DNA of 39,446 nt from a virus: the IMG/VR virus record IMGVR_UViG_3300030106_002400, positions 1-39,446 of that record; one strand, written 5' to 3'. Both the position numbers and the translations under genes were made by a program. Shown here in pieces: positions 1 through 39,446 of the stretch. The notes below the pieces were generated by a model. It was not told the origin of the DNA. It searched no databases and saw only the letters and a list, made by a program, of their open reading frames with translations. Position 1 is the first letter of the stretch; the number at the start of each line of letters is the position of its first letter.

Positions 1-1
1 A

Positions 2-1348
2 TCCGTAAAGTCGGTGGGCATAACTGGTCAGCTAACAGGAAGTCGCGCAGATTTAATGATTTTGGACGACATAGAGGTGCCTGGAAACTCCATGACGGAG
101 CTCATGCGTGAAAAATTACTTCAACTTTGTACAGAAGCGGAATCGATTCTTACCCCCAAAGATGATAGCCGTATTATGTATCTCGGGACTCCTCAGACTA
201 CTTTTACTATTTATCGTAAGTTGGCAGAGCGTAACTACCGTCCGTTCGTTTGGCCAGCAAGATATCCAAGAAAAGGCACACTTGCCAAGTACGATGGACT
301 TCTAGCACCTCAAATCCAAGAAGATTTGGATATGGGTGTAGAAGAATGGGATTGTACTGATGATCGTTTTGATAATGAAGACTTATTAGAACGTGAAGCT
401 TCGATGGGTAGGTCAAACTATCTATTACAGTTTCAGTTAGATACGAGTTTAAGCGATGCGCAGAAATTCCCCCTTAAGATGGCTGATTTGGTTATCACTA
501 GTGTTAACCCTACTGAGGCTCCCGACAATTGCATATGGTGTTCAGACCCCTCAAACGTTATCAAAGACTTACCCACAGTCGGTCTTCCAGGAGATTACTT
601 TTACTCTCCAATGCAACTCCAAGGAGAATGGACACCATATTCAGAGACAATTTGTTCAATTGATCCGTCAGGTCGAGGAACAGACGAAACAGCAGCAGCT
701 TATATATCCCAAAAGAATGGATTCCTATATTTGCATGAAATGCGTGCGTATAGGGACGGATACAGTGACAGTACCTTGCTCGACATCCTACGAGGATGCA
801 AAAAGTATAATGTCACAAAGCTCGTCATTGAAACCAACTTTGGAGATGGAATAGTTGCTGAACTATTTAAAAAACATTTACAACAGACAAAACAATTAAT
901 AGATGTTGAAGAAGTGCGTGCAAATGTTAGGAAAGAGGATCGTATCATTGACTCTCTTGAGCCAACTCTTAATCAACATCGTCTTATTGTTGATAAGTCT
1001 GTCGTGGAGTGGGATTATAACTCTAATAAAGACGCAGCTCCTGAAGAGAGACTCCAATACATGCTCTTCTACCAAATGTCAAGAATGTGTAGAGAGAAAG
1101 GAGCAGTAAAGCATGACGATAGATTAGACTGTCTTGCACAAGGTGTTAAATACTACATTGATGCAATGGGCATTAGTGCTCAAGAAGTTATCAAAGCTAG
1201 ACGTCAAGAAGAGTGGAATTCAATGTTAGAAGACTTCTTAGATAACCCCCAATCCTCTGCTAATCATCTTGTCTTTGGAATGAACAAAGACCAAAGAGAT
1301 CAAGCTAGACGTAAAGAAGGTGGAAAGACAGTCCCCACCTGGACTTAG
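2..1348 (+). CDS. terL: Terminase large subunit, C-terminal part (T7 gp19-like)
   Basis: Partial gene: the frame is already open at base 2, so the ATPase N-terminus lies outside the window. The first visible residues, SVKSVGITGQLTGSRAD, are almost those of T7 gp19 just before its DD acidic pair, seen here as LDDIE. The C-terminal RNase H-like nuclease is complete: IDPSGRGTDE carries the first metal-binding Asp (codon at 662), IETNFGDG supplies the Glu, and HDDRLD (from 1112) supplies the last Asp. The protein pumps concatemeric DNA into the prohead and cuts it at the genome ends. In T7 this gene is near the right end, followed by a few small genes and then the terminal repeat, which fits the layout here. 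Confidence 0.96.
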   Translation, partial: SVKSVGITGQLTGSRADLMILDDIEVPGNSMTELMREKLLQLCTEAESILTPKDDSRIMYLGTPQTTFTIYRKLAERNYRPFVWPARYPRKGTLAKYDGLLAPQIQEDLDMGVEEWDCTDDRFDNEDLLEREASMGRSNYLLQFQLDTSLSDAQKFPLKMADLVITSVNPTEAPDNCIWCSDPSNVIKDLPTVGLPGDYFYSPMQLQGEWTPYSETICSIDPSGRGTDETAAAYISQKNGFLYLHEMRAYRDGYSDSTLLDILRGCKKYNVTKLVIETNFGDGIVAELFKKHLQQTKQLIDVEEVRANVRKEDRIIDSLEPTLNQHRLIVDKSVVEWDYNSNKDAAPEERLQYMLFYQMSRMCREKGAVKHDDRLDCLAQGVKYYIDAMGISAQEVIKARRQEEWNSMLEDFLDNPQSSANHLVFGMNKDQRDQARRKEGGKTVPTWT

Positions 1349-1398
1349 ACGGTAGGACATGTATACAGGAAGAGGAAGGGTGGACCTCCTCCTGTGGA

Positions 1399-1425
1399 GG
1401 GAGACATCAACCTCTCCCTTCTCTT
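1399..1425 (+). terminator. Possible terminator hairpin after terL
   Basis: A six-base-pair stem, GGGAGA at 1399-1404 with TCTCCC at 1413-1418, is followed by a pyrimidine-rich TTCTCTT tail. It directly follows a second, overlapping hairpin (CCTCC at 1385-1389 with GGAGG at 1396-1400). The tail is not a pure T run, so it may be a weak terminator or an RNA-processing structure between terL and the small right-end genes. Confidence 0.35.
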
Positions 1426-1476
1426 AATACTTATATTACTTATATCCCCAATTCCACCACAAACGCAACTGAATCT

Positions 1477-1505
1477 TTGGATATACCTAATATACCTATT
1501 ATACT
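1477..1505 (+). promoter_or_regulatory. Possible sigma70-type promoter for the small genes after terL
   Basis: TATACT at 1500-1505 matches five of six bases of the -10 consensus. TTGGAT at 1477-1482 lies exactly 17 bases upstream but matches only the TTG of the -35 box. The stretch is very AT-rich and the first downstream start codon is at 1524. The -10 match may be fortuitous in such sequence. Confidence 0.3.
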
Positions 1506-1523
1506 TTAATAATCCATCCGTCA

Positions 1524-1673
1524 ATGACTACTCCACACCAACCTAAACAAATCAAATCTAAATGGTACTATATCTTCTGGTCTATTGCTACTGTATGTGT
1601 TGTAGCAGGACAAGTTTATGTAGCTACTAGTTATAGATTGTTAGCAGAAATGTTAAGATTATCTTTAACATGA
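1524..1673 (+). CDS. Small single-span membrane protein
   Basis: A 49-residue protein with a short polar, basic N-terminus (HQPKQIKSKW) and then one hydrophobic segment of about 20 residues (YYIFWSIATVCVVAGQVYVA). The positive residues before the segment suggest that the N-terminus stays in the cytoplasm. Small membrane proteins after the terminase in T7-like phages can be holins or lysis accessories, but nothing here proves that; I recall similar short proteins in cyanophages only as hypotheticals. Its stop codon overlaps the next start (ATGA at 1670), so the two are probably translationally coupled. It is the first gene of a six-gene overlapping series. Confidence 0.65.
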   Translation: MTTPHQPKQIKSKWYYIFWSIATVCVVAGQVYVATSYRLLAEMLRLSLT

Positions 1674-1819
1674 TTGATACTCAAGCAATGGGTGTGCCTA
1701 ACTCAACAGTTACAGCACATAAACCTCATAAACCTTTTAAATCTAAAGAGATTAACGCATTTACAGATAAAGAAAGAGAAGAATTGAAGCAAATCATAAG
1801 AGAAGTGTTGAATGAATAA
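1670..1819 (+). CDS. Small hydrophilic protein, unknown function
   Basis: A 49-residue soluble protein that starts in a four-base ATGA overlap with the membrane-protein gene before it. The N-terminal half is Pro/His/Lys rich (HKPHKPFKSKE). The C-terminal half is a charged, probably helical run (DKEREELKQIIREVL). I do not recognise a family. The tight overlap on both sides (eight bases with the next gene) is the main reason to accept it as real. Confidence 0.55.
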   Translation: MIDTQAMGVPNSTVTAHKPHKPFKSKEINAFTDKEREELKQIIREVLNE

Positions 1820-1913
1820 CTGTTTTGGATATTTTATGATATTAGTTTGCTTATCAGGATTGACTTTAGGAATCACAGACATGATCTACCTATACTATTT
1901 ACTTAAATCTTGA
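1812..1913 (+). CDS. Very small membrane protein
   Basis: A 33-residue, almost entirely hydrophobic protein (residues about 4 to 30) with a short KS tail, so it is likely one membrane span. It overlaps the preceding gene by eight bases and its stop overlaps the next start, which is a TTG. No family is recognised. A lysis or membrane role is possible but unsupported. Confidence rests on its place in an unbroken chain of overlapping genes rather than on the sequence alone. Confidence 0.5.
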   Translation: MNNCFGYFMILVCLSGLTLGITDMIYLYYLLKS

Positions 1914-2038
1914 ATAAGTTAGAAACTAAATTACTTAAGCTTAACACTAAAGCACAGAAATGTGTGTCTCGTGAGAAGGCTAAGAAGATATTAAAAAAGA
2001 TTAAAAAGATCTATGGAGAAACCGAAACTGCTCTATGA
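1910..2038 (+). CDS. Small Lys-rich helical protein, TTG start
   Basis: A 42-residue basic protein, about one quarter lysine, with a Leu/Ile/Lys pattern typical of an amphipathic helix (LETKLLKLNTKAQKC, then KKILKKIKKIYG). I recall cyanophage hypothetical proteins with a very similar N-terminus, which supports the TTG start that overlaps the upstream stop codon. The next gene starts inside this one in another frame at 2013, a 26-base overlap. Function unknown; a basic helix could bind nucleic acid, but that is speculation. Confidence 0.5.
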   Translation: MNKLETKLLKLNTKAQKCVSREKAKKILKKIKKIYGETETAL

Positions 2039-2192
2039 GAGCCTACAAGGCGCTACAATACACTCTTATGACCTACCAGGTGGTAAGAGTACTTTCAACC
2101 GCTATATAGCCTGTTATAAGGATGTCTGCGTGTTTAATAAGAGCCTAGAAGAAGCAGAAAACTACCTATTCACCCATGTTAAAAGTTTATGA
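2013..2192 (+). CDS. Small protein of unknown function
   Basis: A 59-residue protein with a mixed helix/strand pattern: an aromatic N-terminal half (KLLYESLQGATIHSYDL), a central FNRYIACYKDVCVF strand-like stretch and a helical SLEEAENYLFT tail. The pattern resembles small phage proteins with one antiparallel sheet and a helix. It overlaps the preceding gene by 26 bases and the oxygenase gene after it by 17. No function can be assigned. Confidence 0.55.
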   Translation: MEKPKLLYESLQGATIHSYDLPGGKSTFNRYIACYKDVCVFNKSLEEAENYLFTHVKSL

Positions 2193-2700
2193 TGATTTTT
2201 TATCAGAAAATGATTTTAAATTAGTACAAGATACACTACTTAGTAAAGAGATTCCTTGGAGATGGTCACAGAATATAGCAAGTGGTGATGATCCACCTGA
2301 AAAGGATAACTTTCAGTTCGTACATGCGTTATGTTCTAATAATATAGTAGCTTCTAACTATATGGAGTTTTTAGAACCTTTGACAAGACGATTGACTGCT
2401 AAGTCTTATGTTAGAGTTAAAGCAAACCTAAGACCTAGGACGTCAGAGATTGTTAAGAGTTCTTGGCATGTTGATACTACAGAATTGTGTAAAACAGCTA
2501 TCTTCTATGTTAACTCTACAAACGGCTGTACCGTGTTTAGAGGTGGAACTGAGGTAAAGGGTATAGAGAATCGTTTGTTGCTGTTTGACAGCCATATAGA
2601 GCACGCTGGGACGTCGTGTACAGATGAACTGCGTAGGGTTGTGTTGAATATTAACTATCATCCTGTGAAAATGAATGGTAAGGAGCAGTTACCTCTTTGA
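2176..2700 (+). CDS. 2-oxoglutarate/Fe(II)-dependent oxygenase
   Basis: A 174-residue protein with the double-stranded beta-helix dioxygenase signature. His98 and Asp100 (in WHVDT) with His143 (in IEHAGT) form the 2-His-1-carboxylate iron site, and Arg153 or Arg154 (in LRRVVLNINY) is placed to hold the 2-oxoglutarate carboxylate. The family couples decarboxylation of 2-oxoglutarate to oxidation of a protein, nucleic acid or small-molecule substrate. Such enzymes are common in cyanophages, but their substrates are largely unknown. It is the last gene of the overlapping right-end series and is followed by a long non-coding region. It might modify a host protein or consume 2-oxoglutarate, the cyanobacterial nitrogen-status signal; both are inference. 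Confidence 0.85.
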   Translation: MLKVYDDFLSENDFKLVQDTLLSKEIPWRWSQNIASGDDPPEKDNFQFVHALCSNNIVASNYMEFLEPLTRRLTAKSYVRVKANLRPRTSEIVKSSWHVDTTELCKTAIFYVNSTNGCTVFRGGTEVKGIENRLLLFDSHIEHAGTSCTDELRRVVLNINYHPVKMNGKEQLPL

Positions 2701-2770
2701 TTTTTGACATAATTTTCTGAAGCCTATATTCGTGGTAGTACGGATGTTCTATCCCCCCTGGTGGGGGTCG

Positions 2771-2792
2771 TTTTCCACAGGGTTGTGGATAG
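2771..2792. promoter_or_regulatory. Inverted pair of DnaA-like boxes
   Basis: TTTTCCACA at 2771-2779 equals the DnaA box form typical of cyanobacteria. TGTGGATAG at 2784-2792 is, on the other strand, CTATCCACA, close to the standard TTATCCACA. The two boxes face each other with four bases between them and also form a TCCACA/TGTGGA hairpin. This could recruit host DnaA, or it may simply be a hairpin near the genome end. Confidence 0.4.
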
Positions 2793-2800
2793 GTACCCCG

Positions 2801-2877
2801 CTCGTGCTTCGCACTCGCTCGCATAGCACGTGCAATACATGCACAATGCGGCGGGACGAGCGAGCGTAGCGAGCGAG
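2801..2877. repeat. GC-rich inverted and direct repeats
   Basis: CTCGCTCG at 2814-2821 is complementary to CGAGCGAG at 2857-2864, and again to a second direct copy at 2870-2877. Further in are small palindromes: GTGC-TTC-GCAC at 2805-2815, and GTGCA-ATACA-TGCAC near 2830-2844. The stretch would extrude into a cruciform or form a structured RNA. No coding explanation fits. Confidence 0.6.
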
Positions 2878-2955
2878 GCAGTAGTACATGTGAACTAATT
2901 GCTGATGATCTGTAGCGATTGTCAGGAGATGCTGACCGATGGTTGACAAGACATC

Positions 2956-3032
2956 CTATCTAGTTGTACGTTACGTGTCTCGACTCTCCCTGATAAGGGG
3001 GAGGAGAGTCTCGTCACTACACTACTAGATAG
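2956..3032. repeat. Large nested inverted repeat
   Basis: The outer arms CTATCTAGT (2956-2964) and ACTAGATAG (3024-3032) are perfect nine-base complements. Inside them GACTCTCC (2982-2989) and GGAGAGTC (3003-3010) are perfect eight-base complements around a CTGATAAGGGGGA loop. The two-tier stem lies about 50 bases upstream of the early promoter. It could be a packaging or end-formation signal, or a structural insulator. Confidence 0.6.
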
Positions 3033-3079
3033 AGAGAGGGGCGAGATGATTCGGTTTGTTACTGAGTGTTAAGCACAAC

Positions 3080-3108
3080 TTGACAAATCAGCAAATCCCT
3101 GCTATAAA
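3080..3108 (+). promoter_or_regulatory. Strong sigma70-type early promoter
   Basis: TTGACA at 3080-3085 is a perfect -35 box, followed by exactly 17 bases and TATAAA at 3103-3108, five of six bases of the -10 consensus. Transcription would start near 3115 and run into the early genes. Position and strength match the early host-polymerase promoters at the left end of T7. This is the best promoter match seen in the window. Confidence 0.75.
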
Positions 3109-3299
3109 GGGTACAAGTGAACGACATCACGTCGAAGCTTGAAGTAGATCGTTATCCTTTGCATCGAACCGACGGGCACTGACGACAGACTCAACAAGTA
3201 ACGTAGTTTGATGAGACGCCACGCATCATTACCTTGACAACTGAATACAACGTAGCGAACAGTGAACAGCTGACGAGCAAGCAGCGCTTGAGTAAGTCT

Positions 3300-3380
3300 A
3301 TGGATGCAATGTCCAAAGCGCATCAAGAACGTGCAAGTCGTTCCGTCAGCATTTGTTTAGTAACTGGAGTTACAACATGA
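3300..3380 (+). CDS. Possible leader peptide before the first early gene
   Basis: A 26-codon frame (starts MDAMSKAHQERASRS) that ends in an ATGA overlap with the start codon of the next gene at 3377. The frame stays open further upstream to a TTG at 3234. The overlap geometry suggests translational coupling, but there is no clear ribosome binding site and the composition is not diagnostic, so it may be chance. Confidence 0.25.
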   Translation: MDAMSKAHQERASRSVSICLVTGVTT

Positions 3381-3601
3381 ATGCAATCATCCATTGCACA
3401 CCTACCATCTTCATGACTGATGCGGTCAATCATCCATACATCACGGTCATCGATAACATCGAGGACTACGGTGAGGTTGATCTAATCGTCGAAGATGTAC
3501 CGTACGAGATCGTTGACGGTGTTTATCAAGATCCTGATGAACAACTCTGCGAGTTCTACGGTATTGACTACAACCTAGTCAATTGTGTTGAGGCGGCGTG
3601 A
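3377..3601 (+). CDS. Small acidic early protein, unknown function
   Basis: A 74-residue protein, strongly acidic in its second half (EDYGEVDLIVEDVPYEIVDG). It is the first solid gene after the early promoter, the position that in T7 holds host-takeover or anti-restriction proteins such as the acidic DNA mimic gp0.3. There is no sequence resemblance to gp0.3, so that role is only suggested by acidity and position. I chose the ATG at 3377 over an in-frame TTG at 3353 because it forms an ATGA overlap with the preceding frame. It is followed by two hairpins. Confidence 0.6.
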   Translation: MNAIIHCTPTIFMTDAVNHPYITVIDNIEDYGEVDLIVEDVPYEIVDGVYQDPDEQLCEFYGIDYNLVNCVEAA

Positions 3602-3606
3602 TGCCT

Positions 3607-3646
3607 GGGATCAAATCCCTCTCAATACACTAGGCATTCGTGCCTA
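3607..3646 (+). other. Two intergenic RNA hairpins
   Basis: The first hairpin is GGGAT (3607-3611) with ATCCC (3615-3619). The second is TAGGCA (3631-3636), a TTCG tetraloop, and TGCCTA (3641-3646). There is no U-rich tail, so RNA processing or stabilisation is likelier than termination. GTTCACC follows at 3650, just before the next start codon, and recurs in two other early leaders. Confidence 0.5.
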
Positions 3647-3665
3647 ATTGTTCACCTAACTACCC

Positions 3666-3935
3666 ATGTTTAACCTCATGTCTTATGTACCAGTACCATT
3701 CCGTACATCCAACGCAATCGAAAGCCTGGATGTTGACATGCTCAAGCAAAGAGCACGAGTCACCTTCAAGGACGGCGGTGTATATGAGTATGCAAATGTT
3801 AGCAAGAGAGCAATCGCAAATGTCCTGTTTAATCCCAACATATCATTAGGATTCTGGGTTAACAACAACCTAGTTAACAACTATGAGCGGGATGTCGTAG
3901 CATTCTGCCCACCTCAATTGCCATCATTTGTATAA
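3666..3935 (+). CDS. KTSC-like domain protein
   Basis: An 89-residue protein whose centre (about 17 to 60) resembles the KTSC domain: SNAIESLDVD, then RARVTFKDGGVYEYANVS, then a helix (KRAIANVLFN) and a SLGFWVNNNL close. The domain is a small beta-rich fold found in phage and bacterial proteins, sometimes beside lysyl-tRNA synthetase-like modules; its role is poorly known. There is no Shine-Dalgarno sequence, and the start lies nine bases after GTTCACC. A processing-type hairpin and a tRNA follow. The family call rests on pattern memory of the YEY-x-NV core and is moderate. Confidence 0.65.
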   Translation: MFNLMSYVPVPFRTSNAIESLDVDMLKQRARVTFKDGGVYEYANVSKRAIANVLFNPNISLGFWVNNNLVNNYERDVVAFCPPQLPSFV

Positions 3936-3940
3936 ACAAC

Positions 3941-3956
3941 AGGGACGCAAGTCCCT
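3941..3956 (+). other. Hairpin immediately upstream of the tRNA
   Basis: AGGGAC (3941-3946), a GCAA tetraloop of the GNRA class, and GTCCCT (3951-3956) form a perfect six-base-pair stem. It ends four bases before the first base of the tRNA. It could mark a cleavage site that frees the tRNA 5' end or protects the upstream mRNA 3' end. Confidence 0.55.
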
Positions 3957-3960
3957 TCCT

Positions 3961-4032
3961 GATCCTATGATCTAACGGTTATGATGCCAGCCTGTCACGC
4001 TGGTCATGTGGGTTCAATTCCCACTAGGATCG
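3961..4032 (+). tRNA. tRNA-Asp (anticodon GTC)
   Basis: The complete cloverleaf is visible. Acceptor GATCCTA pairs with TAGGATC over seven base pairs. The D-arm has A14, A15, GG and A21 in place, with three pairs and one T-T mismatch. Anticodon stem CCAGC/GCTGG encloses loop CTGTCAC, giving anticodon GTC. T-arm GTGGG/CCCAC encloses TTCAATT. The discriminator base is G, the identity element for Asp. CCA is not encoded, as in most cyanobacterial tRNAs. It lies between two early genes, flanked by hairpins on both sides. It may supplement host tRNA or replace it if host tRNAs are degraded. Confidence 0.93.
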
Positions 4033-4033
4033 T

Positions 4034-4048
4034 TGCCCATTAAGGGCA
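4034..4048 (+). other. Hairpin immediately downstream of the tRNA
   Basis: TGCCC (4034-4038) pairs with GGGCA (4044-4048) around ATTAA, starting two bases after the tRNA discriminator base. GTTCACC follows at 4053-4059 and the next gene starts at 4074. Together with the upstream hairpin it brackets the tRNA. Confidence 0.45.
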
Positions 4049-4073
4049 TACTGTTCACCTATTCATTATCATT

Positions 4074-4451
4074 ATGCTCAATGCAATTGATAACATCAAA
4101 GCTACCTATGACTACGATCAATGCAAGGAAATTGCTGAGAATGGCTGTCAATCTGGTGTGTGCTCTGAACACATATATTATGGTGACACCATCCAGTTCT
4201 TTGATACTTATGCAGACGAAGTTACCAACTACATCAAGGATGTCCTTGGTATCGGGGCGTTAGATGAGACATTCAAGGACTCTAATTATTCTATCAATAT
4301 GTATAAGAATAATATGACATGGATATTCATTGAACTCGTAGCCATGGAAGTTGTTGATGAAGTAGAGGAGCAACAATTAGAGGATGACCTCATAATTGAG
4401 GGGTATAATCCTGCACGTAGCATGTCAATGTCACGATATGCTCACGCATAA
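4074..4451 (+). CDS. Conserved phage protein of unknown function (DUF7222-like)
   Basis: A 125-residue acidic protein. The pattern C-KEIAENGCQSGVC, then EHIYYGDTIQFFDTYADEV, then MTWIFIELVA matches a small phage family that I recall as DUF7222, found in many marine and enterobacterial phages without known function. The two Cys residues around NGCQSGVC are a family feature. A negatively charged EVEEQQLEDDL segment precedes a short polar tail. It is preceded by tRNA, hairpin and GTTCACC and has no Shine-Dalgarno sequence. The family number should be treated as tentative, but membership of a conserved phage family is fairly secure. Confidence 0.7.
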   Translation: MLNAIDNIKATYDYDQCKEIAENGCQSGVCSEHIYYGDTIQFFDTYADEVTNYIKDVLGIGALDETFKDSNYSINMYKNNMTWIFIELVAMEVVDEVEEQQLEDDLIIEGYNPARSMSMSRYAHA

Positions 4452-4464
4452 TTGACTCTCTCCT

Positions 4465-4507
4465 CCTGCTCATGGTATCATGGGTAGGATGAGGGACTCA
4501 CGTCTCT
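4465..4507 (+). other. Two hairpins between early genes
   Basis: CCTGCTCATG (4465-4474) pairs along its whole length with CATGGGTAGG (4479-4488), with two G-T wobbles, around a GTAT loop. It is followed by AGGGA (4492-4496) with TCTCT (4503-4507). The second is an imperfect member of the AGGGA/TCCCT series. GTTCACC at 4511-4517 then precedes the start at 4531. Confidence 0.5.
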
Positions 4508-4530
4508 TATGTTCACCCTGTTAGTCAATC

Positions 4531-4851
4531 ATGACAACAACACAAAAGCTACAACCCAAACCCATCAGAAAGGTAAATACTATGACCGAATCACCTAATG
4601 TTGTTATCACTAAGCAGCGTGACTTTACGCATAAGGAACCTGTGATCATCCCTTCTCACCTTGATGAGATACCAGTAATCAGTGCTGCATCTTACATCAA
4701 GGACGCACGCAACCGTTGGTACATACACAACGTTGAAGTTAGAGAGTTATGGGATGTTCACGTTGATATCTACAACAAGGTTAAGCCTCATGCAGTCAGT
4801 GCATTTGATTACACAGTGACTAAGGTTAAGGAGTTAACCAATCGTGGCTAG
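4531..4851 (+). CDS. Early protein of unknown function
   Basis: A 106-residue protein if it starts at 4531, or 89 residues if it starts at the internal ATG at 4582, which has AAAGG eight bases upstream and therefore better ribosome binding. The first start lies 13 bases after GTTCACC. The basic, flexible N-terminus (KLQPKPIRKV) is followed by a charged middle and a helical region rich in Val, Trp and His (RELWDVHVDIYNKVKPHA). No family is recognised. Its stop is overlapped by eight bases by the next, membrane-protein, gene. Confidence 0.6.
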   Translation: MTTTQKLQPKPIRKVNTMTESPNVVITKQRDFTHKEPVIIPSHLDEIPVISAASYIKDARNRWYIHNVEVRELWDVHVDIYNKVKPHAVSAFDYTVTKVKELTNRG

Positions 4852-4945
4852 TTGGATTGTCCCTTTTTATTGTATCTTGTGTTTATTAATCTTCTACCTA
4901 TTCTGGGTATCAGATCATAATCAACCACGACCACCTAGATACTGA
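4844..4945 (+). CDS. Very small membrane protein, GTG start
   Basis: A 33-residue protein that is almost one continuous hydrophobic span (IVPFYCILCLLIFYLFWV) with a Pro/Arg-rich polar tail. A clear Shine-Dalgarno AAGGAG at 4828-4833, inside the preceding gene and ten bases before the GTG, decides the start. It overlaps the preceding gene by eight bases and is followed by a TTCG-loop hairpin with a T tail. It may target the host membrane early in infection; there is no family evidence. Confidence 0.6.
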   Translation: MASWIVPFYCILCLLIFYLFWVSDHNQPRPPRY

Positions 4946-4955
4946 CTCTCTAAAT

Positions 4956-4992
4956 AAAGCCTTCGGGCTTTTCTTAGGGACTCACACTCCCT
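4956..4992 (+). terminator. Probable terminator hairpin plus a second AGGGA/TCCCT hairpin
   Basis: AAAGCC (4956-4961), a TTCG tetraloop, and GGCTTT (4966-4971) with following T residues resemble a short intrinsic terminator. Four bases later AGGGA (4976-4980) pairs with TCCCT (4988-4992). A short stem in the early operon may only partly stop host polymerase, which would give graded expression of the genes beyond it. Confidence 0.55.
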
Positions 4993-5010
4993 TATTCTTC
5001 GTATTAAACT

Positions 5011-5199
5011 ATGGATCAATTCAAGAAGTATGAATTCACCATTAAGGTGAAGACTAATCATAACCCTACGCAAGCTATCGCTGAGATAATAGCTGCACTC
5101 AAGGGTATGTTACCTGTTCTTTCTATTGAACATCGTTTAATAGAAGAACGTCCAACAAGTGATGAGCACCATGGAGGTATTGTCGATGATGATACCTAA
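5011..5199 (+). CDS. Small early protein of unknown function
   Basis: A 62-residue protein with an N-terminal strand (KYEFTIKVKTNHNPTQ), an Ala/Ile helix (AIAEIIAALKGMLP), a second strand and an acidic His/Asp-rich tail. The order resembles a half ferredoxin-like fold, but that is only a guess. It follows the terminator-like hairpin. The next gene begins within its last codons in a different frame at 5186, led by a strong Shine-Dalgarno inside this gene. Confidence 0.6.
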   Translation: MDQFKKYEFTIKVKTNHNPTQAIAEIIAALKGMLPVLSIEHRLIEERPTSDEHHGGIVDDDT

Positions 5200-5326
5200 C
5201 TGGCAACATCACTCAAAGAAAGAACAAGGACGCACCCTGAAACCTCAGGCTCTGCGTTCTTCTAAACAACAGCTTAAGGCTCTTAAGTTGAAACTTAACG
5301 TTCACAATCACGCGTCAAATCCATGA
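5186..5326 (+). CDS. Small basic protein
   Basis: A 46-residue protein rich in Lys, Gln and His (KKEQGRTLKPQALRSSKQ, then QLKALKLKLN). The start is well supported: GGAGG at 5173-5177 lies eight bases before ATG 5186. The last codons overlap the next start as ATGA at 5323. A hairpin (CCTGA-AACC-TCAGG, near 5227-5240) is nested in the coding sequence, so part of this stretch may also act as RNA. The basic character could suit nucleic acid binding; no family is known to me. Confidence 0.5.
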   Translation: MMIPNWQHHSKKEQGRTLKPQALRSSKQQLKALKLKLNVHNHASNP

Positions 5327-5478
5327 ACAAATACCTCGTCACGCTTTCTAGTGGAAGGGATTTCATCCTTAACACTACGCAAAGTATATATGACGTCGCT
5401 TATCAAGCTTATGAGGAAGCTTGTTTAATGGACGATTACTTAGTTGACATAGAGGAAATTACAGATTACGATGTCTAA
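5323..5478 (+). CDS. Small acidic protein
   Basis: A 51-residue protein starting in an ATGA overlap. It begins with a short strand pair (KYLVTLSSGRDFILNT) and continues as an acidic helix (YDVAYQAYEEACLMDDYL), a shape like small phage proteins of the Arc-like or ferredoxin-like type. It overlaps the following, more conserved gene by eight bases. Function unknown. Confidence 0.55.
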   Translation: MNKYLVTLSSGRDFILNTTQSIYDVAYQAYEEACLMDDYLVDIEEITDYDV

Positions 5479-5794
5479 GAAGAAGCCTTATTTCCACAAT
5501 AACGTGGACGCCATCCGCCAAGCACCAGCTGAGTGGTTTGAATCAATACCGTATGATGACTTCATGGATTGGAAGACGGGTGGTTGGGAACTACCATCAT
5601 CAGTCAACTGTATTATCCGTGAACGTGATCTCGAAACTGGCAAAGTTACCGAGTATGTATACAAAAGGTCTAGTGCTGCTAGAAAGCGCTTAGCGATACA
5701 AATGCAAAAAGGAACTTCAGAGTTTACGGTGTGTGATGCTCAAGCAATTCATTTACTATCACCGCAAGAAGACTATGACGACCCACTCGCTTGA
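5471..5794 (+). CDS. Conserved cyanophage protein upstream of RNA polymerase
   Basis: A 107-residue protein. The segments PYDDFMDWKTGGWELPSSV and GTSEFTVCDAQAIHLL match a hypothetical protein I recall as widespread in marine cyanophages, of both podovirus and myovirus type. The middle (CIIRERDLETGKVTEYVYKR) reads as a beta hairpin, followed by a helix (SAARKRLAIQMQ). No biochemical function is known to me. It is overlapped by 20 bases by the next small gene, which in turn overlaps the RNA polymerase gene. Confidence 0.75.
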   Translation: MSKKKPYFHNNVDAIRQAPAEWFESIPYDDFMDWKTGGWELPSSVNCIIRERDLETGKVTEYVYKRSSAARKRLAIQMQKGTSEFTVCDAQAIHLLSPQEDYDDPLA

Positions 5795-5930
5795 TGATAT
5801 AATCTCTTATGAGAAGCAAGCACTTGACATGCTTCCATTAGATCATCCTCATTATGAGGAGATTAAGCAACTATTAATTGATCAAGTTAACGAGAACATC
5901 GAAGATTATGCCAACACCCTTCGAGATTGA
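5775..5930 (+). CDS. Small acidic helical protein overlapping RNA polymerase
   Basis: A 51-residue protein (LDDIISYEKQALDMLPLDH, then YEEIKQLLIDQVNENIEDYA) that should form two amphipathic helices. I placed the start at ATG 5775, where it overlaps the previous gene by 20 bases; a TTG further up is possible. Its 3' end overlaps the polymerase start by 23 bases. It could be a helper or inhibitor of a polymerase, but only its position suggests this. Confidence 0.55.
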   Translation: MTTHSLDDIISYEKQALDMLPLDHPHYEEIKQLLIDQVNENIEDYANTLRD

Positions 5931-8241
5931 TGAACAAATTAAACTCGAAAGAGCTCAGATAGCTCAAGGACTCAAACGACTTAGAGATAATACTTCTAAG
6001 TTAGAAGAGAAGAGCTATGCCTCTGCTACTGTGTACGGTATTACTTCAATTGATGCTTTGCTACCTCTTGTTGTTGAGCGTATCAAGGATACAAACAACC
6101 GAATAAAAGAAGGTAAGACAGGTAAGTCATTCAAAGAGATACAACAATACCTGTCAGACCTTGAACCTCTTGCTTCCGCTGCTATCGCATGTAAACTAAC
6201 CTTTGATAAAGTATTTAGTTACAAAGAAGGTAGTAATCAGATCGTCAATGTATGTGATTCTATCGGACATGCAGTAGAAGATGAGTGCCAAATGAGACAC
6301 TATGAGACTAATGCACCTGGATTACTTAACGTATTAAAAGAGAACTACTGGCATAAATCCATAGGTACACATCAGAAGATTGTTGTGATTCAAACACTAA
6401 TGAATCGATATGATGTTAAACCTTGGACGGCATGGGGTAGATCTAACAGAGTTAAGTTAGGTGCTTGGTTATTAGATTGCATTATGGAAACCAGTGGTTG
6501 GTTCTATAAAGATATGCGACAAGAAGGGAGGCGTAGGGTTAATTATGTAATACCCACACCTGAATTCATTGCTATCAAGGACAAAGTTATGCAAGACAGT
6601 GAGTTATTTGCTCCACTTGCTTGGCCAATGTTGATAGAACCTAACGATTGGGGTAAGAAACCAGGTGGTTACTTGCTTAATGAGGTAATGCATGGTCATG
6701 AAATGGTACGGAGAGGCGATAGGACATGTATACAGGGAGAAACACCAATCGCTTTCCTGAACAAGATTCAGAAGGTAGGTTACAAGCTAAACACCTTCAC
6801 TGTAAACGTAGCCGAACAGCTCTGTGAGAAAGGGATACAGATAGGTAAGTTTATACCTATCATAGAAATGTCTCTCCCACCCAAACCTCCTGATATAGCA
6901 GACAACAAGGATGCTCGTAAGAGTTACCGGAGAGCTGCTGCGGAGGTTATGAATAGGAATGCTAATGCCTTCCGTCGTTCTTGTAGGACAAGGATGACAA
7001 TGGAGGCAGTGAGAAGGTTTAAAGGTAAGGAGTTCTTTATTCCGTGGTCTTTTGATTACAGAGGTAGAGCTTATCCTATACCTGCATTCCTAACACCACA
7101 AGATACTGACTTTGGTAAATCATTGATAAGATTTTCTAATGAGTCAATGTTGACTGGTGATGCTTATGACTGGTTATCCTTCCAATGTGCTACTACATAT
7201 GGTCTTGATAAGGCTACTATGGAGGAAAGGTTACAATGGACAAAGGATAATATATTCACAATCACGCGTGTTGCGCTTGATCCTATAGATAATATAGGAG
7301 ATTGGGAAGCAGCTGAGGAACCTTGGCAATTTTTAGCAGCATGTGATGAGTATTATCACTGTGTTATCTTACAAGATAGAAAGTCAACTGGTTTACCTGT
7401 AGCAACAGACGCTACATGTAGTGGTCTACAGATCCTAGCTGGTTTAGCTAGAGATAAAAAGACAGCACAACTCGTCAATGTGGTGCCTGCTGTACGACCT
7501 CAAGACGCTTATAAGGTTGTGGCTGAAGTTTCCAAATGGAACATTCCTGATCAATTGCGACAGATTTGGGACCGTAAGTGTGTTAAACGTACGGTTATGA
7601 CTATCCCTTACAACGCCAAACCTTTCTCTAACCGCACCTACATTAGGGACGCATTGTTAGAGAAGAACATCGAGATAGACAAGGATGAGCTCACACAGAT
7701 CGTACAAGCCGTCAGGATGGCAATGGATAAAATTGTCCCTGGTCCTATGTCTGTCATGAAATGGATAGAAGAGGAAGTAGCTAAAGCTATTACTAGAGGT
7801 GAGCAGTATTTAAAATGGGTTACCCCATCTGGATTTATTGTTCATCAACGAATCATGAAGAAGAAAACTGAAATACTTAAACTTCAGTTACTTGGGAATT
7901 GTAAATTAAGTGTAGCTACAGATGATACAAACGAGGTAGATAGAGCTAGGCATAAGGCAGCAACCGCTCCTAACCTAATACATTCTCTAGATGCTAGCTT
8001 GTTACATCTAAGTACTATGCGATTTGATGCTCCCATTGCTTTGATACATGATTCAGTACTATGTAGAGCTACTGATATGTCTATTCTGTCTTGTTTGGTC
8101 AGAGAAACCTATATGGAACTCTTTGCTAAGCAAGATTACTTAACCGACTTTGCTTCTCAAATAGGAGCAGAGACTGAACCTCCGATCATTGGAGACTTAG
8201 AACCCTCCACAGTGATTGACTCCACTTATTTTTTCTGTTGA
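5908..8241 (+). CDS. Phage single-subunit DNA-dependent RNA polymerase (T7 gp1-like)
   Basis: A 777-residue protein from ATG 5908, somewhat shorter than T7 RNA polymerase (883 residues), as in other cyanopodoviruses. Catalytic motifs are in order: WSFDYRGRAYP (380-390); DATCSGLQ with Asp501, the T7 Asp537 equivalent; KRTVMTIPY with Lys560 and Tyr568, matching T7 Lys631 and Tyr639 with identical spacing; and LIHDS with His714 and Asp715, the T7 His811/Asp812 pair. The C-terminus ends in aromatic residues (TYFFC), recalling the FAFA end of T7. It should transcribe the middle and late genes from phage-specific promoters, which I could not identify. Confidence 0.97.
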   Translation: MPTPFEIDEQIKLERAQIAQGLKRLRDNTSKLEEKSYASATVYGITSIDALLPLVVERIKDTNNRIKEGKTGKSFKEIQQYLSDLEPLASAAIACKLTFDKVFSYKEGSNQIVNVCDSIGHAVEDECQMRHYETNAPGLLNVLKENYWHKSIGTHQKIVVIQTLMNRYDVKPWTAWGRSNRVKLGAWLLDCIMETSGWFYKDMRQEGRRRVNYVIPTPEFIAIKDKVMQDSELFAPLAWPMLIEPNDWGKKPGGYLLNEVMHGHEMVRRGDRTCIQGETPIAFLNKIQKVGYKLNTFTVNVAEQLCEKGIQIGKFIPIIEMSLPPKPPDIADNKDARKSYRRAAAEVMNRNANAFRRSCRTRMTMEAVRRFKGKEFFIPWSFDYRGRAYPIPAFLTPQDTDFGKSLIRFSNESMLTGDAYDWLSFQCATTYGLDKATMEERLQWTKDNIFTITRVALDPIDNIGDWEAAEEPWQFLAACDEYYHCVILQDRKSTGLPVATDATCSGLQILAGLARDKKTAQLVNVVPAVRPQDAYKVVAEVSKWNIPDQLRQIWDRKCVKRTVMTIPYNAKPFSNRTYIRDALLEKNIEIDKDELTQIVQAVRMAMDKIVPGPMSVMKWIEEEVAKAITRGEQYLKWVTPSGFIVHQRIMKKKTEILKLQLLGNCKLSVATDDTNEVDRARHKAATAPNLIHSLDASLLHLSTMRFDAPIALIHDSVLCRATDMSILSCLVRETYMELFAKQDYLTDFASQIGAETEPPIIGDLEPSTVIDSTYFFC

Positions 8242-8243
8242 CC

Positions 8244-8726
8244 ATGACTACCATCCAACGTATCAAGCACGCTCATTGTGAAAATTTGACTGCTGCTGTC
8301 TGTCCTTCTTTACGGAGGGTAGATAGAGCACGATCAATTCGTGAGTACACCACTGACGACTTCGAGCATATTCCTACTCTTCAATTAGGTGAAGACAAAA
8401 AGGGAAAAGGTAATGTCAATCAAATTCATCCCACCAAAGCTGATTTTCTCATCGTTCATAAATCAGATAACGAGCACATCGTTGTCACTATGGAAGAGGT
8501 GTTCCCGTTGTTGACCCGGCAACACACTGTTCACCCATGGGGGTGCGCTAGCGTAACATCAAAAAAACTATGTAAGGAATACGGACCTTGGTTATCTACA
8601 GAGCATCTGAATGATGCTGTTGAAGCTGCAGCGTATCGTGCTCTTAATGCTACTGCATTCAAAGCTCGTCAGGCAAAAGCACGGGATGAGCTGTTTGCCC
8701 ACAAGGATAGACTGAATGCTATCTAA
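8244..8726 (+). CDS. Protein of unknown function after RNA polymerase
   Basis: A 160-residue protein whose ATG lies three bases after the polymerase stop; an in-frame TTG at 8238 would add two residues. It has a polar N-terminal half with an Asp/Lys-rich linker (LGEDKKGKGNVNQ), a strand pair (DFLIVHKSDNEHIVVTMEE) and an Ala-rich helical C-terminus (AVEAAAYRALNATAFKARQ). I do not recognise the family. Its last 11 bases overlap the methyltransferase gene, so the two are probably co-translated and may act together. Confidence 0.75.
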   Translation: MTTIQRIKHAHCENLTAAVCPSLRRVDRARSIREYTTDDFEHIPTLQLGEDKKGKGNVNQIHPTKADFLIVHKSDNEHIVVTMEEVFPLLTRQHTVHPWGCASVTSKKLCKEYGPWLSTEHLNDAVEAAAYRALNATAFKARQAKARDELFAHKDRLNAI

Positions 8727-9462
8727 TCAAGACTGTCTAGATTTTCTAGAAACTATTGATTCTAACTCAGTCGATCTAGTACTCACTGATCCCCCTTACT
8801 TTATTGGCTTTGATGGTGGTAAGGGTTGGGACAGTCAGTGGTCAAGTGAAGCTGAGTATCTTCATTGGTGTACTCAATGGACAAAAGAATGCGAGCGTGT
8901 TCTAAAACCTAACAGGATGTTGCTAGTATTTGGTACTCTCAAGACTGATACTTTTCTCAAGTATAAGTTAGATGTATTGAATACACAGACTTCACTGTAT
9001 CCCCAAAATGAGATCATTTGGTCTTACAACTGGGGAGGTAGGACTAAGAAGAACTTTGCTCGTAAGCATGAGTACACATGGTGTTACTCAAAGGGTCCTG
9101 AATTTCTATTCAATGCTGATGACGTACGCATTGAACGTAAGGTAAAGAAGAACTTGAGGACGGGTGAACCGTACTCAAAAGGTACAATCCCAACTAGTAT
9201 ATGGGAATACAACAACCACACAACATCTGCTGATCATTGTGGTTGGCATCCAACAGCCAAGAACCTTACTGTTCTTGAACGAATGATCCGAGCATACACA
9301 CATCCCAATGATGTAGTGCTTGATTGTTTCATGGGATCTGGATCTACTGCTATTGCTGCTGAGCGAACTGAACGGCAGTGGATAGGATGTGAAAAAGATC
9401 CTGACTATTTTAAACTTGCACAAACCAGAATTAACACACATGCTTTACCCATCACTATTTGA
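8716..9462 (+). CDS. DNA methyltransferase, beta-class (N6-adenine or N4-cytosine)
   Basis: A 248-residue enzyme with the beta-class order of motifs: catalytic DPPY (25-28) comes first and the S-adenosylmethionine-binding FMGSGST (205-211) near the end, preceded by the HPTAK element (178-182) typical of this class. DPPY favours amino-group methylation of adenine, but N4-cytosine cannot be excluded. No restriction endonuclease gene is seen beside it, so it is an orphan enzyme that probably protects phage DNA from host nucleases or marks it. It sits between RNA polymerase and SSB, in the replication block. Confidence 0.93.
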   Translation: MLSNQDCLDFLETIDSNSVDLVLTDPPYFIGFDGGKGWDSQWSSEAEYLHWCTQWTKECERVLKPNRMLLVFGTLKTDTFLKYKLDVLNTQTSLYPQNEIIWSYNWGGRTKKNFARKHEYTWCYSKGPEFLFNADDVRIERKVKKNLRTGEPYSKGTIPTSIWEYNNHTTSADHCGWHPTAKNLTVLERMIRAYTHPNDVVLDCFMGSGSTAIAAERTERQWIGCEKDPDYFKLAQTRINTHALPITI

Positions 9463-9661
9463 TTCCTTCTTTGCTCCGACTAGAGTTATTGTGGTCTCCG
9501 AAGAGAGACTCAAGGCTGCTGAGCTGAAGGCAAAAAGAGAACAACTTGAAGCCCTAGACACTAGAATCAAAGATCTAACTTCCTATCGTGAATCCTTAAC
9601 CAAGGAAATCGAAGAAGCTGATCAACCTCAATCATTAGAAGAGGCATTGACTGGTGGCTAG
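9440..9661 (+). CDS. Small coiled-coil protein
   Basis: A 73-residue protein from ATG 9440; an upstream GTG at 9389 is in frame but would lie deep inside the methyltransferase gene. It begins with an aromatic segment (MLYPSLFDSFFAPTRVIVV), followed by a long charged helix (EERLKAAELKAKREQLEAL, and onwards) that is a likely coiled coil. I recall cyanophage proteins with the same YPSLFDSFFAP-type start; their function is unknown. It overlaps both neighbours (23 and 8 bases). Confidence 0.7.
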   Translation: MLYPSLFDSFFAPTRVIVVSEERLKAAELKAKREQLEALDTRIKDLTSYRESLTKEIEEADQPQSLEEALTGG

Positions 9662-10229
9662 AACTATTCACAAAACTGACGAACCTGCAACACTTGAGGG
9701 TTTCCAGGCTATACTAACTCCTAGTAAGTTTGGTTATTCACTCTCGGCTGTGGTCGATTCTAAACTAATCGACAAGCTAGAAACAGAGAGGTCTGAAGTC
9801 CTTAAATGGGCTGAGTCCAAGCTCAAGAACCCTAAGAGATCTACACTCAAACCAGAACCCTGGGAAGAGGTATCTGAAGGGAAGTATAAAATTAAATTCT
9901 CTTGGAATGAAGAGAACCGTCCTCCTGTGGTAGACACGGAGGGCACACCTGTACGTGATACAAAAACACCGCTTTATGCTGGATCAACTGTTAACCTGGG
10001 TTTCTACCAGAAGCCATATATTCTTCGGGATGGGGTTACCTATGGTAGTTCTCTTAAGCTGGTTGGTGTACAGATTATCTCAGTAAAAAGTGACGCTGGA
10101 ATAGATACTGGCGATTTAGATGCTAATGAAGTAGCCGAATTATTTGGTACAACATCGGGTTTTAAGACAGCTGACCCTAACGTCACTCCTACCACCGATG
10201 TAAATGCCGAAGAAGAGGACGACTTCTAA
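9654..10229 (+). CDS. Single-stranded DNA-binding protein (T7 gp2.5-like)
   Basis: A 191-residue protein with a GTG start (VARTIHK) eight bases inside the previous gene. The body reads as an OB-fold with many strand segments (KYKIKFSWNEENRPPVV, GSTVNLGFYQKPYIL, LKLVGVQIISVKS). The tail is acidic and ends in a terminal Phe (NAEEEDDF), the hallmark of gp2.5-type SSBs, where it docks the polymerase and helicase. Position, just before an endonuclease and the primase-helicase, is the T7 order. It should coat single-stranded DNA and coordinate the fork. Confidence 0.88.
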   Translation: MARTIHKTDEPATLEGFQAILTPSKFGYSLSAVVDSKLIDKLETERSEVLKWAESKLKNPKRSTLKPEPWEEVSEGKYKIKFSWNEENRPPVVDTEGTPVRDTKTPLYAGSTVNLGFYQKPYILRDGVTYGSSLKLVGVQIISVKSDAGIDTGDLDANEVAELFGTTSGFKTADPNVTPTTDVNAEEEDDF

Positions 10230-10578
10230 ATTTAGGTCTAAACTTGAGGAGAGAGTTGCTGAACTCCTCCAAATGTTTGCCATTGATTACGAATATGAAT
10301 CTAAACGAGTACCTTATACCATTCAGCATCATTACTGTCCTGATTTCATACTACCTAACAACGTACACCTTGAAACCAAAGGATATTGGGATGCAACGGA
10401 TCGTCGTAAGATCCTCGCAGTCAAGAAAGATAACCCAGACTTAGATCTGCGAATGATCTTTCAATCACCATACAACAAAATATCAAAGAAAAGTAAGACG
10501 ACCTATGCTATGTGGTGTGAAAAGCATGATATACCATGGGCGTCTTACAAGAAAATTCCACTCGATTGGTTACTATGA
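10204..10578 (+). CDS. Holliday-junction endonuclease I (T7 gp3-like)
   Basis: A 124-residue nuclease. The T7 endonuclease I catalytic set is present: Glu in KLEERV, Asp in CPDFILP, and Glu and Lys in LETKG, the PD-(D/E)XK arrangement. The fragment DYEYESKRVPYTI and the C-terminal WCEKHDIPWASYK also match T7. It resolves branched DNA before packaging and helps degrade host DNA. It overlaps the SSB gene by 26 bases and the primase gene by four (ATGA). Confidence 0.93.
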   Translation: MPKKRTTSKFRSKLEERVAELLQMFAIDYEYESKRVPYTIQHHYCPDFILPNNVHLETKGYWDATDRRKILAVKKDNPDLDLRMIFQSPYNKISKKSKTTYAMWCEKHDIPWASYKKIPLDWLL

Positions 10579-12146
10579 CCAACGAATTTATAAGGCACAT
10601 GCCGTGCCCTGAATGTGGCTCATCAGATGCTAATTCTGTGTACTCTGATGGGCATACTTACTGCTTTGTGTGCCATACACGTAAGGCAGGGAATGTTGAC
10701 TTTGTTCACAATCACATGTCGAAAGATGTCCACCTTAAAGGGTCAGCCGAAAGGCTGCAGAAGAGAAACATATCAGAAAAAACCAACTCCTTTTATCGCA
10801 TCTTTCGTGATGGGAATACTTTACGGTTTCCTTATTTCACAGGTGACGGTATACTTAAAGGTGTAAAAATCAAAACCAAACAGAAAGATTTTATCTATGA
10901 AGGAGTTTCCACTGATACCTTATTTGGTCAGCATTTGTTTCCTAGTAGCGGTAAACGTATTGTTATTACTGAAGGTGAGCTAGATGCTGCCAGCTGCTAT
11001 GAGGCAATGCCTAGTTGGCCAATGGTATCGTTACCGCATGGAGCTGCGAGTGCTAAGAAAGATATACAAAAACAAATCCCATTATTTCAAGGCTATGATG
11101 AGATCGTATTGTTCTTCGATGCTGACGAGGCTGGGCGTCAGGCGACGGAGGAGGCTGCAAGCATCCTTCCACCTGGCAAGGTCAAGATCGCTCGCCTCCA
11201 GGGCTACAAGGACGCCTCTGACGCATTACAAGATGGCAATGCTGAAGCGATTCGAAGAGCGATATGGGACGCTAAGCCCTATAGACCTGATGGAATTATC
11301 GATGCAGAAACGTTACGGGATCTAGTAACAACACCACAGAAACCATTCGACCATGAGTATCCGTTCCAAGGACTTAATAAGAAATTACACGGGATCAGGT
11401 ATGGAGAACTTACAACATTTACTGCTGGCTCTGGTTCAGGAAAGACCTCAATCATGCGTCACATTGCGACTCACCTCCTCGAAAGTGGGGAATCGGTTGG
11501 GATCCTGGAGCTTGAAGCAAGCAATAGACGAACAGCACTTGGATTGATGTCCACAGCTGTAGGTAAGAACTTACATATCGGAGAACATGACGAAAAAGAA
11601 CTTGACGCCGCCTTTTCTGATTCTATTGCCCATTGGAATCTTTATCTTTTTGATGGGTTTGGAAGCTTTGATCCAGATATCATCTATAACAGGATTGAAT
11701 ATCTTGCCACCGGATTGGAATGTAAAGTCATTATTCTAGATCACCTTAGTATATTATTAAGTGGTCTTGAAGGTGATGAGAGGCGGATGATAGATACTAC
11801 TATGACTCGTTTACGGTCGTTAGTAGAGAGAACAGGGATAGCATTATTCCTTGTGTCACATTTAAGACGTGCTAGTAATGACAATCACTCACACGAAGAA
11901 GGAGGAAGAGTTAGCTTATCCTCCCTTAGAGGATCTCATAGTATTGCTCAAATTAGCGATTCGGTGGTTGCCCTCGAAAGAGATCAGCAAGCCGATGCTA
12001 AACGAGGCGTTACGACTGTTAGAGTCCTTAAGAATCGTTATTCAGGCGAAACTGGAATAGCTTGTCAACTAGATTACGACTTGTCCACTTGCAGATTTAA
12101 CGAACATGAAGTTGAACCCGAATTCAACCCCACAACAGACTTCTGA
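10575..12146 (+). CDS. DNA primase-helicase (T7 gp4-like)
   Basis: A 523-residue bifunctional replication protein from ATG 10575, in an ATGA overlap with the endonuclease gene. In order: a zinc-binding domain with Cys11, Cys14, Cys30 and Cys33; a TOPRIM primase domain with Glu133 (ITEGELD) and the FFDADEAG acidic pair (182-184); and a RecA-like DnaB-family helicase with Walker A GSGSGKT (285-291) and Walker B VIILD ending at Asp389. The C-terminus is acidic and ends in Phe (TTDF), as in T7 gp4, where it contacts the polymerase. It unwinds the fork and primes the lagging strand. Confidence 0.97.
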   Translation: MTNEFIRHMPCPECGSSDANSVYSDGHTYCFVCHTRKAGNVDFVHNHMSKDVHLKGSAERLQKRNISEKTNSFYRIFRDGNTLRFPYFTGDGILKGVKIKTKQKDFIYEGVSTDTLFGQHLFPSSGKRIVITEGELDAASCYEAMPSWPMVSLPHGAASAKKDIQKQIPLFQGYDEIVLFFDADEAGRQATEEAASILPPGKVKIARLQGYKDASDALQDGNAEAIRRAIWDAKPYRPDGIIDAETLRDLVTTPQKPFDHEYPFQGLNKKLHGIRYGELTTFTAGSGSGKTSIMRHIATHLLESGESVGILELEASNRRTALGLMSTAVGKNLHIGEHDEKELDAAFSDSIAHWNLYLFDGFGSFDPDIIYNRIEYLATGLECKVIILDHLSILLSGLEGDERRMIDTTMTRLRSLVERTGIALFLVSHLRRASNDNHSHEEGGRVSLSSLRGSHSIAQISDSVVALERDQQADAKRGVTTVRVLKNRYSGETGIACQLDYDLSTCRFNEHEVEPEFNPTTDF

Positions 12147-12354
12147 ATTACCCGATCCCGACTTAAGAGTTTGGGAACACCCTTGGAATCGGCATATGAA
12201 GAAGTTTGATGCTGAGAAAGAATTAGAGAACAGACTTAAAAAACCTAAACCACCTAGTAAAGAGGCAGTAGAACGTGCCAAATTCGTCGACAAAACCTAC
12301 CACTGGAGTGGGAACGATAGTGTTCGACCTAGAAACAAACGGACTTCTACATGA
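12106..12354 (+). CDS. Small protein between primase and polymerase exonuclease
   Basis: An 82-residue, Pro- and Lys-rich polar protein (LRVWEHPWNRHMKKFDAEKE, then KKPKPPSKEAVERAKFVD). It starts 41 bases inside the primase gene and its end overlaps the exonuclease gene by up to 80 bases in another frame. The WEHPWNRHMKKF and PPSKEAVERAKFV patches look conserved to me from cyanophage relatives, which favours a real gene; the last 15 or so residues may be arbitrary. T7 also has small genes (4.3, 4.5) here. Function unknown. Confidence 0.55.
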   Translation: MKLNPNSTPQQTSELPDPDLRVWEHPWNRHMKKFDAEKELENRLKKPKPPSKEAVERAKFVDKTYHWSGNDSVRPRNKRTST

Positions 12355-12877
12355 TGCTACCAGGATCCACTGTATGGCACTCCATTGGTGCGAAGATAAC
12401 CGCACCGAGACGTTCAATGATGAACCGTATGCGAAAGAAGTATCGAGTACCGATAAGAAATACTTGCCTATGGCTTGCGGGTATTCTATTACCACTGCAC
12501 TCGGTTGGCTCGAAGATGCGGAGTATATTGTTGGTCACAATATTATTGGGTTTGACATACCTATTATTAAAAAGCTCTACCCTTGGTTTAATCCTAGCGG
12601 TACTATTGTGGACACTCTTCTTTTATCTAGGTTATATCATCCTAATTTACTCGATATAGATAAAGCACATAATTGGAAACATATGCCATTACAATTATAT
12701 GGCAGACACTCTCTTGAGTCTTATGGGTACCGCTTAGGCGAGTACAAAGGAAACTTCAGTAAGACTACTGATTGGAAAGAATGGTCTCAAGAGATGGAAG
12801 ACTACTGTATTCAGGATGTTGCTGTGACTACAAAACTATGCAAACATTTCCACCCATACCTGGATGGGTCACGTTAG
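12275..12877 (+). CDS. DNA polymerase 3'-5' exonuclease domain, separate gene
   Basis: Up to 200 residues encoding only the proofreading half of a T7-type family A polymerase. Exonuclease motifs: FDLETN with Asp18 and Glu20 (T7 Asp5/Glu7), GHNIIGFDIP with Asp94, DTLLLSRL, and YCIQDVAVT with Tyr177 and Asp181 (T7 Asp174). No ATG fits; candidates are GTG 12275 or GTG 12308, the latter giving a T7-like N-terminus two residues before the IVFDLE strand. The frame ends right after the exonuclease domain, and the polymerase continues in another frame from 12838. The two products probably assemble, or a rare frameshift fuses them. Confidence 0.9.
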   Translation: MPNSSTKPTTGVGTIVFDLETNGLLHDATRIHCMALHWCEDNRTETFNDEPYAKEVSSTDKKYLPMACGYSITTALGWLEDAEYIVGHNIIGFDIPIIKKLYPWFNPSGTIVDTLLLSRLYHPNLLDIDKAHNWKHMPLQLYGRHSLESYGYRLGEYKGNFSKTTDWKEWSQEMEDYCIQDVAVTTKLCKHFHPYLDGSR

Positions 12878-14100
12878 AACACCAGGTTTCACAAATCCTT
12901 ACCCAACAAGAACTCCATGGATGGTACTTTGATGAACATGCTGCACGGGAACTTGAATCGACTCTCAGACGAGAGTATGAAGATACTACGAAGTTATTAC
13001 GAAACAGGTATCCTTTCATCGCAGGATCAGAATTCACTCCTAAACGAACTAACCGCCGTTCAGGATATGTTGAAGGTTGCCCACTAACTAAACTAAAGGA
13101 GCTGAACCCTACATCAAGGGATCATATAGCATGGATATTACGAACACATTATGGTTGGACGCCTACATTAATGACTGCCTCAGGGAAGGCGGTTATAGAC
13201 GAGACCGTATTGAAAGAACTTGGATCGGATATAGCTCTGAGTTTTCTGAGACTACTGGATCTGACGAAGCAGCTTGGGATGATATCCGAAGGCGTGAACG
13301 CATGGCAGAAGCTTGTTACGACGTCTAGTAGGATTCATCACCATTGTTCAGTAGCAACACAAACATTCCGTTGTGCCCACCGGAGTCCAAATTTAGCTCA
13401 GGTGCCTAGCGATGAACGATTCAGGAGGCTTTTCACTGCCACTCCTGGTCTCACAATGGTTGGTGCTGACCTTTCTGGTATTGAATTACGTATGCTTGCC
13501 CACTATCTTGCGAGATGGGACGAAGGAAGGTATGCGAACGTGCTTATCAACGGAGACATACATCAAGAAAATGCAGATAAAATAGGTATTTCTAGAAAAC
13601 TTGTAAAGACAGTTACTTATGCCTTCCTTTATGGAGCAGGTAACACAAAAATAGGTCACTCCTATGATAAACAGCTATCTGACTCAAAAGCTAAGAAGAA
13701 GGGTCAGGAGATACGACAAGCCTATATTGCTGCCATTCCAGGTCTTAAAGACTTGTTGGCGGCAGTACACAAGGCTAGTGAGAGAGGTTATGTTCGCGGA
13801 CTCGACAATCGTCGCATCCTCGTGGACTCGGGGCACAAATCCCTTAACTACCTCTTACAAGGATCGGCAGCGATCATTGCAAAAAGATGGATGACATTAA
13901 CCCATGAAAGACTTCCTGAAAATACTAGACAACTTGCATTCGTTCATGATGAACTACAATTTGAAACCAAAGAAGCAGAAGTTGAAGAAGTAAAAACTCT
14001 TCTTGAATCAACTGCTGTAGAAGCTGGTGAATATTATAAAATGAGATGTCCTGTTGCTGCTGAATCAAAAAGTGGTAATACATGGGCAGATGTACATTAA
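12838..14100 (+). CDS. DNA polymerase, polymerase domain (T7 gp5-like), separate gene
   Basis: A 420-residue family A polymerase body without the exonuclease. Motif A is GADLSGIELR with catalytic Asp211; motif B is RKLVKTVTYAFLYGAG (253-268, including Lys257 and Tyr261); motif C is FVHDELQ with His370, Asp371 and Glu372. The ATG at 12838 lies 40 bases inside the exonuclease gene, with no Shine-Dalgarno sequence, so it probably depends on coupling to upstream translation. Between ITGS-like residues 61-64 and PTSRDHI (91-97) there is only a short basic linker, where T7 carries its thioredoxin-binding loop. Processivity must therefore be achieved differently from T7. Confidence 0.95.
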   Translation: MQTFPPIPGWVTLEHQVSQILTQQELHGWYFDEHAARELESTLRREYEDTTKLLRNRYPFIAGSEFTPKRTNRRSGYVEGCPLTKLKELNPTSRDHIAWILRTHYGWTPTLMTASGKAVIDETVLKELGSDIALSFLRLLDLTKQLGMISEGVNAWQKLVTTSSRIHHHCSVATQTFRCAHRSPNLAQVPSDERFRRLFTATPGLTMVGADLSGIELRMLAHYLARWDEGRYANVLINGDIHQENADKIGISRKLVKTVTYAFLYGAGNTKIGHSYDKQLSDSKAKKKGQEIRQAYIAAIPGLKDLLAAVHKASERGYVRGLDNRRILVDSGHKSLNYLLQGSAAIIAKRWMTLTHERLPENTRQLAFVHDELQFETKEAEVEEVKTLLESTAVEAGEYYKMRCPVAAESKSGNTWADVH

Positions 14101-14109
14101 CCCACCTAT

Positions 14110-14889
14110 ATGAAAATATTATGTGATGCGGACTTTATCGTCTATAAAGCGTGCGCGGCAGCAGAGAGTGAAGTTGACTTTGGTGATGATGTCATTCTTG
14201 TCACTAGTAATTTTAGTGATGCCTACACCGCAGCAAAGCGAGAGATTACCAAGCTTCAAGACAAACTTGGGACATTCTCTACTATAATACTGTTCTTTTC
14301 TGACAGTCAAAATTTTAGGAAAAAAATTCTACCCGATTATAAAGGGCATCGAAATCGTAAGAAGCCGTGTGGATACAAACGTGTGATCAATGCTCTTGGA
14401 AAAGAGTATAAGGTAATCATCAAACCCACACTTGAAGCTGACGATACGATGGGCATTTATGCCACTAAATATCCAGGAAATATTATAGCTTCACCTGACA
14501 AGGACATGAAGCAGATACCTGGTCAGTTATATAACTTCGATGAAACATTCACAATCACACCTTCAGAAGGAGCCAAATGGCATCTCATCCAATCACTCGC
14601 AGGAGACCAAACCGATGGATATGGAGGAGTTCCTGGAATCGGGGTTAAACGAGCTGTTTCACTCTTCGAAGACAAGGGATACTCCTGGAAAACAGTAGTT
14701 GATGCCTTTGTTGAGAAAGACTTAACTGAAGAGGATGCATTAACTAATGCTCGTTTAGCTAGAATTTTAACTGTTGAGGATTACGACTTTGAAAAAAGAA
14801 AACCTAAACTATGGTCCCCCACCGCCAGTTACAAAGTTGACGATGGAACAGGACCTAAAGATGAGACAGATAGAGATAAAACTAAATAG
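14110..14889 (+). CDS. 5'-3' exonuclease (T7 gp6-like)
   Basis: A 259-residue FEN/PIN-type nuclease. Acidic metal ligands appear in order: CDADFIVYKA, FSDSQNFRKK followed by DYKGHR, LEADDTMGIYA, SPDKDMKQIP, and LAGDQTDGYGGVPGIG, which carries the helix-hairpin-helix-like DNA-binding turn. The order matches T7 gp6. It removes RNA primers and chews host DNA to feed nucleotide synthesis. The C-terminus is a polar tail. It lies nine bases after the polymerase gene. Confidence 0.92.
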   Translation: MKILCDADFIVYKACAAAESEVDFGDDVILVTSNFSDAYTAAKREITKLQDKLGTFSTIILFFSDSQNFRKKILPDYKGHRNRKKPCGYKRVINALGKEYKVIIKPTLEADDTMGIYATKYPGNIIASPDKDMKQIPGQLYNFDETFTITPSEGAKWHLIQSLAGDQTDGYGGVPGIGVKRAVSLFEDKGYSWKTVVDAFVEKDLTEEDALTNARLARILTVEDYDFEKRKPKLWSPTASYKVDDGTGPKDETDRDKTK

Positions 14890-15073
14890 TGGTGAAGTTG
14901 ATCCCAAAGATATTGCCACTATTTTTTTAGCTCTACAAAAACAGAACTTTGTTCTATGTAATTCCATTATTAATTTAGTAAAATCTTGGCCAACCCCACC
15001 GACCCAACCGGTCCATCCTACTACAAACGAGGTTCTACCGATGTTTGGGATTTTATTAGAGACCAAGGATTAA
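14861..15073 (+). CDS. Small protein of unknown function
   Basis: A 70-residue protein from ATG 14861, with AGGA upstream at a suitable distance; ATG 14843 is an alternative adding six residues. A helical N-terminal half (RQIEIKLNSGEVDPKDIAT, then LALQKQNFVLCNSIINLV) is followed by a Pro/Thr-rich linker. The C-terminal third overlaps the next gene by 88 bases and may be dictated by it. No family recognised. Confidence 0.5.
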   Translation: MRQIEIKLNSGEVDPKDIATIFLALQKQNFVLCNSIINLVKSWPTPPTQPVHPTTNEVLPMFGILLETKD

Positions 15074-15291
15074 ATTTCCACCTCGGCAATGCTATTAAGT
15101 ATATTTGCAGAGCAGGTTACAAAGATAGCAAGATACAAGACTTAAAAAAAGCAATCCACTATTTAAAAAATGAACTTGAGCATGAAGAGAACCTTTATCT
15201 CGGAACAAGCGAAGCAATTCAGGAAGACTTACAATTTGAAAAGCGACCCTTCACGTATGACGAGATCGTATCAGAAGGATCTTATAGTTGA
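14986..15291 (+). CDS. DUF3310 protein (putative nucleotide kinase-like)
   Basis: Up to 101 residues, with a TTG start. The core SYYKRGSTDVWDFI, then FHLGNAIKYICRAG, then IQDLKKAIHYLKNELE is the typical DUF3310 pattern (Y-x-G, FxxGNAIKYxxRAG, DLxKAxxYL). These proteins are common in phages and are often labelled nucleotide kinase by inheritance, without solid evidence. The C-terminal third overlaps the next gene. Neighbours in nucleotide metabolism (MazG-like, RNR) suggest a related role. Confidence 0.82.
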   Translation: MANPTDPTGPSYYKRGSTDVWDFIRDQGLNFHLGNAIKYICRAGYKDSKIQDLKKAIHYLKNELEHEENLYLGTSEAIQEDLQFEKRPFTYDEIVSEGSYS

Positions 15292-15565
15292 AGAGTTTAA
15301 AGAGTTCCTAGAAGCTGACGGTTTTTTATTCAAGCATGGGCAGAACGTTCAATCAGACTGCTTAAAAGAACTTGCTGATTTAGTTTATGTATGCTACCAA
15401 TACGCTGAGAATATGGGATGGTTTCTTGATGAAGCCTTGAACCGTGTTCATGAAAGCAACATGTCCAAGCTCGATGAGGACGGTAAACCAATATATCGAG
15501 AGAAAGATGGTAAGGTTCTTAAAGGACCAAATTACCGCCCACCCGATTTATCAGACTTAATTTAA
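15170..15565 (+). CDS. MazG-like nucleotide pyrophosphohydrolase
   Basis: A 131-residue all-alpha NTP pyrophosphohydrolase. The metal-binding signature is seen as VEEFKEFLE (Glu41, Glu42, Glu45) and LKELADLVYV (Glu67, Asp70), followed by the family's NMSKL and a GKVLKGPNYRPPDL tail. Cyanophage MazG-like enzymes hydrolyse nucleotides such as dGTP and dCTP and have been proposed to affect (p)ppGpp or to recycle host DNA; the exact substrate here is unknown. ATG 15182 and 15257 are alternative starts; the long version overlaps DUF3310 by 122 bases, which is unusual. Confidence 0.85.
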   Translation: MNLSMKRTFISEQAKQFRKTYNLKSDPSRMTRSYQKDLIVEEFKEFLEADGFLFKHGQNVQSDCLKELADLVYVCYQYAENMGWFLDEALNRVHESNMSKLDEDGKPIYREKDGKVLKGPNYRPPDLSDLI

Positions 15566-15566
15566 A

Positions 15567-16949
15567 ATGACCGCAGAACTTATCTCCCGCACTGGTCGGG
15601 TCCAATCATGGTTGGATAACCCAGAATCAAGACTCCCAGTGAGCTGCACCGTTTTCGTCGTAGAGGATTCTATGGAGGGAGAAAATGGAATTGAAGCAAG
15701 CTGGAGATTCGTGTCTCATGCACTCCGGCATGGAGCAGGAGTTGCAGTACATTTATCAAAGCTCCGTCCCAAAGGAGCAGAAAATGGCAGAGGTCTTACG
15801 GCTTCTGGACCTGTATCATTCGCAAAAATCTACTCAGTATTAAATGAAACACTCAGACGAGGGGGGCATTACAAGAATGGAGCTGTTGTTGCCCATCTTG
15901 ATATTTCTCATCCCGACATTCTTACTTTCGTGCAAACTCCCAGGTCTGAACTTCCCTGGATTAAAAGATGCGTCGACCTTGACGGAGACGACTGGATCAA
16001 TGCCGGAACCGAAGTTAGAAACACCATCCTTCAAGGGATTAAATCCGGGGACATCTGGCTCAATAAAATAAAATACGATGACAAAGGAGAACGAATCTAT
16101 GGCAACGTCTGTCTTGAGGTTTACTTGCCCTCACGAGGAACATGCTTGTTACAGCATGTCAATCTCGGTGCCTGTGAACTTGACACCATCGCAACGGCTT
16201 TCGGTCAAGGTATGTCCGAACTGTGCGAGCTCCATAGTAGGACAGGTGTTGGAGCAACTGGAGAATATTTGCCAAGTGATACCGACCGTCAAGTCGGATT
16301 AGGTGTACTTGGATTAGCAAATCTTTTAGCACGTCATAATGTAACTTATAAAGACTTTGGCGATGCGTTAGAGAAGATTAATAATGGAGACTTTGATCCA
16401 GTTGGTACATCATCTAGACTAGCATTTGAAATGTATTGTGGTGTAGTAAGAGCTGCAACAATTGCTAGAGAAAATGATATGGTACGAGCATTTGCTATTG
16501 CTCCCACTGCCTCTTGCTCATACAAGAGTCAAGATTTAGATGGATTTACCTGTACTCCTGAAATAGCACCACCTATATCAAATTATGTTGATAGAGATTC
16601 TGGTACTTTCGGTGTACAAAGATATAAATATGGTGATGTAGAAATCGCCAGTGAAGTTGGTTGGGATGCTTATTGTAAAGTAGCAGATCAACTAATGATA
16701 ATGTTAAATAACACGGGACTTCTTCATGGATACTCATTCAACTCTTGGAGTGATGTTGTAACCTACGACAATGCGTTCGTGGAAGAGTGGCTGCTATCAC
16801 CGCAGACCTCCCTTTACTATTCCTTACAAGTAATGGGCGACGTGCAAGATAAGACCGATGCGTATGCAGCATTAGATCAAAGCGAAGTCGATGATTACTT
16901 ACAGGATATACTCGGAAACGAGGCGATAACCTGCGATTGTCAAGAATAA
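15567..16949 (+). CDS. nrdA: Ribonucleotide reductase large (alpha) subunit, compact form
   Basis: A 460-residue catalytic subunit, much shorter than the roughly 760 residues of bacterial NrdA and lacking the ATP-cone. Redox cysteines are Cys27 (PVSCTV) and Cys203 (GACELD); the radical cysteine is Cys182 in GNVCLE, with Asn180 and Glu184; PTAS (313-316) is the phosphate-binding loop; Cys456 and Cys458 form the C-terminal shuttle pair. Tyr417-Tyr418 (SLYYSL) match the radical-transfer tyrosine pair of class I enzymes, which with the adjacent beta subunit argues for class I rather than B12-dependent class II. It makes deoxynucleotides for replication. Its stop shares one base with the next start. 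Confidence 0.93.
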   Translation: MTAELISRTGRVQSWLDNPESRLPVSCTVFVVEDSMEGENGIEASWRFVSHALRHGAGVAVHLSKLRPKGAENGRGLTASGPVSFAKIYSVLNETLRRGGHYKNGAVVAHLDISHPDILTFVQTPRSELPWIKRCVDLDGDDWINAGTEVRNTILQGIKSGDIWLNKIKYDDKGERIYGNVCLEVYLPSRGTCLLQHVNLGACELDTIATAFGQGMSELCELHSRTGVGATGEYLPSDTDRQVGLGVLGLANLLARHNVTYKDFGDALEKINNGDFDPVGTSSRLAFEMYCGVVRAATIARENDMVRAFAIAPTASCSYKSQDLDGFTCTPEIAPPISNYVDRDSGTFGVQRYKYGDVEIASEVGWDAYCKVADQLMIMLNNTGLLHGYSFNSWSDVVTYDNAFVEEWLLSPQTSLYYSLQVMGDVQDKTDAYAALDQSEVDDYLQDILGNEAITCDCQE

Positions 16950-17671
16950 TGAGAACACATCCGTATCAAAAATTATTAGATCGAAAAAGAACCTGGACGC
17001 CGGTCCAAACCACTAAAGGAGTATGTCGTGAAGGTAGCGAAGAAACCATCAAGCGTGCTCTTGCAATACGTCATATGGAGCTACCAGTTGGTACCTTCAT
17101 TAAGGATGCACTTGATAAAGATGTTCCCGACGTTGCCAGACCACTTCTAGAATCAAACGTAAAAGACGAAATAAAACATGATATAGCTTTACAGTACATA
17201 GTAAATGCTATAGGTGCAGATGAAACTGCAGAAAAAGAGGCTCTTAAGCTGCGAGATGCTTGGGAGTCTCATCCAGACCACACAATTGTAAAAGCATTGG
17301 TAGCTGAACGTGCAATATTTTTTGTCCTTCTTCCGTTCTTTCGTTTTAATGGCGATGGTGGTACTCGTACTGTCAGCGCCGACATCTCTCGCGACGAACA
17401 AATACACGTTGCCACTAATAGTCTTGTATGTCACGAGCTGGGCTTATCTTGGAGTCAATCTTTGGATAAACTTAGGAAAGCCACCATTAACTGGGTTGTT
17501 CAACCTCTAGGTAGAAATACTACCTGTAAATATTTGGACAAAAATTTTTGGTTAGATGCGAGTGATCGATTAATGTATGAGGGTAAGGCACCTGAATTAA
17601 TTTCCACAAAGACAGCTAGAATGCCAGCATTTTTTGAACATTCAAATGTTAACCTCCCTCAGTACGCTTAA
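16949..17671 (+). CDS. nrdB: Ribonucleotide reductase small (beta) subunit without the radical tyrosine
   Basis: A 240-residue ferritin-like protein, short for NrdB. Metal ligands are visible: Glu44 (a likely first carboxylate), Glu74 and His77 (DEIKH), Glu120 (VAERAI) and Glu150 with His153 (DEQIH). Four residues after His77, where E. coli has Tyr122, there is Leu81, so a classic tyrosyl radical cannot form; a metal-based cofactor, as in class Ic, is the natural alternative. The TAATG junction with nrdA implies coupled translation and a 1:1 supply. From memory, cyanopodovirus RNRs were first called class II and later reassigned to class I because of this beta gene. Confidence 0.88.
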   Translation: MRTHPYQKLLDRKRTWTPVQTTKGVCREGSEETIKRALAIRHMELPVGTFIKDALDKDVPDVARPLLESNVKDEIKHDIALQYIVNAIGADETAEKEALKLRDAWESHPDHTIVKALVAERAIFFVLLPFFRFNGDGGTRTVSADISRDEQIHVATNSLVCHELGLSWSQSLDKLRKATINWVVQPLGRNTTCKYLDKNFWLDASDRLMYEGKAPELISTKTARMPAFFEHSNVNLPQYA

Positions 17672-17843
17672 ACTCCACTCAGAAAGATTTGAAAAGCTGG
17701 TTGCTAGATTAGAAAGTGAATTTCCCTGGCAACCAGTCCACCCTAAAGAAGAGATAACATCTATCATGTACCGAGCAGGTCAGAATAGTGTTATCCGTAG
17801 ATTAAAAACTCTATTAGAAGAGGAAGACCATGTGTCTCTTTAG
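17646..17843 (+). CDS. Small conserved phage protein
   Basis: A 65-residue protein from ATG 17646, overlapping the RNR beta gene by 26 bases. It is helical and charged (SERFEKLVARLESEFPWQPV), with a C-terminal EEITSIMYRAGQNSVIRRLKTLLEEE. The SIMYRAGQxSVI segment recurs, in my memory, in small proteins of many podoviruses just before the portal block; function unknown. It overlaps the next gene by 14 bases. Confidence 0.65.
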   Translation: MLTSLSTLKLHSERFEKLVARLESEFPWQPVHPKEEITSIMYRAGQNSVIRRLKTLLEEEDHVSL

Positions 17844-18084
17844 ACAGAAAAAACAACCAGGAAGCTTCACTCCTGCAGTTGCACAACGGGCTGATACAAG
17901 TACTGCTCTTAAATCCATAGAGCTAACTAATGTAGGTAAGACCGCTAATATTCAGTATGGAGCTGACCAACCTAGTGTATCTCAAACAGCCAGAAGACAA
18001 GGAGCAAAAGAATTAGCAATCAACCTTGCTGATACAGGTCAAAGACAACCTGAAGCAGAACGTGGAGGTCTGAATATAGCATGA
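17830..18084 (+). CDS. Small protein preceding the portal gene
   Basis: An 84-residue, low-complexity polar protein (Gln, Ala, Thr rich) with a CLFRQKKQP start and no clear hydrophobic core, so it is probably flexible. By position it compares with T7 gp6.7 or gp7.3, small virion and tail-assembly proteins encoded just before the portal; there is no direct sequence evidence. It overlaps the portal start by four bases (ATGA at 18081). Confidence 0.6.
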   Translation: MCLFRQKKQPGSFTPAVAQRADTSTALKSIELTNVGKTANIQYGADQPSVSQTARRQGAKELAINLADTGQRQPEAERGGLNIA

Positions 18085-19676
18085 TGTATGCACGTGAAAG
18101 GTACTCAAAACTAACTGTTAATAGATCACCATTTCTAGATACAGCAATTGAGTGTTCCGAATTAACGTTACCTTATCTTGTACAGCAAGACGTCAGTCAT
18201 CGTGCTAGTAACATGAAACTAGTACAGCCATGGCAAAGCGTTGGAGCTAAAGCTGTAGTAACATTAGCAGCAAAGTTAATGCTAGCAATGTTGCCACCAC
18301 AAACTACATTCTTTAAACTACAAGTTCGAGATGACAAACTTGGTGAAGAAATAGATCCATCAATTAGAAGTGAACTTGATTTATCATTCTCCAAAATGGA
18401 GAGAATGGTTATGGAATACATTGCTGCCTCTAGTGATAGAGTAGTAGTACATCAAGCATTGAAGCATCTAATTGTATCAGGTAATGCCCTAATCTTTATG
18501 GGTAAAGATGGTCTCAAACACTATCCATTACAACGTTATGTTGTTGATAGAGATGGTAATGGTAACATCATTGAGATCGTAACAAAAGAATTAATTAGTA
18601 GAAAAGTACTAGGGGATGAGCTCCCTCTCAAGAAACCAAATGACCCTGGTGGTAAAACTGGCTCAACAGAAGACGACGTAGAAGTGTACACTTGCGTTAA
18701 ATTGGACCATAGTAGTGGTCGCTGGATCTGGCATCAAGAGGCAGACGATATGATCCTCAAAGATAGCCGTAGTACAGCACCGAAGAATGCTAGTCCATGG
18801 TTAGTACTTCGATTCAATACCGTAGATGGTGAAGATTATGGTAGAGGCAGAGTTGAAGAGTTCTTAGGTGATTTAAGATCACTTGATGGACTCTCTCAGG
18901 CACTCGTAGAAGGGTCTGCAGCAGCCTCTAAAGTTGTATTCTTAGTATCACCATCCTCTACTACAAAACCACAGACATTAAGTCAAGCTGGTAATGGAGC
19001 AATTATTTCTGGACGTCCTGAAGATGTGGGTGTAATACAAGTCGGTAAAACTGCTGACTTTGCTACCGCTGCACAGATGGCACAGCAAATAGAACGTAGG
19101 ATATTAGATGCTTTCCTTGTTTTAAACGTTAGACAATCTGAAAGAACTACCGCTGAAGAAGTACGCCTCACACAAATGGAATTAGAGCAACAACTTGGTG
19201 GACTATTCAGTCTATTAACTGTTGAATTCCTAGTACCTTATTTAAACAGAACTCTATTAGTCCTACAACGTAGCAATCAGATACCAAAACTACCTAAGAA
19301 TTTGGTACGTCCTAAGATTGTAGCAGGTGTTAATGCACTTGGTCGTGGTCAGGACAGAGAAGCTCTCACTACATTTATAAGTACTATTGCTCAGACACTT
19401 GGACCTGAAGCATTGATGAAGTTTGTTAACCCTGATGAAGCTATCAAGAGATTGGCAGCAGCACAAGGTATAGACTATCTAAATCTTATTAAGTCTCAAG
19501 ACCAACTACAGCAAGAAGCTGACGCACAGCAAGCTAATGCTGCAAACCAGGCACTTGTAGGACAAGCTGGTTCTATAGCAAGTGCACCTTTAATGGACCC
19601 AACTAAGAATCCTGATGCCAAAGAAGACTTTGCATCAATGATGGGAGGTCTGGGTAATCAACCACCTGAAGAATAA
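18081..19676 (+). CDS. Portal protein / head-tail connector (T7 gp8-like)
   Basis: A 531-residue protein, close to T7 gp8 (536 residues). Shared blocks include the early PWQSVGAKAVVTLAAKLMLAM-type helix (T7 PWQAVGARGLNNLASKLMLAL), the central YGRGRVEEFLGDLRSLDGL, GRPEDVGVIQ, and TAEEVRLTQMELEQQLGGL. The C-terminal 60 residues are Gln/Ala rich, as in T7. Twelve copies form the ring through which DNA enters and leaves the head. A three-base gap separates it from the scaffold gene. Confidence 0.96.
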   Translation: MMYARERYSKLTVNRSPFLDTAIECSELTLPYLVQQDVSHRASNMKLVQPWQSVGAKAVVTLAAKLMLAMLPPQTTFFKLQVRDDKLGEEIDPSIRSELDLSFSKMERMVMEYIAASSDRVVVHQALKHLIVSGNALIFMGKDGLKHYPLQRYVVDRDGNGNIIEIVTKELISRKVLGDELPLKKPNDPGGKTGSTEDDVEVYTCVKLDHSSGRWIWHQEADDMILKDSRSTAPKNASPWLVLRFNTVDGEDYGRGRVEEFLGDLRSLDGLSQALVEGSAAASKVVFLVSPSSTTKPQTLSQAGNGAIISGRPEDVGVIQVGKTADFATAAQMAQQIERRILDAFLVLNVRQSERTTAEEVRLTQMELEQQLGGLFSLLTVEFLVPYLNRTLLVLQRSNQIPKLPKNLVRPKIVAGVNALGRGQDREALTTFISTIAQTLGPEALMKFVNPDEAIKRLAAAQGIDYLNLIKSQDQLQQEADAQQANAANQALVGQAGSIASAPLMDPTKNPDAKEDFASMMGGLGNQPPEE

Positions 19677-19679
19677 ATT

Positions 19680-20465
19680 ATGACCGACACATTAACTTAT
19701 GATCCTACACCGGCAGATGCCCCTGAATTATCTGAAGAAGAACAGAGCTCATTAGAAGTTGCTGAGAAATTAGGTGAAGAAGAAGGTAATCTACTGGCAG
19801 GTAAATATAAAAATGCTGAAGAATTAGAGAAAGCATACACTGAACTTGAAAAGAAATTAGGTGAACGTTCTGATGAATCTAAAGCTGAAACTGAAACTGA
19901 ATCTGAGGATACTCCATCCATTTCTCCTAATGCTCAGTTAATAACTAGTGCTTCTGAGGAGTTTGAAAACTCAGGAGAATTAACATCTGAGACTTTAGAG
20001 AAATTATCTTCAGTAGATAGCAAGGATCTCATCCAAGCTTATCTCGAACTACAATCTAGTAACCCAGAAGAGTCAGCCGAACCTAGTCAAGTAGCAGATT
20101 TATCTGATGCAGACGTTAACCAAATAAAAACTTCAGCAGGTGGTGAGGAGTCCTATCAAAAAATAATTGATTGGGCTAGTAATAATTTAGAACCTAATGC
20201 TGTACAAGCATTTGATAACATCGTCAATTCAGGTAGTGTAGAAGCCATTCAACTTGCAGTTAATGGACTGAAAGCACAGTATGAAAATGCTAACGGTTAC
20301 GAAGGCAAGATGATAACAGGTAAAGCACCTCAAAACAGTAGAGATGTTTTCAGAAGTCAAGCAGAACTAGTAGCTGCTATGAGTGATAGAAGATATGATA
20401 ATGATCCTGCTTACCGTCAAGATATCATTGATAAAATAGAACGGTCTGACAAACTAACATTTTAA
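19680..20465 (+). CDS. Capsid assembly scaffolding protein (T7 gp9-like)
   Basis: A 261-residue, highly acidic protein, Glu/Ser rich and predicted to be mostly helical, as is usual for scaffolds. An N-terminal KYKNAEELEKAYTELEKKLG element is the typical start of T7-type scaffold helices. The C-terminal part becomes basic (RYDNDPAYRQDIIDKIERSD), the end that binds the capsid protein in related phages. Position after the portal agrees. It directs prohead assembly and is then lost. Confidence 0.9.
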   Translation: MTDTLTYDPTPADAPELSEEEQSSLEVAEKLGEEEGNLLAGKYKNAEELEKAYTELEKKLGERSDESKAETETESEDTPSISPNAQLITSASEEFENSGELTSETLEKLSSVDSKDLIQAYLELQSSNPEESAEPSQVADLSDADVNQIKTSAGGEESYQKIIDWASNNLEPNAVQAFDNIVNSGSVEAIQLAVNGLKAQYENANGYEGKMITGKAPQNSRDVFRSQAELVAAMSDRRYDNDPAYRQDIIDKIERSDKLTF

Positions 20466-20467
20466 TT

Positions 20468-20695
20468 ATGGAAAAAACTAAGGCAAGCCGTCCTACAAAG
20501 GTGCGGAAGAAGCCCCAGCCTAAAGTTGAGAAACTAAAAACTTTGGAACAAAATGACATAGCAAAGCCTACTAATTTAGTGGGTGAACCTACAGTAGGAT
20601 TAGATCCTGATTTTGTTACAACAGTTGGACTTGGGAAATTAAAAGTTACAACTGCTAGAGGTTACAAAGACACTAACAATTCTAAGGAGGATTAA
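20468..20695 (+). CDS. Small basic protein between scaffold and psbA
   Basis: A 75-residue Lys- and Pro-rich protein (TKASRPTKVRKKPQPKVEKL) with a Gly/Thr-rich second half (GLDPDFVTTVGLGKLKVT). It starts two bases after the scaffold stop in a TAATTATG junction. No family is recognised. Basic, flexible proteins in the head-gene block can be minor virion components, but this is inference. Confidence 0.6.
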   Translation: MEKTKASRPTKVRKKPQPKVEKLKTLEQNDIAKPTNLVGEPTVGLDPDFVTTVGLGKLKVTTARGYKDTNNSKED

Positions 20696-20697
20696 TT

Positions 20698-20898
20698 ATG
20701 GCAGCACCTAAATCTTATGACCCATCTGCTAGAGCTAATGCTATGGTAGTAAAGTATTATATTAAAACAAGCGGAGACCGTTGGTTCATCCCTTACAATG
20801 ATAATGATACAACAGCTAACCAAGTTACTCGTTGTAGCGCGGTAGTCGGACCAACTGCTGACGGTTCTGTAGCCGGAGCAGCAGTAGTAGCATCATAA
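20698..20898 (+). CDS. Small protein with a strong ribosome binding site
   Basis: A 66-residue protein of small residues with one aromatic strand pair (KYYIKTSGDRWFIPYND) and an Ala/Val/Gly tail. AAGGAGG at 20684-20690, seven bases before the ATG, is the best Shine-Dalgarno sequence in the structural block, suggesting high expression as for a virion or decoration protein. Function unknown. It is the last phage gene before psbA, which starts nine bases after its stop. Confidence 0.6.
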   Translation: MAAPKSYDPSARANAMVVKYYIKTSGDRWFIPYNDNDTTANQVTRCSAVVGPTADGSVAGAAVVAS

Positions 20899-20907
20899 AT
20901 TATCTAA

Positions 20908-21954
20908 ATGACAACCCTTACCTTACAAAGGAATAACTGGAATCGCTTTTGCGAATGGGTAACCAGTACGGATAACCGCCTCTACGTTGGTTGGTTTGGT
21001 ACCTTAATGATACCCTGCTTAATCACCGCAGCGACATGCTTTATTATCGCTTTCATTGCTGCACCACCCGTTGACATCGACGGGATTCGAGAACCTGTCG
21101 CTGGATCACTACTCTATGGTAACAACATCATCTCCGGGGCAGTTGTCCCGTCATCGAACGCAATCGGTCTTCACTTCTACCCAATCTGGGAAGCTGCAAC
21201 CATCGACGAATGGTTGTATAACGGAGGACCATATCAACTCATTGTGTTCCACTTTCTCATCGGTATCTCAGCTTACCTGGGACGGCAATGGGAACTTAGT
21301 TATCGACTAGGGATGCGCCCTTGGATTTGTGTTGCTTACTCAGCGCCAGTGGCTGCGTCTTTCGCAGTCTTCTTGGTATACCCTTTCGGACAAGGAAGTT
21401 TCTCTGACGGTATGCCGTTGGGGATCTCAGGAACATTCAACTTTATGTTTGTCTTTCAAGCGGAACATAATATCCTTATGCATCCTTTCCATATGTTGGG
21501 AGTTGCGGGGGTATTTGGTGGAGCTTTGTTCGCTGCTATGCACGGATCATTGGTCACCAGTTCCATTGTCAAAGAGACAAGCGATATTGAATCACAAAAC
21601 TATGGCTACAAATTTGGACAATCAGAAGAGACTTACAACATTGTAGCTGCTCATGGATATTTCGGGAGGTTAATCTTCCAATATGCGAGCTTTAATAATT
21701 CTCGTTCTCTTCATTTCTTTCTTGCTACTTGGCCAGTGGTTTGCATATGGCTTACCTCCATGGGAGTATCTACCATGGCTTTCAACTTGAATGGATTTAA
21801 TTTTAATCAATCCGTTCTGGATGCTGATGGTAAGGTAGTTCCGACGTGGGCTGATGTTTTAAACAGAGCTGACCTTGGAATGGAAGTAATGCATGAGAGA
21901 AACGCACATAATTTCCCGCTAGATTTAGCGGCGACACCTGAAACAGTAGGTTAA
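20908..21954 (+). CDS. psbA: Photosystem II D1 reaction-centre protein
   Basis: A 348-residue D1, aligned to cyanobacterial D1 with a constant shift of three residues. The redox tyrosine (Tyr158, D1 Tyr161), its partner His187 (His190), the P680 ligand His195 (His198), iron ligands His212 and His269 (His215, His272), and manganese-cluster ligands Asp167, Glu186, His329, Glu330, Asp339 and Ala341 are all present. Gln127 matches the Gln130 low-light variant rather than Glu130. After the processing site (DLA/A) only seven residues follow. No intron interrupts it. Expressed during infection it replaces photodamaged host D1. It is inserted between scaffold and capsid genes. Confidence 0.98.
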
Positions 21955-22010
21955 TAGTATAGCGGCGACCTGACCTATCATCCTCGCCCAGTACAACTAT
22001 TCCAACCAAA

Positions 22011-22172
22011 ATGACTACTAACAAATTTGCAACTGAACCTCAAGTAGAAGTACTCGATGTAGATTACATGGAGAATGCTGAACGTGTTAACGGACAGCTC
22101 GCTATGCTTGGCTTTATAGCAGCCATTGGTTCTTATATTTTTACTGGACAAATCATCCCAGGTTTATTTTAA
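22011..22172 (+). CDS. hli: High-light-inducible protein (Hli), single-helix chlorophyll-binding protein
   Basis: A 53-residue protein carrying the full Hlip signature: Glu24-x-x-Asn27-Gly28 followed by AMLGF (ENAERVNGQLAMLGF), one membrane helix, and the phage-typical TGQIIPGLF end. Glu24 and Asn27 ligate chlorophyll in this family. Hli proteins protect the photosystems, bind free chlorophyll and help D1 repair, so pairing with psbA is functional. It lies 56 bases after psbA and just upstream of a riboswitch-like RNA. Confidence 0.95.
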   Translation: MTTNKFATEPQVEVLDVDYMENAERVNGQLAMLGFIAAIGSYIFTGQIIPGLF

Positions 22173-22185
22173 AAACAATAACGCC

Positions 22186-22258
22186 GCGTCCGTTCATCCT
22201 TAATTGGACGCATGAAACCACATCATGGAACGGGGGTGTGGTACTATGGAGGAATCAA
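22186..22258 (+). ncRNA. Glutamine-riboswitch-like leader (downstream-peptide / glnA RNA type)
   Basis: A three-way junction is visible: P1 CGTTC (22191-22195) with GAACG (22228-22232); P2 TCC (22197-22199) with GGA (22206-22208); P3 CATGA (22211-22215) with TCATG (22223-22227). The P3 loop ACCACA (22217-22222) is perfectly complementary to TGTGGT (22237-22242), the pseudoknot expected of the downstream-peptide class. Six bases later comes the GGAGG ribosome site (22248-22252) of a 21-residue peptide gene. Known members bind L-glutamine and occur in cyanobacteria and their phages. A rival stem GCGTCC (22186-22191)/GGACGC (22206-22211) could be the alternative, unbound fold. Confidence 0.82.
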
Positions 22259-22324
22259 ATGCAGAACACAAAAAAGCAGAGAACCTACAAGTATCGCGGC
22301 GTGCCTTACACCAAAACTACTTAA
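22259..22324 (+). CDS. 21-residue downstream peptide (DUF4278-like)
   Basis: A short gene, 21 residues, directly under control of the riboswitch-like leader, with GGAGG six bases before the ATG. The core YKYRGVPYTK matches the YRGVxY signature of the small cyanobacterial DUF4278 / downstream-peptide proteins, and the N-terminus is basic (NTKKQRT). In cyanobacteria, genes regulated this way belong to glutamine and glutamine-synthetase control, so the peptide may bind and modulate a host nitrogen protein. That role is inference; the pairing of RNA and peptide is what is seen. Confidence 0.8.
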   Translation: MQNTKKQRTYKYRGVPYTKTT

Positions 22325-22336
22325 ACATTTTTACAC

Positions 22337-22702
22337 ATGAAAAACATAGCACTAGCTCTCGCGTCCGCCTTCGTGACCGCTCCTGCTTTCGCCGGACCCT
22401 ACGTGAACATCGAATCGAACAGTTCCCTATTAGGTACTGATTATAACAGTACTGTAACTGACTTCCATGTCGGTTGGGAAGGGGGTAACGATAGCTTCGA
22501 TTATTATATTCAGGGTGGTCCTGCTGTAGCCGCATATGATGGCGAAGACAGTGATACCAGACTCTCTGGTAAAGTTGGAGCCAACATTGCTGCAACTGAG
22601 AAGCTTGGATTCTACGGTGAAGTCGCAGTTATAACTGCTGACGAGAGCACCGATGATGACAATTCTTGGTCAACCAAAATTGGTGCAAAGTACAGCTTCT
22701 AA
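22337..22702 (+). CDS. Exported small beta-barrel-like protein
   Basis: A 121-residue protein with a clear signal peptide (MKNIALALASAFVTAPAFA, cleavage after residue 19). The mature part alternates strand-like segments with acidic turns (FHVGWEGG, YYIQGGPAVAAY, RLSGKVGANIAA, LGFYGEVAVIT, WSTKIGAKYSF) and ends in Phe, the usual C-terminal residue of outer-membrane barrels recognised by the BAM machinery. About 100 mature residues would suit a small barrel of about eight short strands or fewer. It is co-located with the nitrogen-type riboswitch and hli and is followed by a strong terminator. It may alter host envelope uptake or block superinfection; no family identified. Confidence 0.75.
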   Translation: MKNIALALASAFVTAPAFAGPYVNIESNSSLLGTDYNSTVTDFHVGWEGGNDSFDYYIQGGPAVAAYDGEDSDTRLSGKVGANIAATEKLGFYGEVAVITADESTDDDNSWSTKIGAKYSF

Positions 22703-22711
22703 ATAACATAT

Positions 22712-22765
22712 ATCCTTGACCATTGAACTGCTACAGTCCGCTGTAGTAGGTCAAGGATTTTTTTT
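22712..22765 (+). terminator. Strong intrinsic terminator after the psbA cassette
   Basis: ATCCTTGACC (22712-22721) pairs perfectly with GGTCAAGGAT (22749-22758), followed by eight T residues. Inside the loop a second perfect stem, CTACAG (22731-22736) with CTGTAG (22741-22746), forms around TCCG. It separates the host-like cassette from the capsid block. A further hairpin, GTATGG/CCATAC, at 22771-22787 follows at once and may be the 5' end of the next transcript. Confidence 0.92.
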
Positions 22766-22809
22766 CACTAGTATGGCGGAACCATACCAGACTCGATTGA
22801 CTAATAATC

Positions 22810-23364
22810 ATGGCACCTTTTTATTCGAATACAAGTCAAGGTACTATTGCTTACGCTCCTGAAGGTTTTTATAACCAAGGTATAGTTGTAGCAAATGACA
22901 CCTCTGACCTAGGCTCAAACACTCTAGCTACACAAGCTGACTTAACTATCCCTCTTGGTGGATATGAAAGAGCAGTAGGTAGATATGTTATTTGGTATGA
23001 TTCTACCAATACCAACGAACTTAAGTTTATTGTTAAAACCGTAGCTCAGTCTGACGGCTCAACTGCTGTTGCAAGTACAATCTACACACAAGCTATTGCT
23101 AGTGTACTAGAATCTACTTCTGCTGCAACTGCTGCTGTAGATAAGCTAGAAAGTTCAGGTACTTCATCGACAGATGGTACTGGTGTAGAACTTGAAATCG
23201 ACATCGGTGCAGATACTACTGGTACACTCCTCACTGTAGACTTTAACGTAGTTGTTACAGCTTCTACAAAGAGTAACCTAGTATTCCAAGCACGTAATAC
23301 AACAGGAACTGCAAGTGGAACACACCTCTTAGCTGGTTCTCACGTAATGTATAAGAAGTACTAA
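22810..23364 (+). CDS. Probable virion structural protein
   Basis: A 184-residue protein, very rich in Thr, Ser, Ala, Gly and Val with few charged residues, predicted all-beta. The start (APFYSNTSQGTIAYAPEGFY) is aromatic, and several strands follow (YERAVGRYVIWYDSTNTNEL, GVELEIDIGADTTG, TLLTVDFNVVVTAS). Composition and its place, between a terminator and the major capsid gene, fit a head decoration or head-fibre protein. I recognise no family. Confidence 0.7.
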   Translation: MAPFYSNTSQGTIAYAPEGFYNQGIVVANDTSDLGSNTLATQADLTIPLGGYERAVGRYVIWYDSTNTNELKFIVKTVAQSDGSTAVASTIYTQAIASVLESTSAATAAVDKLESSGTSSTDGTGVELEIDIGADTTGTLLTVDFNVVVTASTKSNLVFQARNTTGTASGTHLLAGSHVMYKKY

Positions 23365-23529
23365 ACTACTTCGGACTGGAGGCACCTCAGAGTCGGACCT
23401 CCTTTCCTTTGGCATTGACCCTGTACGCAGGATACTCTTTGCCGTCTAGACGGTGGGAAAGACCACACAACAAATCGATATTTTTTATCCAAGCTTGGAG
23501 AGTGTAAACCTTAATCTCTCTATATAATA
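23365..23529 (+). other. Leader region before the major capsid gene
   Basis: About 165 non-coding bases. They hold a possible weak terminator (GGAGG 23378-23382 with CCTCC 23398-23402), a perfect 12-base palindrome CCGTCTAGACGG at 23442-23453, and a CCAAGCTTGG palindrome near 23490. An AT-rich CTCTATATAATA stretch directly precedes the capsid ATG. A phage promoter for capsid expression is expected here by analogy with T7, but I cannot define it. Confidence 0.4.
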
Positions 23530-24546
23530 ATGGCTAACGCCACGCAGTCAGTACTTGGTGCCTTAAATAAGGCTGTAACCTCAACTGATGGTTCAGTCGC
23601 ATATGATACCAAGTATGCAACCTATTTGAAGCTGTTCTCAGGTGAGCTATTCAAAGCTTATGAGTCAGCAACTATCGCACGTGACACCGTGCAACGCCGT
23701 ACACTTAAGAACGGCAAGAGTCTACAGTTCATCTTCACAGGTAGAATGCAGGCGGCTTACCATACACCAGGAGAACCAATCCTGGGATCCGGTGATCCTC
23801 CAGTAGCTGAGAAGACCATCCAATGCGATGACCTTCTCATCTCCAGTGCATTCGTCTATGACCTTGATGAGACTCTTTCTCACTACTCACTTAGATCTGA
23901 AATCTCTGCTAAGATCGGTCACGCTCTAGCTGAGGCATATGATAAGAAAGTCTTCCGTACAATTGCACTAGCTGCAAGAGAAGCTCATCCTATCACTGCA
24001 TCTCCTGGTCCAGAACCCGGCGGTACTCAGATTGAATTGGGTGTAACTAAGGAATATGAAGCACAAGCTCTAGTAGATGCTTTCTTTGAAGCAGCTGCTG
24101 TTCTTGATGAAAAGAATCTTCCTAAGACAGGACGTACTGCTGTACTAAACCCACGTCAGTACTATGCTCTAGTATCCCAGGTATCTACAAACATTCTCAA
24201 CAGAGACTATGGTAACGGACAAGGTAACCTAAACTCTGGTGAAGGTCTTGTTGAGATAGCTGGTATCCAGATCCGTCGTTCTAACAACCTCCCATTCTTG
24301 GCTGGTACTGTTAACCCCGTATCTGGTGAGAACAATTCATACAACGGTGACTTCTCAACTCACTGTGGCTTGATCTATCAAAGAGATGCTGCAGGTATTG
24401 TTGAAGCTATCGGACCACAAGTTCAAGTAACTGGTGGGGATGTATCCGTTCTTTATCAGGGTGATGTACTCGTAGGACGCCTAGCAATGGGTGTAGGTAC
24501 ACTTAACCCAGCAGGTGCTATTGAACTTACTTCTGCACGTAGCTAA
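23530..24546 (+). CDS. Major capsid protein (T7 gp10-like)
   Basis: A 338-residue HK97-fold capsid protein, close to T7 gp10A (345 residues). Recognisable blocks are the YLKLFSGELFKAYESATIA start, RTLKNGKSLQFIFTGRMQAAYHTP-type E-loop region with GEPILGSG, the DDLLISSAFVYDLDETLSHY strand, and the C-terminal VLYQGDVLVGRLAMGVGTLNPAGA seen in T7 relatives. It forms the icosahedral shell on the scaffold. Expression is probably very high; a strong terminator lies downstream, as at T7 T-phi. Confidence 0.97.
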   Translation: MANATQSVLGALNKAVTSTDGSVAYDTKYATYLKLFSGELFKAYESATIARDTVQRRTLKNGKSLQFIFTGRMQAAYHTPGEPILGSGDPPVAEKTIQCDDLLISSAFVYDLDETLSHYSLRSEISAKIGHALAEAYDKKVFRTIALAAREAHPITASPGPEPGGTQIELGVTKEYEAQALVDAFFEAAAVLDEKNLPKTGRTAVLNPRQYYALVSQVSTNILNRDYGNGQGNLNSGEGLVEIAGIQIRRSNNLPFLAGTVNPVSGENNSYNGDFSTHCGLIYQRDAAGIVEAIGPQVQVTGGDVSVLYQGDVLVGRLAMGVGTLNPAGAIELTSARS

Positions 24547-24548
24547 TT

Positions 24549-24716
24549 ATGTCTCTCAATCCTGGTACATCTACGACTATAACCAGAGTTAAAGGGAACG
24601 GTGCTAGTCTCAGTGGAATCGGTCAAGTTGATCAATCAAAGACCATCAACCCACCTACTCCTTTGGAGTACGGTAGGAAGCACTTGAGTCCTGCTAACAT
24701 AGGTACAGTCTCTTAA
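24549..24716 (+). CDS. Small protein after the capsid gene
   Basis: A 55-residue protein starting two bases after the capsid stop in the TAATTATG junction. It is rich in Gly, Ser, Thr and Pro (NPGTSTTITRVKGNGASLSG, then PTPLEYGRKHLSPANIG) and lacks a hydrophobic core, so it may become ordered only on binding the capsid. No family is recognised, but its tight link to the capsid gene suggests a capsid-associated protein. Confidence 0.55.
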   Translation: MSLNPGTSTTITRVKGNGASLSGIGQVDQSKTINPPTPLEYGRKHLSPANIGTVS

Positions 24717-24729
24717 TTAATTAAATATT

Positions 24730-24927
24730 ATGGCAGTCCCAACAGCAGTTGGAGAGTACGGTTCTTGTCAAGGTACAGAAACACGTATCTCTCCATCTAA
24801 AACAAGTGGTGGTGCAACGCCTTCGGCAGTAGCATCTACTACAAAAAATTTACGTTTAGCATATAGTTCCGTCGGAGGTTCCGGCGTACTAGATACATGC
24901 GCGGTGGTTACAGCTCAGCTGCAATAA
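24730..24927 (+). CDS. Small Ser/Thr/Ala-rich protein after the capsid gene
   Basis: A 65-residue protein with a small-residue, beta-like composition (AVPTAVGEYGSCQGTETRIS, then NLRLAYSSVGGSGVLDTCAV). Two Cys residues flank the body. Thirteen AT-rich bases separate it from the preceding gene. It is followed by the capsid terminator, so it belongs to the capsid transcript and is plausibly a minor head component. Unknown family. Confidence 0.55.
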   Translation: MAVPTAVGEYGSCQGTETRISPSKTSGGATPSAVASTTKNLRLAYSSVGGSGVLDTCAVVTAQLQ

Positions 24928-24940
24928 CCATATTCACATA

Positions 24941-24966
24941 AGGGGGTCTTCGGACTCCCTTTTTTT
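24941..24966 (+). terminator. Strong intrinsic terminator after the capsid block
   Basis: AGGGGGTC (24941-24948), a TTCG tetraloop and GACTCCCT (24953-24960) form an eight-base-pair stem with one G-T wobble, followed by seven T residues ending at 24966. Its place after the capsid gene corresponds to the T7 late terminator and would raise capsid message over tail messages. Confidence 0.92.
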
Positions 24967-24986
24967 ATTCACAAATATTTATACCT

Positions 24987-25610
24987 ATGGCTTCCACGAC
25001 AATTGATACCGAGACCGAACTCTCCGCAGTAAACTCAATCCTGGGAGCTATTGGTCAATCTCCGATTACAACGCTAGATGGAAACATTAATCCAGAAGTT
25101 TCCTTTGTTTATAATTTATTACGAGATGCTAATATTGATGTACAGAATGAAGGGTGGCATTTCAATACTGAAAAGCATGTGAAATATACACCTGATTCAA
25201 CGACTGGTAAGATTAGTATAAGTAATGATATATTAAAAATGGATGTTACTGACGGTTGGACTCATAGAGAGTACGACGTAGTAAAAAGAGATGGATACTT
25301 ATATGATAAATTCGATCACACAGATGACTGGTCAGATCTTACATCCATAAATTTAGATGTAGTAAGATTGTTTTCTTATGAAGATCTACCTGCTCCATTC
25401 CAAAGATATATAATATACAAAGCTTCTACACGAGCAGCTACTCAACTTGTTGGCAACCCACAATTAGCACAATTGTTAGCACAACAAGAGGTTATATCTA
25501 GAGGTATATGCATTGAGTATGAGTGTAATCAAGGCAACCATTCTATCTTTGGATTCCCTGAAGATACCATCCACACAACTTATCAACCCTGGACTGTATT
25601 AAGGAGATAA
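24987..25610 (+). CDS. Tail tubular protein A (T7 gp11-like)
   Basis: A 207-residue protein, near T7 gp11 in length (196). The opening ETELSAVNSILGAIGQSPI and the following VSFVYNLLRDANIDVQNEGW (T7-type LAx-VQxxGWxFN) are characteristic, as is the FQRYIIYKASTRAATQLVG helix. It forms the ring that joins the portal to the nozzle. AAGGAG at 25601-25606 inside its end serves the next gene, whose ATG shares one base with its stop codon. Confidence 0.93.
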   Translation: MASTTIDTETELSAVNSILGAIGQSPITTLDGNINPEVSFVYNLLRDANIDVQNEGWHFNTEKHVKYTPDSTTGKISISNDILKMDVTDGWTHREYDVVKRDGYLYDKFDHTDDWSDLTSINLDVVRLFSYEDLPAPFQRYIIYKASTRAATQLVGNPQLAQLLAQQEVISRGICIEYECNQGNHSIFGFPEDTIHTTYQPWTVLRR

Positions 25611-28600
25611 TGGCAGGAATCACACAAAACATCCCTAACTATTATGGTGGGATATCCGAACAACCAGACCAATTAAAGAACCCGGGACAAGTTAAAAACA
25701 TTATAAATGGAATACCTGATATAACAAGTGGTTTATACAAAAGACCTGGGTCCAAACGAGTAACAACTAACCCTCTTACAAATGTAGCAACTGGTGGTTC
25801 TTGGTTTCATTACTATAGAGATGAAACAGAAGGATCATACATAGGTCAAGTCGATACATCAGGGGTAGTTAGGATGTGGAGCTGTGCTGATGGTAGTGAG
25901 CAAACTGTTCATTATCATACAGCTGGTCAAGTTTTTGATAGTAGTGATGTAGATCATACAACAATCGCTAATTATTTATCAAAAAATTTATCTGCAAATG
26001 CTCCAACTGCTTTAACCTATTCAGATATTACTAGTGCTTCATCCGTAAGTTCTGAAGATATACAAGCTCTTACTATTAATGATACAACCTTTTTAAATAA
26101 TAGAAAGGTACCTGTTAAAACTTCTGTTGATACTGCTACCTATGCAAGGTCAGGGACTACTGTTACAGTTACACAATCTGATCACGGGTTAGCAACAGGA
26201 GATTCTGTACACTTTAATTTCTCAGGTTCTGCAACAGATGGTACTTATACTATCACTAAAACAGACGCAAATATTTTTACCTTAACAGATACTGCTAGCG
26301 GTACAATAGCTGCAGGTACAACTGTTACGAAATACACACCTTACACATCACCAAAACCTCACGCTTATGCTGCTTATATTGACCTGTTAAGATTAGAGAA
26401 TGGTCGTCAATACTCATTAAATATTTTTAATGCTGCTGATGAACACGAGACTAAAACAGCAACAAGTTTAAAACTTATGCATGTAGCATCTGGTGCTTCA
26501 GGTGTTTTAACAAACGGTGGTCCTAATGTAGCTTTAGGTAGTGGTGACTGTCCTGGTACTGGTGTACAGGTTTTTACAGGAGAGGAAACAAACCCTACAG
26601 CGGTAGCAATAGCTACAAGTCTTGTTAGTACTGGTGCAGATACTATAACTTGGAAATTTCACGGTTTCATTACTGGTGATACTGTAGAGTATACATCTAA
26701 TGGTACTAATATGACACATACTTCTTCAACAGATTTTACTGATGGACAGAAAGTATGGGTGATCAGAGTAGATGATGATACTATAAAACTTGCATCAAGT
26801 TATAGTAATGCTACTGCTGGTACAGCATATAACATTGATGGTGCAGGTAATAATAATCAAACATTTAAAGATTTAAGTGATAAAAGTAATTTATGTTTCC
26901 GTATCACTACACAAGGAGCTACAGCCGGTCCATTCGATGATGATACTAATACTGACGCAACATCTTATAGATGTGTATACACTAAATCAGTAGATTTATT
27001 ACATGGAGGTGAAGACTGGAGAGGTGGAGATACGTGTCATGTAGTACTTGATAGTGCTGTAACAAATTTTGATTATGTAGTTAGAGTTCAAAATAAAGAT
27101 ACAACAAAAGGTAAAGGTAAATTAGGTAATCAAACTTCACCTAAAGCATTTACCTATGACGATGCCACGCTCGCTGCAGCCGGTAAAAGTGGTAAAACCC
27201 CACATGGAACACCAAGAGGTTTAATTAGACCAGCTCCTACACCATGGAGCGGTGAGACTTCAATAACTTCAGCTGGTGTTCTAGGTAGTATTGTAGATGA
27301 AATAAATAAAATTAAATATGATGATGGGACAGCTTATTTTAATACAGAAATAATTGGTACTGGTTTGTACATATCTTCTGATAATAAATTTTCTGTAGAA
27401 GTTTTAAATCCTGATTTGATGAGAGTCATGCAGGATGAAGTAAATGATGTATCTGAACTACCTATTCAGTGTAAGCATGGTTATATAGTTAAAGTTTCAA
27501 ATAGTGCAATATCAAATGAGGATGATTACTACTTAAAGTTTAAGGGTCAAGATGATATTAATGGTCCAGGTAGTTGGACAGAATGTCCGAAACCAGGTAT
27601 TGTAAAACAGTTCAACCCATCAACAATGCCTCATGTTGTACAAAGACAAGCTGATAACACGTTCCTAGTTAAAAAATATACTTGGGATAATAGAGCTGTT
27701 GGGGATGATACCACTAACTATATACCTTCGTTTGTCAGCATAGATGCTGCTCATCCAGATCATACAGATAATGGTGGGACAAAATCAAATGATAATAGAT
27801 TTATAAACAAAGTTTTATTCTTCCGTAATCGTCTAACATTTTTATCAAATGAGAATGTTATAACATCTAAGCAAGGAGACTTCGGTCAATTCTGGGCAGA
27901 TACTGCTTTAACTATTAGCAACTCAGATCCTATTGATATAGCATCTAGTTCAACATTACCGTCAGAATTATTTGATGGTATTGATGTTAATCCTGGTTTG
28001 ATGGTATTCAGTACTAATGCTCAGTATTTACTAACATCTGATGATACAATATTTAACCCTGATACTGCTAAGCTGAAACGAATTTCATCTTATAGTTATA
28101 ACAATAAAATACCACCAATTTCATTAGGTACTACAGTTGGGTATGTAGATAGTTCTAATAAAAACAGTAGGTTCATGGAGACTGCGAACGTTGCAACTCA
28201 AGGTGAAGCTACAGTTATAAATCAAACTAAAACCGTACCAACATTATTAGCACAAGATATAGATTTATTAACTAACTCTAGAGAGAATGGTTTAGTATTT
28301 TTTGGTAAAACAAATAGTGATACAGTTGCAGGATTTAAATATGTAACTATTGGTGACACTAGATTACAAGCATCTTGGTTTAAGTGGAAATTTAATAACC
28401 CAATTCTATACCATTTCTTACAAGATGAAGAGTACTATTACCTAGATACAGATAACTTCTTACAAAAAATTAACTTAATACAAGCAACCACAGATCCTAG
28501 TCTTGATAAAGATTCGGATAACTACTTACTACATTTAGATAATTATACTACTCTTACTGGTGGTGTTTATAACAGCAGTCTTAATGAAACACAGTTCACA

Positions 28601-29134
28601 GCTAGTTGGTTATCTAGTGTAACCACTCCAAACGGAGCTTTAGCAATCATTGATGATGATGAAACTGTTACTAGATCTGGTAACTATACTGAACCAACAG
28701 TAGATGGTACAACTATCACAGCTTCTGGTGATTGGACTAGTGTCACTGTTCAAGCAGGTTACTTATACGATTATCAAGTTGATTTCCCGAGAATCTATCT
28801 ATCGAAAAAAGTAGAGAAAGGTCAGATATCTGATATTAATTCGTCATTAATTTTACATAGAATTAATTTAAGTTTTGGAAAACTTGGTACATATGAAACA
28901 GTTCTTACTAGAGTAGGTAAGGATACATATACTGATCTCCATGAATGTTCTGTAGTTAATGATACTGATGCTGATGGTGTTCCTTATATAACTCAAGATA
29001 TAAAAACTATACCAGTTTATGATCGAAATAAGAACGTAAATATAACACTTAAATCTACACATCCTTCTCCTGCTACATTATACTCAATGTCTTGGGAGGG
29101 AGACTATTCACCTATGTATTACCGACGTGGTTAA
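25610..29134 (+). CDS. Tail tubular protein B / nozzle (T7 gp12-like), enlarged
   Basis: A 1174-residue protein, about 380 longer than T7 gp12 (794). The family start is clear (NIPNYYGGISEQPDQLKNPG, then GLYKRPGSKRV), as is the later NRLTFLSNENVITSKQGDFG region. The extra length lies mainly between residues about 165 and 500 and contains Thr/Ser/Gly-rich beta modules: one at 176-240 (TYARSGTTVTVTQSDHGLAT, ending TLTDTASGTI), and a related one near 340-415 with FHGFITGDTVEY. The first module recurs in the tail fibre. The six-fold nozzle is the DNA exit of the tail; the added modules may decorate its outside or bind a host surface. Confidence 0.92.
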   Translation: MAGITQNIPNYYGGISEQPDQLKNPGQVKNIINGIPDITSGLYKRPGSKRVTTNPLTNVATGGSWFHYYRDETEGSYIGQVDTSGVVRMWSCADGSEQTVHYHTAGQVFDSSDVDHTTIANYLSKNLSANAPTALTYSDITSASSVSSEDIQALTINDTTFLNNRKVPVKTSVDTATYARSGTTVTVTQSDHGLATGDSVHFNFSGSATDGTYTITKTDANIFTLTDTASGTIAAGTTVTKYTPYTSPKPHAYAAYIDLLRLENGRQYSLNIFNAADEHETKTATSLKLMHVASGASGVLTNGGPNVALGSGDCPGTGVQVFTGEETNPTAVAIATSLVSTGADTITWKFHGFITGDTVEYTSNGTNMTHTSSTDFTDGQKVWVIRVDDDTIKLASSYSNATAGTAYNIDGAGNNNQTFKDLSDKSNLCFRITTQGATAGPFDDDTNTDATSYRCVYTKSVDLLHGGEDWRGGDTCHVVLDSAVTNFDYVVRVQNKDTTKGKGKLGNQTSPKAFTYDDATLAAAGKSGKTPHGTPRGLIRPAPTPWSGETSITSAGVLGSIVDEINKIKYDDGTAYFNTEIIGTGLYISSDNKFSVEVLNPDLMRVMQDEVNDVSELPIQCKHGYIVKVSNSAISNEDDYYLKFKGQDDINGPGSWTECPKPGIVKQFNPSTMPHVVQRQADNTFLVKKYTWDNRAVGDDTTNYIPSFVSIDAAHPDHTDNGGTKSNDNRFINKVLFFRNRLTFLSNENVITSKQGDFGQFWADTALTISNSDPIDIASSSTLPSELFDGIDVNPGLMVFSTNAQYLLTSDDTIFNPDTAKLKRISSYSYNNKIPPISLGTTVGYVDSSNKNSRFMETANVATQGEATVINQTKTVPTLLAQDIDLLTNSRENGLVFFGKTNSDTVAGFKYVTIGDTRLQASWFKWKFNNPILYHFLQDEEYYYLDTDNFLQKINLIQATTDPSLDKDSDNYLLHLDNYTTLTGGVYNSSLNETQFTASWLSSVTTPNGALAIIDDDETVTRSGNYTEPTVDGTTITASGDWTSVTVQAGYLYDYQVDFPRIYLSKKVEKGQISDINSSLILHRINLSFGKLGTYETVLTRVGKDTYTDLHECSVVNDTDADGVPYITQDIKTIPVYDRNKNVNITLKSTHPSPATLYSMSWEGDYSPMYYRRG

Positions 29135-29555
29135 ATTAATTCACCCAATTACATTGGAGGCTGCTATTGATGTAGCCTCTAATCTACGTCCAGAGGACCG
29201 GAGAGAGGTCGAAGAAGGTCACGGAGTAGATTCGTATACTGCCATCATTTCTAAAGCACAGGAGGGATCCTGCGTGTACTTCAATATGCCTAACGGCAAG
29301 ACTGCCGGGATGGCTGGAGTTGAAGAAGATGGGCTTATATGGATGTTGACCACTAAAGCTATTTACGATTATCCAATTACATTTGCAAGAGAATCTAAGA
29401 GGTATGTAGAACATAACTCAACGAAAACTCTATGGAATATTGCAGATAAACGTAATACAGTACATTTAAAATTACTTAAATTTTTAGGATTCACCTTTGA
29501 TGAAGAAATCAAACATGGTCCTAATAATCTAATCTTCATTAAATTTTACAAATGA
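29127..29555 (+). CDS. Internal virion protein A / gp13-like (acetyltransferase-fold)
   Basis: A 142-residue protein with a GTG start (VVKLIHP), overlapping the nozzle gene by eight bases. The second half, KTLWNIADKRNTVHLKLLKF followed by LGFTFDEEI, closely follows the end of T7 gp13 and looks like the C-terminal part of a GNAT fold (NxxxxxFLxxxGF). The N-terminal RPEDRREVEEGHG pattern fits the same fold. T7 gp13 is needed for normal tail and core assembly; an enzymatic activity is not established. Confidence 0.85.
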   Translation: MVKLIHPITLEAAIDVASNLRPEDRREVEEGHGVDSYTAIISKAQEGSCVYFNMPNGKTAGMAGVEEDGLIWMLTTKAIYDYPITFARESKRYVEHNSTKTLWNIADKRNTVHLKLLKFLGFTFDEEIKHGPNNLIFIKFYK

Positions 29556-30151
29556 TCCAACAATTATTTGACCCTGGAACTGCGCAATATAATCAGCAAG
29601 TAAGAGCTTTAAATTCAAAGCGTCTGACACTTGCTATGGCAGCTAATCAAAAATATAGAAATAAAGAACTTGCATTTACACAAGCTAGAGATGCCACAGG
29701 AATGGCAAAAACTTTTGCTGATAGTAATGTAAGAAGTGCTGCTTTACAAAATACATACAAGGCTTTCCAAGGGTTTGAAGAATTTGCAAGAGTAAGGGCT
29801 GGTCAAAGAGGTCCATCTGGTGAAGGGTCTAGAACAGCTGAAATGGGAAGAACCGCATCATACCAAGCATTATTAGCAAAACGTCAAGATATAGAACATA
29901 GTTTAAGGCAGACTTGGGGTGCAGCATATCATGCTAACCTTCATCAAAATGCTGTAAGACAACAAAACGAAGAGATGCGTAATAGGACTCAACTAGGTAT
30001 GGCACCAACAGCGAAACGTCTGGAAGGTACTAAAGGTACTAACTGGGGTGTAGCTGCATTTAATATAGCTAAGACTGGTCTAAGCCTAGCATCAGGTCTT
30101 GGTGAATTTAGTAATAGTAAACTAGGTCAAAAAGTTTTAGGATTAAGCTAA
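29552..30151 (+). CDS. Internal virion protein B (T7 gp14-like)
   Basis: A 199-residue protein, close to T7 gp14 (196), in an ATGA overlap with the gp13-like gene. It has an Ala/Gln-rich helical body (ATGMAKTFADSNVRSAALQN) and a C-terminal hydrophobic Ala/Gly segment (WGVAAFNIAKTGLSLASGLG) that could insert into a membrane. In T7 gp14 is ejected and forms the pore in the outer membrane. The call rests on position, size and composition rather than conserved motifs. It shares one base with the next gene. Confidence 0.8.
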   Translation: MIQQLFDPGTAQYNQQVRALNSKRLTLAMAANQKYRNKELAFTQARDATGMAKTFADSNVRSAALQNTYKAFQGFEEFARVRAGQRGPSGEGSRTAEMGRTASYQALLAKRQDIEHSLRQTWGAAYHANLHQNAVRQQNEEMRNRTQLGMAPTAKRLEGTKGTNWGVAAFNIAKTGLSLASGLGEFSNSKLGQKVLGLS

Positions 30152-32607
30152 TGGCATTATTCAATCAACCAACACATTATAGTGAAGATGTTTCTGCCTT
30201 TAATAGACAAATTGATTCTGAAGCAGCTGAATCGGCTAACTACTATAATGGAATTATAAACGCTGAATACGCACACCAACGAGCAAACGCTAAATTATTA
30301 TCAGAACTAGGACCTTTCCTAGGTGATGCAGCTAAATTTATAAAGAATCAAAGAGCTCTTAACGAAGCTAAGGAAGATGCTAAAGCATTTGAACTTACAG
30401 ATCAAGAGTTTAATACTAGATATAAAGGTGACTTATGGGAAGCTAAAGAACAAGTAAGTAATAGTATAAAAGCAGAAGAACAAACTGCAGGGACTGAGGT
30501 ATTAAATACTAACTCTGACCCAATGCTTGCTAAACAATTATTATTAGGTGATCAAGGGCGTGGTAATAATAAACGAATGTTAGTTAGTTTAGGAAATGAA
30601 TACCCTATGTGGCTAGCTCATGCAGGTGCTAATTATGAAATAACGGCAAATGGGCGTACATTCACAAGAGATACTGCGGGAAGTTACGAAGAATATATGT
30701 ATGCAACCAAAGCTATCAGACGCATGTGGTTTGAGCAAGCAGTAGGAACTGAAGATAATCCTACAAGTTTATATGACAGACGTAAATACCTACATCAAGC
30801 AATGCGTCAAGCAGAAGCTAACGCTGCTACTAAATGGACAAAGGCTCAAACTGACGCCATTGAAACAAATGCAAAATTAAGACGTCAAGATGATTTAAAA
30901 ATTGATGTCAACCTTAGAGGTGGTATAGCAGTTGAAGAGCATATTAATACTTATGTAGGTGCGTTAGGTGGTTATAGAAATGCACGTCAAGAAACCTTTA
31001 ATGAAATGGGTGATATGGCTGAGGTAGGTCAAATTTCCTATGAAAAAGTTGAAGCAATAGGTGAGCATTATATATTAGGTCGTGATGGGAATTATCATCA
31101 AATTAAAAAATACTGGAAAGAAGACTTTGAGAAATTAAAACAAAAGTCTGTAAATTATCTAGTAGGTAAATACGACTCCGAAAATAATAAAGAAAAAGCT
31201 GATATCTTAGCTTACACACTTAACACATTAAAGAATTTAGATAATCAAGAAGGTCCAGTTACAGAAGGTCAACTAGATGACATAGTTGATGATTTTAAAA
31301 AGCGTTGGCCAGGACGTCAAGTACCTAATAGAGTAAAAGGCTACTATACAATACAAGATGAACAAGACGATGGAATCGATAAGAGACTGTTTAAAAGATG
31401 GCGTAATCAAGAACAACTAACAACTACAGATATACAAGGTATTACAGATCGAGCAACATATGAAAAGTGGAGAGGTAGAGTTAAAGTCTCCAGTATGGAA
31501 GGGTTAAGCTCTGCTGATGTAAGTAGAAGAGACGATCGTATTGAAACTCACGTCAATGCGTATACAAGAGAAACTCATGGTTTAACAAGTAAAACAGATA
31601 AGTGGAAAGCTAATGTAGAAAATGCTACTGTATTTTTTAATGACGCATATAGAGGTTACATAAAAGCTCACCCTGATAACCCAGGTGATGCATTTAAAAA
31701 AGCTTGGAATGATACAAAAAATGAAATAAATAGTGGTGCTTTTGATCAATATGATAAATATGTAACACCTTCAAAAGATGAAACAGCTCTTCAATTATCT
31801 AGAACTCTTAACGAAGTAGCTAAAAACCCCTCCCTTATCAACACTACTGTACTGTCTGGAACTGAAGATGCTTTAAAACAAGGTGTAATAAAAATAGAAA
31901 CGGGAAGAGGTGATGTACCTGGTGTATATAGGCTAATAGCTAATCGTATGAAACCGAATGAATATGGAGCCAGACCGTCTCCTTATCAAGTAATGGCTAC
32001 ACAAGTCGCCTTAGCACAGGCTCAAGATGGGGAAAAAGTTTCTAAAATTGAACCGGCTAAAGTAGATGAAGATGTAAAAAATCAGGTAAAACCAGAAGAT
32101 CAAAAATTATTATCAAATAAAACTAGTCAAGCTAGAACTAATAGAGTTATACAGAATGCTGAAACATTAGATTTTTTATTAGATAGTTCTAAAAGATATG
32201 AGGATTACGATAACATCTTAAGCCCAACTGGTGGAGATGCTCATCTTGATAAACCTTTAACTGAACATACTATTGAAGAGGTTGTACAATTATTAGAGTC
32301 AGGACATACAGTTCCTGGTGCCTATGGTTTTTCACCTACTGAATTATTAGAAGCATTACAAGCTACTGGTATGTCTGGTGATAGAGTATATGATGAAGTA
32401 ACTCAAGATTTATTAACTTTAAGTTTATATAAATCACATATAAATAGGCAATATAGAGGAGGTTTCTATACTGAATTAGTTGATCTAACTCCTTCAGAGC
32501 AAGAAAAAGCAGAAACTATAGCTGAAAATATACCACCATTCAACAGAAGCGAGAACCTACTGAAAGCATTACATGGCTACGGCGGTAATGTAGCAGTAAC
32601 TCAATAA
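30151..32607 (+). CDS. Internal virion protein C (T7 gp15-like)
   Basis: An 818-residue, polar, mostly alpha-helical protein, slightly longer than T7 gp15 (747). It has repeated Ala/Glu/Lys helices, few hydrophobic stretches and no enzyme motif that I can see. Order (gp14-gp15-gp16) and size identify it. In T7 gp15 is ejected with gp16 and forms the periplasmic tube and part of the DNA-translocating motor. The assignment is by synteny and general features. Confidence 0.82.
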   Translation: MALFNQPTHYSEDVSAFNRQIDSEAAESANYYNGIINAEYAHQRANAKLLSELGPFLGDAAKFIKNQRALNEAKEDAKAFELTDQEFNTRYKGDLWEAKEQVSNSIKAEEQTAGTEVLNTNSDPMLAKQLLLGDQGRGNNKRMLVSLGNEYPMWLAHAGANYEITANGRTFTRDTAGSYEEYMYATKAIRRMWFEQAVGTEDNPTSLYDRRKYLHQAMRQAEANAATKWTKAQTDAIETNAKLRRQDDLKIDVNLRGGIAVEEHINTYVGALGGYRNARQETFNEMGDMAEVGQISYEKVEAIGEHYILGRDGNYHQIKKYWKEDFEKLKQKSVNYLVGKYDSENNKEKADILAYTLNTLKNLDNQEGPVTEGQLDDIVDDFKKRWPGRQVPNRVKGYYTIQDEQDDGIDKRLFKRWRNQEQLTTTDIQGITDRATYEKWRGRVKVSSMEGLSSADVSRRDDRIETHVNAYTRETHGLTSKTDKWKANVENATVFFNDAYRGYIKAHPDNPGDAFKKAWNDTKNEINSGAFDQYDKYVTPSKDETALQLSRTLNEVAKNPSLINTTVLSGTEDALKQGVIKIETGRGDVPGVYRLIANRMKPNEYGARPSPYQVMATQVALAQAQDGEKVSKIEPAKVDEDVKNQVKPEDQKLLSNKTSQARTNRVIQNAETLDFLLDSSKRYEDYDNILSPTGGDAHLDKPLTEHTIEEVVQLLESGHTVPGAYGFSPTELLEALQATGMSGDRVYDEVTQDLLTLSLYKSHINRQYRGGFYTELVDLTPSEQEKAETIAENIPPFNRSENLLKALHGYGGNVAVTQ

Positions 32608-32624
32608 TTTACTATGGTAAAACA

Positions 32625-35600
32625 ATGCCCGAATATCCAATTGGCATAGATCCAACGACAATCGATACTGGTGGATTAGCATCAGATGCTACACAAATCG
32701 AACAGACGGTGGAGGAACACAGAAAACGAAGAGAAGCGGAAGCTTTAGCTTCTCAACAAGAACAAGCAGCTGATGCACAAGCGTTAGCTGAACAACAAGA
32801 CCCACGAAATGCTAAGCAATGGGGTGTAGGTGCTGTAGCTAAAGAGCTCTCTTCTGCTGTAACAGGTGGTATAACCTCAGCAGCAGGTTCTGTAGCTACC
32901 TTCCCTGAACGTACTGTTGATGCATTATCAGGGGAGATGGCAGAGGTAGGTGTTAAAAACTACCGTCCTGATTGGAACCCATTTGTTGACTATGATAACC
33001 CCATTGAAACCAAAACTTGGTGGGGTGATTTATTAAAGAACGGTATACACTTTGGTGTATTAGCCACAGGTACTGTTCTTGCAGCACCTTTAGCTGCTAA
33101 AGCAGGTGTTGCTGCAGGCGCAACTAAAGCTGTTGCATGGGGTACTAGAGCATTATCTAATAACTGGATCAGAGCAGCTGCAGTTGGTGCTGTATCTGAT
33201 GTAGTTTCAGAGCAATCAGATAAAGATAATGCATTAGGTACTTTACGTGATAGATACGGATTTATAGACACTCCTATTAGTACTAATGATGATGACCATC
33301 CCGTCGTTTACAAACTGAAGAATGTAGTAGAAGGCATGGGAATCGGTACTATAGCCGATGGTGTCTTCCGTCTATTAGGTAAAGGATCAAGTAAAGTAAT
33401 CAATAAAATTAAAGCAAGGAATAAAAGTGTAGCAGATCAAACCGTTGAGATGGGAGCTACACAATTAGAATTTCCGGACTTTGGTGGTTATAAGAATAAA
33501 CCTATAGCTGACCCATGGCAAGGTTCTCCAACATCCAAAACATCAATGGATGAAACTATCCAACTTAACAAACGAGTTAATAAGGAGTGGGGTGCTGAAG
33601 AGGGTTCAATAGGTTCAGTCACTACACCAGCTCAATTAAGACGCTGGGGTATAGATGATGAAGAATTAAATAATGTTGCTAAAGAACTATTAAGTGCTGA
33701 TACTTATCAAGCTTCTATTCGTAGAATCAATGAAGGTCTAAGCACTATGCGAGAAGAGTTTGGCGAGTCCTTAGAAACGGCACAAAGAACTCTACAAGGT
33801 CGTAATGCTATTGATGACACACCTGAAGAATATTGGGCTGACTTCTTTGCTAAACAAGATTTTGCGTCTGATGTCGATATGTACAACTGGGTCTCTAAGA
33901 ATGTAGTTGCAGCTGATTTAGTTATTGGTTCACTATTAAGAGAAGTAAGAGACTTAGGTATAGCAGGTAGAGAAATAGCAGATATAGCAGACCTAGGTGA
34001 TATAGATGGACCTGCTTCAGCAATCATTGATAAAATCATGGTAGGTCTGACTGAAACTAAAAGATCTAGAATCCTTGCTTCTGATAAATTAAGAGATCTA
34101 AATTTAGGTAATCAATCTAAGAAGCAATTAGTTTCAGAAACACTAGCAGAAGAAGTAGCTAAATCTAGAGAATCAATCAAAACTATCCTTAAGTTAGCAG
34201 ATGATGATGATGATTTAATGAAAGCACTCTTTGAAGTGTTCTCAACCATGAAAGATGTCAACAGTATGGATGACTTCGATGCATGGGCTAGAGCTACTGT
34301 TAAAGGAGGAATGGTTGACGGTAAAATAAGAACAGGAGTTGCTGTTAGAGAACTTCAAGGTGTTATGATACATAGCGTTTTAAGTGGTCCTAAGACTCCT
34401 ATGAGAGCGATTATGGGTACAAGTACCGCAACGTTCTTACGACCCCTTTCTACAGCCATTGGAGCCACAATGAGGTATCCTTTCAGTGGAGATAGTGCTA
34501 CTATTAAATCAAGTATGGCATCATTAAATGCTATGATGCAAGCAGTCCCTGAAAGTTTTGATTTATTTAAGACAAAACTCAATTCATATTGGAGTGGCGA
34601 TGTCTCCACAATTAAGACTCGTTTCTCTGAAATAAATAGAGGTAGTGAAAGATGGGAATTACTAAGACGATGGGCTGAAAGCGATCAAGCTACTTGGTCC
34701 GATCGTATGGCTTTCCAACTTGGTAATATGGCAAGATCTATGAATGATAATAGTCTTTTTACCTATTCTACTAAGTTAATGGCTGCTACTGATGATGCTT
34801 TTACTTATATATTAGGTAGAGCTAAGGCTAGAGAAAAGTCAATGCGTTATGCATTAGATCTTCAAGGTCAAGGTAAGTTACCTGAAATTACACCGGATGT
34901 CTTACGTACTTATGATGATAAGTTTTACGGTGAAATCTTTGATGCTAATGGTAATATAATTGATGATGCTGTTAATTTTGCTAAACGTGAAGTTACTCTC
35001 ACACAAGATCTAACAGGATTTGCCAAAGGACTCAATGATGTATTTGAAGCTACTCCTTGGGCTAAACCATTTTTCCTATTCGCTAGAACAGGTGTCAATG
35101 GTCTTGCTCTTACAGCAAAACATACTCCAGGTTTTAATTTCCTGGTCAAAGAGTTTAATGATATAGCTTTTGCTACAATAGATAATCTAGATGATGTAGC
35201 CAAATATGGTATTAACACAGCTGAAGAGTTAGCAAATGCTAAGGCTTTGCAAACAGGTCGCTTAGCGATAGGTAGTGGTCTTATCAGTATGGGTGCATGG
35301 TCATTTGTCAGCGGTAACTTAACAGGTAATGGTCCAACAGATAGACAGAAACGACAATTATGGATCGATTCTGGTTGGCAGCCACGTAGTATTAAGTTAG
35401 GGGATGTATGGGTTAAGTATGATTCTATGGAACCATTTAACCAAATCCTTTCAACTATTGCTGACATAGGAGACCATAGTGAATTAATGGGTGAAGAATG
35501 GACAGAGAATCAACTATTGTCGACGGCATTAGTCATCGGTCAAGGTGTTGCAAGTAAGTCCTATCTCGCTGGTTTACAACAGTTTGTTGATTTGTTTGCT

Positions 35601-36311
35601 GGTCGTACAGGTCAGACAGAACGTATTGTCGCAGGCTTAATGAATAACACAGTACCATTAGCTGGATTACGGAATGAACTAGGTAATTTGTTTAATCCTC
35701 ATATGCGTGAACTGGGTTCAGGTATAGATCAAGCAATTAGAAATCGCAATAAATTAAGTGAAGCTCTGCCAGGTACGGATCTTCCAATTAAATATGATAT
35801 GCTGAATGGTCAACCCATCAGAGATTATGACTTCATGACTAGAATGTTTAATATGTTCAGTCCAGTCCAGTTTAACCTAGACCAAGGTCCAGGCAGACAG
35901 CTGCTCTTTGATAGTGGGTACGACTTACGTATGTCAACTTATTATTCACCTGATGGATTAAGTTTAAGAGAATCACCAGAAATTAGATCTATGTATCAAA
36001 AAGCAATTGGTGATCTGAATATTGAACGGAAACTAGATAAACTTGCTGAAGATCCAAGGGTACAAGAATCCTTAAGATTAATGCAAGGTCATATAAGATC
36101 TGGCATGAGAGATCATGATGCTAGTCTTTATTTCCATAACAAAAAAATAGCAAATATATTCGATAGGGCTCGTAAAGAAGCTTGGGCTACCATCCTCCAA
36201 CAACCTGCTGTACAAGACCTAATCGAAATTGAAAAACAAAAGAATATTAGAGATTTTAAAATTGAAAAACAATCTAGGAATTTAGTTCCTGTTCTCTCAA
36301 TGTACAAATAA
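32625..36311 (+). CDS. Internal virion protein D (T7 gp16-like), without lytic transglycosylase domain
   Basis: A 1228-residue protein at the gp16 position (T7 gp16 has 1318). T7 gp16 begins with a lytic transglycosylase domain; here residues 1-80 are a Gln/Glu/Ala-rich linker and no catalytic ES-type motif of that family is visible. A Gly/Ala-rich hydrophobic segment (about 140-190: [19 protein letters not shown]) is followed by long helical stretches. The C-terminal third (NPFVDYDNP-like and [20 protein letters not shown] regions included) resembles cyanophage gp16 proteins. It should be ejected to span the inner membrane; peptidoglycan cutting would need another protein. Confidence 0.83.
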
Positions 36312-36313
36312 TT

Positions 36314-39300
36314 ATGGCACTAACTGAACATACGTATAGTGGAGATGGTACAACTACTGAGTTTGAATACACTTTCCCAACCTTACGAGATACTGATGTT
36401 AAAGCTTCTGTAGGTGATGTTACTGTCACAGCTTTTAGTTTACTAACAGGTCCTACAAGAGTTAAATTTGACACTGCTCCTGTATCAGGTAGTAGTAATG
36501 TAAAAATATATAGAGAAACAGCTGTTGAAACTGCTTGGGCAGTCTATTCAGCTGGGTCTTCTATTAGAGCTAAAGATCTAAACACAAACCAAGATCAGTT
36601 CCTTTACTTTGCACAAGAAAATAAAAACGGAACATCTGGTACAACATCAGGCGCAGAAGATTTAAATATTTATAAAGTTACTGATAGCACTTATGGTGCT
36701 GCTGGAAATGGAACAACAGATGATACTGCCGCAATACAGAAATGTATAACAGCAGCTGCTGGTAATGGAAGAGTATACTTCCCTGCTGGTACTTATCTCA
36801 TTTCAGACACCTTAACAATACCTAGTAACTCCTTCCTTTATGGAAATAGTCCTGATACTACTGTGATTAAAATGTCACCAGCTACGGCTCGTGAAGTGAC
36901 ATTAATGAGAACAGGTACTAGATCAACCACTAGTGATGGGACTAGAACCACAGATGGTGTAAGAAACTATATCACTTTAAAAGACTTTAAACTTGACGGT
37001 AACTGTGATACTGCTCATACTGATGGTGTTCTTAGAAAAAACAACAGAGATTTAACTAAGAAAACATTAGATAGTGAGGGTAACGAGACAGATGAATACC
37101 TAGTTTGGGGTGATAACCTTTCTATTTGTAATAGTAATTATGTAAAAGTTGAGAATGTACACTCTGTAGATGCATTTAAGCATTGCTTTGATGTAACATC
37201 TCCACGTTATCAGAGATCTCCAGCAGGTACTTATGCACTTACATATGACCCTGAACCTTCATCTTATGTATGGTTAGATAAATGCTATGCTAGTGGTTCT
37301 GGTGACGATAACATCACTACTCACTACTCACATCATATATGGATAAGTGATTGTCTATCAGAAAATACTAAAGGACACTACGTTAATACCAACGCTAACT
37401 GCTATGAAGTTGATGATGGTAGTAGTTTTGTATTTTTATCCAATAACGTAGCTAAAAAAGGTGTAAGAGGTCTGCAAATTAAAGGTCATAACTATGCACC
37501 TGCTCCATTTAACGTAACTGTTGATGGTTTAAAAGTTCTAAACTGCACCCGTGGTATAGATGTCAGGCACTCTGGTTGGAAAGGAAAAGATGATAGAACA
37601 AATTCTATAGATGAAGATGGTACAACTGAAGCAGTAGATGAAGAAGGTAATGCTATTGAATTTACTGGTGCCAGTGCTTCTGCACGAAATGTTATATTAA
37701 ATAATATTGACATTATAGCTCCTTTAAATGGAAGAAGGCAAATTAACCAGTATCCACGTAAAGCTACGTTAGAACCTCATGAAATACATACTTATCTTGC
37801 TCATAGTGGACTAACAATTAGTTCTTATGAAAATGTTAGTATAAGTAATTTATTAATTAGTGATGGTAAAGATAACGAGAATACTGAAATAGAAGAGGTT
37901 AATGTAGTACATTCAGGTACATATAGCTCTGCACCTACTATTACTATTGGAAATGCATGGCAAACAAGTACAGCTTATGCTATAGATGATCAGGTTGTTG
38001 CTAACGATAAAGTGTATACTGCAACAACTGCAGCTACATCAAGTGGTAGTACTGCCCCATCTCATACTTCTGGTACTGTAACTTCTGGTGGAATTGCTTG
38101 GGAATATGCCGGAGTACAAGCTACAGCAACTGCTACATTAGGCACTGTATTTGAAGGGCGTAACGCTACTACTTCTAAGACTGGTGTATTAACAATAGCT
38201 GTAACTAATAAAGGTAGTGGGTATAATAGTATTCCTACAGTAAATTTCACTGCTGGTTCTGGTAGTGATACTGCAGCTGCAACAGCTCACCGTGGTACAC
38301 GTTCAGGAGCTTATGTAGGATCACCTAATAACGCACCTTATATTGGTCAAGCTTCACCAGTAGTTGATAACGCTTCTGGTTCTACTTATCAATACACTTC
38401 ATACTCAAGCTCAGCAAGTGGAACAAAGTTCCCAACTAGTACTACATTACGTACTGATAATGCTGCTGGGGTAATTCTTACTAGTTATAAGAATGCTCCT
38501 ATATGGCTCTATGGTGGTGCTAGAAACGTCAATATGAAGAATATTACTATTGATGGATTCGATGCTTCTGAAAGAGGAATGTCAGTTACAAGTAGTTTTG
38601 GTAGGGGACCAACATATCCTGTTACCGCAGCTACTTATGCTAGAAGTAGTACAACTGTAACAGTTACTTCTGCAGCTCACGGTTATGCAGATGATGAATA
38701 TATAAGATTTGCTTTTGATACTTCTCAATGGAAACCTGGTACGGCATACGCAGTAGATGATAAAGTATATAATAGTGGACGACATTATACTTGTACAGTA
38801 GCTGGAACTTCACATCAAGGTGGAACAGGTCCTGTTCACACTTCCAGTACTGCAACAGACGGTACTGTTACATGGACTCATAATTCTACTTCTGCAACAA
38901 TTGGTTATTATGTAGTAGATAATGCAACTACAAATACATTTACATTTGTAGATCCTGTATCAGGAACTGTTGCTTCGTCAACACCTTGTGTTATTGAAAC
39001 TGCAAGTGATAACGATAGACAAGTATGGGGTGGTCTAACTGTTGATGGATTCAGTTCAATAGACGGTCCTAAATATCCTATTAGATGGACATCTTCTGCT
39101 ACTAAATCTACGTACCGTGGTTCTTTAGATAATTATAATATCTGGGCACCTAAAAGTAGAGCACGAAACACTCCTGGTGTATACATAACTAATAGATATT
39201 GTAGACTTGGTGAAGGTAGTGTTGAAGGATATGGTCACCCAGCAGATGGAGGTGTTTTACCGAATAAAGTTGTTAAACGTGAAATCGATGGTGAAGGTAC

Positions 39301-39446
39301 AACAGTAGTACCAAGAGTATCTGATGTACATTTACTAGATGAAGGTAATATAGCTAACACTAAAGATTGGTCAATAAATGAAGGATTACGTCAATCCTGG
39401 CAAGTCAATTGGTCTAGTGAATACGATAAGGATACAGGCAGATCAA
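36314..39446 (+). CDS. Tail fibre / tailspike, T7 gp17-type N-terminus with beta-helix body, truncated by window end
   Basis: Open for 1044 codons with no stop before the window ends. Residues 1 to about 110 match the T7 gp17 tail-binding domain (TTEFEYTFPTLRDTDVKASV, IYRETAVE, SIRAKDLNTNQDQFLYFAQE). From about 118 a pectate-lyase-3 type right-handed beta-helix starts (YGAAGNGTTDDTAAIQKCI, then GRVYFPAGTYLI), the fold of many phage depolymerase spikes. Two carbohydrate-binding-like modules follow, near nt 37952 and 38729. The protein should bind, and possibly cut, host surface polysaccharide. The active site cannot be judged because the C-terminus is missing. Confidence 0.92.
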   Translation, partial: MALTEHTYSGDGTTTEFEYTFPTLRDTDVKASVGDVTVTAFSLLTGPTRVKFDTAPVSGSSNVKIYRETAVETAWAVYSAGSSIRAKDLNTNQDQFLYFAQENKNGTSGTTSGAEDLNIYKVTDSTYGAAGNGTTDDTAAIQKCITAAAGNGRVYFPAGTYLISDTLTIPSNSFLYGNSPDTTVIKMSPATAREVTLMRTGTRSTTSDGTRTTDGVRNYITLKDFKLDGNCDTAHTDGVLRKNNRDLTKKTLDSEGNETDEYLVWGDNLSICNSNYVKVENVHSVDAFKHCFDVTSPRYQRSPAGTYALTYDPEPSSYVWLDKCYASGSGDDNITTHYSHHIWISDCLSENTKGHYVNTNANCYEVDDGSSFVFLSNNVAKKGVRGLQIKGHNYAPAPFNVTVDGLKVLNCTRGIDVRHSGWKGKDDRTNSIDEDGTTEAVDEEGNAIEFTGASASARNVILNNIDIIAPLNGRRQINQYPRKATLEPHEIHTYLAHSGLTISSYENVSISNLLISDGKDNENTEIEEVNVVHSGTYSSAPTITIGNAWQTSTAYAIDDQVVANDKVYTATTAATSSGSTAPSHTSGTVTSGGIAWEYAGVQATATATLGTVFEGRNATTSKTGVLTIAVTNKGSGYNSIPTVNFTAGSGSDTAAATAHRGTRSGAYVGSPNNAPYIGQASPVVDNASGSTYQYTSYSSSASGTKFPTSTTLRTDNAAGVILTSYKNAPIWLYGGARNVNMKNITIDGFDASERGMSVTSSFGRGPTYPVTAATYARSSTTVTVTSAAHGYADDEYIRFAFDTSQWKPGTAYAVDDKVYNSGRHYTCTVAGTSHQGGTGPVHTSSTATDGTVTWTHNSTSATIGYYVVDNATTNTFTFVDPVSGTVASSTPCVIETASDNDRQVWGGLTVDGFSSIDGPKYPIRWTSSATKSTYRGSLDNYNIWAPKSRARNTPGVYITNRYCRLGEGSVEGYGHPADGGVLPNKVVKREIDGEGTTVVPRVSDVHLLDEGNIANTKDWSINEGLRQSWQVNWSSEYDKDTGRS
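37952..38113 (+). repeat. Carbohydrate-binding-like module, copy 1 (within the fibre)
   Basis: About 54 codons with the pattern W-x-x-x-TAYAIDDQVVAN, then VYTATTAATSSGSTAPSHTS, then GT-VTSGGIAWEY. It matches copy 2 at most conserved places (TAYA-DD-V, YT-T-A-TS, P-HTS, a final W). The pattern is like the small chitin-binding CBM5/12 modules that recur in cyanophage fibres. It sits after the main beta-helix. Confidence 0.7.
38729..38886 (+). repeat. Carbohydrate-binding-like module, copy 2, inserted in a beta domain
   Basis: About 53 codons: WKPGTAYAVDDKVYNSGRHY, then TCTVAGTSHQGGTGPVHTSS, then DGTVTWTHNS. It is a homologue of copy 1. It interrupts a second domain whose two halves lie at 38630-38724 (TYARSSTTVTVTSAAHGYAD) and 38896-39000 (TTNTFTFVDPVSGTV); the undivided form of that domain is found in the nozzle protein. 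Confidence 0.7.

Follow-up and report, generated by a model that had tools for sequence, protein, structure and literature searches.

The window analysed here, a virus record of 39446 bases taken at its full length, is a fragment of a T7-like cyanopodovirus and encodes a phage RNA polymerase. The region of interest is bounded upstream by the scaffold gene (19680-20465) and anchored downstream by the major capsid protein gene, MCP (23530-24546, plus strand; phrog_267, E 1.5e-79), whose product is 95.9% identical to the MCP of cyanophage NATL1A-7. The interval between them holds psbA, encoding photosystem II D1 (20908-21954, plus strand), hli, encoding a high-light-inducible protein of 53 aa (22011-22172, plus strand; phrog_178, E 3.6e-20), an RNA element, a 21-codon ORF, a beta-barrel gene, one further ORF and two small ORFs. 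psbA is annotated at the equivalent position in isolates, and in tblastn comparisons with cyanopodovirus contigs the window copy shows mostly 82-92% identity. Only two Rfam matches were obtained in the window, a tRNA at 3961-4032 and the Downstream-peptide family, RF01704, at the RNA element.

The RF01704 match covers 22188-22242 on the plus strand and scores 54.9 bits (E 9e-11 over the window), far above chance and well over the curated gathering cut-off of 33 bits. Judged by its sequence, the RNA is a glutamine-II (Downstream-peptide) riboswitch aptamer. The initial annotation had read it as a glutamine riboswitch of the downstream-peptide type, and both the covariance-model score and the covariation described below support that reading. 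Using the numbering of the crystal structure (PMC6698751), the 5' strand of the PK helix, C1-C5 (22191-22195), is followed by A6 (22196), the P1 hairpin UCC-loop-GGA (22197-22208, with strands 22197-22199 and 22206-22208) and the linking strand C17-G18-C19 (22209-22211), in which G18 forms a triple and C19 makes the long-range pair with G41. Next come the 5' strand of P2, ACCACATC (22217-22224), A33 (22225), G35 (22227) and the segment 22228-22234, comprising the 3' strand of the PK helix, G36-G40 (22228-22232), with G41 (22233) and G42 (22234). The 3' strand of P2, GGTGTGGT (22235-22242), completes a helix of 8 bp, and all of these elements lie on the plus strand. Thus the PK helix CGUUC/GAACG, the C19:G41 pair and the conserved G18, A33 and G42 are all present at 22191-22234, as are the nucleotides that the crystal paper assigns to the ligand site and pseudoknot (PMC6698751). 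A strong Shine-Dalgarno sequence, GGAGG, follows at 22248-22252 (plus strand), 5 nt past the end of P2 and 6 nt ahead of the ATG at 22259.

The helices named in the initial annotation correspond to those of the family under other labels. Its 'P1', CGTTC 22191-22195 with GAACG 22228-22232, is the PK helix; its 'P2', TCC 22197-22199 with GGA 22206-22208, is the family P1; and its 'pseudoknot', ACCACA 22217-22222 with TGTGGT 22237-22242, is part of the 8-bp P2. The hairpin it called 'P3', CATGA 22211-22215 with TCATG 22223-22227, exists as a complementarity and was rejected as a helix of the family, as it lacks covariation and conflicts with the solved ligand-bound fold. It would pair C19 with G35 and would also engage A33 and the P2 bases 22223-22224, all of which are committed otherwise in the bound fold.

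In order to assess the structure by covariation, we collected related sequences with a search pattern in which CGTTCA, CGCA and CATGGAACGGG were fixed, while P1, nearly all of P2 (everything save its innermost C) and everything downstream were left free. The pattern retrieved at least 120 viral stretches; in genomes its matches came for the most part from Prochlorococcus and Synechococcus, apart from some chance hits in others. From the phage matches we aligned 46 distinct sequences without gaps, after exchanging the P1 loop, which varies, for a constant spacer. Across these 46 sequences 98.3% of cells are paired in the canonical structure, a value reached by none of 500 shuffles. Ten pairs vary on both sides, giving 91 double-change cells compared with 18.6 in shuffles, and the signal is lost when the partner columns are slid by 1-3 positions. 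Double-sided changes occur at all three pairs of P1 and at seven of the eight pairs of P2, where 97.8% of cells are paired and which carries most of the total signal, so that compensatory changes in related phages are found in the very helix that the initial annotation had described as a pseudoknot. The PK helix is invariant in this alignment because its sequence was fixed by the search pattern.

Alternative conformations were also considered. A stem between 22186-22191 and 22206-22211 had been put forward as a possible ligand-free competitor of the aptamer, but its compensatory changes are not above those of shuffled controls and its outermost pair is present in only 4 of the 46 sequences. 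Although the phage copies conserve the flank CGTCC, which can often pair with GGACG, this flank does not follow the changes in P1, which leaves the competing stem without support beyond sequence conservation, and we rejected it. The longer flank ACGTCC, directly before GTTCA (22184-22191 in the window; loci L001-L126), is common to the cyanopodovirus copies; it is absent from host copies and does not covary with P1. The plain nested fold of the RNA is unremarkable (z −0.35), as expected for a pseudoknot. In the nested fold the window Shine-Dalgarno is mostly open, with a paired probability of 0.29. Nested folding across cyanopodoviruses revealed no common partner that would hide the Shine-Dalgarno in a ligand-free structure, and a general occluding structure of this kind was therefore rejected.

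The ORF behind GGAGG (22259-22324, plus strand), which the initial annotation had correctly placed within the psbA/hli/barrel cassette as a 21-codon YRG-type gene, starts 17 nt past the aptamer and encodes the YRGVPY peptide MQNTKKQRTYKYRGVPYTKTT. A short ORF with a YRG motif is present in 111/111 phage loci for which 200 nt or more of DNA past the RNA was available, and the full YRGxxY motif occurs in 115 of 120 loci among the matches listed. At random positions in the same contigs, short YRGxxY ORFs were encountered at a frequency of 1.25%. Codon changes in the peptide are mostly synonymous, with a pN/pS of 0.08 overall and 0.16 when the Y, R and G codons are left out, and pN/pS exceeds 1 in the other two frames of the region. 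By this codon-level measure the YRG peptide is under purifying selection. Its size varies among phages: the shortest form has 13 aa (MVTYVYRGVVYTK), others have 17-21 aa, and forms with an N-terminal extension reach 33-42 aa. The gene lacks annotation in most isolates that carry RF01704. The 21-aa window peptide has no match in Pfam or PHROG and does not reach the DUF4278 (PF14105) cut-off of 25.3, being too short to score. Longer phage relatives, with 34 and 43 aa, stay just below this cut-off at 21.6 and 25.1, respectively, and host proteins with the YRG motif score 33-47, above it. We therefore describe the window peptide as DUF4278-like and do not count it as a member of DUF4278.

The next gene (22337-22702, plus strand) is predicted to encode a cyanophage outer-membrane-like beta barrel with a signal-peptide-like N-terminus. 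It matches Phage_OMP (PF24653) with 147.4 bits against a cut-off of 27 (E 3e-43) and phrog_417 with E 3.8e-41. Its start lies 12 nt past the peptide stop and has no Shine-Dalgarno. In all 21 loci with this arrangement, the window included, the barrel start lies between −4 and +17 nt relative to the peptide stop, and the barrel genes lack a Shine-Dalgarno. This absence was rejected as proof of coupling, because barrel genes that lie upstream of psbA in other phages, far from the RNA, mostly lack one too. The consistent spacing nevertheless makes translational coupling from peptide to barrel plausible on geometric grounds. Among the matches listed, the barrel gene is 3' of the RNA in only 18 contigs out of 120; in 18 others it is upstream, and most relatives have no barrel gene after the RNA. 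Beyond the window barrel, a long inverted repeat, ATCCTTGACC...GGTCAAGGAT, runs into a T-run (22712-22766, plus strand) and is probably an intrinsic terminator that closes the unit; it was not among the hits of a simple terminator scan in which only loops of 3-8 were allowed.

The aptamer occupies the same genomic place in most related viruses examined. A capsid gene lies downstream of the RNA in 84/86 IMG/VR cyanopodovirus contigs with enough sequence, at a median distance of 384 nt, and scaffold or cassette genes lie upstream in 87/89. Among isolates, RF01704 matches were obtained in 11 (P-SSP7, 9515-10a, P-SSP10, NATL1A-7, S-RIP2, S-TIP37, P-GSP1, P-SSP2, S-CBP1, S-CBP4 and SS120-1). Syn5, P60, S-CBP2, S-CBP42 and S-B28 gave no RF01704 match down to E 0.5, and S-SRP01 gave none at the curated cut-off. 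S-SBP1 (MT424636; locus L380, 3938-4138) does possess the aptamer, which Rfam misses, presumably because of a long insert. Here a 54-codon gene (3947-4111) with a weak match to phrog_628 sits inside the P1 loop, starting at an ATG in the 5' strand of P1 and ending at a stop codon within the linking strand, CGCATGA. In S-CBP3 (L368, 4195-4270) a YRG peptide is found at the same locus behind a diverged glutamine-aptamer-like element containing GGAACGC; this element has no Rfam match to E 0.5 and is perhaps closer to the glnA class. In SS120-1 (L377, 4130-4181) a glutamine-II aptamer and a 17-aa YRG peptide lie between the scaffold and capsid genes. Since no psbA is annotated at this locus, the RNA-peptide unit is not tied to photosynthesis genes. 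In P-SSP7 the stretch from the peptide to the capsid gene contains a tRNA-arm-like sequence, GGGAGGTGCGAGTCCTCCC (L121, about 2633-2700), and in NATL1A-7 a tRNA-Gly is annotated upstream of the capsid gene.

The riboswitch class itself has been published (PMC2864571). The ligand of the Downstream-peptide aptamer is L-glutamine, and the riboswitch works as an ON switch, in which binding stabilizes the PK helix and raises translation (PMC6316151, PMC6698751), and ON switching is known for a Prochlorococcus copy (reviewed in PMC6316151; PMC6698751). Proteins of the DUF4278 family have been published as targets of glutamine-II riboswitches (PMC6316151). Riboswitches have been termed rare in phages (PMC9004378). 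Reports of glutamine riboswitches exist for T4-like cyanophages (PMC9602691, PMC9964418) and for a marine methylophage (PMC9004378). In the open-licence papers searched, we found no description of the cyanopodovirus locus.

The type 2 glutamine riboswitches (RF01704) of Prochlorococcus and Synechococcus resemble the window copy in their core nucleotides, in their P1-PK-P2 fold and in their position directly ahead of a gene for a short YRG protein. Unlike them, the window copy resides in a lytic T7-like phage, within a photosynthesis-gene cassette. Its P2 is an uninterrupted 8 bp, whereas host copies have a mismatch or bulge beside about 6 bp, and its peptide carries a single YRG motif, compared with the two or more that are usual in hosts. 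The YRGxxY motif and control by a glutamine riboswitch are shared with DUF4278 proteins and with the N-terminus of glutamine synthetase inactivating factor IF17 (gifB), but the window peptide, with its 21 aa and no Pfam score, has no room for the rest of an inactivating factor. The relation to the IF17 N-terminus suggests that the peptide may have its target in host nitrogen metabolism.

Glutamine-I (glnA, RF01739) riboswitches of T4-like cyanophages likewise place a glutamine aptamer before YRG proteins, but their aptamer architecture differs. The copy we examined (L299, 4618-4705, with similar loci among L247-L366) appears to consist of tandem glutamine aptamers ahead of YRG proteins, and 421 phage records match the region. 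The second aptamer of L299 falls between two Rfam families, with 34.4 bits for glnA against a cut-off of 35 and 27.0 for glutamine-II against 33, and is thus missed by annotation that relies on cut-offs. Two further features of the cyanomyovirus copies were set aside. An upstream GAACG(NNN)CGTTC hairpin was reread as the 3' end of the preceding tandem aptamer. Pairing of CTGAAG to the Shine-Dalgarno region was found in 48 of 65 copies compared with about 1 in shuffles, but 42 remained when the partners were re-dealt, so the complementarity reflects conserved sequence and not covariation.

Taking the results together, we consider it highly probable that the element is a phage type 2 glutamine riboswitch that turns on the YRG peptide, and probably the barrel along with it through the same translation. 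We infer the glutamine ligand and the ON direction from the family, and the phage copy retains all elements known to be required. The RNA would be transcribed within the psbA-hli cassette of the structural-gene region. When glutamine is plentiful, its binding would stabilize the PK helix (22191-22195/22228-22232) together with the C22211:G22233 pair, and this helix would stack on the 8-bp P2 (22217-22224/22235-22242), which ends 5 nt before GGAGG. The bound state would leave the Shine-Dalgarno open for translation of the 21-aa peptide, and the barrel gene 12 nt further on would probably be carried by the same translation. A glutamine-rich cell would thus likely switch on the peptide, and maybe the barrel too.

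One rival reading concerns only the coupling to the barrel in this scheme. The RNA could be a working glutamine riboswitch that serves the peptide alone, as a YRG micropeptide cut down from a relative of DUF4278 or the IF17 N-terminus and acting on a host nitrogen-metabolism protein, with the barrel merely a neighbour; we give this reading almost an even chance. It fits the observation that the constant unit across phages is the RNA with the YRG peptide, the barrel being next in so few of the matches listed (18/120), and that host peptides sharing this motif reach the DUF4278 cut-off. However, wherever the barrel is next, no more than 17 nt separate its start from the peptide stop, which is tighter than unrelated genes need, and the phage peptide retains nothing of its putative relatives but a single YRGxxY motif.

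Two other readings question the switch itself or its target. The aptamer might be a passenger acquired from the host that has lost its switching function in the phage, with constitutive translation of the peptide. Cyanophages commonly acquire cassette genes from their hosts, and no conserved expression platform was recognized, but mere translation would not demand that the core be kept and P2 upheld by compensatory changes across many divergent phages. We regard the passenger reading as very improbable. The main targets of the element might instead be the structural genes further downstream, for example if it worked as a glutamine-dependent checkpoint or as a site of RNA processing or pausing in the late transcript. 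MCP is indeed its most constant downstream gene (84/86, median 384 nt), also in SS120-1; even so, this seems unlikely given the intrinsic-terminator-like repeat between the element and MCP in the window and the lack of any visible link to MCP translation.

For the glutamine riboswitch ahead of the YRG peptide, it is possible, and we propose only tentatively, that the cyanopodovirus lineage maintains, at a constant place ahead of its capsid genes, a glutamine-gated translation switch that drives a micropeptide with a single YRGxxY motif and, in the subset to which the window belongs, a coupled barrel as well. With lengths down to 13 residues, the peptide is a very short natural version of the YRG (DUF4278/IF17-like) motif that is under purifying selection. 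The system is small, clean and conserved, its aptamer structure is known, and it occurs in cultured phages such as P-SSP7 and 9515-10a, so that it can be tested directly whether a phage reads the nitrogen status of its host during infection. If the proposal is true, the phage would link part of its late programme to the nitrogen state of the host, and the conserved place of the switch points to viruses that read the nitrogen status of the cell late in infection.
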